DNA of 61,700 nt from Acidobacteriota bacterium (GTDB lineage Bacteria > Acidobacteriota > Blastocatellia > UBA7656). Shown here piece after piece: positions 1 through 61,700 of the stretch (positions are counted from its first letter, which is position 1; the number at the start of each line of letters is the position of its first letter). Position numbers and translations under genes: made by a program. A model generated the notes under the pieces. That model was not told the DNA's origin. It saw only the letters and a list, made by a program, of their open reading frames with translations, and did not search any database. Where the stretch lies: assembly GCA_016201275.1 (NCBI GenBank), contig JACQDB010000016.1, forward strand, positions 1 to 61,700, read 5' to 3'.

Positions 1-294
1 CAGCAAAGTTTTTTTGCAATCCCCCCAACGGCAGTCGGGGGATGGTTAAAGTCCAACCTACAGAGCATCGGGCAAGGTTGGACTTTAACCATCCCCCGAC
101 TGCCGTTGGGGGGATTCGTTTCTCGTTGGCAGCGTTTCGTAGGTTGGGCTTTAACCATCCCCCGACTGCCGTCGGGGGGATTGGTTGAGGTTGCACGGCG
201 TTGCGTAGGTTGGGCTTTAACCATCCCCCGATTGCCATCGGGGGGATTGGCAAGCTCGGTTCGCCTCTGAAAAATGTACAAAGTCGAGCTTAGG
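1..294. repeat. Composite palindromic repeat, copy 1 (cut by window edge)
   Basis: About four units of 60-70 bp. Each has a short hairpin core of the type ATCCCCC-GACTGCCGTC-GGGGGAT joined to GGTTGGGCTTTAACC-type segments, and ends in the tail GGCAAGCTCGGTTCGCCTC...GAGCTTAGG. The same array occurs in reverse orientation at 21217-21507. Units differ by scattered substitutions, so the array has diverged since duplication. Confidence 0.85.
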
Positions 295-613
295 ATTACG
301 GAGCAAATCAAGTGCAACCCTGTACGGGCGACCCTGCGGTGGTCGCCCGTACAGGGCATTGAAAAATCGCTCAAGTTTTGCAGGTTATTTCATCCATAAT
401 CCTGAGCCAGCGCAATCACTGCGTCGGCATCACGGTCAGGCGGTTTCCTTATTGACAACCGTAATGCCGCTGACAGCGGCATAGCCTGGTGTCCGCAAGA
501 GGCCGCACCGCGCTTGACGAAAAAACTTGCCGTTTGCTAATGCACTTCTGCTATGATTGCGCCGACCGCTTGAGGCGATGCGGTTGGCAACCCGACGCAA
601 CACGATTTCCTTT
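295..613. other. Intergenic region upstream of the kinase, with a 16-bp-arm hairpin
   Basis: No gene seen. A perfect inverted repeat lies at 318-333/341-356 (arms CCCTGTACGGGCGACC, 7-nt loop); the same sequence recurs at 7781-7829 and, disrupted, at 48718-48800. A weak promoter candidate for the kinase gene is TTGCCG at 527-532 with TATGAT at 552-557; the 19-nt spacer is long. Confidence 0.6.
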
Positions 614-2428
614 ATGAATTCAGACGCTCAACAAAACAGCGAGTTCCCTTTGAGCGAGCATATCACTCGCGACTATCGCATCCTGCGATTGCTTGGCAAA
701 GGCGGCATGGGCGAGGTCTATTTGGCCGAACAACTGCGCGTCGGGCGGCGGCTTATCGCTTTGAAGGTGCTGAATCATTCGCTGGCCACCAGCCCCGAAA
801 TCGCCAAGCGTTTTGAAAACGAAGCCTCTTCGGCAGGGCGCATCAATCACCGCAACGTCGTCACCGTTTATGAAAGCCGCATCACCGACGACGGACAGAT
901 TTATGTAGCGATGGAATTCGTCGAAGGCAAAAGCCTGAATGAGGTTTTGAAAGAGCAGGAGCAGTTGCCGCTCGACAAAGTGATTGCCATCACAAGACAG
1001 ATATGCTCCGGCCTTGCCGCCGCGCACCAACACGGCATCGTGCATCGTGACATCAAACCCGACAACATTATGCTGACTGAAGAAGAGGGCGGCGCGGTCA
1101 TCAAGCTGCTCGATTTCGGCATTGCGCGGCTGTCAGAAGCCGACGCTTCGGCGGGTCGAACTCGTGCCGGAGTGATTATGGGAACGCCTACTTATATGTC
1201 GCCTGAACAGGCGTTGGGCAAGACCAGCGACAAGATTGATGCGCGCTCCGATATTTATTCCGTCGCTCTGGTGGTTTATCAAATGCTGACCGGACAAGTG
1301 CCGTTCAAAGCCAAAACCGCTGCGGAGATTATGCAAAAGCATATCAGCGAAGCGCCGCCTTCTTTCCAGCACTGGCGCACCGCTCTGGCGATTCCTGCTG
1401 CGGTTGAACAAGTGGTAATGAAGGCGCTGCAAAAGAATCGTGAACTGCGCCAGCAAAGCATCATGGATTTTGCCAATGAATTGGCGGCGGCGGCCAAAGG
1501 CATCAGCCCGGTCGTACCGGCTTCGCAAAAAGATATGCCGACCATTCGTATAGGCAAAGAGGAAGAGGCGACCGCTACTGCGCCTTTGTCGTCGGAAAAG
1601 ACTTCGGCGGGGAAGGCGATTACTCACGAGTCGCCGCGCTTTACCGCGAATCCGAAATCCGTGCCTACGACTGCGCCGCCCAATCCTGCCGCTGAGCCTT
1701 CGGCAAAAGTCTCGCCGGTAACTACAACACCGCCCGACCTGAAGCCTGCGCTTGAGACTCAATCAAGCAAGCGTATCGCCAGTCGTCCGCCGCGACGTTA
1801 TCGCAAAGATATGCTGCTTGCAGGCTTGGCATTGCTGGCGATTTTCGTTGCGGTCGTCGTGGTGATCAAAATAACCGGGGGCGGCAAAGGTGTCGCTATT
1901 GCGCCGGTGATCGAGTACCGCATTATGACGGGCAGCGGGTTGACGTTGCCAATGAATAACACCCTTGCCAAAGACGAAGATTACCAATTTGAAGTGAAGT
2001 TGATTGAACGCGGCTCGGTCTATTTGTTCGGGGAACAAACAGAGAAGGGCGAAGGCTTGTGGCAATTGGTGAAAGCGAAATCCGTAAATCTTCAGGTCGG
2101 GGAGTGGAGCCAATTTCCTTATGGTCAGAGTCTGAGCAACGAGGGCCACAAAGAAGGCGCGACCAAATATCTATTGGTCTTCGTACCGGTTAATGTAAAT
2201 TGGTCGGCAGCGGCAACGCTTGCTTCGCAAGCCTTCCCCACCGAAAATAATATCGCCATCCTGCCACAGGAAGTCGCCACCAAGATTCGCGAGTCTTTGA
2301 AAAACGAGGCGATGGAGATGAACGCCGTAGGCCGGGAGCAGGAAAATAAGGTGTCTTTTGCGTTGTCAAAAAAAGATGACGCCAAGCGCGTCGCCTATTA
2401 TGAAATCACCATCAATCAATCGCCTTGA
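614..2428 (+). CDS. Membrane-anchored Ser/Thr protein kinase (PknB-type)
   Basis: Predicted 604-residue kinase that would phosphorylate Ser/Thr on cytoplasmic targets. The N-terminal kinase domain (about residues 20-285) has the glycine loop GKGGMGEVY, catalytic HRDIKPDN, DFG and an SPEQ activation-segment end. A Pro/Ala/Thr-rich linker follows (about 300-390), then one membrane segment near 399-420. The C-terminal domain of about 180 residues is probably extracytoplasmic and resembles DUF4384-type domains of acidobacterial kinases. The ATG at 614 is preferred; in-frame ATG at 578 and TTG at 557 lie upstream, and none has a strong Shine-Dalgarno. The next gene begins 116 bp downstream with its own promoter. 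The catalytic residues look intact; the ligand of the C-terminal domain is unknown. Confidence 0.9.
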   Translation: MNSDAQQNSEFPLSEHITRDYRILRLLGKGGMGEVYLAEQLRVGRRLIALKVLNHSLATSPEIAKRFENEASSAGRINHRNVVTVYESRITDDGQIYVAMEFVEGKSLNEVLKEQEQLPLDKVIAITRQICSGLAAAHQHGIVHRDIKPDNIMLTEEEGGAVIKLLDFGIARLSEADASAGRTRAGVIMGTPTYMSPEQALGKTSDKIDARSDIYSVALVVYQMLTGQVPFKAKTAAEIMQKHISEAPPSFQHWRTALAIPAAVEQVVMKALQKNRELRQQSIMDFANELAAAAKGISPVVPASQKDMPTIRIGKEEEATATAPLSSEKTSAGKAITHESPRFTANPKSVPTTAPPNPAAEPSAKVSPVTTTPPDLKPALETQSSKRIASRPPRRYRKDMLLAGLALLAIFVAVVVVIKITGGGKGVAIAPVIEYRIMTGSGLTLPMNNTLAKDEDYQFEVKLIERGSVYLFGEQTEKGEGLWQLVKAKSVNLQVGEWSQFPYGQSLSNEGHKEGATKYLLVFVPVNVNWSAAATLASQAFPTENNIAILPQEVATKIRESLKNEAMEMNAVGREQENKVSFALSKKDDAKRVAYYEITINQSP

Positions 2429-2444
2429 AAACCAGTTTGATTTC

Positions 2445-2473
2445 TTGCAACGACATTTTGAGTACGCTATACT
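2445..2473 (+). promoter_or_regulatory. Sigma-70-type promoter candidate for the GlcG-domain gene
   Basis: TTGCAA at 2445-2450, a 17-nt spacer and TATACT at 2468-2473, located 72 bp before the start at 2545. It lies just after the kinase stop codon, so the downstream gene can be transcribed independently. Confidence 0.5.
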
Positions 2474-2544
2474 GCGCGCCATCCGGCTGATTCACAAAAG
2501 CCTGTGCATCCTCATGGTGGATTGATTCAGAAAAGGAGTTCAAG

Positions 2545-4527
2545 ATGCAAAGCCTGCATACCAAACGAGTCGCCATCTTCATCGCTCTGGCGCTGTTCGT
2601 CTTCACCGGAACGGCGCTGCTGCAAACCGGCGCGCTCCCCACCATCAACGCAGCGGCCTGTGTCTATTACCCGGATGGTGGCGTGCTGGTGTTGAAGGGC
2701 AGCAATTTTCAAACCGGCGCAAGCGTTGCGATCAGCAATGCCGGAAGATTAATCAACTATGAACGGGTGAAGGTCAAAGGCAGTAAAAAAATTCTCATCA
2801 CCGGCATAGCCCCGGCGGATGTCGGCGGCGGTCTGGATGTCAAAGTCACGGTCAATGGCCTCTCTTCCGAGTTGGTGCATATCGTCGTCAGCGCCGTTGA
2901 CCCGACCAAGCTTACCGAAAGCGATGTCAAAACCATCATCGCGCAAGCTGTCGCGCAAGCCGAAGCGAGCAATCTCAAAGCCACCATCGCCATCACTGAT
3001 AAAGAAGGCAATGTGCTGGGAGTATTTCAAATGACCGGCGCGCCCGCAAACACTGTGGTCGGCGCGGGCAAATGCTCGGGGCGTCCGCCACTGTCCTGCG
3101 GACTGGAAAATGTGCCGGTTCCTTCGTGTACCGCTGCCATATCGAAAGCCGTGACCGGCGCGTTTTTGAGCAGTCAGGGTCATGCCTTTTCCACGCGCAC
3201 GGCCAGTTTCATCGTCCAGGAACACTTTCCACCATTGATTAATTTTCAGGCTGGTGGGCCGCTCTTCGGTGTGCAGTTTTCGCAACTGGAAGTGTGCAGC
3301 GATGTGAATGCGAAGTCGCCTTTGGGACTTTCGGCAGACCCCGGCGGTTTGCCGCTTTATAAAAACGGTTTGCAGGTCGGCGGCATCGGCATCGAAGGCG
3401 ATGGCAAATATGGCGCAGACCTTGACCCTACGGATAAAGATGTGCCGGTCGAAGAACTGGTCGCCGTAGCGGCCACCCGTGGCTTTGAAGCGCCTGCCAA
3501 TATCACCGGCGATAAGATTATCGTCAACGGCATACGTTTTCCTTATGTCAACGCACAGATGCCTGCGGCAATTGCTACACCGGCGTTTGCAAGTTTACGC
3601 GGCGCGATTACACAATGCCGTGTGCCGGATATTCCTACGGGAACCCCGCTGGCACCGCCGCAAGTGGTGGACACCCCCGCTTCGGAATTTATGGCGGCAA
3701 CCCTGGGCGATGCCCCTCCCGGAAGAATCAACAAGCGACTCTTTATGAACGGCGCGCAATCGTTCCGCGCCGGTACGGCGTTGTCGGTAAGCGAGGTGAC
3801 GAAAATATTGACGCAGGCCGCCAAACAAGCCTTCATCACTCGCGCTGCGATACGCCAGCCGGAAAACAGCCCCGCCGAAGTGAATATCTCTGTGGTGGAT
3901 GTGAACGGCGATTTATTGGGCGCGTTCAGCACCGCCGATGCGCCGATTTTCGGCTTCGATGTCTGCGTGCAAAAGGCGCGCACGGCGGCCTTCTTCAGCA
4001 ACACTATTGCCAGCGCCAGACTCCGCAGCGTCGGGCTTGGGCGCTATGTGGATGCGGCTGCCAAAGATGGCATACGGCTGGATGGTTCGATTGCTTTCAG
4101 CGACCGTGGGCAAGGCTTTTTAACCAGACCGTTTTTCCCCGATGGCATTGATGACACACCCAACGGCCCGTTTTCGGTGCCGATTGAAGAATTCAGTCCG
4201 TTCAACGTCGGCTTGCAACTTGATTTAGTGACTCCCGCGCTGGTCAAATTTTTGACCACCGGTATGCTCAGTAAAGACGATTGCACGGGGATTCCGGAAT
4301 TAAAGAACGGCATACAAATTTTTGCTGGCAGCGTGCCGCTGTTCAAAGGCGGACGATTGGTTGGGGCCATCGGCATCAGCGGCGACGGCATTGATCAGGA
4401 TGATTTAGTCGCCGCTATGGGCAGCACTGGTTTTGAAGCGCCGCTGGAATTGCGTTGCGATACGGTGTTGGTGCGCGGTGCGCGCTTGCCGTTTGTGAAG
4501 TTCCCGCGCAATCCGAACCGGCAATAA
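2545..4527 (+). CDS. Secreted protein with two GlcG/HbpS-type (haem-binding-like) domains
   Basis: 660 residues with an N-terminal signal/anchor (about 8-30). A short beta domain resembling an IPT/TIG fold covers about 38-115. Two GlcG/HbpS-family domains start near residues 122 (LTESDVKTIIAQAV) and 412 (LSVSEVTKILTQAA); each contains the family pattern I-x-V-x-D-x-x-G-x-x-L-G-x-F and a late GGIGI/GAIGISGDG stretch. Family members bind haem or small ligands or act as accessory proteins; the exact role here is unknown. The start is fixed by AGGAG 8 nt upstream. The two domains diverge and sit in one chain, larger than the usual single-domain proteins of about 140 residues. It is probably monocistronic. 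Confidence 0.75.
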   Translation: MQSLHTKRVAIFIALALFVFTGTALLQTGALPTINAAACVYYPDGGVLVLKGSNFQTGASVAISNAGRLINYERVKVKGSKKILITGIAPADVGGGLDVKVTVNGLSSELVHIVVSAVDPTKLTESDVKTIIAQAVAQAEASNLKATIAITDKEGNVLGVFQMTGAPANTVVGAGKCSGRPPLSCGLENVPVPSCTAAISKAVTGAFLSSQGHAFSTRTASFIVQEHFPPLINFQAGGPLFGVQFSQLEVCSDVNAKSPLGLSADPGGLPLYKNGLQVGGIGIEGDGKYGADLDPTDKDVPVEELVAVAATRGFEAPANITGDKIIVNGIRFPYVNAQMPAAIATPAFASLRGAITQCRVPDIPTGTPLAPPQVVDTPASEFMAATLGDAPPGRINKRLFMNGAQSFRAGTALSVSEVTKILTQAAKQAFITRAAIRQPENSPAEVNISVVDVNGDLLGAFSTADAPIFGFDVCVQKARTAAFFSNTIASARLRSVGLGRYVDAAAKDGIRLDGSIAFSDRGQGFLTRPFFPDGIDDTPNGPFSVPIEEFSPFNVGLQLDLVTPALVKFLTTGMLSKDDCTGIPELKNGIQIFAGSVPLFKGGRLVGAIGISGDGIDQDDLVAAMGSTGFEAPLELRCDTVLVRGARLPFVKFPRNPNRQ

Positions 4528-4556
4528 AGCGAGCGGCAGCGCAGGGCTTTCTGGCT

Positions 4557-4721
4557 TCACTCTTCACTAGGGGAGCGCCGCAAATCTTTCTTGTGTTTTT
4601 CGCGGCGCTCTTCTTTCACCCGTTTGTCTTCTATGCGTTTGGAAGGAATAATCGGAGCGCGTTCTTTTGGCCGCAACTTCTCTTTTTCAATGATGATGGT
4701 ATTACTTTTTTTTGCCGTCAT
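4557..4721 (-). CDS. Small highly basic protein (54 aa), uncharacterised
   Basis: Reading leftward from ATG at 4721, preceded by AGAGG. The product is 54 residues rich in Lys, Arg and Glu (MTAKKSNTIII..., then KRIEDKRVKEERREKHKKD). It looks like a charged helix and has no recognised domain. It lies convergent to the GlcG-domain gene with a 29-bp gap. Codon phase is clean and the composition is protein-like, but low complexity means it could be fortuitous. Confidence 0.4.
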   Translation of the reverse strand: MTAKKSNTIIIEKEKLRPKERAPIIPSKRIEDKRVKEERREKHKKDLRRSPSEE

Positions 4722-4783
4722 TCTTCGACCTCTTGAAGTGCTTAGAACCATATAGCGAATTTTATTTGCCTACAACCATAACA

Positions 4784-4845
4784 CTTGGTTGAGCGGCGGT
4801 CTCTGACCGCCGCAATTTACAGTCGGAGTCCGCCGCTCAACCAAG
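4784..4845. repeat. Hairpin of the GGTC-GACC repeat family
   Basis: Perfect 16-bp arms CTTGGTTGAGCGGCGG (4784-4799) and their complement (4830-4845). The loop contains GTCTCTGAC. Related palindromes occur at 4909-4933, 21132-21184, 21752-21784 and 23220-23253. Confidence 0.75.
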
Positions 4846-4870
4846 CGCATACATCTGCAACCCGCTATAA

Positions 4871-4970
4871 GTTATACCGAGATGCAAAATCAAATAAAAG
4901 GCGTGAAGTAGCGGTCTTTGAGCGCCGCTCAACCATATGCCTTTCATTTAATTTCGTTGTCCCGTATAAC
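4871..4970. mobile_element. MITE-like element, family E copy 1
   Basis: 100 bp bounded by GTTATACC... and ...CGTATAAC, with the left sequence GTTATACCGAGATGCAAAAT. A related left end, ATACCGAATTGCAAAATAA, occurs at 23176 in a similar-sized element. A GGTC-type hairpin sits inside both copies. No transposase is present, so it would be non-autonomous. Confidence 0.5.
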
Positions 4971-5056
4971 TCTGCGTGCGCTGCCATCATCCGCCTTATT
5001 TTTTACGCGCTGGTTTACGAATGACCCTGCTGGTTTTCTGTGCAGGTTTCTCTATC

Positions 5057-5158
5057 TAGAGCGCGTCGCAAAATTCCAGCAACCGCCCATATATTGTAGA
5101 TAGTCAAACCATCGCACACAATATCTGGACAAAATATTCATTTATGCAACACGCTCTA
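5057..5158. mobile_element. TA-flanked MITE-like element, family B copy 1
   Basis: 102 bp beginning TAGAGCGCGTCGCAAAATTCC and ending ACACGCTCTA, with imperfect terminal inverted repeats and a TA dinucleotide at each end. Close relatives lie at 14381-14483 (same orientation) and 15547-15648 (opposite orientation). TA flanks are typical of IS630/Tc1-mariner-type mobilisation. Confidence 0.7.
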
Positions 5159-5192
5159 TCTACGAAAACCGCAGCCCCTGCCCATAAAGGGT

Positions 5193-5496
5193 GTTCAGCC
5201 GGGTGCAATGAAAAGTGAGACTTGAGACGTTCTGCCGCGTAGCGGCTTGTGAATGTAGGCCGTTCCTGTAGGCAACTGTGTTGGTGCCAGCCAATTTCTC
5301 GCGTCGCGGCGCGACGATTGAATGAAACTTCGCGCCTGCTTCACCCGTCGTGACGCAACGCCTGGATTACGCGCATCGTGCAGGTTTGGAAAAACCTGCC
5401 GAAACTCAAGCGTCGCGATGCGACCGAAAAACCGCTGCGTCTCGGTCAAGTCGTTGGCTCAACACGAGTCTCACTTTTACTTGCACCCGTTCAGCC
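5193..5496. mobile_element. 288-bp non-autonomous element with 8-bp target duplication
   Basis: The element at 5201-5488 starts GGGTGCAATGAAAAGTGAG and ends in the complement of GGGTGCAAGTAAAAGTGAG (about 22 bp inverted ends, two mismatches). It is flanked on both sides by the direct repeat GTTCAGCC (5193-5200 and 5489-5496), a classic target-site duplication. No transposase frame is present inside. Confidence 0.75.
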
Positions 5497-5586
5497 TGGC
5501 CGTCCATCTCTATGTTGCGTTCGGCGGGGGAATCTGGGTATGATGAATTTTCGACCAACCGGATTCGCCAATTCGCTTTTACTTGT

Positions 5587-6042
5587 ATGTTGACACAACT
5601 CACGCATCAGGAAATCAGTTTGCTGCTTTATGCCTTGGAAGGCACAGAATCGGCTACAGTAGCCGGTTCTGTGGCAGAGGCTTCGTGCGAAGAGGCTTGC
5701 CCGATGGTTGACCATCTGGCAGCGATGTTCGGTGAACTGACGCCGGAACAGCGCCTCATCAATCATTTGAGCAATCATCTGCGCGACGGTATGTTTGCCT
5801 GCGGCTTTCTGGAAGTCGCCGAAAAATTGCAGGGCGCTGCCGCCGCCATCCCTTCTCCCGAAGAGCGCTTGCAGATGCAGCAGATCAACCGGCGGCTGCA
5901 AACCTGGAGTTGCGAAATTAACTTCGACGCCCAGGAAAGCGCCTTGTTGCAACGCGCCTTCAAGCGTTTGCCGAACGCGGCGTGGCTTTCCATGCCGCGC
6001 ACCTTGTGGCGACTGCGAAAGAAATTGCGCGCCGCTGCTTAA
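5587..6042 (+). CDS. Uncharacterised helical protein, 151 aa
   Basis: Start taken at ATG 5587 (MLTQLTHQEISLLLYALEG); no good Shine-Dalgarno is visible, and the open frame extends back into the upstream repeat. The sequence is mostly amphipathic helix, has a Cys pair in a SCEEAC motif near residue 38, and ends in a basic tail (RLRKKLRAAA). No known domain is recognised. Residues around 20-29 are encoded by a copy of the dispersed CGGCTAC-GTAGCCG palindrome (5645-5671), so a repeat has been accommodated in frame. It is followed 235 bp later by the zinc-ribbon-like gene. Confidence 0.6.
   Translation: MLTQLTHQEISLLLYALEGTESATVAGSVAEASCEEACPMVDHLAAMFGELTPEQRLINHLSNHLRDGMFACGFLEVAEKLQGAAAAIPSPEERLQMQQINRRLQTWSCEINFDAQESALLQRAFKRLPNAAWLSMPRTLWRLRKKLRAAA
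5645..5671. repeat. GGCTAC/GTAGCC palindrome inside a coding region, copy F1
   Basis: CAGAATCGGCTA-CAG-TAGCCGGTTCTG, 12-bp arms with one mismatch. Same core as 24952-24976, 43713-43735 and 48465-48511. Here it is translated as part of the 151-aa protein. Confidence 0.75.
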
Positions 6043-6276
6043 TTTTTTTCCGCGCCGCGCCCGGATTATCAACAAGAGAGTTGCTTACTGCCCGGCAAAT
6101 AAGGTATAAAAAAAACGTCACCTCAGCAGTTCTTAAAAACCCCAATCAGGTTTTTCGTGATGTAACAGATTTGGCCGACCCGATTCGGACAACAACTAAC
6201 TAAAGTTTCACTCAACCCGTTTCATTAATAGAAACACCGACGATGAAAAAAACTGCCTGTCAGCAGTAGGAGATTT

Positions 6277-6684
6277 ATGGATAGGAAATATAAACAACGC
6301 GGCTATAAGGATAGCGACGAAGAAAAACCACGTCCTGCACCGCAACCCAAAACCGATATGCGCGCCCCGAAGATGCCCGCCTTTCGTGAAGTCATGCGCT
6401 GCAACCTGTGTGGCACGCAAATCAATGTCGAAGCCGGTGGCATCGCTTTGGAGCAACAATGCCCCAAGTGCAATTCCGATTTACACACCTGCAAAAACTG
6501 CATCAGTTTTGACCCCGGGGCGCGCTTTCAATGTCGCAAACCGATTACCGAACGCATCGCCAAAAAGGATTTGCGAAACGAATGCACCGTCTTCGAGCCG
6601 CGCAAAACCATCGAGCGCGAGACTACCGCTGTTGCAGCGGAAACCCGCGACACCCGTTCTGCCTTCGATAAGCTTTTCAAATAA
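6277..6684 (+). CDS. Zinc-ribbon-like cysteine-rich protein, 135 aa
   Basis: The start is supported by GTAGGAG 6 nt upstream of ATG. After a charged, disordered N-terminus (about 1-38), four cysteine pairs or singles are spaced as CNLCG (about 42-46), CPKC (about 62-65), CKNC (about 71-74), then C at about 85 and C at about 100. This suggests one or two structural zinc sites. The C-terminus is acidic/basic and disordered. No enzyme signature is visible. It is convergent with the glycerol facilitator gene. Similar short Cys-rich proteins are common and unnamed in acidobacterial genomes; function unknown. Confidence 0.75.
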   Translation: MDRKYKQRGYKDSDEEKPRPAPQPKTDMRAPKMPAFREVMRCNLCGTQINVEAGGIALEQQCPKCNSDLHTCKNCISFDPGARFQCRKPITERIAKKDLRNECTVFEPRKTIERETTAVAAETRDTRSAFDKLFK

Positions 6685-6782
6685 TTCTTACCAGCAGGGT
6701 CAAAGTTCAGGCCGCCATACAGCGCCGCCCTCGATAACCAATCGTGCGGCGCGCGACAATATCGCTTGGCAAAATTGCGCGG

Positions 6783-7655
6783 TTATTTGGCGCGTGGCAG
6801 GAATCGGTGAATCAGATAGCGATAGACGAACGCGCCCAACAGACCGCCGATGATTGGTGCCACAATGTACAACCACCATTCGTTGCCACGCGGCCCCGGA
6901 AAGGCAATCTTGCCAAAGCCTATGGTGTAGGCGAATAAACGCGGCGCGAAATCGCGCACCGGATTGACCGCATCCATCGTCAGATTGCCGCCGATTCCAA
7001 CGATAGCTGTCACCGTCAAACCAATGAACCATGCGCCGATGCCAGCTTGCGGCATACCGGTATTTTCCGGCTCGGTCAAAGCGAAGATCATGACCAGCAG
7101 AAATGCCGTCAACACGACTTCGATGGTGAGCGCCTGCGACAAAGAAATCAGCGCCCAGGCGCTGGCATCAGTGCCAACTCCGGGACTCGGATAAAAGCAG
7201 GAGAACAGGCTCATCAATTTCTGGCTGCCGGGTTCGCCGATGACGACGCCGAGTTTGGTGGCTTGTGCGGCGATGAAGTTGTGCCAGAAAAAGTACAGAC
7301 AGGCCGATGCCACATAAGCTCCGGCAATCTGGCTGGCGATGAATGGCAGTATGTATTTTTTCGGAAAGCCGCGAAAGACGGCCATCGTGATGGTCACCGC
7401 CGGATTGAAATGCGCCCCCGACACCGACCCCGCTACATAGATGCCAAAGGTCACCGCCAACCCCCACATCATAGCGACGCCCCAGCCGTCCAGTTGATTG
7501 ACCAGAGAGGCCGCCGCGCCCGCGCCGTTGCCGACGAAGATGACGATAAAGGTGCCGAGAAATTCCGCCGAGCATTGCCCCAACAGGGTTGGCGTCGGGT
7601 TGATTTCGGTTTCCGAATTTGCAGTTTCGATTGCTGCGACTTGTGCTTTTGACAT
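6783..7655 (-). CDS. glpF: Glycerol uptake facilitator (MIP/aquaporin family)
   Basis: 290-residue membrane channel moving glycerol or small solutes across the inner membrane. It has six predicted membrane helices and two half-helix signature loops: HFNPAVT (about residue 82) and VNPVRD (about 229). The Asp right after Arg in the second loop is the aquaglyceroporin pattern, favouring GlpF over a water channel. The second NPA box reads NPV, an uncommon substitution. The N-terminus has an extra polar stretch of about 25 residues before the first helix. No glpK or glpD is adjacent. The gene is divergent from nothing immediate: it is followed head-on by the zinc-ribbon gene and separated upstream from the peroxidase/beta-helix gene by a strong hairpin. 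Confidence 0.92.
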   Translation of the reverse strand: MSKAQVAAIETANSETEINPTPTLLGQCSAEFLGTFIVIFVGNGAGAAASLVNQLDGWGVAMMWGLAVTFGIYVAGSVSGAHFNPAVTITMAVFRGFPKKYILPFIASQIAGAYVASACLYFFWHNFIAAQATKLGVVIGEPGSQKLMSLFSCFYPSPGVGTDASAWALISLSQALTIEVVLTAFLLVMIFALTEPENTGMPQAGIGAWFIGLTVTAIVGIGGNLTMDAVNPVRDFAPRLFAYTIGFGKIAFPGPRGNEWWLYIVAPIIGGLLGAFVYRYLIHRFLPRAK

Positions 7656-7780
7656 AGTTGATTTTGGGTGATGTCTTTCGAGTTTTAATTTTTTGCTTCA
7701 AAGTTAATTGGTGACAACGGAAATCTTTTTGCCATAAAGTCACCCGGAACCCAATAGATTTTAAGAAAAGATTTTCTCTG

Positions 7781-7829
7781 AAACGACCTGTACGGGCGAC
7801 CACCGCAGGGTCGCCCGTACAGGTCGTTT
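7781..7829. terminator. Strong hairpin between the peroxidase/beta-helix gene and glpF
   Basis: Perfect 21-bp arms AAACGACCTGTACGGGCGACC (7781-7801) and complement (7809-7829), 7-nt loop. It lies 23 bp past the stop of the minus-strand gene ending at 7853, so it can act as its terminator. The core is shared with 318-356, so it is also a member of a dispersed repeat family. No U-run follows it. Confidence 0.5.
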
Positions 7830-7852
7830 AACTTCCATTCGTCACCACTTGA

Positions 7853-10207
7853 TTAGGCAAGCCAAGACAGCACGCGCCAGTAGGCTTTGCGTGCCAATAC
7901 AGGCCAGCCTGCTTTTAACACCGGCGTTGCGCTGGTGGCACTTGATTCCGCCCAACGGTTCGACCAGCCATGCAAATCCCAAACTAAATCCGCGCCTTTC
8001 AAGCCTGCACGCACCAACGCTCCGGCAGGATTTTTGCCGTTATTGGAATAGCTGTTGCCATGAATGTAGGTGTTATCGGGAGTCGCTCCGACATCGAACG
8101 CCGTGCCTTTCGGGAAAGTGGTTTCCAGGCTGAACACGCCTACGCCATAACAATCGTTGCCGCGAATCTCGTTGGCGGTGACTTCGGTGTTATCGGCAGC
8201 CATCACCAGTATGCCGGTGCCGGGTGGCACTTGTGAGACGATGGAATTCGGGTTGCCAAAGTTGAGGTGATTATTTTCAATGACGCGATTGTTGCGAACC
8301 AGGCAATCGCGCCCGACTTTCGAGACGTTGTTGGGCAAAACGAAAACCAGTATGCCGCCGCTGTTGTCGTAAGCATAATTATTTTCGACCACCGCGTTAA
8401 TCGAGTTTTCAACCTCTATGCCGGTGACGTTGCCATAGACTTCGCAATTTCGCACCACGATGTCACGCGATTGGCCCACGTACAAAGCGGCGTCGGCAAT
8501 CCCTGTCGCTTTGACGTTTTCAATCGTCACGCCGGTGCAGCTTACCGGATAGGTTCCATACAAGCCGGTCTTTTCCACATAGAGATTGCGGAAGGTGACG
8601 TTGTTGGCGTGCTGCGTCATCACGCCATTGGCGATGTAGTTTTTGACATCGAAATTCTCCATTAAAAAATTATCGCCGGTCGAAAGCATGGCATCCGAAA
8701 GTTTGCCTTCGCCATCCAGCACAGGACGCGAAGTCATTCCATTTGCGAAAGCCACTTTTTGTTCCTGAGTGAAAGATATTCCTCTTAGCGTGATGTTAGC
8801 GATGTCGTTCTTGAGTTCTTCTTTGTAGATGCCGGGTTCGACTTCGATAACATCACCGGGTACAGCTTTATCGAGTGCCGCTTGAATAGACTCGCCCGCT
8901 TTGACTCTGACGGTTTGCGGAGCGCGACTGGCAAGCACTTCTTTCGGCATTCCAGTGTTGAACTTGGCGACAAGGTCTCGCGCTGCGTTTTTCAAGTGTG
9001 GAACAACGGGAAGTCCCGAAGGCACTTTGGCAGGAAATTCCGGCACCTTCGCTTCATCGGTGAGAGCGTAAAGAAAAGCAATCAAGTCCTCTTTTTCGGA
9101 CTTGCTCAAGGTGTATGAATGAATCTTGTCGTCCACCACAGGCTCTTTGAAACCCATACCGGGGCCGCCGCCTGCGGCGTAAAAATCCAACACTTCTTCT
9201 AGGGTTTTGAATCTGCCGTTGTGCATATACGGCGCGTTCAATACCACGTTGCGAAGCGTAGGGACTTTGAAAGCGTACTTGTTGCCTTCGCCTTTGGTCA
9301 CATCAAAGCGCCCGTAGTCGGGTTGTTGACCGGCGATTTCGGGAACCCCGATGATTTTGAAATCGCGGTTGTTAAACGTCGGCATTCCGTGACACTCGAA
9401 ACAGCGCGTGCGCCCGGAACGAAAGAGATTGAAGCCGCGAATCTGTGCCGGGGTCAGGGCATTGCGGTCGCCTTTGACATATTTATCAAACGGCGTGTTG
9501 TTGGCCGTCAAGGTGCGCTCGAAGGCGGCAATAGCAAACGCTACGTTGTCGAAGGTGATGGCCGAACCGTTTGCGCCTTTGAAGGTTTTATCGAAGAGTT
9601 GGACGTATTCGGGAATCTGTTTCAATTCCTGAATCAGTTTTTCCGGGTCTTCGGCCATCTCGTCGGGATTGATGATCGGCTGCTGCGCCTGTGCTTCTAA
9701 ATCTTCGGCGCGTCCGTCCCAGAACTGTTTGTGATTGTAAGCGGCGTTCCACAACGACGGCGCGGCGCGCCGTATGACGTGACCGCCGGTGCGTTCCGCG
9801 CCCAATCCTTTGCCGTCTTTGCCCATCGAAAGGCCGCGCCCATCGCCAAAACCTAAATCGGGATGATGACAGGTGGCACAGGAAATATCGTTGCCGCCAG
9901 ACAGCAGCGGGTCAAAAAACAACATTCGTCCGAGTTGCACACGCTCATCATTTTTGTCAGTAGGCAGAGGATTGTTGGCGCGCAAGACCATCGCCGGAAA
10001 GTTGCGATTCAACCCGGCTCCTGCATCGCCTGCGCCGGTGTTGCCTTCTGATGCGAGGAAGTCGGCTTTGACCGGCAGCATTCCTAAAACTAGAAAACCG
10101 ATGAGAGGAAGAGCAACGAACAACGCCAGGAGCTTAGGCCAGAGGCGAGGTTTCGGGCGCGCCTCTCCGATCTCCAGGTCGTGCAAGCTTGAAGCGGTGC
10201 TGTCCAT
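7853..10207 (-). CDS. MauG-type dihaem cytochrome c peroxidase fused to a right-handed beta-helix
   Basis: 784 residues starting at ATG 10207, supported by GGAGG upstream (an in-frame start further up at 10261 is less likely). A membrane segment at about 24-46 anchors it facing the periplasm. Residues about 65-410 form a bacterial cytochrome c peroxidase/MauG module with haem sites CATCH (about 110-114) and CFECH (about 269-273). Residues about 452-760 form a parallel beta-helix (IQAALDKAVPGDVIEVEPGIY, then repeated N-N-x-V/I rungs) of the kind seen in carbohydrate-active or NosD-like proteins. This enzyme/beta-helix combination in one chain is unusual. Plausible role: periplasmic oxidative chemistry directed to a bound glycan or protein. 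It is divergent from the subtilisin gene. Confidence 0.88.
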   Translation of the reverse strand: MDSTASSLHDLEIGEARPKPRLWPKLLALFVALPLIGFLVLGMLPVKADFLASEGNTGAGDAGAGLNRNFPAMVLRANNPLPTDKNDERVQLGRMLFFDPLLSGGNDISCATCHHPDLGFGDGRGLSMGKDGKGLGAERTGGHVIRRAAPSLWNAAYNHKQFWDGRAEDLEAQAQQPIINPDEMAEDPEKLIQELKQIPEYVQLFDKTFKGANGSAITFDNVAFAIAAFERTLTANNTPFDKYVKGDRNALTPAQIRGFNLFRSGRTRCFECHGMPTFNNRDFKIIGVPEIAGQQPDYGRFDVTKGEGNKYAFKVPTLRNVVLNAPYMHNGRFKTLEEVLDFYAAGGGPGMGFKEPVVDDKIHSYTLSKSEKEDLIAFLYALTDEAKVPEFPAKVPSGLPVVPHLKNAARDLVAKFNTGMPKEVLASRAPQTVRVKAGESIQAALDKAVPGDVIEVEPGIYKEELKNDIANITLRGISFTQEQKVAFANGMTSRPVLDGEGKLSDAMLSTGDNFLMENFDVKNYIANGVMTQHANNVTFRNLYVEKTGLYGTYPVSCTGVTIENVKATGIADAALYVGQSRDIVVRNCEVYGNVTGIEVENSINAVVENNYAYDNSGGILVFVLPNNVSKVGRDCLVRNNRVIENNHLNFGNPNSIVSQVPPGTGILVMAADNTEVTANEIRGNDCYGVGVFSLETTFPKGTAFDVGATPDNTYIHGNSYSNNGKNPAGALVRAGLKGADLVWDLHGWSNRWAESSATSATPVLKAGWPVLARKAYWRVLSWLA

Positions 10208-10309
10208 AATTATGCGTTCCTCCGTTGTTGAAAAAAGAGTGCTTCGAGCGAGTGGCTGCAATTATATTGAGCCTGTCGGCGAAGTCAAAGCGATTCTGCA
10301 TTACGGGTA

Positions 10310-10338
10310 TTGAAAAACTTAGGCCAATCGGGTATAAG
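10310..10338 (+). promoter_or_regulatory. Sigma-70-type promoter candidate for the subtilisin gene
   Basis: TTGAAA (10310-10315), exactly 17 nt, TATAAG (10333-10338), 68 bp upstream of the ATG at 10407. Confidence 0.55.
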
Positions 10339-10406
10339 CAAACCTGGTCTCCCAACAAACAAACGTAGAGCTTACTGAAAAAACCAATAAAAGCTGTGTT
10401 GTGATT

Positions 10407-12182
10407 ATGCGTAAATTGCTGATTATTTCGATTGCCCTGACTCTGCTGCTGACCTCCGTGCTGTGCCGCCAGCCGGTCTCGGCCAATCCCGCCGCCGCCG
10501 CACGCTACCTGAAAGCGCACGGCGAAGTCATCGTCAAATTCAAAGAGCGTGCTATTCATGCTGTAGCGTTGAAGCAGACTGGCGCGACCCTCTCTGTAGA
10601 GCCTCAATGGATGGATATGGCGCAGGCGATTGCCGAAAGCGCCGGAACTTTAAGTAAGGAAAATTTGCGCGATGCGATTCAGCCCTTAGTGCCGACCTTT
10701 CGCGACAGCAAAGTAGCCAAGCTGATTTCGCAATGGGGAATGGATCGAACCGTGGTGTTGCAGTTCGATGCGAGCGAAGACCTTGACGCCATTATCAAGC
10801 ACTTGCGCGCCAATGAAGCAGTCGAATTTGTCGAGCCGAATGCGCGTATCGAAACCGGCTCTCTTATTCCCAACGACCCGGATTTTTCCGCGCAATGGGG
10901 CTTGCGAAATTTGGGCTTGAGCGTTGGCGGTTATCCGGCAACCCTCGCCGCCGACATCCACGCCACGGATGCCTGGGAACTTACCACTGGCAGCCCCAAT
11001 GTGTTGATAGCCGTGACCGACACCGGTTGCGACATCACTCATCCAGACCTTGCACCGAACATCTACACCAACCCGCGTGAAATTCCCAATAACAACATAG
11101 ACGACGACAACAACGGCTATGTGGATGATGTGAATGGCTACAATGTCGCCGACCGCAACAACGATATTTCCGATGTCAGCGGCCACGGCACCGAAATGTC
11201 TGGCATCATCGCTGCACGCCAGAACAACGACACAGGCATCAGCGGGGTCAGTCAATCGAAAATTATCCCGGTGAAATTTTTCCGCCGCATCGGGCCGCTG
11301 CCCACCGATGTGGAAGCGACTGTCGCCAGTGCCGCCCGCGCTTTGATTTATGCGATAGCTTCGGGCGCGTCCATCATTAACGCCAGTTGGAGCCAGACGA
11401 CGCTGGACGACACCGAATCGCAAACTCTAAAAGACGCCATCAGCGCCACCAACGAAGCGGGAATCTTGATGGTCTGCATCGCCGGAAATCTGCCTTATAA
11501 TTTGGATGTCCGCCCGGTCTATCCGGCGAGTTTTCTGTTGCCCAATCAAATCGTTGTTGCGGCTTCGGAATTCAACGATGAAATCTGGCACGTCCCTTTT
11601 GATCCGCTGCATTACTTGGCCGGGTATGGCATCAAGACCGTGGACTTGGCCGCGCCGGGGACGACCATCTTCACCACCAGAGCGCGCGGCGATTGCGAAA
11701 GTTGTACGCGCTCAACTGACCCTTCGCAATGGTACGCCAACATTGACGGCACCTCGGCCTCGGCGGCGTATGTCACGGGAGTCGCGGCCTTGGTCAAATC
11801 GCAATTTCCCGACGCCAATTTCATCACCCTCAAACGCCGCATCGTCGAGAGCGTAGATGTGAAAGATACGCTGCGAAACTTTGTTCGCACCAGCGGCAGA
11901 TTGAACGCTTACAACGCCCTGACGATTTCGTTGCAGACCATCCCGCCGGTCTTACGCAAGCTGAAGTTTAAGGCAAGCGGCAAGACCTTGATACTGGGCG
12001 CGAGCCTGCAAGTCGGCGCGACTTTGTTCATCGGCAGCAAAGGCATAGTGGTCACCAGAGGCACCTCTGAACAACTAATAACCAATCTTTCAACCAGCGA
12101 TTTTCCGGTAGGCGTGCCAACGCAAGTTCGCTTGCGAAACCCTGATGGCGGCGAAAGCCAGACCTTGACGATTACCCGATAA
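10407..12182 (+). CDS. Secreted subtilisin-family (S8) serine protease
   Basis: 591 residues from ATG 10407; a GTG two codons earlier is possible. A signal peptide (about 1-26) is followed by an I9-like propeptide ending near residue 150. The catalytic triad is visible: Asp in VTDTGCDITHPDL, His in SGHGTEMSG and Ser in DGTSASAAYVTG, with the oxyanion Asn in CIAGN. An Asn/Asp-rich stretch (NNNIDDDNNGYVDD) likely binds calcium. The last 85 residues or so look like an IPT/TIG-type beta domain. It would be an extracellular protease matured by propeptide removal. It is monocistronic and followed by a short inverted-repeat spacer. Confidence 0.93.
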   Translation: MRKLLIISIALTLLLTSVLCRQPVSANPAAAARYLKAHGEVIVKFKERAIHAVALKQTGATLSVEPQWMDMAQAIAESAGTLSKENLRDAIQPLVPTFRDSKVAKLISQWGMDRTVVLQFDASEDLDAIIKHLRANEAVEFVEPNARIETGSLIPNDPDFSAQWGLRNLGLSVGGYPATLAADIHATDAWELTTGSPNVLIAVTDTGCDITHPDLAPNIYTNPREIPNNNIDDDNNGYVDDVNGYNVADRNNDISDVSGHGTEMSGIIAARQNNDTGISGVSQSKIIPVKFFRRIGPLPTDVEATVASAARALIYAIASGASIINASWSQTTLDDTESQTLKDAISATNEAGILMVCIAGNLPYNLDVRPVYPASFLLPNQIVVAASEFNDEIWHVPFDPLHYLAGYGIKTVDLAAPGTTIFTTRARGDCESCTRSTDPSQWYANIDGTSASAAYVTGVAALVKSQFPDANFITLKRRIVESVDVKDTLRNFVRTSGRLNAYNALTISLQTIPPVLRKLKFKASGKTLILGASLQVGATLFIGSKGIVVTRGTSEQLITNLSTSDFPVGVPTQVRLRNPDGGESQTLTITR

Positions 12183-12189
12183 TCAGTCC

Positions 12190-12295
12190 TCAGTCCTTAG
12201 TTCCCTAGTCCTTAGTGATTGACTCTGACATCAAAAATCATCAATGATTATAGGCTGGGGACGAAGGACTAGAGACTAAGGACTAGAGACTAAGG
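12190..12295. repeat. Inverted and tandem AGTCCTTAG repeats before the sigma-54 activator gene
   Basis: CCTAGTCCTTAGT-type motifs near 12190-12220 face GACTAGAGACTAAGGACTAGAGACTAAGGA at about 12265-12295. The right-hand copy runs directly into the ATG at 12296, so the ribosome binding region of that gene is repeat-derived. Confidence 0.6.
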
Positions 12296-14335
12296 ATGCA
12301 GCAGACACTTTCGCTTGAGCGTAAATTGCAGATGTACGAGGCGCGTGAGGCCATTCTCAGGCGCATCGGCTCGGAGACTTTTTCGGTCATTGACCTGAAT
12401 CATTTTCTGCGCGCTACCGTCAGCGAAATCGGCAGGATGATGGGCGCGGAGCGTTGCGACGTGATGACCATTGAACCCGATGGCGTGCTTCGCATCACCC
12501 ACGAATACCGTGCTGAAAATCTTGAACTGCCGTCCTCGCTCGGTATTGAAATTGATCTTGATCGTTTGCCGGAGAACTTCGATTTTTATACGGCAAAGGC
12601 TTTTGCCGATGCGACCGCACCGGAATTGCCGCACACCATTCGCGCACTGGCCGAAAAACTTTCGACCAAATCGTTATTGATTGTTCCCATCACCTTTAAC
12701 TTGAAACTGCTTGGCGCGATTGCGCTGCATCATTGCCACCAATCGTATTACTGGAAAGCTGACGAAATCGCTTTCGTGCAAAGCCTCACCGAACAGATTG
12801 CCATAGGTTATCGCTACACCCAGATTTACAGCGAAAAAGAGAAAGAGGCGCGCATCAATCAGGCGCTTTTGGAAATCGCTAACGACATCAACACCGGTTC
12901 GGATTTTTCGCCGGTCACCGAACGCATACTCGACAAAGCCATAGACCTGCTTGGATTGGAAGCCGCCTGTCTGGCCATTCTCGACAGCAACGAAATTCAC
13001 TTCACCAATCTGCGAACCGCAGCAACTTCCAGCGCAGAGATTTTGAAGCGCCCGTCGCTGCAATTTCCGATACTGGATTTGCTGCCGAAAAAGATCGAAC
13101 ACGGGCAGATGTTGAAAATTCTCAGCCCCGATCAACACGCCTATGCGCGCTCGTTTCTCAACGAAGTCTTTACCGCCGGAGCCTGCATCATCTCGCCTAT
13201 GGTGGTCGAAGACCGTCTGTTCGGAGCCTTGATACTGTTATGGGCGGAACCGAAAAATCATTTCATGCTCGATGACACGGCGCTCGCTTTAGGCATCGCC
13301 GATCAACTCGCCATCGCGCTTTCCAAAGCCCGTTTGTCGGCGGAGGTTCTGCGCCTGCGCCAGGAATTGGAACACGCGCAAAGCAGTCACAACCGTTCGG
13401 GACTGGTCGGCAAAAGCGACACCATCATGCGTTGCATGGAGATGGCTTTGTACGTCGCCGACAGCTACACGACGGTGCTGATTCAGGGCGAATCGGGAAC
13501 CGGCAAAGAGGTGTTGGCCGATTTGATTCAAGTCAATTCATCACGCGCCGCCAAGCCTTATGTCAAAATTAATTGCGGCGCGATTCCCGAAACTCTGTTG
13601 GAATCGGAATTGTTCGGCCACGAAAAAGGCGCGTTCACCGATGCCCGTTCGCGGCGCATCGGCAAGTTTGAAGAGGCCAACAACGGCACGCTGTTTTTGG
13701 ATGAAATCGGCGAGATGACCTTAGCGGCGCAGGTGCGTTTGCTGCGGGTTTTGCAAAACGGCGAAATCGCCCGCGTTGGCGGCAATGAAATTATCAAGAC
13801 CGATGTGCGCGTCATCGCCGCTACGAATATGGATTTGGAAGAAGCGGTGCGCGAAGGGCGGTTTCGCCGCGACCTGTTTTATCGCCTGAATGTCTATCCG
13901 ATCAAACTCCCGGCGTTGCGCGAACGCCGCGAAGACATCCCTTTGTTGGCGATTCACTTTCTGGAGATTTACAAAAACCGCTCGAATAAAAATATCACCG
14001 GCATCAGCGAAAAAGCGTTGTCGCGGTTGCGGCGCTACGATTGGCCGGGCAACGTGCGCGAACTGGAAAATGCCATAGAGCGTTCGGTCATCATCGCCCA
14101 GGGCAATATGATCACGCTTGATGATTTGCCCGATGCGGCACGCGGCGCAGAGAACGAAGTGGATGCGCGCCAGACCGTTGAAATCGAAGTCGGCACGCCG
14201 ATTGATGAAGTGGAAAAACGCTTGATACTGGAAACCCTCAGTTACAACAACGGCGACCGCACACGCACCGCGCAGATGCTCGGCATAGGCCGCAAGACGC
14301 TTTATCGCAAGCTGCAACAATACGGCAACCCTTGA
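12296..14335 (+). CDS. Sigma-54-dependent transcriptional activator (GAF-GAF-AAA+-Fis)
   Basis: 679 residues. Two GAF-type sensory domains (about 25-170 and 190-350) and a short coiled linker precede an AAA+ ATPase (about 385-620) with Walker A GESGTGKE, Walker B LFLDEIGE and an arginine-finger region FRRDLFYRLNVYPI. A Fis-type helix-turn-helix ends the protein (RTRTAQMLGIGRKTLYRKL). The layout resembles FhlA/NorR-type activators, which remodel sigma-54 RNA polymerase after small-molecule sensing. The sigma-54 contact loop reads GAFTDA (Asp at residue 449) instead of the usual GAFTGA. No histidine-kinase partner is adjacent. A sigma-54 promoter occurs elsewhere in the window (54447); a link is not demonstrated. 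Confidence 0.93.
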   Translation: MQQTLSLERKLQMYEAREAILRRIGSETFSVIDLNHFLRATVSEIGRMMGAERCDVMTIEPDGVLRITHEYRAENLELPSSLGIEIDLDRLPENFDFYTAKAFADATAPELPHTIRALAEKLSTKSLLIVPITFNLKLLGAIALHHCHQSYYWKADEIAFVQSLTEQIAIGYRYTQIYSEKEKEARINQALLEIANDINTGSDFSPVTERILDKAIDLLGLEAACLAILDSNEIHFTNLRTAATSSAEILKRPSLQFPILDLLPKKIEHGQMLKILSPDQHAYARSFLNEVFTAGACIISPMVVEDRLFGALILLWAEPKNHFMLDDTALALGIADQLAIALSKARLSAEVLRLRQELEHAQSSHNRSGLVGKSDTIMRCMEMALYVADSYTTVLIQGESGTGKEVLADLIQVNSSRAAKPYVKINCGAIPETLLESELFGHEKGAFTDARSRRIGKFEEANNGTLFLDEIGEMTLAAQVRLLRVLQNGEIARVGGNEIIKTDVRVIAATNMDLEEAVREGRFRRDLFYRLNVYPIKLPALRERREDIPLLAIHFLEIYKNRSNKNITGISEKALSRLRRYDWPGNVRELENAIERSVIIAQGNMITLDDLPDAARGAENEVDARQTVEIEVGTPIDEVEKRLILETLSYNNGDRTRTAQMLGIGRKTLYRKLQQYGNP

Positions 14336-14380
14336 CTCCTAGGGGATGCGGTTTTCGTGAAAGCGAGAGGAAAAGGTAAC

Positions 14381-14483
14381 TAGAGCGTGGTCGCAGAATT
14401 CCAGAAACCGTCTATATGTTGTAGATAATCAAACCACCGCACACAATATCTGGACAGAAAGCCCATTTCTGCGCCACGCTCTA
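14381..14483. mobile_element. TA-flanked MITE-like element, family B copy 2
   Basis: 103 bp, TAGAGCGTGGTCGCAGAATTCC... to ...GCGCCACGCTCTA, with TA at both ends and internal sequence nearly colinear with 5057-5158. It lies in a 374-bp intergenic stretch (14336-14709) that otherwise holds only a possible terminator. Confidence 0.7.
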
Positions 14484-14517
14484 ACTACTGCCGAACCCCG
14501 CTGCACCTCGCTGCATG

Positions 14518-14541
14518 AACCGGTGCGGCTTTCCGGTTTTT
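14518..14541 (+). terminator. Possible intrinsic terminator
   Basis: AACCGG (14518-14523), a 9-nt loop, CCGGTT (14533-14538), then TTT. Short stem and short U-run; it would end transcription from the sigma-54 activator or an element-borne read-through. Confidence 0.3.
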
Positions 14542-14709
14542 GCCTGTGTGTAGCCGTGTGCATATGTGGTTGCAGTTGTGTCGCTTGATTCAGGGTTTTG
14601 ATTTTTGCTTACCGCCGCGCTCTGCGCTTGCTGCGAAATGCCAAAAACTATAGGCTGTAGAGGACAATCCGTTATCAATCAGCAAAGACTAACGACAGGA
14701 GGAGAGCGT

Positions 14710-15405
14710 ATGAAACGAATCATCACGACCATGTTTATTTTGACCGCCTGGTTTGCCACGGTCAGCAACAGTTTTGCTCAGGGCAATGCGGCGGCAATCG
14801 GCAGTTGGGACATGACTTTGGAAACTCCGCAAGGCACACGCAATTTTCCCTTTCACTTGAAAGAAGAGAATGGCAAGCTGCTGCCCAGTCCGCCCTTCAA
14901 GAGCGCCGAAGTGAAAGGTGATGCCATCACCATGCACATGACAGTGAAGTTTCAGGAGAACGATTTGGAAATTACTTACACCGACAAAATCGCTGGTGAT
15001 GCGATGAGCGGCGATGCCGATTTCGGCGGTCTGGCACAAGGCACTTGGACGGCCAAACGCAAAGCCGCTGGCAGCACCCCCGCTTCCGGTTCCGCCGCCG
15101 CCGCCGCCGTGAACGTGACCGGAACGTGGAGCGCTACGGTTGAAACATCGCAAGGCTCCGGCACCCCGACCTTCACCTTCAAACAGGAAGGCGAAACCTT
15201 GAGCGGCAATTACAAAGGACAATTGGGCGAAGCGCCGCTCAACGGCTCGGTCAAAGGCAACGACATCACTTTCAACATCAAGCTCTCGGTGCAGGGGCAA
15301 GATTTCGACATCACCTACAGCGGCAAAGTCGAAGGCACGACGATGAAAGGGAAAGCCATGTTAGGCCCACTCGGCGAAGCCAATTGGACGGCAAAGAAAA
15401 ATTAG
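14710..15405 (+). CDS. Secreted two-repeat beta-rich protein, uncharacterised
   Basis: 231 residues. The start is firmly set by AGGAGGAGAGCGT before ATG 14710. A signal peptide (about 1-22, ending FAQG) is followed by two homologous repeats of about 95 residues. Each begins W-D/S-A/M-T-x-E-T-x-Q-G and contains G-D-x-I/D-I-T-F/M and an I-T-Y-(T/S)-(D/G)-K-x-x-G/E pattern ending in NWTAK or TWTAK. An Ala/Ser/Pro linker joins them (about 122-140). This is a lipocalin-like or beta-sandwich secreted protein type frequent in Acidobacteria and Bacteroidetes, with no assigned enzymatic role. It is probably monocistronic. Confidence 0.8.
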   Translation: MKRIITTMFILTAWFATVSNSFAQGNAAAIGSWDMTLETPQGTRNFPFHLKEENGKLLPSPPFKSAEVKGDAITMHMTVKFQENDLEITYTDKIAGDAMSGDADFGGLAQGTWTAKRKAAGSTPASGSAAAAAVNVTGTWSATVETSQGSGTPTFTFKQEGETLSGNYKGQLGEAPLNGSVKGNDITFNIKLSVQGQDFDITYSGKVEGTTMKGKAMLGPLGEANWTAKKN

Positions 15406-15815
15406 TCGCGGCGATAATGGTTTTGGTAGGGCTAAAACAATATGGCTCAAGTGCAGATCACCGGCGCGGCCTTAGCTCAGTTTTCAGTTGTTGATAGGAG
15501 CGACCCTTTATGGTCGCCTGTACATTGATGAGCAAAGCGCTTTAATTAGAGCGTGTCGCACAAATGGATTTTCTGCCCATATATTGTATGTGATGGTGTA
15601 ACCATCTACCACATATGGACTGTTTCTGGAATTCTGTGACACGCTCTCGCTACGTAGCGGCGACCTCGGATTGTCGCGCCCTCACAGATCGTTGCGACGA
15701 AGCGCAACCAAGCTTCAATCCATATTCCTTCAACCTTACGTTTTGATCACTAGCAGATTTTTTCGCTGACCAAAGAACCTCCGGGCGATCTGGTCGAGAA
15801 GGCAACGTCCCTTTT
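15406..15815. other. Intergenic region with repeat copies
   Basis: No gene seen. It contains a half-length GCGACC-GGTCGC hairpin (15497-15524) related to 318-356 and the family B element at 15547-15648. The remainder before the glycosidase start shows no strong promoter. Confidence 0.5.
15547..15648. mobile_element. TA-flanked MITE-like element, family B copy 3 (inverted)
   Basis: 102 bp starting TAGAGCGTGTCGCA and ending TGTGACACGCTC. Its reverse complement aligns along its length with 14381-14483. The right flank reads TC rather than TA, suggesting later mutation of the target dinucleotide. Confidence 0.65.
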
Positions 15816-17897
15816 ATGAAGAGCGATTTTCATCTACACAAACTCGTGCGAATCGTTCGCTGGTGTCTAGTGCTGGTTTTTGCTTGCCTCTGGGTGCTGC
15901 TTTGGGTTGCCGGCGCGCAGGCCGCAGAGTTGAGCAACGACACTTTGACTTTTCGTTTGCAGGTTTCACCGGAAGGCATACCGATCATCAAAGAAGTAGT
16001 GTGGCGGACGACCCATCAAATCGTGTTTCGAGATATGGGAACGCCGGAGGGGCTAGACAATTGGGTTCCGCCGTCTTTGATTCCGACCACCTTGACCACG
16101 CCTATGGCTTGGAAAATTCAAGTGGGCGAAGACCAGACCACTGCCACAGCGACCCGCGAACTTGCTCATCAAATGTCCCTCACCTGGATTCTTGATCTGC
16201 CGAAACGCGGGCAACTCTTTCGCCTGCGTGTACGCTTGACCAATCGAGGCCAGCAGGCGCAATCGGTGGATTGGTTTCCGGCGTGGTCGGCCAATTGGAA
16301 TACCGGCGATCAATCGCAATGGGCGCGCTGGTGGCAGGCTTTGCAGTACGACCGCATCGAGCAACCCTTGCCGTTCAATCGCGCCACGCTGTTGGGCAGC
16401 CGTGGGCATAGCTCGGATGACGCCGGTGGAGGCGTCAATCCATACTGGGTTGTGGGTGGCAAAGCGCGCCGCCTCTATTTCAGCTTGCAATGGAGCGGCG
16501 GCTGGAGCGTTTTGCTCAAGAGAGTAAACCGAGGCTTCAACTTTACGGCTTATTTGCCGCCCGAAGAAACTCGTCTGTTGCTTGAGCCGGGAGAGACGAT
16601 TGACGGCCCTGCGTTGTTGGTGATGCCCACCGCCGCAGCGGGCGACACTACAGATCGCGCCCTCTGGATGCGCGACCGGCAGGCCTTGGGGCAGCAGCTT
16701 TACACCAGTCCACCACCGGCGTTTCCGTTGTCTTATAACACCTGGTATGCGGCTCGCCAAAGGGTGAATGCCGGTTTTCTGAAACGTCAGATTGCCGCTC
16801 TGTCGCCTTATGGCTTCGATGCCTTTGTGATTGATGCCGGATGGTTTGGCGAAGGGCGTTGGGAGGCTCATCAAACGAAATTTTCGGTGGGCGAATTGGC
16901 CGCCATGCTGGCTGCGCTGAAAGCCAAAGGCATCAAGCCCGGTTTGTGGACGACACCGCAATACGTGACCGATGCCACCAACACCAAGGGTCTGCCGCTT
17001 GAACAACCGCCGCTTGTGAATAATTTTTTGGGCGGCTATCTGGCGGATCTGTCGTCCCCCAAATATGCTGACTACCTGACCGACCATGTGCAGCGCTTGC
17101 GAAAGCAATATTCCATAGATTACTGGAAATATGACCAGCCGCTATTTTTCCAGCCGACCAGCGCCGGAAAGATGAAGAAGGTCATAGGCTTTCAGCAGGC
17201 GCTTGAAGCGGTGCGGCGCGCCAATCCCGATCTGGTCATCGAGAACTGCTACAATGGTGGACGTATGCTTAATGAGTTCACACTGCTGGCAACGCAAACC
17301 AGTTGGCTGCTTGATCACTCGCATCGTCAGAAGCTGACGCCACAGATGAACCTTCGTTCGACGCTCAACGCGCTGGAGTTCGTCTTCCCGTGGGCGGCGC
17401 TACGCTTTACGGTCAAGGTGGATGAGTTGAATCAAAACGACGACGAAGAGACGCGCCTGCATTGCCGCAGTGCGATGATGGGAAGTTGGGGACTCTCTAC
17501 GGATTTGTCCGCCATCAGCGAACGCCAGCGGGCAATCATCGTGAAAGAGATTGCTCATTACCGGCGCTTGAATCCATTGAAATCTGCCTGCCTGTATGAT
17601 TTGCGATTACCTGAAGACCTCGCCGCTGTTGCCGGGGTCACGTTTTACGACCGCACCCAGCAACACGCCGGAATCGTATTGTTTCGCTGGCAGCGCAAGG
17701 GCGCATTCACGCAACGCCTCACTTTGCCGAAATTGAAACCCGGCGTGACATACAAAGTCGTGGACGCGGATACGAAAGTAGAGACCCCCGCAAGCGGCGC
17801 AACGCTTATCCGAAACGGCGTGAGCATCGCGTTTAGCAGTCAGCGCCAATCGGCCTTGATTTTCATTGAACCGATAACGCCAAGGCCCGTACCATAA
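15816..17897 (+). CDS. Secreted GH36/melibiase-type glycoside hydrolase
   Basis: 693 residues with an N-terminal signal peptide (about 1-36, ending AGAQA). A beta-sandwich N-domain (about 40-290) precedes a TIM-barrel. Barrel motifs include FVIDAGWF (about 340), GIKPGLWTTP (about 370), YWKYDQP, with Asp as the expected nucleophile (about 440), and NCYNGGRM followed by SWLLDHSHR, where Asp may be the acid/base. These match clan GH-D alpha-galactosidases, which cleave alpha-galactosides; the precise substrate cannot be read from sequence. The C-terminus is a small beta domain. No transporter or sugar-catabolic gene is adjacent. The start ATG has no strong Shine-Dalgarno. Confidence 0.8.
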   Translation: MKSDFHLHKLVRIVRWCLVLVFACLWVLLWVAGAQAAELSNDTLTFRLQVSPEGIPIIKEVVWRTTHQIVFRDMGTPEGLDNWVPPSLIPTTLTTPMAWKIQVGEDQTTATATRELAHQMSLTWILDLPKRGQLFRLRVRLTNRGQQAQSVDWFPAWSANWNTGDQSQWARWWQALQYDRIEQPLPFNRATLLGSRGHSSDDAGGGVNPYWVVGGKARRLYFSLQWSGGWSVLLKRVNRGFNFTAYLPPEETRLLLEPGETIDGPALLVMPTAAAGDTTDRALWMRDRQALGQQLYTSPPPAFPLSYNTWYAARQRVNAGFLKRQIAALSPYGFDAFVIDAGWFGEGRWEAHQTKFSVGELAAMLAALKAKGIKPGLWTTPQYVTDATNTKGLPLEQPPLVNNFLGGYLADLSSPKYADYLTDHVQRLRKQYSIDYWKYDQPLFFQPTSAGKMKKVIGFQQALEAVRRANPDLVIENCYNGGRMLNEFTLLATQTSWLLDHSHRQKLTPQMNLRSTLNALEFVFPWAALRFTVKVDELNQNDDEETRLHCRSAMMGSWGLSTDLSAISERQRAIIVKEIAHYRRLNPLKSACLYDLRLPEDLAAVAGVTFYDRTQQHAGIVLFRWQRKGAFTQRLTLPKLKPGVTYKVVDADTKVETPASGATLIRNGVSIAFSSQRQSALIFIEPITPRPVP

Positions 17898-17939
17898 ATG
17901 TGAAAATCCCTTTAATTCCTGAGCAAATTTGCCCCTCGC

Positions 17940-17968
17940 TTGACCTGTCCGGCTGCAAACCGTAAACT
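17940..17968 (+). promoter_or_regulatory. Sigma-70-type promoter candidate for aconitase
   Basis: TTGACC (17940-17945), 17-nt spacer, TAAACT (17963-17968). A 150-bp leader follows with GTTCACTATTCAC-type short repeats (about 17996-18100) before the ATG at 18120. Confidence 0.5.
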
Positions 17969-18119
17969 GAAATTCACTGATTAAGCAGCACCACTTCAGT
18001 GAATATCGAATAGCGAATGGTGAAAAATCGGCAGCGACAAGGAAAGCGTCAGCCTGAAAATTTTCTCACGGTTCACTATTCACTGTTCACTATTCACTTC
18101 TTAAAGGGCAGATGAACCG

Positions 18120-21005
18120 ATGACACATAATCTATTCAATTCTCTACAATCGTTTACCTTCGCCGCGAATCAAGTGGGCAAGTTTTATTCATTGCCGCAA
18201 CTGGAACAAGCGGGCGTCGGCGCAATCGCGAAACTGCCGGTCAGCATTCGTATCGTTCTGGAATCCGTGCTTCGCAATTATGACGGCTTGAAAATCGAAG
18301 AGGACGATGTGCGCCAACTCGCCAACTGGCAACCCAACGCCGAACGCACCGATGAAGTCCCCTTTGTCGTGGCGCGCATTCTGTTGCAGGACTTCACCGG
18401 CGTGCCACTTTTGGTTGACCTGGCGGCGATGCGTTCGGCGGTCGCTCGCATCCATCGCAATCCCAATCTGATTGAACCTCTTGTGCCTGTGGATTTGGTC
18501 ATAGACCATTCCGTGCAGGTGGATTATTCGGGAACTGCGGACGCCTTCCGGCTCAACATGGAGATGGAATTCAAACGCAACCGCGAACGCTATCAATTTT
18601 TGAAATGGGGAATGCAGGCGTTTGACAGTTTCGGCGTCGTGCCTCCGGGCATAGGCATCTGTCATCAAGTCAACCTTGAATATCTAGCCAAAGTCGTACA
18701 GGAAAAAGACGGCCTCTATTATCCCGATACCTTGGTCGGCACTGATTCGCATACGACGATGATTAACGGTTTGGGCATTGTTGGCTGGGGCGTCGGCGGC
18801 ATCGAAGCCGAAGCCGGTATGCTCGGTCAGCCGGTTTATTTCCTGACGCCCGATGTCGTAGGCGTTCACATGACCGGCAGGTTGAAAGAAGGCGTCACCG
18901 CCACAGACCTCGTATTGCATTGCACCGAGATGCTTCGCAAAGCGAAAGTCGTAGGCAAATTTGTAGAGTATCACGGCGAAGGCGCGGCCTCGCTTTCCGT
19001 CACTGACCGCGCCACGATTGCTAACATGGCTCCCGAATACGGCGCGACGATGGGCTTTTTTCCTGTGGATGAAAAGACCTGCGAATACTTGCAGGCCACA
19101 GGGCGCAGCGAAGAACAGGTTGACTTGGTGCGCCAATATTTCAAAGCGCAAGGGATGTTCGGCATACCGCAGGGCGGCGAGTGCCTCTACAGCACGTTGC
19201 TGGAATTAAATCTCGCCGATGTGCAACCGGGGGTTGCCGGACCCAAGCGCCCGCAAGACCGCATCAACCTGCCGGAAATCAAAACGAAGTTCAACGAGTT
19301 GTTGACCAAACCTCTCAGCGACAGCGGCTACAACAAGAGCGAAGAAGATTTGCAGAAACGCTTTTTCACTTCGATTGGTCTGCATCCGAAAGCCTCTGCG
19401 GTGTTGACCGGCGGCGGCGAGCAAGCCATTGAAACCGTGCCAGTGATTACCAAAGACACCGACAGCCAACAACACACCAGCGTATGGACGGAAACCGAAA
19501 TGATGAACAATCGCCCAACGCCGGATCGCGTCAAACACATTCCCGAAGAAGAATTCCCCCGCGCCGACGTGGCGTTGGGGCACGGCGATGTGTTGATTGC
19601 AGCGATCACTTCATGCACCAACACCTCGAACCCAAGCGTGATGCTGGCCGCCGGACTGGTCGCCAAAAAAGCCGTTGAAAAAGGCTTGAAAGTAAAACCT
19701 TATGTGAAGACTTCGCTTGCGCCCGGCTCCCGCGTCGTCACCGAATATCTGGAAAAGGCCGGATTGATGACCTATCTCAATCAAATCGGTTTTAATCTGA
19801 CGGGCTACGGATGTACAACCTGTATCGGTAATTCCGGGCCGCTTGATCCGAACATCGAAGAAGCGGTTATCAAAAACGACCTTGTAGCGGCAAGCGTTCT
19901 AAGCGGCAATCGCAACTTTGAAGCTCGCATTCATCAAAATATCAAAGCCAATTTTTTGATGAGTCCGCCACTGGTCGTGGCCTTTGCGCTGGCCGGAACC
20001 GTTGACATCAATATGACGACCGACCCGATAGCGCAGGCCGAAGACGGCAGCGATGTTTATTTGAAAGACCTGTGGCCGGACACCGAAGAGGTCAGCGCGT
20101 TGATGAATGCGGCGTTCGACCCGGAAACTTATCGTTCGCTCTACAGCAATTTCGTTGAGCAGAATCCGCTGTGGAATGACATTCCATCAAGCGTCGGCGA
20201 TGTCTATGAATGGGATGAAACTTCTACTTACATTCAAGAGCCGCCGTTCTTTGCAGACTTCGGCATGGCGACCGGCAGTATCAACGAAATTCATCAAGCG
20301 CGGGCGCTGGCCAGCTTCGGCGATTCAGTGACCACCGATCACATCAGCCCTGCGGGGGCGATTAAACCGACCTCGCCTGCGGGATTGTTTTTGCAGGAGA
20401 ACGGCGTGCCGGTGATGGACTTCAATAGTTACGGGTCGCGGCGCGGCAACGACCGCGTGATGACTCGCGGGACTTTCGCTAATGTGCGAATCAAAAATTT
20501 GATGGTCGCGCCGGTCGAAGGCGGCGCAACCCATCATCAACCCGACGGCGAACAGATGAGCATTTATGAGGCGGCGATAAAATATCAAGCGGAAAATACG
20601 CCGCTCATTATCTTCGCCGGACAGGAATACGGCACCGGCAGTTCGCGTGATTGGGCGGCCAAAGGCACTCGTCTGTTGGGCGTCAAAGCGGTCATCGCGC
20701 AAAGCTTCGAGCGCATACACCGCAGCAATCTCGTAGGCATGGGTGTGTTGCCCTGTCAGTTCAAAGACGGCACGAACGCGCAGACCTTGAATTTGGACGG
20801 CACGGAAGAATTCGACCTCACAGGGTTTCAAGGCGACCTTGCACCGCGCCAAGAGGTGACGCTGGTGATTCGTCGCGCCAACGGCGACACGGAAGAAGTG
20901 CCGCTGATCTTGCGCGTGGATACGCCTATCGAAGTGGAATATTACAGGCACGGCGGCATACTGCCTTATGTCCTGCGCCAGTTGTTGGAGCAGGAGAAGC
21001 CCTAG
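18120..21005 (+). CDS. acnA: Aconitate hydratase A
   Basis: 961 residues; interconverts citrate and isocitrate in the TCA cycle using a [4Fe-4S] cluster in the cytoplasm. Visible landmarks are [13 protein letters not shown] (about 205), the cluster cysteine region [14 protein letters not shown] (about 500), [10 protein letters not shown] (about 565), and the swivel domain with [12 protein letters not shown] and [16 protein letters not shown]. The chain is about 60-70 residues longer than typical AcnA. The extra length lies around residues 410-490, between the hydratase core and the SCTNT cysteine, and is rich in polar residues. It is a single-gene unit with its own promoter and a strong hairpin 23 bp after the stop. 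Confidence 0.97.
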
Positions 21006-21027
21006 TCAAATCATCAAACCAATTTGA

Positions 21028-21094
21028 GCCACGCAGCACACGAAAGCCACGAAGATGAATAAAAAATCTTCGTGGCTTTCGTGTGCTGCGTGGC
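21028..21094 (+). terminator. Long perfect hairpin after acnA
   Basis: Perfect 29-bp arms (21028-21056 and 21066-21094, starting GCCACGCAGCACACGAAAGC) with a 9-nt A-rich loop. Its position directly behind acnA suggests a terminator, although no U-run follows and the sequence may be a mobile palindrome. Confidence 0.55.
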
Positions 21095-21131
21095 ACCAAG
21101 AGTTTAGGGCAGTGGCAAGAAATAGCCTACG

Positions 21132-21184
21132 GTTGAGCAGCGGTCTGTGACCGCCAGTCCAGCGGTCACAGACCGCTGCTCAAC
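21132..21184. repeat. 23-bp-arm hairpin of the GGTC-GACC family
   Basis: GTTGAGCAGCGGTCTGTGACCGC (21132-21154) and its complement (21162-21184), 7-nt loop. Perfect arms; related to 4784-4845, 21752-21784 and 23220-23253. Confidence 0.75.
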
Positions 21185-21216
21185 GAGAATGAGGGGATTA
21201 TATTTTCTTTCCCTTC

Positions 21217-21507
21217 CCTAAGCTCGACTTTGTACATTTTTCAGAGGCGAACCGAGCTTGCTAATCCCCCGACAGCAGTTGGGGGATGGTTAAAGCCCAA
21301 CCTACGAAACGCTGCCAATGATAAACGAATCCCCCAACGGTAGTTGGGGGGATGGTTAAAGCCCAACCTACGAAACGCTGCCAACGAGAAACACATCCCC
21401 CGATGGAAATCGGGGGATACTTAAAGTCCAACCTTGCCCGATGCTCTGTAGGTTGGACTTTAACCATCCCCCAACTGCCGTTGGGGGGATTGCAAAAAAA
21501 CTTTGCT
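21217..21507. repeat. Composite palindromic repeat, copy 2 (inverted)
   Basis: Reverse complement of the array at 1-294, including the tail CCTAAGCTCGACTTTGTAC at its left end and the TTGCAAAAAAACTTTGC stretch at its right end. About four internal units, with substitutions concentrated in the hairpin cores. A partial extra unit may continue to about 21570. Confidence 0.85.
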
Positions 21508-21714
21508 TGCTGGGTGTGTAGGCTGGACTTTAAGCATCCCCACTGCCTCGGCTCTCCGTTGCTAGTTTTTTCAGAGGCGAAGCAGCCTGATTTCATTGGT
21601 TTTTTCAGCACCTATATGCGCGGCACACCAAGATTCGGGAGATGAAACTTGGCGAACCGCCTGAATGTTCATCGCGTCGCGGCGCTCATACCGAATCTTG
21701 ATATGCCGCGCATA

Positions 21715-21823
21715 TAGAGCGGTTTGCATATGTGTGTACGGAACCCCCTATCGTGGAGCAGCGGTCTTCGACCGCCGCTCCACGGGTTTGAGGTTTCCGT
21801 AATCTCAAACAAAAACCGCTCTA
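21715..21823. mobile_element. TA-flanked MITE-like element with nested hairpin
   Basis: 109 bp with ends TAGAGCGGTTT and AAACCGCTCTA and TA at both borders. The first seven bases, TAGAGCG, match the family B ends. The GGTC hairpin at 21752-21784 (15-bp arms, one mismatch) lies inside it, and TACGGAA/TTCCGTA flanks that hairpin, so the repeats are nested. Confidence 0.6.
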
Positions 21824-21956
21824 GTTCGCAAGAAACCTTCAAGGCGAATTTCTGAACGCTCGTCCAAGTTTGCCTTGCTTCACGCCGCCCAAGGCCATCA
21901 ATGGGCGAGGCTATGCCGCCAAACGCATTTGTACACGCGGCGGTTTTTGAAGGAAA

Positions 21957-22847
21957 ATGCTCACGATGCAAAAACACGATTCCGATTCCCGCTGTGAAGG
22001 CCAGCGTCGCTATGTTTTCATGCTGTGCCTGTTGCTTGGCCTGTTTTATCAAGCCTGCGCCAAGCCCGAAGAGAAGCGCTACGAATTGCAAGGCAAGGTC
22101 GTCAACGTGGATAAACCCGGCAAGGTCGTCACCATCGCTCACGAAAAAATCGCTGGCTATATGGAAGCCATGACCATGCCGTTTCGTTTGCAAGACGAAG
22201 CGCTGTTAAACGAGATGCAGGACGGCGACAAGGTGACGGCAACGCTAGTGGTCAGCGATTCGCGGTCGTGGCTTGAAGAGGTCATCGTCACTCAAGAGCG
22301 CGTTGATGAATCTTACAAGTCAGCAAAAAAATTCGAGCCAAACCTGGGCGACGAGGTGCCGGATTTCTCGCTGGTTAATCAATCGGGAAGAGCGATTCAC
22401 CTGAAGCAGTACCACGGTCGCGCCTTGCTGTTGACCTTTATTTACACGCGCTGTCCGCTGCCCGATTATTGCCCCTTGATGACCAGAAATTTCGCCATCA
22501 TCAATCAGGCATTGAAAAATGAGGCCGTGCTTTACGACAAGACGCATCTGTTGAGCATCACGGTGGATCCCGATTATGATAAACCGGCGGTGCTGCGCGA
22601 CTACGCTTTGCGGCACAACCAGCAGCAGGATTTCACGCATTGGGAGATGGCAACGGGCAGCAAAGACGAAGTCAAAAAAGTCGCGGAGTATTTCGGGCTG
22701 ATCTATCAAACCGCCGCCGACCAGATCGTTCACAATCTGCAAACCGCTTTGATTGCGCCCGACGGCAAGCTTGTGAAATTGTACAGAGGGAATGAATGGC
22801 AGCCTGACGAAATTCTCGACGACATCAAAAAACTGAATTTGAAGTGA
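21957..22847 (+). CDS. CusF-like copper-binding domain fused to a SCO1/SenC protein
   Basis: 296 residues; GAAGGAAA precedes ATG 21957. The N-terminal hydrophobic segment ends in a cysteine (about 34) that may be lipidated, though the lipobox (YQAC) is atypical. Residues about 40-105 form a CusF-like beta-barrel with the methionine-rich site YMEAMTMPF. Residues about 125-296 are a SCO1/SenC thioredoxin-like domain with copper-ligand cysteines in CPLPDYC and a later His in the IVHNLQ region. SCO proteins deliver copper to cytochrome oxidase CuA or act as periplasmic thiol-redox chaperones. It is followed with 9-bp spacing by a second CusF-like gene, so the two form a copper-handling operon. 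Confidence 0.88.
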   Translation: MLTMQKHDSDSRCEGQRRYVFMLCLLLGLFYQACAKPEEKRYELQGKVVNVDKPGKVVTIAHEKIAGYMEAMTMPFRLQDEALLNEMQDGDKVTATLVVSDSRSWLEEVIVTQERVDESYKSAKKFEPNLGDEVPDFSLVNQSGRAIHLKQYHGRALLLTFIYTRCPLPDYCPLMTRNFAIINQALKNEAVLYDKTHLLSITVDPDYDKPAVLRDYALRHNQQQDFTHWEMATGSKDEVKKVAEYFGLIYQTAADQIVHNLQTALIAPDGKLVKLYRGNEWQPDEILDDIKKLNLK

Positions 22848-22855
22848 GGAACAAG

Positions 22856-23176
22856 GTGAGAAGCAAACCACGACAACGAATTTTTATCGCAGGGTTTTTA
22901 CTCTTGGCGTTGATGGGCGCGGCCTGCAAACAGCGAGTGACAGCGGTGGTCACTCATGAAGGCGTAGGCGTCATTGAAGAAGTGGATACCGAAGCCTCCG
23001 TCATTCAAATCAATCACGAAGCGATTGACGATTATATGCCGGCGATGAGTATGCCGTACAAAGTCAAAGACAAAGCCTTGCTGGAAAAAATCAAGACCGG
23101 CGACAAAGTGGCGTTCACGGTTGAAGACAGCGCGGCGGGAATCTTTGTGATTGATGTGAAGAAGCAGGGCAGGTAA
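22856..23176 (+). CDS. CusF-like copper-binding lipoprotein
   Basis: 106 residues from GTG 22856, chosen because GAGGA sits 6 nt upstream; a GTG at 22844 overlapping the previous stop is the alternative. A lipoprotein signal ends in LMGAAC. The mature part is a CusF-like barrel with DDYMPAMSMPYKV, closely matching the methionine site of the upstream fusion protein, and suggests periplasmic Cu(I) binding. It is co-transcribed with the CusF-SCO1 gene. The two barrels probably arose by duplication. Confidence 0.85.
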   Translation: MRSKPRQRIFIAGFLLLALMGAACKQRVTAVVTHEGVGVIEEVDTEASVIQINHEAIDDYMPAMSMPYKVKDKALLEKIKTGDKVAFTVEDSAAGIFVIDVKKQGR

Positions 23177-23294
23177 TACCGAATTGCAAAATAAGTTGCG
23201 AATCATTTTGTTGAGAAGTGGTCTCTGACCGCGTATCGCGGTGGTCAGAGACCGCCTCTGAACGCCGCTCATTTTCTTCGGCGATTCGGTATAA
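23176..23294. mobile_element. MITE-like element, family E copy 2
   Basis: About 118 bp between ATACCGAATTGC (23176) and GCGATTCGGTAT (ends about 23292), a 12-bp inverted end with one mismatch. Contains the hairpin GGTCTCTGACC...GGTCAGAGACC (23220-23253). Its left end starts within the last codons of the CusF lipoprotein gene. Related to 4871-4970. Confidence 0.5.
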
Positions 23295-23395
23295 CCGCTT
23301 CCCATCAGGAACGAGCGATCTGCGGTGCGCGAAGATTATTTTCGCGTGGGTTTATTGAATGCCAGCACAGCCGTTCAACGATTTGCCTCGCGCCA

Positions 23396-24103
23396 TTATT
23401 CCGCGAGTTGAAAAAACACATCTTCAAAATCTTCTCTGAGCAAGCCAGTCTGTTGACGCAAGTGATCGGGGGTGCCTTCGGCTACGAGTTTGCCCAAGCG
23501 CATCACGCCTACGCGATTGCTGACGCGCTCGACAAAACTCATGACGTGCGACGAAACCAACACCGCTTTGCCCGCCTCGCGCTCGCTTTCCAAACGGTGA
23601 CGCAACTTTCGCATCATCTCGACATCGAGGCCGTTCAACGGTTCATCCAGAATCAAGACCTCCGGTGAACCGAGCATCGCCGCGCACAAGCCCAGTTTTT
23701 TCCGCATCCCCAGCGAATACCCGCCCACCAGTTTTTTCGCCGCGTGAGCGATGCCGAAAAATTCCAGTTCAACCGGAATCTGCGCGTCGTCGGCCTCTTT
23801 CAAACCGGCGACCAGTTGCAGATATTCACGGCCTGTCAATTGGTCATAAAAGAGCAACTCTTCGGGCAGATAGCCCAGATGTTTTTTAGTGGTCGGCAAA
23901 CGCCTTGATAAATCTTCGTCGCAAATCAACAGCTGCCCGGCGTCGGCTTCGCTGATGCCGACCAGCATACGCATCAAGGTGGATTTACCGGCTCCGTTGG
24001 CACCGACTAGCGCGTAAATTTCGCCGCCGCGTATGTGCAGGCTGACGTTGTTGACGGCAACAAGATTGCCGTAGCGTTTGGTCACCGATTCAACTTTTAT
24101 CAA
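23396..24103 (-). CDS. ABC transporter ATP-binding protein
   Basis: 235-residue ATPase that energises the adjacent permease. Walker A is GANGAGKST (about 34-42), the signature region is GGYSLGMRKKLGL (about 129), Walker B is VLILDEPLNGLD (about 152), and the switch His lies in VSSHVM. This is the DrrA/YhaQ-type ATPase pattern of single-permease exporters. It begins 3 bp after the stop of the permease gene at 24107, a tight two-gene operon. Substrate unknown. Confidence 0.93.
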   Translation of the reverse strand: MIKVESVTKRYGNLVAVNNVSLHIRGGEIYALVGANGAGKSTLMRMLVGISEADAGQLLICDEDLSRRLPTTKKHLGYLPEELLFYDQLTGREYLQLVAGLKEADDAQIPVELEFFGIAHAAKKLVGGYSLGMRKKLGLCAAMLGSPEVLILDEPLNGLDVEMMRKLRHRLESEREAGKAVLVSSHVMSFVERVSNRVGVMRLGKLVAEGTPDHLRQQTGLLREDFEDVFFQLAE

Positions 24104-24106
24104 ACC

Positions 24107-25558
24107 TCAATCCTCTCCATAAAGCAGATAATAGCGGGCGCGAGCGCGGCCTCTGTCAGTCAAACCGTGCATCGCCTGAGCGTAGAACATCACCCCCAAA
24201 GGCAGAAAGGCCGAGGTCAGCAATCCGAACGAGGCCCCAAGTCCAGCGCCTATGCCGACCGTCGCCATGACGATGAGTGCCAGCCCCGGGCGCGTCGGCA
24301 TCTCGAACGACAACGCGCCAATCAGCGAACTGATCGCCCACCACAACATCAGGCATTCGACCAACAGCGGCAGCAGATAAAACAGCGGCACGCCGCCAAA
24401 ACTTGCGCCGCAGAGAAAGGCAAGAAACGGCGCGGACACACTGATGAAGCGCGCATAAGAAATTTTCGCCTGCCACAAATCCAGGCCGCTTGCTCCTGTA
24501 GCGCGTTCCAGCCACAGGTGCGGCAATTCGTAAGCCACCAAGACGGGCGTAAGCGAAGCCAGCGTCGCCGTGATGATTGCGCTAGTGATTTTCACCGCCG
24601 ATACCTGCGGCAGTTGCATGGCGTCGAGCCAGGCGGAAGCCCTGCCGACGGGCGGCAGAAAATGGGTCGTCAAGGCGGCAACCAGAGTCGCCAATAACAA
24701 CGGCACGAGCAACGCTATGACATAGACCGCAGAGGAAAAGCCGCGCCAGGTCAATTGAAAATCTCTGGCGAGTTGCGCCGCCACGGTCGGTTGAAAGCGC
24801 CGCCGAAAAAACGCCACGCTGAAGAAATGAAGGCGGCCTGCCGCTTCGATGCGGCGGGCGTGTTCTACATCCGATGCACGCATACGCTGATGCGCGAAAC
24901 GAGTGATGACATAAAGCAGTATGATTCCGGCAAGGCCGGGCAGTATGACACGAAACTGGCTACTGTAGCCGGTTTCAAGGCTTTTGAAAATACCGGCAAA
25001 CAAGCTGCCAGCATATTGAGAGGCCACCGCGATGAGCAGAATTGACAAAAGCGCAAAGCGTTTCCTGCGCTTGTGGCTCCAATGAATCCACTGCAAAGCG
25101 GCGAAGACTTCGGCGACGCTCGTCAGCATGACAAAGAGCGTGAGCGCCAGAATCGCCGCTGGATTCAACGGCTCTTGCAAAATCACTTTGATGGCGACGA
25201 GAAAAAAACCAACCACCAGCGTGCGTCCGCAACGAGTAAGCAACGCCGCGTGCAAATGCGTATGGGCGGCAACCGGCAGGGCTTCAAAATAGGCTGCCGG
25301 GCGTTTTTGATGATAAAGTTCGGCGCTGGCACGCGACAGGCTCAAACCCAACAGGCCGATAAACAACGCTGCGCCCACAACAGTCAATTGCAAAAATGAA
25401 ATATCTGCTATCGAGAGATTACGGACCAGACGTGAAGCGGTCAGATAAGTGATGCCTAAAATTAACGGCGCAAGAATTAACCAAGTGTATAGATGTTGCC
25501 TTGCCCAGCGGAGTTGAGAGCGCATTGACGCGCCGATGATAAGCCAGACTTTCTTCAT
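24107..25558 (-). CDS. ABC transporter permease, about 10-12 membrane segments
   Basis: 483-residue polytopic protein (MKKVWLIIGASMRSQLRW start), with hydrophobic segments at regular spacing and a cluster of basic residues in the cytoplasmic loops (VEHARRIEAAGRLHFFSVAFFRRRF). It lacks an MacB-like periplasmic domain, so it is probably an ABC-2-type exporter subunit. It is translationally linked to the downstream ATPase. A copy of the GGCTAC/GTAGCC palindrome (24952-24976) lies in the coding sequence and is translated as LETGYSSQF. Substrate cannot be inferred. Confidence 0.85.
   Translation of the reverse strand: MKKVWLIIGASMRSQLRWARQHLYTWLILAPLILGITYLTASRLVRNLSIADISFLQLTVVGAALFIGLLGLSLSRASAELYHQKRPAAYFEALPVAAHTHLHAALLTRCGRTLVVGFFLVAIKVILQEPLNPAAILALTLFVMLTSVAEVFAALQWIHWSHKRRKRFALLSILLIAVASQYAGSLFAGIFKSLETGYSSQFRVILPGLAGIILLYVITRFAHQRMRASDVEHARRIEAAGRLHFFSVAFFRRRFQPTVAAQLARDFQLTWRGFSSAVYVIALLVPLLLATLVAALTTHFLPPVGRASAWLDAMQLPQVSAVKITSAIITATLASLTPVLVAYELPHLWLERATGASGLDLWQAKISYARFISVSAPFLAFLCGASFGGVPLFYLLPLLVECLMLWWAISSLIGALSFEMPTRPGLALIVMATVGIGAGLGASFGLLTSAFLPLGVMFYAQAMHGLTDRGRARARYYLLYGED
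24952..24976. repeat. GGCTAC/GTAGCC palindrome inside a coding region, copy F2
   Basis: GAAACTGGCTAC-T-GTAGCCGGTTTC, 12-bp arms with one mismatch, inside the ABC permease gene and read in a different relative frame from the copy at 5645-5671. Confidence 0.75.
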
Positions 25559-25711
25559 GCATTCAAAATAATAGCTATTTCAATTTGACATAGGAAAGCG
25601 TATTTCGTCGTTCACCGATTTTTAGCAACGGAATGTAGCGAGAGCGGACGCCAAGCAGGCTTTGGTGAACAGATGAACCCCTGTAAAAGTGCGTGCGCCG
25701 TTGATAAGCGA

Positions 25712-26497
25712 TTACGAAAATTCAAAAAATTTATTTCTAACGACTTCGTAGAATTTGTTTCCCAAAAAAACTTTGGCGAGCGAGAAGGCGGCATCGCGTA
25801 TTTGCATTTTGATGAGGCCGTCGGCACGGCAAAGATTCGCAAATCGTTTGGTAGTGGTGCTACGGACAATGCTAATGCGAGAGAGAGAAAAAGGATGGGC
25901 AAGCGGTTGATTCGTCCCGATTCGACTGGTTGCCATGGAAAGGTAGCCGTGAGACGCAACACTCTCGGCGACAAGAGGATTCCACCGACCGCCGGGACAA
26001 GAAAAGTGCTGTACCGATCTTCCACTAAGTTGTTCTAAAAGGTCTTTCGAGTCTGCTATTTCATGTTTCAGGTCGGTACGATTTATATCGGTAAGATATT
26101 GATGCGTCATCGAGTGGGAACCTATCTCGAACCCCAAGTCCGCCAGTTCTCGAACCTGGCTTTTGGCTAGATAGCCTTTTCGCCCTATCCATCCACCAAT
26201 CACATAGAAGGTAGCCGTAAAATTAAACTCCTTGAGAATAGGCGCGGCGGCTATGAGGTCTGTTTCGCAACCATCATCGAAAGTAAGAACGATGGTTTGT
26301 GGACCGGAAACCTTGCTAGTCAGGGCTTGCGAAACATTGATTCCTGAAAATCCCTGTTGCTTTAAGGTCAACATCTGATTTTTAAAAACGGTTTCCGCAA
26401 TCACATATTGCTTATAGCCGTTATCTGAATTGCATAACTCTCGATTTACCAATTCAAGTTCGTGGTACATCAGGAAGATGATTCCGTGGTTAGTCAT
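25712..26497 (-). CDS. NodB-type polysaccharide deacetylase
   Basis: 261 residues. Removes N- or O-acetyl groups from glycans through a metal-dependent mechanism. Motifs are TFDDGCETD (Asp-Asp pair, about 88-91), HSMTH (metal His, about 134) and SCPGGRWN (about 172). The N-terminus begins with IIFLMYHELE, so no signal peptide is seen and a cytoplasmic or membrane-associated site is likely. The start at 26497 overlaps the last base of the upstream PHP gene. It is the last gene of a four-gene minus-strand operon. Confidence 0.9.
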   Translation of the reverse strand: MTNHGIIFLMYHELELVNRELCNSDNGYKQYVIAETVFKNQMLTLKQQGFSGINVSQALTSKVSGPQTIVLTFDDGCETDLIAAAPILKEFNFTATFYVIGGWIGRKGYLAKSQVRELADLGFEIGSHSMTHQYLTDINRTDLKHEIADSKDLLEQLSGRSVQHFSCPGGRWNPLVAESVASHGYLSMATSRIGTNQPLAHPFSLSRISIVRSTTTKRFANLCRADGLIKMQIRDAAFSLAKVFLGNKFYEVVRNKFFEFS

Positions 26498-27291
26498 TAG
26501 AAGACCCTTCTAAATTGAGCTTTAAGATTATCCGGAATGTGTATGCCTAGGCGGTCAAAGGTTCTTTTGAGGGTTTTTATGAATTGCCGTTTTTTATGAT
26601 ACCGCGAGTTGATCCTGCCGAACTTAGACTTTAATTCCATAGACAATTGTCCATCTGAAGAAAGTTGTAAGTGATCTTTGAGGGCAACAAATCTTCCTTG
26701 TCGAAACGCATCCAGCACGCCTTCAAGAAGTAGATTCTGCTCGTCCATTTGATAAAACAGCCCCCGATATTGATTTTTCCAATGCAGGTCTTGCCCATAG
26801 AAGGCGCGCATTTCTGGTTTGCGACGTTGCAAGCGATTCAATAAGTCAAAGGTTGCCGGACGCGGCGCATATTGACCATCGTATTTGGAATTCCAAGTCT
26901 CTATGCCATCAGGAAGAAGGTCAAAGGCTTCGATCCACTCAAACATAGAATCCATTGGGTGCGCGATAACGCTGACGCCGTTTGCCTTCCGTATATGTTG
27001 AATTACTTCCTGTGGCTTCACCGTGTTGACCAGCGCCGTGACGCCTAAGCCTAAAATGTGCATACGGTTTTCGCACCCAAATTCGAGGCCGGCGAAAAAA
27101 CGAAATCGTTCATCCGATAGCGCCGCGCATTCTTCGATATAGGCTTGCAATTTTGCGGATGTAAAGAACTCCGCATGGTCGGTCAGGCAAACAAAATTAT
27201 ATCCAGCGGCCAGATAAACCTGGCGCAATTCGGCGAGAGTATATTCCCCGTCGCTGTAGGTACTATGAATGTGAGTAGCGCTTTTCAACAT
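26497..27291 (-). CDS. PHP-domain metal-dependent phosphoesterase family protein
   Basis: 264 residues with PHP motifs HIHSTYSDG (about 7-15), LTDHAEF (about 37), GLEFGCENRMHILG (about 69-82), VIAHP (about 109) and a late DLHW (about 169), all expected metal ligands. Family members hydrolyse phosphate esters, including phosphotyrosine on polysaccharide-export kinases (CpsB/YwqE type) and nucleotide substrates. Within a glycan operon a regulatory or biosynthetic phosphatase role is plausible. It overlaps the ATP-grasp gene upstream by 29 bp and the deacetylase by 1 bp, so it is translationally coupled. Confidence 0.85.
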   Translation of the reverse strand: MLKSATHIHSTYSDGEYTLAELRQVYLAAGYNFVCLTDHAEFFTSAKLQAYIEECAALSDERFRFFAGLEFGCENRMHILGLGVTALVNTVKPQEVIQHIRKANGVSVIAHPMDSMFEWIEAFDLLPDGIETWNSKYDGQYAPRPATFDLLNRLQRRKPEMRAFYGQDLHWKNQYRGLFYQMDEQNLLLEGVLDAFRQGRFVALKDHLQLSSDGQLSMELKSKFGRINSRYHKKRQFIKTLKRTFDRLGIHIPDNLKAQFRRVF

Positions 27292-28516
27292 GAAGTTCAG
27301 GGTTTGCCTTGGCTCTTTTTTTTAAGAAAGAGGGAAACTTGCGAAGCGCAAAATCCAGCCAGTCGCCGATTTCCGGCAAGGGGTCATGCCAAGTAAAATT
27401 ATCGTGCAAAGTTCCAGGCACCGGAATAGTAAAATTCTTGAGCGCTTCCCAACGTCCGGGAAAGTTGCCCGGAAAGCCTGCTGGCGCGCCTTTCCACACT
27501 TCCATCACATGGCGAAAATCGCCCAGCAACCAACGGCAACGCACAGCGGCGCGATAGGCGGTGGCGGATTTCACATCACCGAATTCGAGCATCTCGGCAA
27601 GAAATTTCGGAAAGTCTGCGCCCGCATAAACCGCCAAGGGCAGCGAGTTCCAGAAGCGCCCGTTGACTTCCAGAAAGACCGCTTGACCATTGGGACGGAT
27701 GCGAAATTCAACCATAGCCACCCCGTGCCATTTCAGTCTTTGCAAAATCGCCAGCGCCGCTTCGCGCAAAGCCGGATCAGGCAAGGCGCTTGCTCTTACG
27801 GCGCTTCCGGAACCGGTGGGATAAACATCGCGTATCCGCTGATGAGCAAACTCCGCACGTAGTTGGCCATCGCGCATCAAGGCGAAGTAACCCGCCCCCG
27901 CCCCGGCAATGAATTCCTGAACCAGAACCGCAGAGCAACGACGGTGGATTTCATCATAGGCTTTGAAAAATTCCTCAACCGTACCAGCGTACCGTGGGCG
28001 ACCCGTAGCGATAACTTTTCCAGCGCTCGTCACCTCTTCGGAAGAACGCGGCTTCAAGACCACCGGAAAGGAGAGCTTTGCCGCAACCGCTTTGGCCTGC
28101 GCTTGGTCGCTGATAAGAAAAGTTTGCGGCACCGCTATGCCAAGAGACTGCGCCAAGCGCGTCGTCTCGCCTTTATCAAAAGCGCGTAAAACGGTGTCGT
28201 GCGGCGGCAAAACCATTTGCCCACCCGCCGCGAAAATTTTCTCTCGATTCGCAGACAGCGGTAAGGTCGTGCGCTCGGTCATCGGCAGCACCAGAGAAAT
28301 TTGCATAGCGCGAACTTCTTCGGCGAGGCGTTGAACAAAGGCTTCGGCATTGTCTTGCGGCGCAGGATAAACGCAACTGCCTTTGCAGTACCTCGACCAT
28401 GCGGCCTTCGACCACGAGGAGTTTGCGCCTACAAATACTTCATGACCGGCCTGCGCGAGGGAACGCACACAGGCGACGGCTTGATTTTCATTGCCATCAA
28501 GAACCAGTATTTTCAA
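27263..28516 (-). CDS. ATP-grasp ligase
   Basis: 417 residues. The N-terminal Rossmann-like preATP domain (MKILVLDGNENQAVACVRSL) is followed by an ATP-grasp fold with FPVVLKPRSSEEVTS (Lys for ATP), VLVQEFIAGAGAGYF and FLEVNGRFWNSLPLA (Glu/Asn metal ligands). Enzymes of this type activate a carboxylate as acyl phosphate and join it to an amine; in capsule loci they can add amino acids or make amide-linked sugar substituents. The start at 28516 overlaps the upstream glycosyltransferase stop (ATGA). Substrate not determinable. Confidence 0.88.
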   Translation of the reverse strand: MKILVLDGNENQAVACVRSLAQAGHEVFVGANSSWSKAAWSRYCKGSCVYPAPQDNAEAFVQRLAEEVRAMQISLVLPMTERTTLPLSANREKIFAAGGQMVLPPHDTVLRAFDKGETTRLAQSLGIAVPQTFLISDQAQAKAVAAKLSFPVVLKPRSSEEVTSAGKVIATGRPRYAGTVEEFFKAYDEIHRRCSAVLVQEFIAGAGAGYFALMRDGQLRAEFAHQRIRDVYPTGSGSAVRASALPDPALREAALAILQRLKWHGVAMVEFRIRPNGQAVFLEVNGRFWNSLPLAVYAGADFPKFLAEMLEFGDVKSATAYRAAVRCRWLLGDFRHVMEVWKGAPAGFPGNFPGRWEALKNFTIPVPGTLHDNFTWHDPLPEIGDWLDFALRKFPSFLKKRAKANPELHVEKRYSHS

Positions 28517-29898
28517 GCTTTCACCTCAAGCGCTTCCGCTAAGACTTTTCCCAAACTTGGCGTGGAAGCAGTAGCGCCGGTCATCAGAAATTCATAAGAG
28601 TTGAAAAGAATTTTGCCTATGGCTGCCCAGTCGTAGCGTTCACGCACTAGAGAACGTGCAGTGTGGATCAGATTTTGGCGAAGCGTTTCTTCTGACAATT
28701 CGACCAGGGCTTTGCAAAAATCTGCGCTCGTTTCAGCGAGTAAAAAATTCTCTCGATCTTTCAACTCCAGTCCTTCGGCTCCTAAGCGTGTAGAAATCAC
28801 CGGCACTCCGGCGGCCATCGCTTCCAGAATTTTGAGGCGCGACCCGCCGCCAATGCGTAGCGGCACCACCGCGACAAAGGCCTCGCTATAAAATGGTCGC
28901 ACGTCGTCAACCGTTCCCGTGACTTCGAGGTTCGGCAGTTTTTCCAAAGCGCGAATTGCAGCCGCAGGCTTGCGACCAACGACGGTGAAGAGCAATTGCG
29001 GGAATCGCCCGGTCAGGGTTGGCCAAATGTCTTCCGCGAATCGCACCACCGCATCTACGTTGGCGTGATAATCCATAGAGCCTACGAATAAAACTCTTTT
29101 TCGTGGCGCGAGCAAGGCGTCAGCGGATGAAAAAGAAACCGGGTTTTCCTGATTTGCAGATTGAACCGGAGACCGCTGATTGAACCGGGAAGCATACGCT
29201 TTGTTGAGCGCTTCATCGGCATAAAAGGCCGTATCAACGCCATTGTCAGCGGTAAAAACCTGCGAATTTGGGCTTATTTTCAGCAGTTTTGCCCGGTCGC
29301 GTTCACTGACAACAAAATGGCCGTCGAACTTTTCCAGAAATTCCTGCTCCAGCTTTAGCAACTTTCGTGCGGTCAAACGCGCATAAAGTTTTCGTGCGAT
29401 TGAAGGCGCGTGTTGGCTGTAGCGTTGCATCACTTCAGAATCAATATTATGCCAGTCGCAAACTACCAGCGGCTGATTTTTTGCAGCGCGAATGATGGGC
29501 AGATAAGCCGCCAGCAGCAGACTCTCGACGTGAACAACATCGAAATTATTCTCCTCAAGCAACGCTTCAAGCTGTTTCGCCATAGCCTCTGTTGTGTAAT
29601 TGAGAACGGTCAGAGGAAAGCGCCCAACCAAGCCGCGAACCATGTTGCCTATGGTGTAATGACTCGTTTGCGGCAGCGTAATCACGCGCTCGCAAAAACT
29701 CTCAAGCGGTGCGAACGGTTCTAAATTATCGGCATCAGCACAGGGTTTTGCCGGGGAATTTTCTGTGAATGATAAATATGTGACCTGCGCTTTGGCGGCG
29801 AGTTCCCGCGCAAAATAGTAATTGCGGAGTTTCGCGCCGGTGTTGACGGGCAGACAATCTTTAGGCGCAAAATGTAAAATCCGCATTGCTTCGCTCAT
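28513..29898 (-). CDS. Glycosyltransferase family 4-like (TIGR03087/Stp1-like)
   Basis: 461 residues from ATG 29898, set by GAGGG 7 nt upstream; an in-frame frame extension to 29952 is less likely. GT-B fold: the N-domain starts MRILHFAPKDCLPVNTGAKLRNYYFARELA, close to the pattern of exopolysaccharide sugar transferases found with exosortase-type loci. The C-domain has VVPLRIGGGSRLKILEAMAAGVPVIST with the donor-binding Glu. A sugar nucleotide is the likely donor. First gene of the minus-strand operon reaching 25712, divergent from the plus-strand arm. Confidence 0.87.
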   Translation of the reverse strand: MSEAMRILHFAPKDCLPVNTGAKLRNYYFARELAAKAQVTYLSFTENSPAKPCADADNLEPFAPLESFCERVITLPQTSHYTIGNMVRGLVGRFPLTVLNYTTEAMAKQLEALLEENNFDVVHVESLLLAAYLPIIRAAKNQPLVVCDWHNIDSEVMQRYSQHAPSIARKLYARLTARKLLKLEQEFLEKFDGHFVVSERDRAKLLKISPNSQVFTADNGVDTAFYADEALNKAYASRFNQRSPVQSANQENPVSFSSADALLAPRKRVLFVGSMDYHANVDAVVRFAEDIWPTLTGRFPQLLFTVVGRKPAAAIRALEKLPNLEVTGTVDDVRPFYSEAFVAVVPLRIGGGSRLKILEAMAAGVPVISTRLGAEGLELKDRENFLLAETSADFCKALVELSEETLRQNLIHTARSLVRERYDWAAIGKILFNSYEFLMTGATASTPSLGKVLAEALEVKA

Positions 29899-30198
29899 GC
29901 AAAAACCCTCAGCAAGGTAATATGCAAAATCAACGGGCTTTTCCACTGACAATCCGCGTTGGCGAGTTAAGAAGTTCAGGCGCTCACCTACCGAAACGGG
30001 GCAGTCGTCGAAGCCGACGACAAAGAGAAGTTCAAGAGCGCTTTTAAGGAGCGGAATATGAATTGGATTCTACCTTTTATCCAATTATCAGCGCCGAATT
30101 TATCGAACCAGGAGCAAGACACGCAAAGCTGCCGACGAGGCCAACGCCGCCCGCTTGAAAAAACCGTTGACTGTAGCTTTGAAGAAAGGGAAAGTGGT
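29899..30198. other. Divergent intergenic region between the two glycan arms
   Basis: 300 bp that must carry promoters for both arms. The plus side holds an open extension upstream of the GT4 gene, but codons before 30199 look unlike protein. No clear -35/-10 pair was found on either strand. Confidence 0.4.
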
Positions 30199-31419
30199 AT
30201 GGGTTTTACCGAAACAACCTCGCGGATGAAATTGTTGGCGGTTATCGAAGCGGGAAGCGTCACCGGCCCGGCGAAGAATCTGCTGGATTTTTGTCGGAGC
30301 GCGCTTGAACATCCGTTTCCCAACTTGCCGCGAATCGAAACTTCGATAGCGACCTTTTGCCGACCCTCAACGCGTCTTCCCCCCAATATTTTTGTCGAAA
30401 AGGCGCAGGCATCAGGAATCGTAATTGACGTGATTGAGGAGCGCTTTCGCTTTGACCGACAGATCATGACGGAGTTGAAACAACTGATCCACCGCGTCAA
30501 ACCAGACCTGATACAAACGCATAATGTGAAATCGCATTTTCTGATAAGGCTTTCTGGCGTGTGGCGCGAAATTCCCTGGATCGCCTTTCATCACGGCTAT
30601 ACGACAACGGATTGGCGAATGCGCGCTTACAATCAATTGGATCGCTGGTCGTTGCGAAAAGCGCAACGCCTTGTCACCATGAATCAAGTTTTTGCCGAAC
30701 AACTCGCACGCGCCGGTGCGCCGAGGCCAGCACTGCGGATTCTGCATAACGCCATTGACGTTGACGGTATTTTGGAGGTCGCCGATGAAAAAGCCGCACA
30801 CCTGAAAACCCTATTGGGAATAAAGGACAAGGAGAGCGTGATTCTGGCCATTGGCAGAATGTCTGGGGAAAAAGGCCACAGCGATTTGCTCAAGGCTTTC
30901 GCCAAATTGCAGGCTTTTTTGAGCGCCCCAAAAACCAGACTGGTGATGGTGGGCGAAGGCCCGGAGAGAAGCAAATTGGAGCAAGAAGTTGCCGCCTTGA
31001 ACTTAACGCAAGAGGTGATTTTTGCCGGACAGGTAAACGATGTGAAGCCGTTTTATGCAATCGCCGACGTGATGGTTTTGCCTTCGCACAATGAAGGCTC
31101 GCCGAATGTTTTGCTTGAAGCGATGGCGGCCAAAGTTCCCGTGGTGGCGACCAAAGTAGGCGGTGTGCCGGAAATCGCTACGCATAATGAAGACGCGCTG
31201 TTGGTCGAAGCGCGAGACCACGAAGCCTTGGCGGCGGCAATGAATTCGCTATTGCGCGATAGCGAGATGGCCGTGCGACTGGCAACACAGGCGCAGCAAC
31301 GCGTGATAAAAAATCATGCGCCCGCAGCGCGTTTGCAGGCGTTGTTGAAAATTTATCAAGAGCTATTGCCGCAACCGAACGGCACGGCGTCATCAGCGCT
31401 TTACGCGCAGAAAAATTGA
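30199..31419 (+). CDS. Glycosyltransferase family 4
   Basis: 406 residues from ATG 30199 (AAAGGG upstream). GT-B fold: the N-domain begins MKLLAVIEAGSVTGPAKNLLDF; the C-domain has LAIGRMSGEKGHSDLLKAF, VMVGEGPERSKLE and LPSHNEGSPNVLLEAMAAKVPVVAT with the conserved Glu pair. It transfers a sugar from an activated donor to a lipid-linked or growing glycan on the cytoplasmic face. First gene of the plus-strand arm; 57 bp before the deacetylase/beta-helix fusion. Confidence 0.9.
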   Translation: MGFTETTSRMKLLAVIEAGSVTGPAKNLLDFCRSALEHPFPNLPRIETSIATFCRPSTRLPPNIFVEKAQASGIVIDVIEERFRFDRQIMTELKQLIHRVKPDLIQTHNVKSHFLIRLSGVWREIPWIAFHHGYTTTDWRMRAYNQLDRWSLRKAQRLVTMNQVFAEQLARAGAPRPALRILHNAIDVDGILEVADEKAAHLKTLLGIKDKESVILAIGRMSGEKGHSDLLKAFAKLQAFLSAPKTRLVMVGEGPERSKLEQEVAALNLTQEVIFAGQVNDVKPFYAIADVMVLPSHNEGSPNVLLEAMAAKVPVVATKVGGVPEIATHNEDALLVEARDHEALAAAMNSLLRDSEMAVRLATQAQQRVIKNHAPAARLQALLKIYQELLPQPNGTASSALYAQKN

Positions 31420-31475
31420 CGCCGCAAATTTAGCCAGCAACCCGCGAAGTTGAAAACACGACAACCGATTACACG

Positions 31476-33899
31476 ATGAACGAGCAAGTATTCAACCCTC
31501 TGGAGGCGCAAGCGTCGGCGCAACCTGCTGCATCAAAGCGGCGTGAAACTCTGGCGTCGCGCCTGCGCTCAGGTCTCAAAGAGGCGATCTTTTTTCTCTA
31601 TCTGTACAGCGGCTATGTCGCCTTGCGCGATTTTCTTCTCGCCTGTTTGGGGCGCTCGCGTGCCGTGGTTTTGTATTATCACAGAGTCGGTGGGCGCGAC
31701 GTATGGACGAAACCGAATGCCGCGTTCCGCGACGAGCTGGCGTACTTGAAAAGCAAGTATGAGTGTCTGAGGTTGAAAGAATTGTGCAATCGAATAAGCG
31801 TCAACCAACCGCTGCGAAGGCGTTCGGTGGTCATCACCTTTGATGATGGCTACAGAGACAATTTCACCGAGGCGCGTCCAGCGTTGCAGGATGCCGGATT
31901 GACCGCGACCTTTTTTGTCGCGACCGGTTTCATCGCCACCGAGCGCGAATTTCCGCATGACGAGCGCGCACGCCAACGCGGCGACATCATTACAAAGCAA
32001 TTTCCGAAACTTACTTGGGAGGATTTGCGACAGATGGAAGCGGAAGGTTTTGAAATCGGCTCGCACACCATCAATCACACCAATATGGGCAGCGCCGATA
32101 CCGCGACGATTGAACGCGAAGTGGCAGAGTCTTTGATTATGCTCAATCGTGAATTGGGCGAGCAGCCCAGAGCTTTTTCGTTTCCGTGGGGCAAACCTCA
32201 AGACCTCTCTGACTACGCCCTTGAAGTGGCAAAGCGCGCCGGTTATTACGCGGCGGTGTCGGCCTATGGCGGCGCGAACACTCGCGGTGCAAACCTGTTC
32301 AAGCTTCGCCGTGTGGACGTCGGCAATGGCGAAATGAGTCGCTTGGCGGTGCGCGCTCGCATGGCTGGTTTTGCCCCCGATTATTATCAATTGAAAATGA
32401 AAAAGTTTTTTATAGCGCTCGCCTTCCTCATCGCTTTCTTGGGTTTTGCCGTGGTCAACACGGCGCACGGCAAAACTATTTATGTGGCGAAAAACGGCAG
32501 CGATAAAAATAGCGGAACGCTGGCGCAGCCGCTCGCCACACCCGCCCAAGCTCTCAATCATGCCGAACCTGGCGACACCATTTATCTGCGCGCCGGTCGC
32601 TACCCGCTCGATCATTTTCTCTGGGTTGATAAAGCCAACTTGACGATTGCCTCCAATCCCGGCGAGAAGGCCGCCATCGTTGCGGGGATTGATGAAAACG
32701 AGAAAACGCCGCCGAGCCTGATCATCATCGTTGCCCACGCGGTGACGCTTGTGAATCTCGAAGTGGAAGGCGGTTCTTACTATGGCGTCAAAGTGGATAT
32801 TGATAAAGAGCCTGCCACCAGAGGCGTGACGATTCGCAATTGCTATATACACGGCAGCGGACGCGATTGCATCAAGACCTTCAACGCCGATCATTTGTTG
32901 ATTGAAGGTTGCGAAATCGGCCCTTCGGGGTTGCGCGATCCCTCGAACGCCGAAGGCATAGACTCTATAGGTTCTGTGAGTGCGACGATTCGCACTTGTT
33001 ATGTCCACGACACGGCGACGACGGGAATTTATTTGAAAGGCGGAGCGCGTGACAGCCTCGTAGAGCGCAATCGCGTCGAGCGTTGTCGCGGCGCGGGGAT
33101 TCTGTTGGGACAGGACACCGATGAAGAATTCATGCGCGACAAGACTCGATACGAATGCTTGAACTCCGTCGCTCGCAACAACATCATTGCCGACATACAA
33201 GCCGCTGGCATCGGAACCTATTCGGGCAGCAATCTTCGCTTTGAAAACAACACGATTTATGAAGCCGCCAAACAGAGTCAGGCAGGTTTTTATGTTGTCG
33301 TGAACAGCCGCGAAGTTCCCGCCCAGAACATCTCTTTCAAAAACAACATCGTCGTCGTCAGCAGCCATCGCCCCGTAGTGTTTTTGTTCCATCTTTCCGA
33401 CCCCTTGCAAAGCGATTACAACATCTATTACGGCAACCGTTTGTTTCGCCGGGAATCGAAAGTTCTGAATCGGCTGGATGATTGGACATTTCCTGATTGG
33501 AAGAAAGGCTTGCGGGTTGATGAGCATTCCGTTTTCGCCAACCCGTTGCTGGATGAAGAAAACCTATACAAGCCCCGCGCCGGAAGTCCGGCTTTTGACA
33601 GAGGCGAAAGTTTGTTGGAAGTGAAGACCGATTTTTCCGGCATCGCACGTCCGCAAGGCGCGGCTTATGACATAGGCGCATATGAAGGTCGCGGCGATGG
33701 CACGCCGGTTCGTATGAACGATGAAGAAGCGGCTTCTGTCGGTGCTGAGGAAAACGCGTCAAGCGCAGGAGTTTCCCAAACCCCAATCGTGGTGCTGGGA
33801 ATCGGAGTTTTGAGCGCCGGTGCGGTGGTCGCGCTCGCCTGGTTGGTGCGTGCAAAATATGTACAAGCGCGAGGCGTACAACCGCGCAATGAGCTGTAG
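31476..33899 (+). CDS. Polysaccharide deacetylase fused through a membrane segment to a beta-helix domain
   Basis: 807 residues. Residues about 60-305 are a NodB deacetylase (VITFDDGYRDN at 118-128, GSHTINH at 195-201, FSFPWG near 235). At 308 (nt 32397) an internal MKKFFIALAFLIAFLGFAVV begins what would by itself be a signal peptide. It is followed by a DUF1565-like/right-handed beta-helix (about 330-720) with NxxI rungs and a final IGAYEG. A last membrane segment lies near 768-792. This looks like two genes joined in frame, placing the deacetylase in the cytoplasm and the beta-helix outside, unless the fusion is cut or re-initiates. No Shine-Dalgarno precedes 32397, which favours one chain. 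Confidence 0.87.
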   Translation: MNEQVFNPLEAQASAQPAASKRRETLASRLRSGLKEAIFFLYLYSGYVALRDFLLACLGRSRAVVLYYHRVGGRDVWTKPNAAFRDELAYLKSKYECLRLKELCNRISVNQPLRRRSVVITFDDGYRDNFTEARPALQDAGLTATFFVATGFIATEREFPHDERARQRGDIITKQFPKLTWEDLRQMEAEGFEIGSHTINHTNMGSADTATIEREVAESLIMLNRELGEQPRAFSFPWGKPQDLSDYALEVAKRAGYYAAVSAYGGANTRGANLFKLRRVDVGNGEMSRLAVRARMAGFAPDYYQLKMKKFFIALAFLIAFLGFAVVNTAHGKTIYVAKNGSDKNSGTLAQPLATPAQALNHAEPGDTIYLRAGRYPLDHFLWVDKANLTIASNPGEKAAIVAGIDENEKTPPSLIIIVAHAVTLVNLEVEGGSYYGVKVDIDKEPATRGVTIRNCYIHGSGRDCIKTFNADHLLIEGCEIGPSGLRDPSNAEGIDSIGSVSATIRTCYVHDTATTGIYLKGGARDSLVERNRVERCRGAGILLGQDTDEEFMRDKTRYECLNSVARNNIIADIQAAGIGTYSGSNLRFENNTIYEAAKQSQAGFYVVVNSREVPAQNISFKNNIVVVSSHRPVVFLFHLSDPLQSDYNIYYGNRLFRRESKVLNRLDDWTFPDWKKGLRVDEHSVFANPLLDEENLYKPRAGSPAFDRGESLLEVKTDFSGIARPQGAAYDIGAYEGRGDGTPVRMNDEEAASVGAEENASSAGVSQTPIVVLGIGVLSAGAVVALAWLVRAKYVQARGVQPRNEL

Positions 33900-33931
33900 C
33901 TTGTAGCGGTAGCGCGTGAATTGGAGAAGGT

Positions 33932-35071
33932 TTGAGAATCGAAAAAGTAACAACGCGAGAAGGTTTCCAAGCGCTGCAACCAATTTGGAACGCGCTGCTG
34001 GAACAGAGCGCAAGCAACGCCTTGTCGCTTACCTATGAATGGCTGTCAACTTGGTGGGACGTTTTTCACCAAGGCCGAGAGTTATACCTATTGGTAGCGC
34101 GTGATGAAAATGAAGTCATCGGCATAGCGCCTTTGTTGAAGCGCACGGTGCAGCATTACGGCGTCCTGCCGTTTCGCCGCTTAGAGTTTCTGGCTTCGGG
34201 CGAAGATGAAGCCGATGAAATCTGTTCCGATTATCTGGATTTCATTTTGCGACGCGGACGCGAAAGCGAAGCCTTGGATTTGATGTTGCGCTACCTCTAC
34301 GAAAATGATGCCGATTGGGACGAGATATTGTTTACCGATATGTGCGGCGAGTCGGCGAATCTGCCGTTAATCAAGGCGTTTTGCGAAGACTACGAAATTA
34401 ATCTGCGACAGGTGCGCGATGAAATGGCGATCTTTCTGCCGTTGCCAAACAGTTTTGCCGAGGTGATGCAAAACGTCGGCGGACATTTCCGCCGCAGAAT
34501 CCGTCAGGACAGAAAAGCTTTTGCCAATTATGGCGGTGCCGTTCGGGTCATCAAAAAGGCTGACGAATTTGCCGCAGGCTTTACCGCTCTGGTGGACCTG
34601 CATCAGGGGCGCTGGACAGCGCGAGGCAACACCGGAGTTTTTTCGAGCGAAAAATTCTTGCGCTTTCATCGCCGCTTTGCACAACAGGCGATGGAGAAAG
34701 ATTGGTTACGATTGTACCTGGCGTTGAAAGATGGCAAGCCGATAGCGGCAACCTACAACTTTGTTTACAAGAAAAAAGTTTTTTATTACCAGAGCGGTTT
34801 TCAACTGGCGAACAGTGGCTTGCTCAGTCCCGGAGTGTTCATACAGTCGCACTCGATTGAAGATGCGATTCGCGAAGGACTGACCGAGTTCGATTTTTTG
34901 AAGGGCCGACCAGACAGTTATAAATTCAAGTGGAAGCCGGAGACGCGAAGCCTTGTGCAGATGCGGTTGGCGCAATCGCACACCAAAGAAGCTTTGTACA
35001 ACACGACGGCTAAATTTATCGGCGGCCTGCGAAATATCAAAAGGAGCTTAAAGACGACAGCGGCTTCCTAA
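33932..35071 (+). CDS. CelD/BioF2-type GNAT acyltransferase
   Basis: 379 residues from TTG 33932, with GGAG 5 nt upstream. Two tandem GNAT folds, as in FemAB-like and CelD proteins: a first half with TYEWLSTWWDVF and a second (PF13480-type) with FRRRIRQDRKAF, VDLHQGRWTARG, FYYQSGF and EFDFLKGRPDSYKFKW. Such proteins transfer acyl or aminoacyl groups to sugars or lipid-linked intermediates in exopolysaccharide loci. It lies between the deacetylase fusion and another deacetylase with short gaps, within the plus-strand operon. Confidence 0.87.
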   Translation: MRIEKVTTREGFQALQPIWNALLEQSASNALSLTYEWLSTWWDVFHQGRELYLLVARDENEVIGIAPLLKRTVQHYGVLPFRRLEFLASGEDEADEICSDYLDFILRRGRESEALDLMLRYLYENDADWDEILFTDMCGESANLPLIKAFCEDYEINLRQVRDEMAIFLPLPNSFAEVMQNVGGHFRRRIRQDRKAFANYGGAVRVIKKADEFAAGFTALVDLHQGRWTARGNTGVFSSEKFLRFHRRFAQQAMEKDWLRLYLALKDGKPIAATYNFVYKKKVFYYQSGFQLANSGLLSPGVFIQSHSIEDAIREGLTEFDFLKGRPDSYKFKWKPETRSLVQMRLAQSHTKEALYNTTAKFIGGLRNIKRSLKTTAAS

Positions 35072-35114
35072 CTTTTCTTGGGACGCCGTTGAGCAAAGCG
35101 CTTATTCATAGATT

Positions 35115-36212
35115 ATGAGCAAAAGAGAGATTGCAGCGCGGATATTGGATAATAGCCTGGTCAGAGGGTTCTGGCGTGCCGGTGGGCGTTTCCGCAAAGG
35201 GCTACGCATCCTCGCTTATCATCGCGTACTGGATTACGCGCCCACGTCTTTTCCGTTTGATGAAGCGGTCATCAGCGCCAGCCCCGATGAGTTTTATCAA
35301 CAGATGAAATTCGTCAAGCAACATTTCGAGGTCATCTCGTTTGCCGATTTGTATGAGTGTGAAAAGGCCGGGCGGCAGTGGCCGAATCGCGCTTTGATTG
35401 TCACCTTCGATGACGGCTATCGAGATAATTACACCAATGCGTTTCCGGTTCTCAACGCCTTCAATATTCCGGCGACCATTTTTTTAGTCACTGGTCACAT
35501 CGGCCAGACCAAACTATTCTGGTGGGACGCGGTCGCCTACTGCATCAAGCATACCAAATTGTTGGCCAAGAATTTTCCGCAGATTTCCAGCCAAACTTTG
35601 AGCCTGGTCAAGGCCAGCGATAAACAGTTCGCCATACATCTGATTCTTGGTTGGATCAAGCACGTTCCCGATAAGGTCAGTCGCAAGTTTCTGGAGCGCT
35701 TGCCCGATGAGTTGAAAGTCGAGATGCCGGACGATTTAGGCGCGGGCGTCCATCTATCGTGGGACGAAGTTCGCGAGATGAGCAAACAGAAAATCGAATT
35801 CGGCAGTCATACGGTGACGCATCCCATTCTTGCCAACATCAGCGAAGCGCAATTGGAACGCGAGATTGTCGAAAGCAAAAAGACCATAGAGCAAGAGCTT
35901 GGCAAAGAGATTTTGTCGTTGGCTTATCCGGTCGGTCGCAAGAGTAAATTCAATCAACTGGCGCAAAAGCTGGCGGCCAATCATGGCTTTCGTTACGCGG
36001 TCTCGTATGAAGAAGGCGTGGTCTTTCAAAAAGAGTTCGACCCGTTCGCTATGCCGCGTGTCCACGTTGAAACTGAATACAGCAAGAGTCTGTTTCGCGC
36101 CAATCTGATGTTCCCGCATTTGATTTTGGGCGGCGAGCGTTGGCCGCATCTGGCTTTGGAATATCAGGAAGCCATGAAGCTATCGGCCTCCGGGATGACG
36201 CAGGAAAGTTAA
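35115..36212 (+). CDS. NodB-type polysaccharide deacetylase, large form
   Basis: 365 residues. The N-terminal basic stretch leads to LRILAYHRVLDYAP. The deacetylase core has VTFDDGYRDNYTN (about 96-108) and GSHTVTHPIL (about 235), with an inserted helical segment of about 80 residues between them (LFWWDAVAYCIKH to PDDLGAGVHL). AYPVGRK supplies the late motif. The insert resembles deacetylases linked to exosortase/PEP-CTERM glycan loci. It follows the GNAT gene by 43 bp and precedes a GT4 gene. Likely cytoplasmic or membrane-associated because no signal peptide is seen. Confidence 0.9.
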   Translation: MSKREIAARILDNSLVRGFWRAGGRFRKGLRILAYHRVLDYAPTSFPFDEAVISASPDEFYQQMKFVKQHFEVISFADLYECEKAGRQWPNRALIVTFDDGYRDNYTNAFPVLNAFNIPATIFLVTGHIGQTKLFWWDAVAYCIKHTKLLAKNFPQISSQTLSLVKASDKQFAIHLILGWIKHVPDKVSRKFLERLPDELKVEMPDDLGAGVHLSWDEVREMSKQKIEFGSHTVTHPILANISEAQLEREIVESKKTIEQELGKEILSLAYPVGRKSKFNQLAQKLAANHGFRYAVSYEEGVVFQKEFDPFAMPRVHVETEYSKSLFRANLMFPHLILGGERWPHLALEYQEAMKLSASGMTQES

Positions 36213-36256
36213 GTACGCAAACGAACCACGGGCAGCCACGATGCTCAAGGGAATTC

Positions 36257-37420
36257 ATGTTGACCAATTTCACACAGAGCAAAACCAATTTAAGCCCACA
36301 ACGAGCGTTGGTGCAAAGCGACACCACGGTTGAAGCAATTCGCGTGATGCAAGTGACTTGGGGATTGGTGGCGGGCGGCGCGGAGATGTACGCTCTGACC
36401 ATTGCGGCAAATCTCGACGCTCGAAAATATCAAACGCTGCTCTGCGCCATAGACAAAGGCGGCGCGCTGGAACCGGAAATCGAGCAACAACGCATTCCAT
36501 ATTTTGTGATGCACCGCCGTTCGGGGCTGGATGTCAAATTGTTCTGGCGAATGTATCGTCTGTTCAAAGAACAGCGCGTAGATGTAGTTCACACGCATCA
36601 CTTCAATCAACTGTTGTACAGCTTTCTGGGGGCGAAACTTGCAGGCGCTAGAATCATTCACATGGAGCATTCGGTTGAATTTCTCAAGCGCAAACGATTA
36701 GCCATCGCGCTGAATTTTTTATCGCGTTGCTGCGACAAAGTGCTTGCCATAGGCAGCGACGGAGCCAGAGCCTTGAAAGAGTTGGCAGGGATTCCCGCCG
36801 CGAAAGTGGAAATCATTCGCGCCGGGGTTGACCGTAAAAACTACGGTGAAGCGAAGAGCGCCGCACGGGCGGCTCTGGGGTTCAATGACGCGGAAAAAAT
36901 TGTCGTTATCGTGGCGCGCTTGTTTCCCGAAAAGAATCATCAACTGTTGCTCGAAGCCTTTGCAGAGGTCGTCGGTCGTGCGACCAAGGCGCGCCTGTTA
37001 ATCGTCGGCGAGGGCGTTGAAGATGCCAACATACGGGCAGCCATCAACCGATTAAACTTGACCGAGTGCGTGACCATGCTGGGCGTGCGCCGCGATGTGG
37101 CGCGCTTGCTGGCGGCCTCCGATGTCTTCGCGTTGGCCTCCGACCGCGAAGGTTTGCCAATCGCTGTGCTGGAAGCCATGGCCGCCGGTATGCCTGTCGT
37201 GGCAACCGCAGTAGGTGATCTGCCGATGGTCGTCAAGGATAAAGAGACCGGTCGTATCGTTCCCGCTAAAGATGCCAAAGCGCTGGCGGCGGCGCTCTTG
37301 GAAATTTTGAACGATGAAAAAAAGGCAATAAAAATGGGCGAAAACGCTTTGCAGGCAGTGGAAGAGTACAGCTTGCAAACCATGATAGCGAAACTCGCAA
37401 GGCTGTATTCGGGGCAGTGA
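36257..37420 (+). CDS. Glycosyltransferase family 4
   Basis: 387 residues from ATG 36257 (AAGGG 6 nt upstream); the open frame extends into the deacetylase gene but codons there are out of phase with a real start. The N-domain has VMQVTWGLVAGGAEMYALTIAA; the C-domain has VIVARLFPEKNHQLLLEAFAEV, LIVGEGVED and LASDREGLPIAVLEAMAAGMPVVAT. The Glu residues of the EX7E motif are present. One of three GT4 enzymes in the locus; acceptor and linkage not predictable. Confidence 0.9.
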   Translation: MLTNFTQSKTNLSPQRALVQSDTTVEAIRVMQVTWGLVAGGAEMYALTIAANLDARKYQTLLCAIDKGGALEPEIEQQRIPYFVMHRRSGLDVKLFWRMYRLFKEQRVDVVHTHHFNQLLYSFLGAKLAGARIIHMEHSVEFLKRKRLAIALNFLSRCCDKVLAIGSDGARALKELAGIPAAKVEIIRAGVDRKNYGEAKSAARAALGFNDAEKIVVIVARLFPEKNHQLLLEAFAEVVGRATKARLLIVGEGVEDANIRAAINRLNLTECVTMLGVRRDVARLLAASDVFALASDREGLPIAVLEAMAAGMPVVATAVGDLPMVVKDKETGRIVPAKDAKALAAALLEILNDEKKAIKMGENALQAVEEYSLQTMIAKLARLYSGQ

Positions 37421-37484
37421 TTGGGTGAACACAAAGCACCTATAGTTGGTTCCGAGTTGCTTAACCAATCTGACGAAAATCACA

Positions 37485-38747
37485 ATGAGCATCAACACAA
37501 CAACCGAAAAACCGAATCCCCAAGGGGTCGCGGTGATGGATTCAAGCACGCCGCAAGCGCGCCGCTCTTTTGCCAACGCGCCGCCCTCAGAGAATGCTGC
37601 GACAACAGTAAGGCTGCCGGATAACCAGTTCTCTGTCGTCGTAGTGCGCGGCGGCGAGGACTTGCAAGTGCGCCTCAAAGATTGGCAAGCCCTCGCTGCT
37701 GAAGCGATTGAACCGAACTGCTTTTATGAAGCGTGGATGTTGATTCCGGCGCTTGCCTCGTTGGCGGCAAACGCCGATTTATATTTTGTATTTGTCTATG
37801 CGCCTGATCCTTTGCGGCCTTTGGGAGCAAAAATACTATGCGGGTTTTTTCCATTGGAGTGGTCGCGGCGCTATAAAAATTTGCCGGTGTCGGTGTTGCG
37901 TTTGTGGAAGCACGACTATTGTTTTTTGTGTACGCCTTTGTTGAAAGGCGGAGTTGAACGCGAAACTCTAGCGGCGTTTTTCGATTGGCTCGCATCCGAA
38001 GCATCGCCTGCGACCTTGATGGAGTTTTGCAGCCTTGCCGCTGACGGCGCGTTTCACCAATTGCTGCTCGATGAATTGAATCACCGCGCTTCGTTGAGCT
38101 TTGTTGACGAGCGTTATAACCGCGCCCTGCTGCGACCGGATAACTGCGAAGGCATTTCCGGCAGGCACAAAAAAGAGTTGCGACGACAACAGAATCGTCT
38201 AGCCGAGGAGGGCTTGCTCGAATACGTTGCGCTGGAAGATGATGCGGCGGTTGGAACTTGGATCAAGGATTTTTTGGCGCTCGAAGCCAGCGGCTGGAAA
38301 GGCCAACAGCAAAGCGCCTTTGCTTCCGAAGCGTCCAGCAGAAGATTTTTTGAGGCGGCAGTAAAAGCGGCGTTTGCCGAACAGCAATTGATGATGCTGG
38401 CGTTGCGCTTGAACGGCAAGCCGATTGCGATGAAGTGCAATTTCCTGACCGGACGCCGAGCCTTTGCTTTCAAAATCGCCTTCGATGAAACCTACTCGCG
38501 TTATTCACCGGGGGTGTTATTAGAGTTAGAAAATATGCGGCGCGTGAACGCGAGTCCGACAATTGAATGGATGGATTCCTGCGCCGTGTCGGATCATTTC
38601 ATGATTAATCGTTTGTGGACCAAGCGCCGCACCATCGAAAGCCTGGTGGTTTCGACAGGCAAAGGTCCGGCGGATTTTGTCGTCGCCGCGCTGCCTTTGC
38701 TGCGCTGGTTCAAGCGCCAGCTATCGCGCCAAACTGAACCGTCATAA
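37485..38747 (+). CDS. CelD/BioF2-type GNAT acyltransferase, second copy
   Basis: 420 residues from ATG 37485; ATG 37536, with AAGGGG upstream, is an equally good start because the first residues are low complexity. The core has the CelD-family arrangement: SGRHKKELRRQQNRL, FLALEASGWKGQQQSAF, LNGKPIAMKCNFL, FAFKIAFDETYSRYSPGVLLELE and EWMDSCAVSD. It is distantly related to the gene at 33932, suggesting two different acyl transfers to the same glycan. It is followed 23 bp later by the cupin gene. Confidence 0.85.
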   Translation: MSINTTTEKPNPQGVAVMDSSTPQARRSFANAPPSENAATTVRLPDNQFSVVVVRGGEDLQVRLKDWQALAAEAIEPNCFYEAWMLIPALASLAANADLYFVFVYAPDPLRPLGAKILCGFFPLEWSRRYKNLPVSVLRLWKHDYCFLCTPLLKGGVERETLAAFFDWLASEASPATLMEFCSLAADGAFHQLLLDELNHRASLSFVDERYNRALLRPDNCEGISGRHKKELRRQQNRLAEEGLLEYVALEDDAAVGTWIKDFLALEASGWKGQQQSAFASEASSRRFFEAAVKAAFAEQQLMMLALRLNGKPIAMKCNFLTGRRAFAFKIAFDETYSRYSPGVLLELENMRRVNASPTIEWMDSCAVSDHFMINRLWTKRRTIESLVVSTGKGPADFVVAALPLLRWFKRQLSRQTEPS

Positions 38748-38770
38748 ACCCGTATGGAGGTCGTAAAAAA

Positions 38771-39697
38771 ATGAGTGCAAGCACCGTAGTAAATGAAACC
38801 ACTGAAGCAGCGGCGAATTCTCTAGCGCCGCTGAAAAGCGAAACGCCAAGGCATCTGGAAATTGATGACGCCGAATTCCGTCGCCATTTCAATCGCAAGG
38901 CTTTTCATATTCGCCACCATCTGGCCGATCATCCGCTGTTTACTTTGCCGCGTCTGGTCGAGTTGTACCGAAGTTTGCCCGAAGGCCATGTGGAATATAA
39001 CGCCGGAAATATTCCCGTCAGCCAAGACCCCAACTTGACGCCGCACAATGGCCTGTCGCCGGAAGAGACGATTCGCCGCATTGAAGAATGTCAGTCTTGG
39101 TTGGTCATCAAGCACGTCGAAAACCAACCCGGCTACCGCGAATTGTTGAATGAATGCCTAGACCAGATTGAGCCGCACTCCGAAGCTTTTGCGCCGCAGA
39201 TGTGCAAACGCGAAGCTTTCATTTTCATCTCGTCGCCGGGTTCGGTCACGCCCTTTCACATGGATCCCGAATACAGTTTTCTGTTACAGATTCGCGGTCA
39301 CAAAACCATCAGTATGTTCGATGGCGCAGACCGTTCGATTCTTAGCGAAGAAGATTTGGAGCAATATCTTTCCGGCGGTCATCGCAACCTGACTTTCAAA
39401 GACGAGTTTCAAGCCAAAGCCTGGGTCAATGAATTAACGCCGGGGCAAGGTCTGCACGTTCCCTTGACGACGCCGCATTGGGTGCAAAACGGCAACGCCG
39501 TCTCGGTCTCTTTCAGCATCGCGTTTCAATCAAAGCAATCGGAGCAAAAAAAGATTGTCTATACGACGAATGCCTATCTACGCAAAAAGGGCTTGCAGCC
39601 TGTCGCCTATGGCACATCGAAGTGGCGCGACGAAGCGAAATATTTTTCCTATCGAGCTTTGCGCCGCGCCTTTTATCTGTTCGGCAAAGAGTTGTAA
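38771..39697 (+). CDS. JmjC/cupin-8-like 2-oxoglutarate oxygenase family protein
   Basis: 308 residues; GGAGG upstream of ATG. Cupin-fold metal site: FHMDPE (His-x-Asp, about residue 160) and a distal HVPLTTPHWVQNG (about 227-239), with KTISMF between as a possible 2-oxoglutarate contact. Family members hydroxylate proteins or small molecules using Fe(II) and 2-oxoglutarate. Placement after the second GNAT and before a GT2 suggests it oxidises a glycan substituent or an enzyme of the locus; this is inference. Confidence 0.8.
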   Translation: MSASTVVNETTEAAANSLAPLKSETPRHLEIDDAEFRRHFNRKAFHIRHHLADHPLFTLPRLVELYRSLPEGHVEYNAGNIPVSQDPNLTPHNGLSPEETIRRIEECQSWLVIKHVENQPGYRELLNECLDQIEPHSEAFAPQMCKREAFIFISSPGSVTPFHMDPEYSFLLQIRGHKTISMFDGADRSILSEEDLEQYLSGGHRNLTFKDEFQAKAWVNELTPGQGLHVPLTTPHWVQNGNAVSVSFSIAFQSKQSEQKKIVYTTNAYLRKKGLQPVAYGTSKWRDEAKYFSYRALRRAFYLFGKEL

Positions 39698-39773
39698 GAG
39701 TTGGCAGCGCAACCGCGAGGCAGCGCCAACGACTGCCTGAAACATACAAAGTACAAGGCGCATAGCGTCGTCA

Positions 39774-41003
39774 ATGCCCTTGAAAGGTTTGGTGAAAGAA
39801 ATGCCCCTGGTCTCCATCATTATGCCCACGTTCAATCGCGCCGACACCATCAAGCGCGCCATTGACAGCGTAGTGGCGCAGTCGTTCACGGATTGGGAGT
39901 TGCTCGTCGTGGATGATGGTTCGACCGACAACACCGCCGCCATCGTGCCGCCGCTGGATTCGCGCATTGTCTTGATACGGCAGGAAAATCAAGGCGTAGC
40001 GGGGGCGCGCAATACGGGACTGCGCGCCAGTCGCGGGGCGTTGATCGCTTTCCTTGATTCGGATGATGAATGGCTGCCGTATTTTTTGGAACTGGGCGTC
40101 AATTTCTTTCGCGCCTTTCCTGAAGAGGACTTGTTGAGCGGCGAAATCTGGGAATATTTCGGCAAAAATCGTTATGTGAATCACTATCGCGTCGAAGCCG
40201 AAGAGACTTATCTCAAGATGGCGCGGCGCATCAATTCACCGTTGCTGGATTTGCCGAAAGGCGAAAGCGATCCGTACTTGCGCTTTTACGAATGCCGCGA
40301 AGCGATAGGCGATTGGGGACGGGCGGTTGTTGAACGCAGCGGTTATCAACAAGCGTTCTGGTATCACGGCGATATTTTTCAACACTGGCGTTGGGGCTGG
40401 ATGATGACTTCGCAAGCTATGATGATGACGCGCCGCGCTTTCGAGCGCGTCGGTTATATGGATAGCACGTACAAAGTCATAGGCGATTTCGGCTGGCTGG
40501 CGAATTTGTGCAGACATTTTCGTATGAATTATCTTGCGCTTCCGGCCTGCATTAAGCACGAGTATGCCGACGAAAATCAAGACCTCGCGCAGCATCACAT
40601 CGTCAAAGGCAACAGCGAAAATCTCTATGCCAAAGATATGTTGCGTTGGTTTGATGAGTTGTTCGGGAAGGCCCAACCGGACGACCGCGAGTTAAAAGCC
40701 TTGCGCGGTTTTCGGCTATACTACATCGCGCAAACGGCTTTGGAGAATGGCCGACGTGACGAAGCCTTGCAGTATTTGCGGGAGGCGCATCACCACTTCC
40801 CTGCGCTGCGCCGCGCTCAGGCTTTGCAGCTTTTAGTGCGCGTCATGCCGAACATCGAGTGGGCGCGCAAGACCTATGATTTTTTTGCACGCACGGGTTA
40901 TACCTGGCATCTTTTGCTCAGTAAAGAAGTGACGGTGGGGGCGCTGCTCTACAAAAGCATAGGCAAAATTTACGAGAGCTTCAGTTCAGTCCTAGACCTG
41001 TAA
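39774..41003 (+). CDS. Glycosyltransferase family 2
   Basis: 409 residues. The GT-A fold begins PLVSIIMPTFNRADTIKRAIDSV, with VVDDGSTD (about 49) and the metal-binding AFLDSDDEW (about 86). The C-terminal 130 residues are helical, TPR-like. ATG 39774 is used; ATG 39801 right before the conserved beta strand is an alternative start. Last gene of the plus-strand glycan arm. It would add a sugar from a nucleotide donor on the cytoplasmic side. Confidence 0.9.
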   Translation: MPLKGLVKEMPLVSIIMPTFNRADTIKRAIDSVVAQSFTDWELLVVDDGSTDNTAAIVPPLDSRIVLIRQENQGVAGARNTGLRASRGALIAFLDSDDEWLPYFLELGVNFFRAFPEEDLLSGEIWEYFGKNRYVNHYRVEAEETYLKMARRINSPLLDLPKGESDPYLRFYECREAIGDWGRAVVERSGYQQAFWYHGDIFQHWRWGWMMTSQAMMMTRRAFERVGYMDSTYKVIGDFGWLANLCRHFRMNYLALPACIKHEYADENQDLAQHHIVKGNSENLYAKDMLRWFDELFGKAQPDDRELKALRGFRLYYIAQTALENGRRDEALQYLREAHHHFPALRRAQALQLLVRVMPNIEWARKTYDFFARTGYTWHLLLSKEVTVGALLYKSIGKIYESFSSVLDL

Positions 41004-41171
41004 ACTTTGTGCGGGTGTGCTGCGAGCTAGACCCTCTTCCCCAATTGATGTGGCGAAGTGAACGCGCCAGCTTTGCGAATCTTGGCGACTTGGCGCGGCA
41101 TTGGTTGTTAGTGTCACCAAATTTCCAACATCACCGAAACGCTGCGGTAAAAGACCGCACGCTTGGAAAAA

Positions 41172-41330
41172 TCACTCCTCCTCTTGTTGATAAGGGCAAT
41201 GCCGACAGCCTGAATTGCAACAATAACCGCGTCGCAACAGATACGCGCTGGTAAACACCATCAAGCCGTTTTCCCAGTAGTAATCTATGCCTTCGATCAG
41301 TTTTGCAGAAGCGTCAAAGTTTGCAGCCAT
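41172..41330 (-). CDS. DUF5522-type cysteine microprotein (52 aa)
   Basis: A 52-residue frame read leftward from ATG 41330: MAANFDASAKLIEGIDYYWE..., then a VFTSAYLLRRGYCC start of the signature and CNSGCRHCPY. The VFTxxYLxxRGYCCxxGCRHCPY arrangement is the hallmark of the DUF5522 family of tiny Cys-rich proteins; the four cysteines could bind a metal. No Shine-Dalgarno is evident. It follows the M28 peptidase gene on the same strand after 66 bp. Function unknown. Confidence 0.8.
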   Translation of the reverse strand: MAANFDASAKLIEGIDYYWENGLMVFTSAYLLRRGYCCNSGCRHCPYQQEEE

Positions 41331-41396
41331 AATTTTATTGCGATAGCGGAACGGTTTTTCACCAATGACGAACCCAAAAAAATATTCCCCGCACGA

Positions 41397-42548
41397 TTAT
41401 TTGCCGTGGTGTTCTTTCCAGGCTTGCACATACCTTGCGGCTTTGGGATTCGCTTCGTTCCACCGTGGCGCTTGCGGATTGTTGGCGAGCAAGGCAATCG
41501 CCAGCGCTACGGTGCGATCAATCGTCGCCATGTTGTCATAATCAATTTTGTCCCAGTGGTCGCCGACCTTGTGATAATCGGGATAGACATAGGCGACACT
41601 GATGGTGTGTGCCGGTACGCCTTGATCGGCTAAGGCTTGATTGTCGCTTGCGCCGAAATAGCGATCACTGTTGGTCGGGTGCTTGAAAATTTTTACGCCG
41701 GTCATTGCTCCAGCTTTTTGCAGGACAAGTCCAACATCGGAAAAATCGAAGCCGGTTACGGCGGCGGTTTTGATTTGCGCGCCTTCCGTATCGTCGGTGC
41801 GGCCTAGCTGTTCGAGGTTGATGTCGGCAACCGTTTGCTCGATTGGAAAAATCGGATGCGCGCCGTAATAACGCGACCCGACAAGACCGCGCTCTTCGCC
41901 GAAAAAAGTTATAAAGACGAGGCTGCGTTTGGGGCGCTCTTTCATAGCCGCAAAAGCCGCAGCCAGTTCGAGCACCGATACAGTGCCGCTGCCGTCATCG
42001 TTAGCGCCGTTAAAAATTTTGTCGCCTTCCAGATTTTCCCTGATGCCTAAATGGTCGTAGTGCGCCGTGATGAGAATATAGGTATCTTTCAATTTCGGGT
42101 CGGAGCCGCGCAGCAGCCCTATGACATTGCGAACTTTTACCGGCGGCGCATCAAGGGCGGTTTGAGCCTGTGATTGCGGAGGGTTGGGATTTCGGCCTGT
42201 TGCTTTGAGAGTGTTCCAATCGGCGGTTTGAAAATAACCATCGTCGCCTGCCGGTTCGAGTCCGGCGCGGCGAAATTGCGCGGCGATATATTCGGCGGCC
42301 AAATCAAGCCCGCGTGAAGGTGTGCCGCGCCCTTCGAGCAAATCGGAAGCGATGAACGACAGGTGTCCGCGCAAAGAGTTCGCCGAAATTTTATCAAGCA
42401 AGCTTTGCGTGTAGGGCGCAGTTGCCGCTTTTTTTACGGGCGCAGATTTCAGGCGCGGCTTTTTTTGCGCCGCAACCGAGGGCAACGAAAAGGTCACGGC
42501 GATGATGATGCAGAGCAGTGGTTTCACCAAGTGAGTTGAAAAACGCAT
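41397..42548 (-). CDS. Secreted M28-family zinc aminopeptidase
   Basis: 383 residues with a signal peptide (about 1-27). Metal-binding motifs of M28 peptidases are visible: AHYDHLG (about 163), NGANDDGSG (about 184), FFGEERGLVGS (about 220), an Asp in VADINLEQLGR and a late His in YHKVGDHWDKID. It would trim N-terminal residues from peptides outside the cell. A Lys/Pro-rich linker follows the signal peptide. It sits 66 bp after the Ig-like protein gene on the same strand. Confidence 0.92.
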   Translation of the reverse strand: MRFSTHLVKPLLCIIIAVTFSLPSVAAQKKPRLKSAPVKKAATAPYTQSLLDKISANSLRGHLSFIASDLLEGRGTPSRGLDLAAEYIAAQFRRAGLEPAGDDGYFQTADWNTLKATGRNPNPPQSQAQTALDAPPVKVRNVIGLLRGSDPKLKDTYILITAHYDHLGIRENLEGDKIFNGANDDGSGTVSVLELAAAFAAMKERPKRSLVFITFFGEERGLVGSRYYGAHPIFPIEQTVADINLEQLGRTDDTEGAQIKTAAVTGFDFSDVGLVLQKAGAMTGVKIFKHPTNSDRYFGASDNQALADQGVPAHTISVAYVYPDYHKVGDHWDKIDYDNMATIDRTVALAIALLANNPQAPRWNEANPKAARYVQAWKEHHGK

Positions 42549-42614
42549 GAATAGAATGGCCTCCGAGGGCTAGAAAATACTAGCGAATGGGTAAAACTTT
42601 TTGCCGGGTAAAAT

Positions 42615-43412
42615 TTATCGAAAGAAAATATCCACATAATCGGTTTCGTCGCCGCAAGGACTTTGCATCTCCTGCAAGCGCCAATACTTTCGATTCTGGG
42701 TAATCTTAAAGGTCATCTCGCCTTCGCGTTTGCACACCTTGCCGTTGTTGTTGTGACTGACTTTTACTTCTATCGTGCCGTTGAATAAAAACTCTTTGGC
42801 GTCCACTTGAGTGATGACGCCATCAAGTCTGACAACATCGCTGCCTTCTTTCGCACGTTGTTCGCCGCGTATGATGAGCTTGCCTTTTTGATCGGTGACG
42901 ATGGCTTTGCCGAAATAGTCCCAACTGATCCATTGCAGCGAGAAGCGATGCGCGCCTAAAAGCATGGCTTTCGCTCTGGCATCATTGATCAGAGTTTTGG
43001 CAGGCAGGGATTTTGCCTGCGCGCTGGCGGCGGGTTTCGCTTCAACGTCAACAGTCATCGAAGCCACGGACGAGCATTCGGGATGGAGGCCGCCAATTTC
43101 AACCGTAGCGGTGACGCTTTGTCCGCCGAGCGTTTTCGTATCAACACGAATGACCGATGTGCCTTGCCCCGACGTGATGCTTCCGGCGGAGACCGCCCAG
43201 TTAAAAGTAAAATCCTGATTCGCGTTGCCGCCGATAATTTGGGTGCTAAAGAGAATCGCCTGGCCTTCCGGAACCACGTATCCGGGCGCGTTCACTTTGA
43301 CGCTGGGGCATTTGCCTTGCTGCTTTGCCAACCCCTGTGCAGGCGAAAGCGCCAGGCTCAATATAAAAAATGCAGCAACAAAACCGAGAATTACGTTTTT
43401 CAAGTTGATCAT
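42615..43412 (-). CDS. Secreted protein with Ig-like domain, uncharacterised
   Basis: 265 residues from ATG 43412, spaced 5 nt from AGGAG; a GTG at 43418 overlaps that Shine-Dalgarno. Signal peptide about 1-29. Residues about 35-130 look like a PKD/Ig-like beta-sandwich (FTFNWAVSAGSITSGQG). The C-terminal part (about 150-265) has a beta-rich domain with a CGDE end and paired cysteines. No catalytic motif. Proteins of this layout are recurrent in acidobacteria but unnamed. Same orientation as the M28 peptidase downstream. Confidence 0.7.
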   Translation of the reverse strand: MINLKNVILGFVAAFFILSLALSPAQGLAKQQGKCPSVKVNAPGYVVPEGQAILFSTQIIGGNANQDFTFNWAVSAGSITSGQGTSVIRVDTKTLGGQSVTATVEIGGLHPECSSVASMTVDVEAKPAASAQAKSLPAKTLINDARAKAMLLGAHRFSLQWISWDYFGKAIVTDQKGKLIIRGEQRAKEGSDVVRLDGVITQVDAKEFLFNGTIEVKVSHNNNGKVCKREGEMTFKITQNRKYWRLQEMQSPCGDETDYVDIFFR

Positions 43413-43430
43413 TTTCACTCCTATTCACTC

Positions 43431-43643
43431 TTACCTAAAAATTGATGGAAATCGAAAAGCTTCATGAAGGCAACGGCAACGCTGCGATTTTTTCGCGTCT
43501 TTATCAACCAGCAAGACAATCGCAAACGCCATCATCGCGGCTGCGAGAATATAAAATGCGCCGCTGTAGCAGATGAACCACAGCCTGAAGATCTCTGCCC
43601 ATTTGTATCTGTCGGTTGATGGAATGGTTGGCGCATCGGTCAT
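43431..43643 (-). CDS. Small single-pass membrane protein, uncharacterised
   Basis: 70 residues from ATG 43643; a TTG at 43664 is an alternative. One membrane segment (WFICYSGAFYILAAAMMAFAIV) is preceded by an acidic/Ser/Thr N-terminus and followed by a basic, Cys-containing tail. No Shine-Dalgarno is obvious. It ends 18 bp before the Ig-like protein gene, so the two may be co-transcribed. Confidence 0.45.
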   Translation of the reverse strand: MTDAPTIPSTDRYKWAEIFRLWFICYSGAFYILAAAMMAFAIVLLVDKDAKKSQRCRCLHEAFRFPSIFR

Positions 43644-43712
43644 CGGGATTCGTTCGGTATCCAATTTCTTCTGTTTCCGCTTTGGTGCGTTGGTAAAGGT
43701 CTCATTGCCCTG

Positions 43713-43735
43713 AAACCGGCTACTGTAGCCGGTTT
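43713..43735. repeat. GGCTAC/GTAGCC palindrome, copy F3
   Basis: AAACCGGCTAC-T-GTAGCCGGTTT, 11-bp perfect arms, intergenic between the small membrane protein and the SDR gene. Confidence 0.75.
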
Positions 43736-43807
43736 GGTGTCACGTCTGTTATGAATTAACAAGTTCATTCATAAACCGGACGCCGCACCAGGACGCCAGC
43801 CCCGGAT

Positions 43808-44617
43808 TCAATTTTTATCTCTTCGCAGGGTCAGGCCGCCGTCAACGGTGATGACTTGTCCGGTGATGTAATTGTCGGGTTCGACTAAAAGTCTGACGAC
43901 GCGGGCGATGTCTTCGGGGCGACCGAAGCGCGGAATGAGGTTTTGCTCGATGAAAGAATCGTACTTGCCTGCTTCTATGGATTGCAACGCCATGCCTGCG
44001 CGGTTGACGCCCGGCGCGATGACATTGACGCGCACCCCTGATGCGCCGCCCCACTGTTTGGCCATGATTTTTGCCGCTTGAATCAAAGCGGTTTTCGGCG
44101 CGGCATAATTGATACTTGATTCAAAAACCGCTACCGCCTGCATGGTTGAAAATAGCACGATAGCGCCTTCCTGTTGACGCGCCTGACAACATCGCGCCGC
44201 TTCCCGCGCCAGCAGTACCGGCGCGATGTAGTTTTTCTGCATAGAGGTTTGCAAGTCGGCATCGGTTACGTCATCGAATTTCACCCGCGCCGGATCGCCG
44301 GTAAAACAGACGAGCGCATACAGTCCGTCACCTAAACTTTCGGCAGTTTCGATGTAGCGCGTCCGCACCTGCGGGTCGCTGATGTCGCCTTCGACCAGAT
44401 GTATAGAAGCCTTGAAACGGGCTGCCACAGCCTGTTTCAAGGCTTCGGCTTTTTCTTTATCGTGGCGATAGCCGACGACGACGGTTGCGCCGTCGCGAGC
44501 CAGCAAGGCGACCGTGGCGCTGCCGAGTCCGCCGCTTCCTCCGGCTATCAGAACGACGCGACCGGCAAGCGAGCGCTCGTTGAAATTAAAAGCGAGTGGT
44601 TGATAAAGGTCTGACAA
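43808..44617 (-). CDS. SDR-family oxidoreductase
   Basis: 269 residues. Rossmann fold with cofactor motif GGSGGLG (about 26-32) and GDISDPQ, catalytic YAAPK (Tyr-x-x-x-Lys, about 169-173) preceded by a Ser in FSTM, and the C-terminal VNVIAPG...GQVITVDGG pattern typical of FabG-like reductases. An NADPH preference is suggested by the Arg after the second strand (GYRHDKEK). Substrate unknown. Divergent from the VWFA gene with about 240 bp between starts; no partner genes. Confidence 0.9.
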   Translation of the reverse strand: MSDLYQPLAFNFNERSLAGRVVLIAGGSGGLGSATVALLARDGATVVVGYRHDKEKAEALKQAVAARFKASIHLVEGDISDPQVRTRYIETAESLGDGLYALVCFTGDPARVKFDDVTDADLQTSMQKNYIAPVLLAREAARCCQARQQEGAIVLFSTMQAVAVFESSINYAAPKTALIQAAKIMAKQWGGASGVRVNVIAPGVNRAGMALQSIEAGKYDSFIEQNLIPRFGRPEDIARVVRLLVEPDNYITGQVITVDGGLTLRRDKN

Positions 44618-44856
44618 AAATTTTCTCCCGTGTTAGATTTTCAAGTGCGGCATCAAGTTTCTATCGCAAGCGCGAACGGTTCGCAAGTCGGCTTTGTCCG
44701 CAACGACCGCCCAGTTCAACTGGGGGTCTCGGCGCTAAAATTGTTTGGCAATCCATAACAGCGATTTTCGCTGCTAACGCTATCGCAGTTTGTTGGTCCG
44801 TAAACCTTAAAAATTTTTGTTGTCTCGTTAAGGCTCACAGCCATCAGGAGGTCTTG

Positions 44857-46878
44857 ATGAAAACCCGACTACCGGCTTTCTCTGCCATCGTATTGCTTGT
44901 CACGATTTGCAGCGCCAATTTTCAGGCGCGCTCACAAGATAAAAAATCGGGCGACGACGTGATTAAAATCAGCGCCGAACTGGTACAGGTGGATGTCACC
45001 GTGACCGACAAAAACCATCAACCCGTGAGGGGACTCAAGCGCGGAGATTTTGAACTCTACGACAACGGCAAATTGCAAAACCTCACCACCTTTGCGTTTG
45101 AAGAAAACCGTTCACGGCGTATCGAAGCAGACCCTGAGCTATCGCGTTCCTTGCCCAAAGCGATTGCTGTCGGGGAGTTGAAGCGCGCTGTTGCTTTCGT
45201 CGTAGATACTCTGCATATGAAGCCGGAAAATCTTTATCGCACGCAAAAGATGCTGGAAGATTTTATAGACAAAAAAATGGAAGCCGGGGATTTGGTGTTG
45301 ATACTGCCGACTGCCGGAGGGTCTGGGCTGTTTCAACAGTTCACCGCCGATGCGCGTTTGCTGCATCGCGCCGTCAATCGCCTGCGGCCTTTCCTGTCAA
45401 ACAACGAAACGCGCCGCACCAATGCAGTGCCGCCTTCGGTGTTCAATGTTCCCGGTCGTGGTGGCAATCTTGGGCAATCGCCCTTCAACAATCCCGACCC
45501 TTTGGAAGAGTTCGATGTGCGCTCGACGCTTTCAACCTTGAACAATGTGATTCAATCGTTAGGTAAATTACCCGGTCGCAAGCTCGGCGTTTTCGTCTCG
45601 GAAGGTTTTCGCCCCTTCAAGACGCAAACGACTTTGGATATTTCCGATACCACGACACGCGCGCAAAGGGCGAATGTCATCTTCTATTCGATTGACCCGA
45701 AGGGTTTGGAAAGTGATGGGTTGAGCGCTGCCGATGATGTTGCGGCAAAAGATTTGAGCGACGTTTTGGAGGAGCGCCGCGAAGATAAGTTTGAAACCGA
45801 ATCGGCGCTCACAGCGATTGCTGTGGATACCGGCGGCAAGTTTTATCGCAACAGCAACGACATCAAACGCGGCATAGATGATCTGCTGCAAATCAACGCG
45901 ACCTATTATCTACTGGGGTTTCAACCTGAAGAAGGCAAATGGGACGGCAAATATCACAAGCTGAAAGTCGCCGTGCGCGGACGCCCGGATTTGCTGGTGG
46001 CAACGCGCAAGGGTTATAGCGCGAGAAACGAAAAGAAGGACAACAACAAGATTACCAATCCCAAAGTTGCCGAGGTCATCGAAGCCATCACCTCGCCTTT
46101 GGTGCGCCGCGACCTCGACTTGCAATTGACGCCGTTTTATCGTGACAACGCCAAACGCGAACCGGCCACCACTATGCTGCTGCACATAGACGCCACGCGC
46201 TTGAATTTCAAACCGTTGGACGGCTACTACAAAACTGAATTGGAAGTCATCGGCTTCATCTTCGATTCGCAAGGCAAGCAGGTAGAGAATTATCGCGATG
46301 TGATCAGTCTCAATCTGTTGCCCAAAACTTATGAAGATGCCCTCAAACGCGGCCTGCTTTCGATGCGAAGCCTGACCTTGAAACCCGGCGTTTATCAGAT
46401 GAGAGTCTTTGTCCGCGAAAGCGAATCGGGGTTGATCGGCACCGCCAACAATTTCATAGAGATTCCCAATTTGAAATCAGATCGGTTGGCGATAAGCAGC
46501 ATCTTCACCACCGCTCAGGGGTTGGATGACAAGGGCGCGTCTAACGCTTCGACGCTTTCGCAACGGCGCTATCCGCGCAACAGCCAGTTAGATTATGTCT
46601 ATATCATCTACAATGCGCGCAGCGAAAATAATGCGCCGCAACTGGAAGTGCGAGTGCGGGTGATGCAGGGCAGAAGCGTTCAATTCAACAGTCAGCCAAA
46701 ACCCGTTGAGGCAATGCAAGGCAGCACGCCGCCCGGTCGCATCATCAGCGGCGGCAGCTTGTTGCTGAAAAACCTGCCATCGGGTGATTACACGCTTGAA
46801 GTCATCGTCAAAGATAAACTGGAAAAAAAATCGAGCCGCGCCATCGTCCGACAGGAGATTGATTTCAGCATCGAATAA
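44857..46878 (+). CDS. VWFA-related Acidobacterial domain protein
   Basis: 673 residues from ATG 44857, fixed by AGGAGG 6 nt upstream. Signal peptide about 1-25. A domain starting ISAELVQVDVTVTDKNHQPVRGL with DFELYDNG matches the TIGR03436 VWFA-related Acidobacterial family. A von Willebrand A-like fold follows (AFVVDTLHMK, then SLGKLPGRKLGVFVSEGF) and ends in YYLLGFQPEEGKWDGKYHKLKV. The C-terminal about 220 residues are beta-rich. It is a secreted, possibly adhesive or complex-forming protein; this family is strongly associated with Acidobacteriota and supports the taxonomic reading. Confidence 0.9.
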   Translation: MKTRLPAFSAIVLLVTICSANFQARSQDKKSGDDVIKISAELVQVDVTVTDKNHQPVRGLKRGDFELYDNGKLQNLTTFAFEENRSRRIEADPELSRSLPKAIAVGELKRAVAFVVDTLHMKPENLYRTQKMLEDFIDKKMEAGDLVLILPTAGGSGLFQQFTADARLLHRAVNRLRPFLSNNETRRTNAVPPSVFNVPGRGGNLGQSPFNNPDPLEEFDVRSTLSTLNNVIQSLGKLPGRKLGVFVSEGFRPFKTQTTLDISDTTTRAQRANVIFYSIDPKGLESDGLSAADDVAAKDLSDVLEERREDKFETESALTAIAVDTGGKFYRNSNDIKRGIDDLLQINATYYLLGFQPEEGKWDGKYHKLKVAVRGRPDLLVATRKGYSARNEKKDNNKITNPKVAEVIEAITSPLVRRDLDLQLTPFYRDNAKREPATTMLLHIDATRLNFKPLDGYYKTELEVIGFIFDSQGKQVENYRDVISLNLLPKTYEDALKRGLLSMRSLTLKPGVYQMRVFVRESESGLIGTANNFIEIPNLKSDRLAISSIFTTAQGLDDKGASNASTLSQRRYPRNSQLDYVYIIYNARSENNAPQLEVRVRVMQGRSVQFNSQPKPVEAMQGSTPPGRIISGGSLLLKNLPSGDYTLEVIVKDKLEKKSSRAIVRQEIDFSIE

Positions 46879-46890
46879 ATGGACTCGCAG

Positions 46891-48408
46891 TTAGTGCCTT
46901 TGCGCTTGCGTGCCTCTGCGTTTTTCCCAAATGAAAAACAGCAAGGTCGGCGCGTATATTGCCAGCCCCAGCCAGATGGGTATGTCTGGATAAATCAACG
47001 GTGTGAACCACAAAGCGTAAAGCAGCACCGAAGCGCCCGTCAGATACAACCATGAAAGGCGCGGCGCAAAACACAAGAATGGCAGAATCCAGGCGTAATA
47101 CCAGTGATAACGCGGTGTCACCAGAAAAAAATAAAACCCTATCAAGGCCATTGCACCACGCGCCACGGCGACCGCCTCGCCTTTCGGTTTCAACATCCAG
47201 TAAGCCGCAAAGCCAAGGAGCGCGAGGGCGGCAACCAGTAAAAAGAGGGTCGCCGGAATCGGTACAAAATTTCTCGCAAACACCAAGAGGAAATAGCGCG
47301 AGCCTTTTCCGCTGAAGCCTTCTTCGCTGAATTCGTTGGACAGCGAACCGACCGCCCCTGTGCCGATAGTCAAATACGGCAAATAGGTCAAGGCGATGGT
47401 GATGACAAAAGCAGCGAGCAATTTGAGATTTGCGGCGTTGCATAAATTTCGTATGGCGGCTAGATAATATTTTCTGCCGGAGGGTTGCCGCGTCGCGTTT
47501 TCTTCGACACAAGAAGCACCGCTCGCCGGCTGCATATTGCCCTCTGATGTTGCATCGTTGGCAGGCGCTGCGGTGAAGAGAAAGACCGGCAACAACATCG
47601 CCGGATAGTATTTAATCAAGGCCGCGAAAGCCAGCGCGACCCCTGTAAATACAGGCTTTTTGTGAGACCACGCCCACAAGGCCAGCGCTAGAAAAACGAT
47701 GAACGCCGATTCAACATGACCGGTGTGCGCTCCTTCGTAAATCAACAACGGATGCCAGGCGAAAATCACCGCCTGCACCGGCGAACGTCCGACGCGATGC
47801 AGTGTCAACATCACCGCAACGATGGCGAGCAAATCCAAGAGCGCCATGAGAACTTTGAAACCGAGGACGCTCGACGGGTGCATTAGGTAAGCCAGCAGAA
47901 AAATCAATTGTGCGCCGGGCGGGTAAGGCGTGTTGGTAAAATCGCTGCGGTTGATGTTGGGGAAAATTTTGGTGTCGCGCAAAGGCGCGAGTTCCGGCGC
48001 AGATGGCGGATACCGATACGGGTTGATTCCTGCAGCCTGTACGCGCCCGTCCCATACATAACGATAAACATCAGTGGAAAGATAGGGACGTTGCGCCACC
48101 AAATCGAAACGAAACAAGGCCGCAAACAGCAACACCAGAGCCGCTAGAAACAGCGTCGTGCGGCGCGGCGGCAACGATAGCCGTCGCGTGGCAAAGTAAC
48201 AAGCCAACAGGTAGATGGTGAATTGCGCGATGAACAAAGCCGTGTAACCGGCGATGCCTTGAATGAAGCGGTGCAAATCTCTCGCCCAATGATAGAGCCA
48301 CAGACTGCCCACGCCGCATATCAGCAATGCGATGCCCAGAGTTACAGGCGACAGGGTGCGGGAATTTGTGCGCGGCGTTGATGAGATGGGAAGCGATGTT
48401 TTAATCAT
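46891..48408 (-). CDS. GT-C-type membrane mannosyltransferase-like protein
   Basis: 505 residues with about 11-13 membrane segments. The first large loop carries LSTDVYRYVWDGRVQAAGINPYRYPPS, the signature loop of polyprenol-phosphate-dependent GT-C enzymes, with the catalytic Asp in STDVYRY. It would move a sugar from a lipid-phosphate donor onto a periplasmic acceptor. The segment between about residues 280-310 is polar and Cys-containing, probably an inserted loop. It is convergent with the VWFA gene (12-bp gap). Monocistronic as far as seen. Confidence 0.82.
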   Translation of the reverse strand: MIKTSLPISSTPRTNSRTLSPVTLGIALLICGVGSLWLYHWARDLHRFIQGIAGYTALFIAQFTIYLLACYFATRRLSLPPRRTTLFLAALVLLFAALFRFDLVAQRPYLSTDVYRYVWDGRVQAAGINPYRYPPSAPELAPLRDTKIFPNINRSDFTNTPYPPGAQLIFLLAYLMHPSSVLGFKVLMALLDLLAIVAVMLTLHRVGRSPVQAVIFAWHPLLIYEGAHTGHVESAFIVFLALALWAWSHKKPVFTGVALAFAALIKYYPAMLLPVFLFTAAPANDATSEGNMQPASGASCVEENATRQPSGRKYYLAAIRNLCNAANLKLLAAFVITIALTYLPYLTIGTGAVGSLSNEFSEEGFSGKGSRYFLLVFARNFVPIPATLFLLVAALALLGFAAYWMLKPKGEAVAVARGAMALIGFYFFLVTPRYHWYYAWILPFLCFAPRLSWLYLTGASVLLYALWFTPLIYPDIPIWLGLAIYAPTLLFFIWEKRRGTQAQRH

Positions 48409-48464
48409 GTGCCTGTTGGCTGGTCGTGAAAATTTCTGCTGCTCGGAGAACGCTTGGATTCTAT

Positions 48465-48511
48465 AGTGATGTCACGAAACCGGCTACAGTAGCCGGTTTC
48501 GTGACATCACT
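48465..48511. repeat. GGCTAC/GTAGCC palindrome, copy F4 (longest)
   Basis: Perfect 23-bp arms (AGTGATGTCACGAAACCGGCTAC and complement) around a single central base at 48488. The core matches 5645-5671, 24952-24976 and 43713-43735; the outer arms are unique to this copy. Confidence 0.85.
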
Positions 48512-48717
48512 GTTCAGAGGTTGCCAATAAAATGAAAACTATCATGAGGGCATTCTGGAGGGAATACGGATTGGATGGAGTAAGCAGATAAACCGGATCA
48601 AGGACAAACCATGAACCCGCGAAAATCCCCCCGCCGTAAAATCCGTGGCCTCCCCAGACTTGCGCCAGTAGGAATTGTGGATGAAATAACCTGCAAAACG
48701 TGAGTGCTTTTCCCATG

Positions 48718-48800
48718 CCCTGTACGACCCTGCGGTGGTCGCCTCTCCTCAAAATTATATTCTTTCAAGGAGGGGCGGCCACTACAGGGTCGCCCGTACA
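48718..48800. repeat. Divided CCCTGTACG-GGTCGCC repeat
   Basis: CCCTGTACGACCCTGCGGTGGTCGCC on the left and GGGTCGCCCGTACA on the right enclose a 30-bp AT-rich stretch and a CTCCTC/GAGGGG pair. Related to 318-356 and 7781-7829. Confidence 0.6.
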
Positions 48801-48852
48801 AGGTCGCACTTGATTTCATTCACCCTCCGCTATTTTACTTTTGCCGGAAACT

Positions 48853-49815
48853 TCAATGGTGCAATTCGGAAGCGCTTTTGCCGATAATCTGATACAGCTT
48901 GGATGGCTCGTTTTCATCCAGCAGTTCGATTTGAATGGTAACGTGACCGATGTTGAATTTCGAGCGCAAAGCCGTTTGCAACGATTCCAGCGTTCCTTTG
49001 TAGGAAGCGTTTTCTTCGATAGCAACGTGCGCCGACAATGCGTCGTTGCCGGAGTTGATCGTCCAGATGTGCAGGTCATGGACGTTCAAGACGCCGCGCA
49101 CTTGCATCATGGCTTCGATGACCGCCTGTATGTTGATGTGCGAGGGCGTGCCTTCAAGCAAAATATTCAGCGATTCGCGGATCAATTGCCACGAACTGAA
49201 AATAATCAACAGACACATCAAGACGCTGATGATGGGATCGGTAATCGTCCAGCCGAATTGCCAGATGAAGACCCCCGCGATGATCGCGCCAACGGAACCC
49301 AGCATATCGCTGATGACGTGCAGAAACGCGCCGCGCATATTCAAGTTTGCCGATGAAGCCGAATGCAACAGGTAGGCGCTGATGGCGTTGACTACCAGAC
49401 CACCGATGGCGATCACCGTCACTTCAAAACCCTGCACCGTTTGGGGAGTCTTGAGGCGTTGCCACGCTTCATAAGAGATCAACAACGAAATCACCACCAA
49501 GGTGACGCCGTTGGCAAGCGCCGCCAAGATTTCCAAACGCAAATAGCCGTAGGTTTTTTTCGAGGTCGCCGGACGCGACGAAAACCACAGCGCGAACATC
49601 GCCAAGGCAATCGAAGCCACATCGGTCAACATATGTCCGGCGTCCGACAACAACGCTAAGGAATTCGACAGGAAACCGCCGACGACTTCGGCAATCATGT
49701 AAAAAGCCGTCAAGGCGAAGACCCACGCCAGCCTGCGCCGATTGCTCAAAGGCGCAGACTCGCGGTCAGGTTGACGGGAATGGCCACGGTGTTCGTGATG
49801 CTCATGCTTGTGCAT
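48853..49815 (-). CDS. CDF-family metal cation efflux protein
   Basis: 320 residues from ATG 49815; the upstream frame extension overlaps the DUF4440 gene and is not a start. A His-rich N-terminus (HKHEHHEHRGH) likely binds metal. Six membrane helices carry the paired transport sites SDAGHMLTDVAS (about 62-73) and HVISDMLGSVGA (about 167). The cytoplasmic C-terminal domain ends with VHDLHIWTI. Exports Zn2+, Co2+ or related divalent cations using the proton gradient. Lies 44 bp downstream of the DUF4440 gene on the same strand. Confidence 0.92.
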   Translation of the reverse strand: MHKHEHHEHRGHSRQPDRESAPLSNRRRLAWVFALTAFYMIAEVVGGFLSNSLALLSDAGHMLTDVASIALAMFALWFSSRPATSKKTYGYLRLEILAALANGVTLVVISLLISYEAWQRLKTPQTVQGFEVTVIAIGGLVVNAISAYLLHSASSANLNMRGAFLHVISDMLGSVGAIIAGVFIWQFGWTITDPIISVLMCLLIIFSSWQLIRESLNILLEGTPSHINIQAVIEAMMQVRGVLNVHDLHIWTINSGNDALSAHVAIEENASYKGTLESLQTALRSKFNIGHVTIQIELLDENEPSKLYQIIGKSASELHH

Positions 49816-49859
49816 AATCAACTCGCAAAGATTGAAGGCTTGCCAATCCGGTTTTGCGC

Positions 49860-50321
49860 TTACTGCGCCGGTAAGCGTGTGGATTGCCAGGTGGTCATCT
49901 GCCAGCGTCCGTTCACTTTTACATAGACAGCGAGAAAGCGAATTTGCAGGTTGAAGGGCTGGCCGTTGGTGCGGCCTTTGATAGTGCTGATGCCGCGCAG
50001 CAAAGCCGTGTCGCCGATACACTGCACCTTCAAATCGCTGTGCTTCATGGCTGCGTATTGGGTCGCGCCGGTTTTCACCGCTGCCAGAAATTGCTGGCGA
50101 TTTTCGACGTGGCCATTGGAATGGGTGTAAATTAAATCGTCGGCAAAGATGCGCTCGACGGTCGCCAAATCGCCTTGCAACAGAGCGTCCACGCGCTCTT
50201 GTTCGAGTTTGATAACGGCTTGTTCGGCGTCCTTGGTCGCTTGCCCGAAAGCCCCAGGCGCAACGCCCAGCAAACTTATGAAAAGTCCGCAAAGAATTGT
50301 GGCCTTACTCATTTTCTTCAT
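49860..50321 (-). CDS. Secreted DUF4440 (SnoaL-like) protein
   Basis: 153 residues; GAGAGG precedes ATG 50321. Signal peptide about 1-26. The rest is one NTF2-like alpha+beta cone fold of the DUF4440 type (VERIFADDLIYTHSNGHVENRQQFLAAVKTG). No catalytic residues can be assigned. Neighbour of a related DUF4440 domain fused to a prolyl isomerase, suggesting local duplication. Same strand as both neighbours. Confidence 0.85.
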   Translation of the reverse strand: MKKMSKATILCGLFISLLGVAPGAFGQATKDAEQAVIKLEQERVDALLQGDLATVERIFADDLIYTHSNGHVENRQQFLAAVKTGATQYAAMKHSDLKVQCIGDTALLRGISTIKGRTNGQPFNLQIRFLAVYVKVNGRWQMTTWQSTRLPAQ

Positions 50322-50363
50322 GCTCTGCCTCTCGTTTGAAGGATGAGAAATCGCTTCGCAAAA

Positions 50364-51245
50364 TTATTTAATGCCCAGTAATTCTACCTCGAAGATGAGC
50401 GTCGCGTTAGGCGGAATCAAGCCATTGCCCGCGCCTCTTGTGCCGTAGCCCAGAGGTGCGGGAATGATGAGTTTGCGCTTGCCGCCGAGTTTCATAGTCA
50501 TCACGCCTTCATCCCAGCCTTTGATGACGCGCCCAACGCCTATAGGAAAAGTGAAGGGCTGGCCTTTATCCACAGAGCTGTCGAATTTTTTGCCGTCTTC
50601 CAGCCAGCCCGTGTAATGCACGGTGACGGCCTGTCCGCGACTGGGACTCGCGCCTTTGCCTTCGACCAGGTCAATATATTTCAAGCCGCTGATCGTGGTG
50701 ATCTCTTTGCTGCCATCAGCTTTGGTGACTACCGACAAACCGACATCATTCGCCGAAGTGAGTTGCGAACTGACGGCTTGCCAGCGCCCTTTGCGAAGCG
50801 CGAACACATCGGTAAAGCGCAAGCCGCTGGTGCTGCTTTGGTCGCCTTCTTTTATTTTGACCACCTCGCCGCCCGTGACAATGGCAAAGCTGCCATAAAC
50901 ACGCACCTGCAAATTTTCATACTTGAGAGACTCGAAAACGATTGCGCCGGAGGTAATATCGGCGAGGGTTGAAGCCTTGTCGCCGACGGAGCCGTTCGGG
51001 TTAATGATGAAATAATCATCGGCGAGCCAGCGCTTGAGCGCCGCCGTATCGCGGTTGATTAATGCCTGCGCCCAGTCTTCTTCCAATTTTTTTAAGCGCT
51101 CGTGCAGGCGGTTCGCGGACGCAGAGGATTTGGCAATCGCAGCCCGCTTGGTGTGGTTCGGGGTTGCCGAAGTGGCTTTCTGTTGGGCAAAAGCGAAAGG
51201 CGAAAGTGAGCAGGCTAACAAGACAACAAGTAGAATTCGTTTCAT
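50364..51245 (-). CDS. Secreted DUF4440 domain fused to an FKBP-type peptidyl-prolyl isomerase
   Basis: 293 residues; AAGGA lies 7 nt before ATG 51245. Signal peptide about 1-20. Residues about 45-165 are a DUF4440/NTF2-like domain ([21 protein letters not shown]). Residues about 175-293 are a full FKBP domain: [41 protein letters not shown], then GYGTRGAG and [13 protein letters not shown]. FKBPs speed prolyl isomerisation during folding in the periplasm. The NTF2-like/FKBP combination is uncommon. Separate Shine-Dalgarno but likely same transcription unit as the DUF4440 gene 42 bp downstream. Confidence 0.88.
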
Positions 51246-51316
51246 CGAAATATCCTTTGCATGGAGTGGTGAAAAAATTGATAGCGGTGCGACGGGTGGA
51301 TGAGCAAGGAAAGAAT

Positions 51317-51384
51317 TTCGTAGTTCCGCCTGTAGGCGGAAGCGTTCGCTTGCAAACGCTTCCGCCTACAGGCGGAACTACGAA
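51317..51384. repeat. Perfect 30-bp-arm hairpin
   Basis: TTCGTAGTTCCGCCTGTAGG... arms at 51317-51346 and 51355-51384 with an 8-nt loop. Lies between the FKBP gene start and the bshC stop, 40 bp after the bshC stop, so it can end bshC transcription on the minus strand. No U-run. Confidence 0.7.
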
Positions 51385-51423
51385 ACCTCTCTTCTCACGA
51401 CCTCGGACGCTGGACGCAAGACC

Positions 51424-53142
51424 TTAGCTGTCGGCTTTGTTGGCGTGGACAATTTGCGAAGCTACGCCGCCTACGTACACCAGTCGGTGATTGGAAAAGC
51501 CTACGTCTGCCGCTTTGTACAATTCATCAAGCAAGCTATGACCATAGCGCGCCAGAAAATAGAAGACGTTCAATTCGCGCTCCTGAAAATTTTTATTCGG
51601 CATCAAAGTGGTGTAAGCGCGTTCGACCTGGCGTAGAATCGCCTCTTCGCGTTTGGCGCTGGCGTGAATGAAGCGTGTGCGTAGGTGTTCGATTTGATAG
51701 AACACTTTTTCGCGTGACCGTTTGAGCGAATCGGCAAGCGTCGGGTCGGCCTGGTGCAAAGACGCTTCGAGTTTAGTCAACTGCTCGTCGAACACTTTTT
51801 CAGTTTCGGCAAAGGCTTCGGCAGTGCTGCGGTCGAGACTGTTTTCGACAACTTTGGTGACCGCCGAATGCAGGCTCTCGAAAAAATCGCTCAGTTGCAG
51901 ATCGTATTTTTCCATCGTCTTTTGATGACGACCTTCCACGATAGAGAAGCTGGCGCGTGGCAAAACGCAAGGCTCTTGGCGTTGCAGGACTTCATAAACG
52001 GCACGTATCTGCGCGAAGTAGGCAAGCTCGGCAGGGCCGCCAATGTAGGCCGCCGTGGGCAACAGATAATCCTGCACCACCGGGCGCAAAGTCACATTCG
52101 GGCTGAAACAATTCGGACAACGCAAAGCCAGTTGCGCTAGTTCGTCGGGTTCAAAAGTTCGCTGGGAACCCTTCACATGAAAACGTCCGTCGCGTTGCGT
52201 CAAGGCGACGCGGCGACCGCCATCAAGTATAAAGAGCGGCACCATGTCTTCGGCGGTGTTGACTTGCGCGTGATAGCCTGCCGCCACCAGCGCGGCGCTT
52301 CGTTCGACCAACGCGGCAGCGATCTCCGCCGATTTTTCAATCGCTTTGGCATATAGCGGCGCGGCCATCTGCTTCAAGCCTTCATCGGCAGGGTCTAGCA
52401 AAATCACGCCGTAGTCTTTGAAGAGGCGCGCCATCAACTTGGCGAAGGCGGCGGCAAACCCTTCGCCCTCGGCGTAACTGTCGCGCAGCGCGCTTTCGAG
52501 GTCCGGCAAAAATTCCGAGGGCGGCAACTGCGCGAGGAAGTCATCAATCGCCGCCTGAATGTTGGCGTCAAGTTCGATTTTTCCGACCGGAACTTCCGGT
52601 GGGCGATTGGCCGGTTCGTAGCGAATCGTTTTGACCTCACCCTCGTGATCAATCAATCGTGTGTGATTGACCTCTTCGTAGTCGTGATCTTCGCTGGCAA
52701 TCCAGAAGACCGGCACTGCGTCAACCCCCTGGTCGCGCAAACAGGCAGCGAGTTTGATGACCGTCAAAGCTTTGTGAATGGTGTAGAGCGGCCCGGTGAA
52801 CAAGCCCGCCTGCTGGCCTGTGACAATGGCCACGCTGCCGGCGCGGCGCAGCATTTCGATGTGTTGAAAGGTCAAGGGCGATGACCCGGCGTGACGGTTG
52901 ATGCGCTCCAACGCATCGGCGACGCGAGCGCGGTCAAAGGCTTGCGCGCCGACCTGACGGGCGTGTTCGGCGAGCGGCGAAACGGTGCGTCCGAAGTCCG
53001 TGTAAAATTTTGCGACTTTCGGATAATCATATAAAAAATCGGCAAACAGTTGGCTGGTGCGCGGAATCTCGGTGAAACGCAGAGCGTCTTTGAGATGGTG
53101 CGCGGCGGCTTCAAGGTTTTTACAATCAGCGTCGTTTATCAT
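51424..53142 (-). CDS. bshC: Bacillithiol biosynthesis cysteine-adding enzyme BshC
   Basis: 572 residues from ATG 53142 (a TTG at 53178 is a weaker alternative). Joins cysteine to glucosaminyl-malate in the last step of bacillithiol synthesis. The family fingerprints SVAIVTGQQAGLFTGPLYTIHKALTVIKLA (about 110-140) and VPVFWIASEDHDYEEVNH (about 152) are present, as is the C-terminal coiled coil. Bacillithiol genes occur in Firmicutes, Bacteroidetes, Deinococci and Acidobacteria, fitting the taxonomic reading. bshA and bshB are not in this window. Confidence 0.93.
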   Translation of the reverse strand: MINDADCKNLEAAAHHLKDALRFTEIPRTSQLFADFLYDYPKVAKFYTDFGRTVSPLAEHARQVGAQAFDRARVADALERINRHAGSSPLTFQHIEMLRRAGSVAIVTGQQAGLFTGPLYTIHKALTVIKLAACLRDQGVDAVPVFWIASEDHDYEEVNHTRLIDHEGEVKTIRYEPANRPPEVPVGKIELDANIQAAIDDFLAQLPPSEFLPDLESALRDSYAEGEGFAAAFAKLMARLFKDYGVILLDPADEGLKQMAAPLYAKAIEKSAEIAAALVERSAALVAAGYHAQVNTAEDMVPLFILDGGRRVALTQRDGRFHVKGSQRTFEPDELAQLALRCPNCFSPNVTLRPVVQDYLLPTAAYIGGPAELAYFAQIRAVYEVLQRQEPCVLPRASFSIVEGRHQKTMEKYDLQLSDFFESLHSAVTKVVENSLDRSTAEAFAETEKVFDEQLTKLEASLHQADPTLADSLKRSREKVFYQIEHLRTRFIHASAKREEAILRQVERAYTTLMPNKNFQERELNVFYFLARYGHSLLDELYKAADVGFSNHRLVYVGGVASQIVHANKADS

Positions 53143-53252
53143 AGTTAATCGTCCGTAGTTGGCTGGCTCAGTTATCAATTATTCGACTGTCAATTCTTCA
53201 GCGCCGTTTCGTGATGATCGGCGCTGAAGAATTGACAACGGCATATTCCTGA

Positions 53253-54152
53253 TTATTCCATTGCACTAAAAAGACCGGATGTTCGTAGTACGGATTTCAC
53301 TTTTTCTTTGTTCGCTTCATTCAAAGGAAGTAGCGGTGGGCAGGGTAAGCCGCTCGGATAACCGACGAGGTCGAGTGCGGCTTTTAATCCCGCAACGCCC
53401 AGCCCTGCGGTGACTAGGTGGGCAAGCGGCGAGAGGCGATTTTGCAAGTCGCGGGCTTTGGCGTGATCGCCCGCTTGCACGGCTTCATACAGATCAACGC
53501 AAGCGCGTGGCGCTACACAGGCGACCGCCAACACCGCGCCTCTTGCGCCCATTGCCAGCGCCGGATAGAGAATGCCGCCGTTGCCGACGAAGACTTGGAA
53601 CGCCTGTGGCACCAGGCGCAAGGTATCGGCGAGTGCGCCCATCCCCCCGGCACTGTCTTTCAAACCGACGATGTTTTCATGCGCGGCAAGCGCGGCGATG
53701 GTCGCCGCGTCAATAACGACGCCGGTATTTTGCGGCACATTGTAGATGAAGATAGGAATAGGCGAAGCGTCGGCGACGGCCTGAAAAAAATGCGACAGCA
53801 CTTCGGCGGTCATCGCCGCTTTATAAAAGTAAGGCGTGACGACTAAAGCTATATCTGCGCCGACATCGGCGGCGGCGCGAGTGGCGTGGATGGCGGCGCG
53901 AGTCGAGAGTTCATTGATACCGGCGATGATTTTATGCTGCGGGGTGGCGGCGCGTTTGATGTGGGCAATGACCTCGATGCGCTCGCCAGGCGACAGATGC
54001 ACGGCCTCGCCGTTGGAGCCAAGCGCAACGTAACCCGCCAGCCCTTGGTCATTGTAACGCTCGACGTTTTGCGACAGCCTAGATAAATCAAGATAGCCTT
54101 GAGTATCGAAAGGCGTGGTCAGTGGCGGCAATATTCCCTGGAGTTGAATCAT
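53253..54152 (-). CDS. DapA/N-acetylneuraminate-lyase family aldolase
   Basis: 299 residues, class I (beta/alpha)8 aldolase. LGSNGEAVHLS (about 44, substrate carboxylate loop), IYNVPQNTG (catalytic Tyr, about 134-143) and GLKDSAGG (Schiff-base Lys, about 161-163) are all present. In this family the substrate ranges over pyruvate with aspartate semialdehyde (DapA), N-acetylneuraminate or 4-hydroxy-2-oxoglutarate; no lysine-pathway gene is adjacent, so true DapA function is uncertain. It has its own promoter with a perfect -10 box. Confidence 0.88.
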   Translation of the reverse strand: MIQLQGILPPLTTPFDTQGYLDLSRLSQNVERYNDQGLAGYVALGSNGEAVHLSPGERIEVIAHIKRAATPQHKIIAGINELSTRAAIHATRAAADVGADIALVVTPYFYKAAMTAEVLSHFFQAVADASPIPIFIYNVPQNTGVVIDAATIAALAAHENIVGLKDSAGGMGALADTLRLVPQAFQVFVGNGGILYPALAMGARGAVLAVACVAPRACVDLYEAVQAGDHAKARDLQNRLSPLAHLVTAGLGVAGLKAALDLVGYPSGLPCPPLLPLNEANKEKVKSVLRTSGLFSAME

Positions 54153-54188
54153 TCAGTCCGCACCTTTTCCGCGAAAAAATAAAATACG

Positions 54189-54218
54189 ATTATAAGTGTC
54201 GGCAAGCAGGCAACGCAA
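54189..54218 (-). promoter_or_regulatory. Sigma-70-type promoter for the DapA-family gene
   Basis: On the minus strand TTGCGT (54218-54213), 18-nt spacer, perfect TATAAT (54194-54189). Transcription would start about 30 nt before the ATG at 54152. Confidence 0.6.
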
Positions 54219-54369
54219 ACCGACAAAGTTGCATAATGAAACTTTCTCTGACCAGAGCGCTTTCGTGTGGTTGTCATGACGACTGCGAGACTCGTTTGAA
54301 AATGAATCAGGTGTCCGTATGACATGGATACAGATGTACCTTATACATACATTCAGGGAATGACGTATG

Positions 54370-54461
54370 AGCCAATCAAGAGAGAAAAAAGGCCGATTTT
54401 ATTGGCTTTTTTGCACTTACACGGCGCTAATGGTAGTGCAACCAAGTGGCACAAGCCTTGC
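54370..54461 (+). promoter_or_regulatory. Sigma-54 (-24/-12) promoter with upstream inverted repeats
   Basis: TGGCAC at 54447-54452 and TTGC at 54458-54461 give GG and GC dinucleotides exactly 10 nt apart, matching the consensus TGGCACn5TTGC. Upstream are the inverted repeats AGCCAAT/ATTGGCT (54370-54407) and TGCACT/AGTGCA (54412-54440), candidate enhancer-binding-protein sites. The start of transcription would be near 54473, feeding the microprotein gene at 54576. Confidence 0.7.
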
Positions 54462-54488
54462 TTTTACATCCAGCAAATGAACATAGGT

Positions 54489-54550
54489 TAGGGTTCAACC
54501 GCTGGCCGAGCAGACCCGCCAGGTAACGCTCAAAGGTTGGTTGAACCCTA
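54489..54550 (+). promoter_or_regulatory. Structured 5' leader of the sigma-54-driven microprotein gene
   Basis: Perfect 12-bp closing stem TAGGGTTCAACC (54489-54500) with its complement (54539-54550), enclosing a 38-nt region with a CTGG/CCAG inner pair. It ends 11 nt before the GGAAGGAGGA ribosome site. No U-run follows, so it is not a terminator on the plus strand; it may control translation or RNA stability. It does not match a riboswitch class I recognise. Confidence 0.5.
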
Positions 54551-54575
54551 AAAAAGAGCCGGAAGGAGGAACGGT

Positions 54576-54737
54576 ATGGCGGACGACAGCAGCGGCGCAA
54601 GTGGCGCAGTTTGGGCTTTGGTTACTCTTTTAATTGTCCTAATCGTGGTTGGCGCATTGTATTTTGGCGGGGCGTTTTCCAATAAAAAGTCTATTGATAT
54701 AAATGTGCAGAAACCGAATTTGATCTTGAAGGTTTGA
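54576..54737 (+). CDS. Sigma-54-controlled single-pass membrane microprotein (53 aa)
   Basis: 53 residues, MADDSSGASGAV... with one membrane helix (about residues 12-33, WALVTLLIVLIVVGALYFGG) and a C-terminal tail containing KKSIDINVQKPN. The start is fixed by GGAAGGAGGA 5 nt upstream, one of the strongest ribosome sites in the window. Tiny membrane proteins with a terminal ID(I/V)NV-KP motif appear in several phyla without assigned function. The unit is complete by itself: sigma-54 promoter, hairpin leader, gene, plus-strand terminator. Topology: N-terminus polar and acidic; orientation not determinable from charge alone. Confidence 0.8.
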   Translation: MADDSSGASGAVWALVTLLIVLIVVGALYFGGAFSNKKSIDINVQKPNLILKV

Positions 54738-54810
54738 AGTGAGTTTTCAGCGAAGCGTTTGGTTGCGTGTGTAGTAAATGTTTTTTCTCCTACAGGGTGA
54801 ATTCTCAAAG

Positions 54811-54874
54811 CAGGGTTGTTGCAATTCGTAAAGGAGTTAAGGGGATGAATTGCAGCAGCCCTGAATTTTTTTTT
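54811..54874 (+). terminator. Intrinsic terminator of the microprotein gene
   Basis: 17-bp stem (54811-54827 with 54847-54863) followed by AATTTTTTTTT. Two pairs are U-G wobbles on the plus strand but would be A-C mismatches in a minus-strand transcript, so the terminator is directional and supports plus-strand transcription of the microprotein. Confidence 0.8.
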
Positions 54875-54962
54875 GTTTTCCTGCGCGCCTCTAGGTCCTG
54901 CCGGCATCAGAAATCTTCTCTGGGCTGTTGAAAAACTTTCTCGAAGCGTTTATCCATGAACT

Positions 54963-55934
54963 ATGCGATTGATTTTTATGGGAACGCCGGAATTTGCCGT
55001 GCCGGCGCTGGCGCGTTTGGTCAGCGAGGGTCACGAAGTCGCAGCCGTCTTCACGCAACCGGATAAACCAGCCGGACGCGGTAACCAACTGCACGCGCCG
55101 CCAGTCAAAATTTTTGCCCACGAGCATCACCTGACCGTTCATCAACCGGCGAAGATTAAAACCAGTGAAGAAGTGCGCGCCGTCTTTGAAGCAGTCAACG
55201 CGGATGCCTGCATAGTGGCGGCTTATGGCAAGATTCTGCCCGCCTGGTTGTTGCTGCTGCCGCGACTTGGTTGCATCAATGTTCATGCTTCGTTGTTGCC
55301 GAAGTACCGTGGGGCTGCGCCGATCAATTGGGCGATAGCCAACGGAGAAACGGAAACCGGCGTGACCATTATGCAGATGGACGCAGGGATGGACACCGGC
55401 GCTATGCTTGCCAAACGCGCCACCCAAATTCTGATGGATGAGACGACGGCGGAGTTGACGACGCGGCTTTCACACCTCGGCGCAGAGTTGTTGTCGGAGA
55501 CTTTGCCGCGTTTGGAACGCGGGGAAATTTTGCCGGAGCCGCAGGATGACGCTCAAGCGACCTATGCGCCTATGCTCAAACGCGCAGACGGTTTGATTGA
55601 TTGGCAGACAGAGGCCGCAGAGATCGCCAATCGTGTGCGCGCCTTTCAACCGTGGCCTGCGGCTTACACCACCTTTCGCGGGGCGCGTTTGATTATTTGG
55701 CAAGCCCGCGAGCATACGGCAAACAGCGCTGCGGTGGCGCTGAATCAAGAAGCAACTCCGGCTACGATTGTCGCTATGGATAAAAGCGGGTTTGTCGTGG
55801 CGTGCGCGAATCGAACCTTGCTGCATCTTGAAGCGGTGCAATTGGAAGGCAAGCGCCGCATGGCGGCGAAAGATTTTCTCAACGGCTCGCGTTTATCGGT
55901 AGGCGATGCGCTAAACGATTCCTCGGCGAATTAG
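54963..55934 (+). CDS. fmt: Methionyl-tRNA formyltransferase
   Basis: 323 residues. Formylates initiator Met-tRNA using 10-formyl-tetrahydrofolate. MRLIFMGTPEFAVPALARL is the typical start. Catalytic and folate-binding motifs are INVHASLLPKYRGAAPINWAI (Asn/His) and MDAGMDTG (Asp). The C-terminal OB-like tRNA domain starts near 215. Usually found with def; no def gene is adjacent here. It is followed at 64 bp by a secreted protein gene. Confidence 0.95.
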   Translation: MRLIFMGTPEFAVPALARLVSEGHEVAAVFTQPDKPAGRGNQLHAPPVKIFAHEHHLTVHQPAKIKTSEEVRAVFEAVNADACIVAAYGKILPAWLLLLPRLGCINVHASLLPKYRGAAPINWAIANGETETGVTIMQMDAGMDTGAMLAKRATQILMDETTAELTTRLSHLGAELLSETLPRLERGEILPEPQDDAQATYAPMLKRADGLIDWQTEAAEIANRVRAFQPWPAAYTTFRGARLIIWQAREHTANSAAVALNQEATPATIVAMDKSGFVVACANRTLLHLEAVQLEGKRRMAAKDFLNGSRLSVGDALNDSSAN

Positions 55935-55998
55935 CCGAGCGCAACTTTTGCCGATGAGCATTTCGCAAAAATATTTTGTGCAAAGGAAAGCGGTTCAC

Positions 55999-56520
55999 AT
56001 GAAAAAAACTCTGGTGCTGGGTTTTCTTATCAGTCTGATTTTTTTTACCGTCACAACGATTGAAGCAGGCAGCGCGGCAGAGGCGAAACCGAACTTCAGC
56101 GGCAACTGGGCGCTGGATTTAGGGCGCAGCAATTTCGGCAGGCTCGGACCGGCGCAGTTCAAAAATGCTCGTATGACGTTGAAGATTTCTCACCGCGAGC
56201 CGCAGTTGAAGATTGCTCGTCAGGCCAGTATGAACGGGCAGACGCGCAATCAGAATTTGATTTATTACACGGACGGGCGCGGCGAAGCCAACCCGAACCT
56301 GTTGACCAACGAGATGATGAATTCCAAAACCAAATGGGAAGGCGTCAAGCTGATTTCGCGCTCGCTGTCTTCAATGGCTTTCAACGGTCAAGCCATCAAC
56401 ATCGAAGCCATTGAAAAACGCGAACTATCAAGCGATGGCAAAACCTTGACGATCACCAACACCATCAGCAGCCCACGCGGTGTGGACATCGTCAAATTGG
56501 TCTTTGCGCGGAAATCGTAA
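55999..56520 (+). CDS. Secreted lipocalin-like protein, uncharacterised
   Basis: 173 residues from ATG 55999, with AAGGAAAG upstream; upstream in-frame codons are not convincing. Signal peptide about 1-26. The mature part begins NFSGNWALDLGRSNFG, a pattern common to secreted lipocalin-like proteins in Acidobacteria, and continues as alternating beta strands to IVKLVFARKS. No active-site residues are recognised. Convergent with the DUF1003 gene (89-bp gap). Confidence 0.75.
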   Translation: MKKTLVLGFLISLIFFTVTTIEAGSAAEAKPNFSGNWALDLGRSNFGRLGPAQFKNARMTLKISHREPQLKIARQASMNGQTRNQNLIYYTDGRGEANPNLLTNEMMNSKTKWEGVKLISRSLSSMAFNGQAINIEAIEKRELSSDGKTLTITNTISSPRGVDIVKLVFARKS

Positions 56521-56609
56521 ACCGCCAAGCGCCTGTCGAAAAGCTGTCGTTGTGGTGTTACCTAGCGATCAGGCAACAATGCCAGGGGCAACAGCGCCAG
56601 CGCGGCGCG

Positions 56610-57161
56610 CTATTTTTTCGTACACACTTCGGCGACGAGGCGCTCCAGCATTTCAATTTGCTGCTGTTGCATACGCACCAAGTCCGCCCAATAGGAATCA
56701 CGCAATTCATTGAACTTTTCATGCAATTGCAAAATTTCCATCTCTGCTTTCATATCCACTTCGTAATCATTCTTCGATTGCATACGGTCTTTTTCCGACT
56801 GCCGATTCTGACTCATCATTATGATTGGCGCAGCGTAAGCCGCTTGAAAGGACAAGGCGAGATTCAACAGGATGAACGGATAAGGGTCCCAATGATTGAT
56901 AAAAGCAGCGATATTCAAAACGACCCAAGCGGTAAGCAGCGTGCTTTGAATGATGATGAATTTCCAGGAACCCATCACCTCTGCAACTTTATCAGCGATG
57001 CGCTCCCCCAACGTCAATTGATTGTCAAACTCGGTAGCGACATTGCGTGCCACGCGGTCGCGTTTGATGAAGCGTTCGACAATCTCTTTTTCCTGTAGGG
57101 AAAGTTTCTCTATCTCTTTCTTGAGAAATTTTCTTGCCGTTTCGGTGCGATTCACAGTCAT
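56610..57161 (-). CDS. DUF1003 membrane protein
   Basis: 183 residues. A cytoplasmic helical N-terminus (about 1-65) precedes two membrane helices (WKFIIIQSTLLTAWVVLNIAAF and YPFILLNLALSFQAAYAAPIIMMSQNRQ), the hallmark of DUF1003. A long C-terminal coiled coil follows (about 125-180). Function in the family is unknown, with cyclic-nucleotide or transport roles only speculated. It follows the MaoC gene by 24 bp in the same direction, so it may be the last gene of that operon. Confidence 0.9.
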   Translation of the reverse strand: MTVNRTETARKFLKKEIEKLSLQEKEIVERFIKRDRVARNVATEFDNQLTLGERIADKVAEVMGSWKFIIIQSTLLTAWVVLNIAAFINHWDPYPFILLNLALSFQAAYAAPIIMMSQNRQSEKDRMQSKNDYEVDMKAEMEILQLHEKFNELRDSYWADLVRMQQQQIEMLERLVAEVCTKK

Positions 57162-57185
57162 AGCGAGAAGTCTCCTGAAACAAAT

Positions 57186-57626
57186 TTAACGGCGGCGTTT
57201 GAGCAGCACTTTCGCGGTGTAGCTGACTGCGACCTCGCCTCTTTGATTGATTACTTCGTTGAGCATCGTGACGATGCCGCTGTGGTCATCGCGTTCGCTT
57301 TTGCCTTCGACTTTCTGACGAACCTGAATGGTGTCGCCGATGAAAGTCGGTTTGACGAAACGCAGGCGATCCAAGCCGTAAAACGCGATCACCGTGTCGG
57401 CGGTCTGTCCCAGTCGCACGGACAGCCCGGTGGCGATGGAAAAGATCAACGCGCCGTGAGCGATGCGTTGCTTGAACCTGCCGTTTGCAGCCAACTCGGC
57501 GTTGGTATGAATTTCGTTCCAATCGCCGGTGAGGCCCGCAAAATTAACGATGTCGGTTTCGGTGATCGTGCGTCCGGCGGTTACCGCTTCTTCGCCAACT
57601 TCAAAATCCTCGAAGTATTTGCTCAT
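57186..57626 (-). CDS. MaoC-like (R)-specific enoyl-CoA hydratase family
   Basis: 146 residues from ATG 57626, fixed by AGGAG 8 nt upstream. Single hot-dog fold: FAGLTGDWNEIHTNAE (about 27-42) carries the catalytic Asp/His hydratase motif. IAHGALIFSIATGL and FVKPTFIGDTI are also conserved. Hydrates trans-2-enoyl-CoA or related thioesters, for instance supplying (R)-3-hydroxyacyl-CoA. It is in an operon with the DUF2889-like gene upstream (45-bp gap) and DUF1003 downstream. Confidence 0.9.
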   Translation of the reverse strand: MSKYFEDFEVGEEAVTAGRTITETDIVNFAGLTGDWNEIHTNAELAANGRFKQRIAHGALIFSIATGLSVRLGQTADTVIAFYGLDRLRFVKPTFIGDTIQVRQKVEGKSERDDHSGIVTMLNEVINQRGEVAVSYTAKVLLKRRR

Positions 57627-57671
57627 GCATTTTTCTCCTCTCGAAAAATTCAACGGCGCAATCAAGCCGCT

Positions 57672-58229
57672 TTATGAAAGGTCGGTGGGGGGCTGTGTGG
57701 CGCGCTCTTCGGCGGCTTCTTTTTCGAGCGCCTGCTGGAATAAGTCATCGCTGGCTTCGCTGAAAGCAAAGCAGGTGTTGCGAAGTTGCGGCACCCAGTT
57801 CAAAACCGCCAGGCGACGTTTGGCATCGCTTTTCATCAACTCGTCCCAGTTGAGATTGGCTTGTGCGGCTTTCTTTTGATTGGCGTAATAATTCATCTGA
57901 AACGCGCAGGTCGCCATATCGTTAATCAGCGTGTGCAGGTGCGTGCAGCTTGCCGCGCCGCCTAAAATCTCTCCGGCGATTTTGCGAAAGCCGCGACCAA
58001 TCTTGACGCCGACAATCTTGGATAAGACCGCGTAAGCGCCTTGGCAAAAACCCGGATAAGGCATTCGCGTGATGCCGCCTTCGGCAGCTGTGATGACATA
58101 CTGCGGAAAGCTGACGACCAGGCGGGCGGTCACCGAATGCACATTGTCGTTGAGCGCGCCTAGGATTTCAAAACTCGCTTCATCGAGCCATTCCATCTCA
58201 ACTTTTATCTCTCTGGCAAAGGTCGGCAT
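57672..58229 (-). CDS. DUF2889-like protein
   Basis: 185 residues from ATG 58229 (no close Shine-Dalgarno). The first strand pair MPTFAREIKVEMEWLDEASFEILGALND and the region GGAASCTHLHTLINDMATCAFQMNYY match the general layout of DUF2889 proteins, whose role is unknown. The Cys-Thr-His-Leu site may bind metal. It precedes the MaoC gene in one operon, hinting at acyl-CoA or aromatic-acid metabolism; that link is inference. Confidence 0.7.
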   Translation of the reverse strand: MPTFAREIKVEMEWLDEASFEILGALNDNVHSVTARLVVSFPQYVITAAEGGITRMPYPGFCQGAYAVLSKIVGVKIGRGFRKIAGEILGGAASCTHLHTLINDMATCAFQMNYYANQKKAAQANLNWDELMKSDAKRRLAVLNWVPQLRNTCFAFSEASDDLFQQALEKEAAEERATQPPTDLS

Positions 58230-58348
58230 GGCGTTTTTCTTAACTCCCGTGCATAAACTGATGAAGCGAAGCAGCCGCGCCATTTCACGCAATGACGTGA
58301 ACGCTTCGCTTCGGTGAATCGTTTGAAAATTGTTTTCAGCCCGTCATT

Positions 58349-58383
58349 ATTGTAAACTGGGAAACTGTTTCCCAGTTTACAAT
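58349..58383 (-). terminator. Hairpin downstream of transaldolase
   Basis: Inverted repeat ATTGTAAACTGGGAAAC with its complement around one central base (17-bp arms), starting at the transaldolase stop region. Expected to end the transaldolase transcript, though no U-run is visible. Confidence 0.55.
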
Positions 58384-59532
58384 TTAAGAAGTGGCGCTCA
58401 GACTTTTAACGATTTCATCACGGCGCGCTTGAATCGCTGTCAGTAGTTTCTCGAAGGGCTGGACGAACAGAATCACGCCGTCTTCCAACACCTGGCGCGT
58501 CACTTCTTCGAGGCTTACCCCGGCGGCTTCCAACTGCTCAAGCACGGCGCGTTCGCCTTCCAGATTATCTTCAATGGAAAGTTTCGCCTTGCCGTGATCG
58601 CGGAACGCCTTGAAGGTCGCCGGTGGAATGGTGTCTATGGTTTCGTTGCCGATCAAGGCTTCGACATAATAGACATCGGGGTAGGTGGGATTTTTGGTCG
58701 AAGTCGAAGCCCACAACGGACGTTGCACCATCGCGCCTTTTTCTTTCAAAGCGGCGAAGCGTTCGCCGTGAAAAACTTCTTTGTACATTTGATACGCCAT
58801 CTTGGCATTGGCGATAGCGACTTTGCCTTCGATGGATTTCAAGCGGGCTTTTTCTTCTGCGCTGTCGGCCTGAGCAATTTTTTCGGCGAGTCGCTTATCA
58901 ACTGCCGTGTCTATGCGGCTGACAAAAAAGCTGGCAACCGAAGCGATGCCGCTGACCGGTTTGCCTTCGGCGGCGCGGCGTTCCAGCCCTCTGAGGTAAG
59001 CGTCAATGGTTTGTTGATAGGCTTCCAGAGAGAACAGCAAAGTGATGTTGACATTGATGCCGGCGTAAATGGATGCTTCGATAGCCGGTATGCCTTCGGG
59101 AGTGCCGGGAATTTTAATCATCACGTTTTTGCGGTCAACCGTCTGCCACAAACGCTGGGCTTCTTCGATGGTCGCCTGGGTGTCGTTGGCCAATAGCGGC
59201 GAACATTCCAGACTTACATAGCCGTCGAGTTTATCGGTGCTTTCATAGACCGGCGCAAAAATATCGGTAGCGGTTTGAATATCGCGTATGGCCAGCGCTT
59301 CGTAAATTTCCATGGCGCTCTTCTGCTCACGGGCGAGTTCCTGTAGTTGTTCGAGGTAATCATCCGAACCGCTGATGGCCTTTTCAAAAATCGCCGGATT
59401 AGAAGTCATACCGCGCAGCGAGTCTTCATCAATCATACGTTGCAGCTCGCCCGAAGTGATAATTTTGCGTTCAATGTTGTCGTACCAGATGGATTGTCCG
59501 AGGTTGGTTAAGTCAATAAGCGGATTACTCAT
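58384..59532 (-). CDS. tal: Transaldolase
   Basis: 382 residues; AGGAG precedes the ATG at 59532. Pentose-phosphate enzyme moving a dihydroxyacetone unit between sugar phosphates through a Schiff-base lysine. Landmarks: SIWYDNIERKII, GMTSNPAIFEKAI, DGYVSLECSP, VMIKIPGTPEGIPAI with the catalytic Lys, GINVNITLLFSLE and PLWASTSTKNPTYPDVYY. This is the long TalB-like subfamily found alone or fused with glucose-6-phosphate isomerase. Monocistronic. Confidence 0.95.
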   Translation of the reverse strand: MSNPLIDLTNLGQSIWYDNIERKIITSGELQRMIDEDSLRGMTSNPAIFEKAISGSDDYLEQLQELAREQKSAMEIYEALAIRDIQTATDIFAPVYESTDKLDGYVSLECSPLLANDTQATIEEAQRLWQTVDRKNVMIKIPGTPEGIPAIEASIYAGINVNITLLFSLEAYQQTIDAYLRGLERRAAEGKPVSGIASVASFFVSRIDTAVDKRLAEKIAQADSAEEKARLKSIEGKVAIANAKMAYQMYKEVFHGERFAALKEKGAMVQRPLWASTSTKNPTYPDVYYVEALIGNETIDTIPPATFKAFRDHGKAKLSIEDNLEGERAVLEQLEAAGVSLEEVTRQVLEDGVILFVQPFEKLLTAIQARRDEIVKSLSATS

Positions 59533-60082
59533 TTGTTAAACTCCTTGTTGGCATGGTGATTGGTTCTTGCAATCGCAAGGTTCATTATCCGCGTGCCGGG
59601 TGTTGAACGCAACACGCAACGGCTCTTTGCAACATCTGGAACCATAGCCTTGATTGCCTATGCGTTTTGTTGGTCAAGCGATTATGGTTAACACGGAATT
59701 GACAAAGCGCGCCGCAACTCAGAGATTCGATTAACCCGTAACGATAGAAGCCGCGACCACCGTGCTTACGTTCAATAGAGAGACTGGCGGCATCGAATGT
59801 CGAGAGGTTTCTTCTGGCTCTCGCTATCCATTCATTTTGAGTACCTCCGAGTACTGTAGGGAAGTCTGCGATGCACATTTATTCGCTTTGTTTACACAAT
59901 AATTTGAAACTTGACATTGGGAGTTGGCATAGATACAGTATGCAAGCTTTACAATCTCTAAAGTTTGATTGTTGATAGTTCATTCCTTTCATATCGTGTG
60001 TGCTAGAGTAGTATGTCCTCTTAATCAGATCAAACAAAATTTGCTATTAGCGTCTTTATGAACTCTTAGAAAGGTTAGTAAT
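59533..60082. other. Transition region into an AT-rich island
   Basis: 550 bp with no convincing gene. Base composition shifts from GC-balanced to clearly AT-rich after about 59880. A minus-strand open frame (59585-59878) has no domain and was not called. The only functional signal is the promoter at 59911. Confidence 0.5.
59911..59939 (+). promoter_or_regulatory. Promoter candidate for the proteasome-like gene
   Basis: TTGACA (59911-59916), 17-nt spacer, TACAGT (59934-59939), about 144 nt upstream of the ATG at 60083. Confidence 0.45.
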
Positions 60083-60904
60083 ATGTCTCTAGGTATAGTT
60101 GTCAAAGGGTCGGAAGGGGTTGTACTCGCTGCTGATAGCAGAGTAACGCTGACCGCGCAAATGTCCCAACCAGATGGGACGGTGCTTCACTTGCCAGTGA
60201 ATTTTGATAATGCCACTAAGTTATTGACGTTTGCAAAGCCAAATAATTTTATAGGAGCAGTTACATACGGGGAAGCCGTTATTGGAACAAGTGCAAGTAA
60301 TCTTCGCACAGCGAAGAGTTTTATCCCCGAATTTGAGGTTGATTTACCAAAAGGTAAAAGACTAAATATAGAAGATTTTTCCTGTCGCCTGAGTAACTTT
60401 TTCTTAAAGCAATGGAACGATATTATGCCCACGACTCATCAAAGTCCTGGAATGGTTTTTGTGGTTAGCGGCTTTGACAATGATGCAGCGTATGGGTCGG
60501 TTTATGAGTTTAATATACCCAACACTCCGACCCCACAAGAGCGGCAGGCCAATGATTTCGGGGTAACGATGGGAGGTCAGCATGAACTGTCTTCCCGGAT
60601 GCTGAAAGGTTACGATGAGCAGCTTCTTGATATAGCACGGCAATCTCTAGGGCTAGACTTAACGCAACTTGATAGGCTACGACAGGCTTTGGAGATATTG
60701 CAGTTACAGATTCCTTTCCCGGTTCTTCCTCTACAGGATTGTATTGATTTGGCAGTTTTTTTAATCAAAACTACGAGTGCCGCCCAGAACTTGAGTATAG
60801 GAGTTAGAGGGGTTGGTGGCGCAGTTGATCTAGCTATAATTACTCAACGGGAAGGCTTGAAAATCATTCAGCAAAAAGAATTAGTTGCTGAGAATCATAA
60901 ATGA
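60083..60904 (+). CDS. Proteasome-like Ntn-hydrolase with N-terminal Ser
   Basis: 273 residues in AT-rich DNA, with AAAGG upstream. The N-terminus reads M-SLGIVVKGSEGVVLAADSRVT. After Met removal, Ser1 would be the nucleophile, and Asp17 of AADSR sits exactly where proteasome beta subunits carry Asp17. Lys of ATKLL may stand for the catalytic Lys33, shifted by an insertion of about 12 residues. GAVTYGEAVIGTS and GVTMGGQHELSSRM fit the fold. Proteasome beta subunits normally use Thr1; Ser1 and the lack of a propeptide are unusual. Bacterial relatives include HslV and Anbu, but neither is an obvious match. It is followed 7 bp later by an antitoxin-like gene. Confidence 0.72.
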   Translation: MSLGIVVKGSEGVVLAADSRVTLTAQMSQPDGTVLHLPVNFDNATKLLTFAKPNNFIGAVTYGEAVIGTSASNLRTAKSFIPEFEVDLPKGKRLNIEDFSCRLSNFFLKQWNDIMPTTHQSPGMVFVVSGFDNDAAYGSVYEFNIPNTPTPQERQANDFGVTMGGQHELSSRMLKGYDEQLLDIARQSLGLDLTQLDRLRQALEILQLQIPFPVLPLQDCIDLAVFLIKTTSAAQNLSIGVRGVGGAVDLAIITQREGLKIIQQKELVAENHK

Positions 60905-60911
60905 GGGACTT

Positions 60912-61127
60912 ATGACTAATACAATTACGATTACCGCGAAGACTATAGCTGAACAGTTGAATGCAACGCAGCTTTCCAATTTTAACTTTTCCAGTTCGGG
61001 CATTTTAACGCTAGTCATTCCCACTAGAGCAAATTCTGATTTGCGTCAGACAATGTTAGCCTCTGAAGCCGTACTGGCACGAGAGTGGAATCATCCTGAA
61101 GAGGATGAAGCATGGGCGGATTTGTAA
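60912..61127 (+). CDS. Putative antitoxin of a MazF-type toxin
   Basis: 71 residues from ATG 60912 with GAGGG upstream. The N-terminal beta segment (TNTITITAKTIAEQL) is followed by a C-terminal acidic helix LASEAVLAREWNHPEEDEAWADL; the SEA-LA-(E/D)W-PEEDEAW tail is typical of small antitoxins paired with PemK/MazF toxins and type II systems. It overlaps the toxin start by 16 bp, the classical arrangement. It lies 7 bp after the Ntn-hydrolase gene, so all three genes may share one transcript. Confidence 0.75.
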   Translation: MTNTITITAKTIAEQLNATQLSNFNFSSSGILTLVIPTRANSDLRQTMLASEAVLAREWNHPEEDEAWADL

Positions 61128-61447
61128 AAGGTACAGTGGTCATCTTTCCGTTTCCGTTTTCGGATTTAAGCGATACGAAGCGGCGACCTTGCTTGATCAT
61201 TTCACGCCTGGATGGTGATGACGCCATGCTTTGCATGATTACCTCACAAACCGTTTATGATAGCGATAGTGTGGAACTGACGAATGGTGATTTTGAAACA
61301 GGAAAAATGAATTATAGCCCTTCAAACATTCGTCCAAATCGTATCTTTACTGCCGATACAAATGAAATTTTATATATGATAGGAAAGTTAAAAGAAGAAA
61401 AAATGAAGGGAGTGACCGATAAACTTATTGAGATTTTTTCAAGGTAA
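61112..61447 (+). CDS. PemK/MazF-family mRNA interferase toxin
   Basis: 111 residues from ATG 61112 (GAGGA within the antitoxin end). MGGFVKGTVVIFPFPFSDLSDTKRRPCLIIS is the family's N-terminal strand pair with the KRRP motif; MLCMITSQ carries the Ser/Thr site and YSPSNIRPNRIFTAD the second. MazF toxins cut single-stranded mRNA at short sequences and are restrained by the upstream antitoxin. Slightly AT-rich, like its neighbours, and adjacent to an IS630-family end, suggesting transfer. Confidence 0.85.
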   Translation: MGGFVKGTVVIFPFPFSDLSDTKRRPCLIISRLDGDDAMLCMITSQTVYDSDSVELTNGDFETGKMNYSPSNIRPNRIFTADTNEILYMIGKLKEEKMKGVTDKLIEIFSR

Positions 61448-61592
61448 GAAAGAAGTAATACTGAGCGAAACCGTAACGATTACTGCAAAATCAACGGCGA
61501 ATGAATTGGATAAATGGAGAATTACGAATCACAATCCTTTTGAGACTAGAGCGCTGAACCTAGTAGTCAGTCATTTTGAATTTGAAGGATAG
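61428..61592 (+). pseudogene. Possible IS-interrupted small ORF resembling the antitoxin N-terminus
   Basis: In-frame text from TTG 61428 reads ...SETVTITAKSTANELDKWRITNHNPFET; its VTITAKSTANEL start parallels TITITAKTIAEQL of the antitoxin at 60912. After 61547 the sequence continues into the putative insertion-sequence end and stops at 61592. No good start codon is seen, so this may be a remnant of a related gene truncated by the element. Confidence 0.3.
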
Positions 61593-61700
61593 AGACGATG
61601 AAGCTTGATGCGAGCATCAGAGGAAGTGAACTGCCAATTGATGCAGGCTCGGGCTTCATTGCGTTTATCTTCATAAGCTTTGATCTCGCGCTTGAGCGTT
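61547..61700. mobile_element. IS630-family insertion sequence, right part (runs off window)
   Basis: A TA at 61547-61548 begins TAGAGCGCTGAACC, sharing TAGAGCGC with the start of the family B element at 5057. It is followed within 25 bp by the stop codon of a minus-strand transposase. The far end lies beyond the window, so the boundary is provisional. Confidence 0.5.
61571..61700 (-). CDS. IS630-family transposase, C-terminal fragment (partial at window edge)
   Basis: Reading leftward from the edge, the frame gives ...REIKAYEDKRNEARACINWQ followed by FTSSDARIKLHRLYPSNSK and a stop at 61571. The INWQFT-x-x-DARIKL-x-RLYP ending is characteristic of IS630-family DDE transposases, which insert at TA. 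Only the last 42 residues are in the window; the catalytic DDE residues lie beyond it. Confidence 0.8.
   Translation of the reverse strand, partial: TLKREIKAYEDKRNEARACINWQFTSSDARIKLHRLYPSNSK

Follow-up and report, generated by a model that had tools for sequence, protein, structure and literature searches.

A proteasome-like hydrolase gene followed by a small partner gene that can take the form of a chimeric antitoxin: a possible proteasome-type switch for toxin-antitoxin pairs

What might a proteasome-like hydrolase do when its gene stands immediately before an antitoxin and a toxin gene? The question is raised by the window, the whole 61,700-nucleotide stretch of an Acidobacteriota contig that was analysed here, in which an ORF at 60083..60904 of the forward strand encodes a 273 aa protein identified as a proteasome-like Ntn hydrolase from the reading frame, an AlphaFold2 model and structural alignment. 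The first-pass annotation had stated that no hslU, ARC or Anbu partner lies nearby. By eye this holds for the ORFs of at least 80 aa between 54000 and 61700, but a small partner gene, which is here a chimeric antitoxin, and a PemK toxin gene had been missed, although they lie directly downstream of the hydrolase (60912-61447). The same region also encodes a DUF2889 protein (62.4 bits) on the reverse strand at 57672-58292.

The hydrolase begins M-S-L-G-I-V, and the Asp of its AADSR motif is residue 18, mature residue 17, as first described and as confirmed from the ORF translation. The predicted nucleophile, Ser as mature residue 1, is encoded at 60086..60088, Asp17 at 60134..60136 and the counterpart of the proteasomal Lys33 at 60218..60220, all on the forward strand. 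This Lys, equated by alignment, is residue 46 (mature 45) and so comes about 12 residues later than in the proteasome, which agrees with the displacement originally proposed. The residues were followed through a family set built from 164 profile hits, of which 139 were kept (8 were excluded for want of the C-terminal pattern, and 17 for want of the N-terminal pattern or for scores below 150 bits), leaving 87 non-redundant homologues after thinning at 85% identity. Asp17 is found in 87/87, in part through selection; since the homologues were chosen with an “xDS” pattern, its conservation is not an independent result, whereas the start codon and the residue that follows it are, given that the Asp alone fixes the register. 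A start codon stands 17 residues ahead of the Asp throughout (ATG in 75, TTG in 7 and GTG in 5), and the next residue is always T (75) or S (12), in keeping with the claim of a residue 1 nucleophile without propeptide. Lys46, Gly130, Gly246 and Lys265 (window numbering) are invariant; the last lies near the C-terminus, often within an R-K-x-Y-F stretch. The candidate for the oxyanion-hole Gly47, assigned by motif only, is window residue 63, which is Gly in 63 of the 87 and Asn in 19. Two Pseudomonas phage proteins among the 17 exclusions (L056 and L057) have, by eye, a TTG start, Thr1 and Asp17; the one from phage LESphi2 (L056:287-1309) is annotated as “proteasome subunit beta”, and at these loci a 67-aa ORF lies downstream and overlaps the hydrolase gene.

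Sequence searches with the window protein gave a match to PF00227 of 12.7 bits over residues 7-27, below the cut-off of 22.4, no match in NCBIfam or PADLOC, and no solved structure. Of 33 family members, 9 match PF00227 (best 4.9e-5), 7 match the NCBIfam archaeal proteasome beta model (best 1.8e-5) and 31 match PHROG 5990 at E values of up to 0.1. An AlphaFold2 model computed from the window protein and 19 relatives (mean pLDDT 90.5, pTM 0.87) has the proteasome beta-subunit fold. The closest solved structures are those of Anbu (5nyw, Z 19.6 over 198 residues at 2.8 Å; 5lox, Z 19.1 over 201 residues at 2.9 Å), with yeast beta5 nearly tied (Z 18.6), and in most rows of the structural alignment model residue 2, the Ser, coincides with residue 1 of the chain. 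The confidence of the model, these Z scores and this register make the predicted alpha-beta-beta-alpha fold with Ser as residue 1 well supported. The model contains a beta hairpin (21-28/34-41) and helices at 77-86 and 96-114. Identity to Anbu is 13-16% in the structural alignment, and the model differs from it in having extra helices between H3 and H4 (168-175, 179-189, 193-206 and 217-236) and in lacking the long C-terminal helix H5, ending instead in a five-residue helix (268-272) where confidence falls. The earlier view that the protein is not plainly HslV or Anbu is upheld.

The suggestion of a new bacterial branch was correct as to the proteasome superfamily but overstated as to novelty, for Fuchs, Alva and Lupas (2021) catalogued 22 proteasome-like families with a Thr1 or Ser1 nucleophile, some of which carry a helical insertion where the window protein has one (PMC8665760). 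The window protein is probably a member or close relative of these published families, and its modelled insertions resemble those of the “PMI” group. The PMI-type and other proteasome-like homologues of that study share the fold, the Thr1/Ser1-Asp-Lys set, the lack of a propeptide, the extra H3-H4 helices and occurrence in phages; of the PMI insertion patterns, the window model would correspond to H3-H4, and the model of a long-clade relative (pLDDT 82.8; same core, Z 17.2 to both Anbu and beta5) to H3-H4 plus a further helical insertion after H1/H2 (PMC8665760). The comparison is with the published description rather than the cluster sequences, and it is the small partner and the toxin-antitoxin (TA) genes that are seen here in addition. 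That paper states that its authors saw no genomic context pointing to a specific function (PMC8665760), and in a literature search that left bioRxiv and most subscription journals outside its scope, no title or abstract among the matches listed linked these hydrolases with TA genes. What is new is the partner gene together with the coupling to TA pairs.

In a midpoint-rooted tree of the 87 homologues, the window clade (A2; 8/8 members, support 0.998) and a clade of short hydrolases of 214-245 aa (A4; L007, L032-L035 and L054; 6/6, support 0.98) are recovered alongside a long clade (A3; 59/59, support 0.66) and a medium group of 14 members (A5), which is not monophyletic since L020 is placed elsewhere in the tree. 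Ser1 is scattered over A2, L006, L007/L054 and L032, and therefore appears to be a recurrent substitution; as a single defining innovation it can be ruled out. A single-sequence search found homologues in 6 of 297 genomes of the phylum, including that of the window, and a 33-row profile search in 13 of 396, a draw that overlaps the 297. One of the homologues, L001, is on a genome contig of an Acidobacteriota MAG, and others are on IMG/VR contigs, in nine plasmid records (rhizobia and relatives, Ruegeria, Pantoea and Enterococcus) and in 23 phage records (Pseudomonas, Streptococcus, Stenotrophomonas, Porphyromonas and Providencia), one of the Streptococcus records being a satellite. The window protein itself matched nothing in the plasmid and phage collections at E values of 0.01 or 0.1, nor did L007 and L020 as queries against the plasmid collection; these distant relatives were reached with other family members as queries. 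Among 5426 E. coli genomes, 9 carry a 427-aa member, which lies in a prophage region. Assignment to a known defence family was rejected, PADLOC giving only weak matches in 13 long-clade members, one member each to four families.

Most of the hydrolase genes are followed by a small ORF, usually overlapping or no more than 25 nt away. In the window this is a 71 aa ORF at 60912..61127 (forward strand), which starts 7 nt past the hydrolase stop and aligns over its full length with its counterparts in L001 and L008 (42%). Under a rule of an ATG or GTG start at -30 to +45 and a length of 35-110 aa, applied to loci whose downstream sequence extends for 250 nt or more, a small ORF is present at 71 of 82 hydrolase loci, compared with 98 of 321 control genes from the same loci (ORFs of at least 200 aa chosen greedily, possibly including some false ORFs). 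By clade the counts are 8/8 in A2, 12/13 in A5, 50/55 in A3 and 1/6 in A4, the last becoming 2/6 under a looser rule. When a ribosome-binding-like motif is also required, 63 of the 82 hydrolase loci retain a small ORF as against 43 of the 321 controls, with 0/6 in A4. Differences between small ORFs in 14 unique pairs number 204, 168 and 345 at codon positions 1, 2 and 3, from which we conclude that they evolve as proteins under selection, and no motif common to the small ORFs of different clades was seen by eye. In the E. coli H3 prophage the 427-aa hydrolase (L158:6101-7560) has an antiterminator Q gene on one side and a methyltransferase/tRNA region on the other, and is followed by an unannotated 49-aa ORF with, by eye, a purine-rich ribosome site before it and a terminator-like hairpin after it.

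The window partner appears on sequence to be composed of two parts. Residues 32-71 (61005..61124) form a putative toxin-binding tail that recurs in all 11 stand-alone PemK-type antitoxins which the window antitoxin retrieved from 297 genomes (34-62% identity where they match). In 9 of these the match does not begin before residue 30, and in two it begins at residues 11 and 12; the alignments of L162 and L163 may, depending on settings, reach residues 5-12. A search with residues 1-31 (60912..61004) by themselves picks up the hydrolase-linked antitoxins of L001 (1e-4) and L008 (4e-8) but not one of the 11 stand-alone antitoxins, whose genomes gave no hydrolase match in either the single-sequence or the profile search. 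A PemK-like ORF follows 8 of the 11 by eye, and in three there is none under the rule used. The next gene in the window, at 61112..61447, overlaps the antitoxin by 16 nt and encodes a PemK/MazF-like toxin of 111 aa (PF02452, 42.4 bits, cut-off 23.1). It is 55% identical over 111 aa to the toxin of L164 and 31% identical over 108 aa to that of L160, so that in the PemK pair the toxins are alike over their full length while the antitoxins are alike over a 36-aa tail only. The window resembles PemK/MazF type II modules in its toxin family, in the tail of the antitoxin and in the order and overlap of the two genes, and differs from them in the antitoxin N-terminus and in the hydrolase gene that precedes the pair.

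A similar exchange is seen with a PIN toxin at L006. This toxin is 46% identical over 133 aa to one on a Nostocales plasmid, and the two antitoxins are alike over residues 64-95 only (32 aa), the stand-alone plasmid antitoxin beginning with DUF2281. The plasmid antitoxin was matched at E = 1 and is supported by the adjoining PIN gene; a second plasmid match (E = 6) has no like pair behind it, and the genome set gave one other weak match. For the antitoxins of L011 and L020 the search for a domain swap returned no usable matches. In the PemK case of the window and the PIN case of L006, the antitoxin is, as judged from these alignments, a chimera of the usual toxin-binding tail and another N-terminus, and, most simply read, its N-terminal module would be the link to the hydrolase. 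A possible second copy of the module without a tail lies at 61461..61592 (forward strand), resembling both the antitoxin N-terminus and an ATG-started ORF in the same place in L001; the window copy has no ATG, a CTG start is assumed, and it may be decayed.

The toxin in this slot is not always PemK. A toxin gene directly follows the small ORF in 6 of the 21 A2 and A5 loci for which downstream sequence exists: PemK (PF02452) in the window, L001 (47.7 bits), L008 (42.0 bits) and L011, which is the same as L005 (80.7 bits), PIN (PF01850, 31.1 bits) in L006 and Fic/Doc (PF02661, 49.4 bits) in L020. The Pfam scan covered the loci with evident toxins, and by eye no toxin is the next ORF in the 55 A3 loci, the 6 A4 loci and the other 15 of the 21. 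We count four separate toxin acquisitions (the window subclade, L011, L006 and L020); L011 and L006 share a five-member clade with three toxin-less members, and their toxins differ. The background of such genes is low, given 3 PemK and 16 PIN matches in the 6.84 Mb window genome, and with an assumed background of 1% the six toxin loci of 21 correspond to p = 4.8e-8 and the four acquisitions to p = 5.2e-5.

PemK/MazF toxins are RNases, and Met aminopeptidase takes off Met ahead of Ser or Thr. We propose that the hydrolase and a small protein that it recognises are encoded in one operon, and that in the window the module-bearing antitoxin is cleaved, freeing PemK, a reading to which we give close to even weight. 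Ser1 would be exposed by Met aminopeptidase, and the hydrolase would grip the antitoxin through its N-terminal module. On a trigger such as phage infection or loss of the locus, it would cleave or otherwise inactivate the antitoxin, and PemK would be released. In most of the relatives examined no toxin was recognised beside this small protein; in the window the small protein would have been joined to a type II antitoxin tail, with PemK next to it. Fold, catalytic residues, the order of the genes, the chimeric antitoxin and the recurrence with other toxins come from computation, whereas contact between the proteins, cleavage and its substrate, the direction of control, the trigger and the role are inferred. 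There is a parallel in the caspase-like protease (orthocaspase) MaOC1, which is likewise encoded before a type II TA pair, ParE/ParD-like, and cleaves the antitoxin (PMC7935541). MaOC1 differs in being a cysteine protease and in adjoining the TA pair in one Microcystis strain, and the available part of that report describes no swapped antitoxin domain (PMC7935541).

More tentatively, the locus may represent a widespread two-gene system of phages, satellites, plasmids and chromosomes, in which a hydrolase and a tiny partner have had toxins plugged in through antitoxin tails, making a proteasome-type switch for TA or phage-defence effectors; we regard this wider reading as possible, though somewhat less probable than the cleavage proposed for the window. 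An AIPR (abortive infection) gene, L003:2-1186, lies just upstream of a window-clade hydrolase. On four rhizobial plasmids (L036, L037, L041 and L042) long-form hydrolases lie a few kb from multiubiquitin and ThiF annotations, with a ClpP-like gene near three of the four, and Pfam identifies Multi_ubiq, Prok-E2_E, ThiF and Prok-JAB in the neighbourhood of L036. These neighbours, together with the prophage and satellite positions, would fit phage defence, short of proof.

The alternative that survives best, although we consider it unlikely, is that the small protein serves the hydrolase as assembly factor, inhibitor or propeptide in trans, that the antitoxin tail only makes the locus addictive, and that the hydrolase acts on other targets, such as phage or host proteins. 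It would suit a family in which the small ORF is frequent and the toxin rare, in which the hydrolase has no propeptide of its own, and whose genes occur in phages, prophages, a satellite and plasmids, and it would accommodate the tailless second copy of the module. What it leaves unexplained, unless addiction was selected, is the presence of the module on the antitoxins of different TA pairs.

We think it improbable that the hydrolase works as a protein ligase in the manner of connectase, attaching the small protein to others as a tag or acceptor. Connectase is itself a proteasome-like protein ligase (PMC8665760), and the multiubiquitin and ThiF genes near the four rhizobial relatives, with which the L036 Pfam matches agree, point the same way. 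Connectase is, however, marked by a two-helix S3-S4 insertion and the loss of H1-H2, and the window model shows neither, having no helical insertion at that site and retaining H1-H2; nor was a recognition peptide seen by eye in the small proteins.

Similarly doubtful is the idea that chance or hitch-hiking placed mobile TA pairs directly after a mobile hydrolase gene, with no functional link. Mobile DNA often carries TA pairs, and the window module was probably acquired, since its GC content is 42.3% as compared with 52.9% (s.d. 2.1) in 1300-base windows. Chance would not readily account for the tight spacing, for different toxins in the same slot of separate lineages (4 of 21 at the assumed 1%), or for antitoxins whose start differs in the hydrolase-linked copies. 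An HslV or a proteasome working with an ATPase seems unlikely: inspection by eye of the ORFs between 54000 and 61700 showed no ATPase, and contig C46 of the genome carries a further match to PF00227.

The proposal of antitoxin cleavage can be put to a simple growth assay, as the partner gene, sometimes an antitoxin with another N-terminus, provides a defined candidate substrate. For a poorly understood enzyme family that includes phage genes, gene context here gives a first functional clue. If the proposal is true, the list of proteases that target antitoxins, which includes Lon, Clp and an orthocaspase, would be extended to Ntn hydrolases, here with the gene lying within the TA operon itself.
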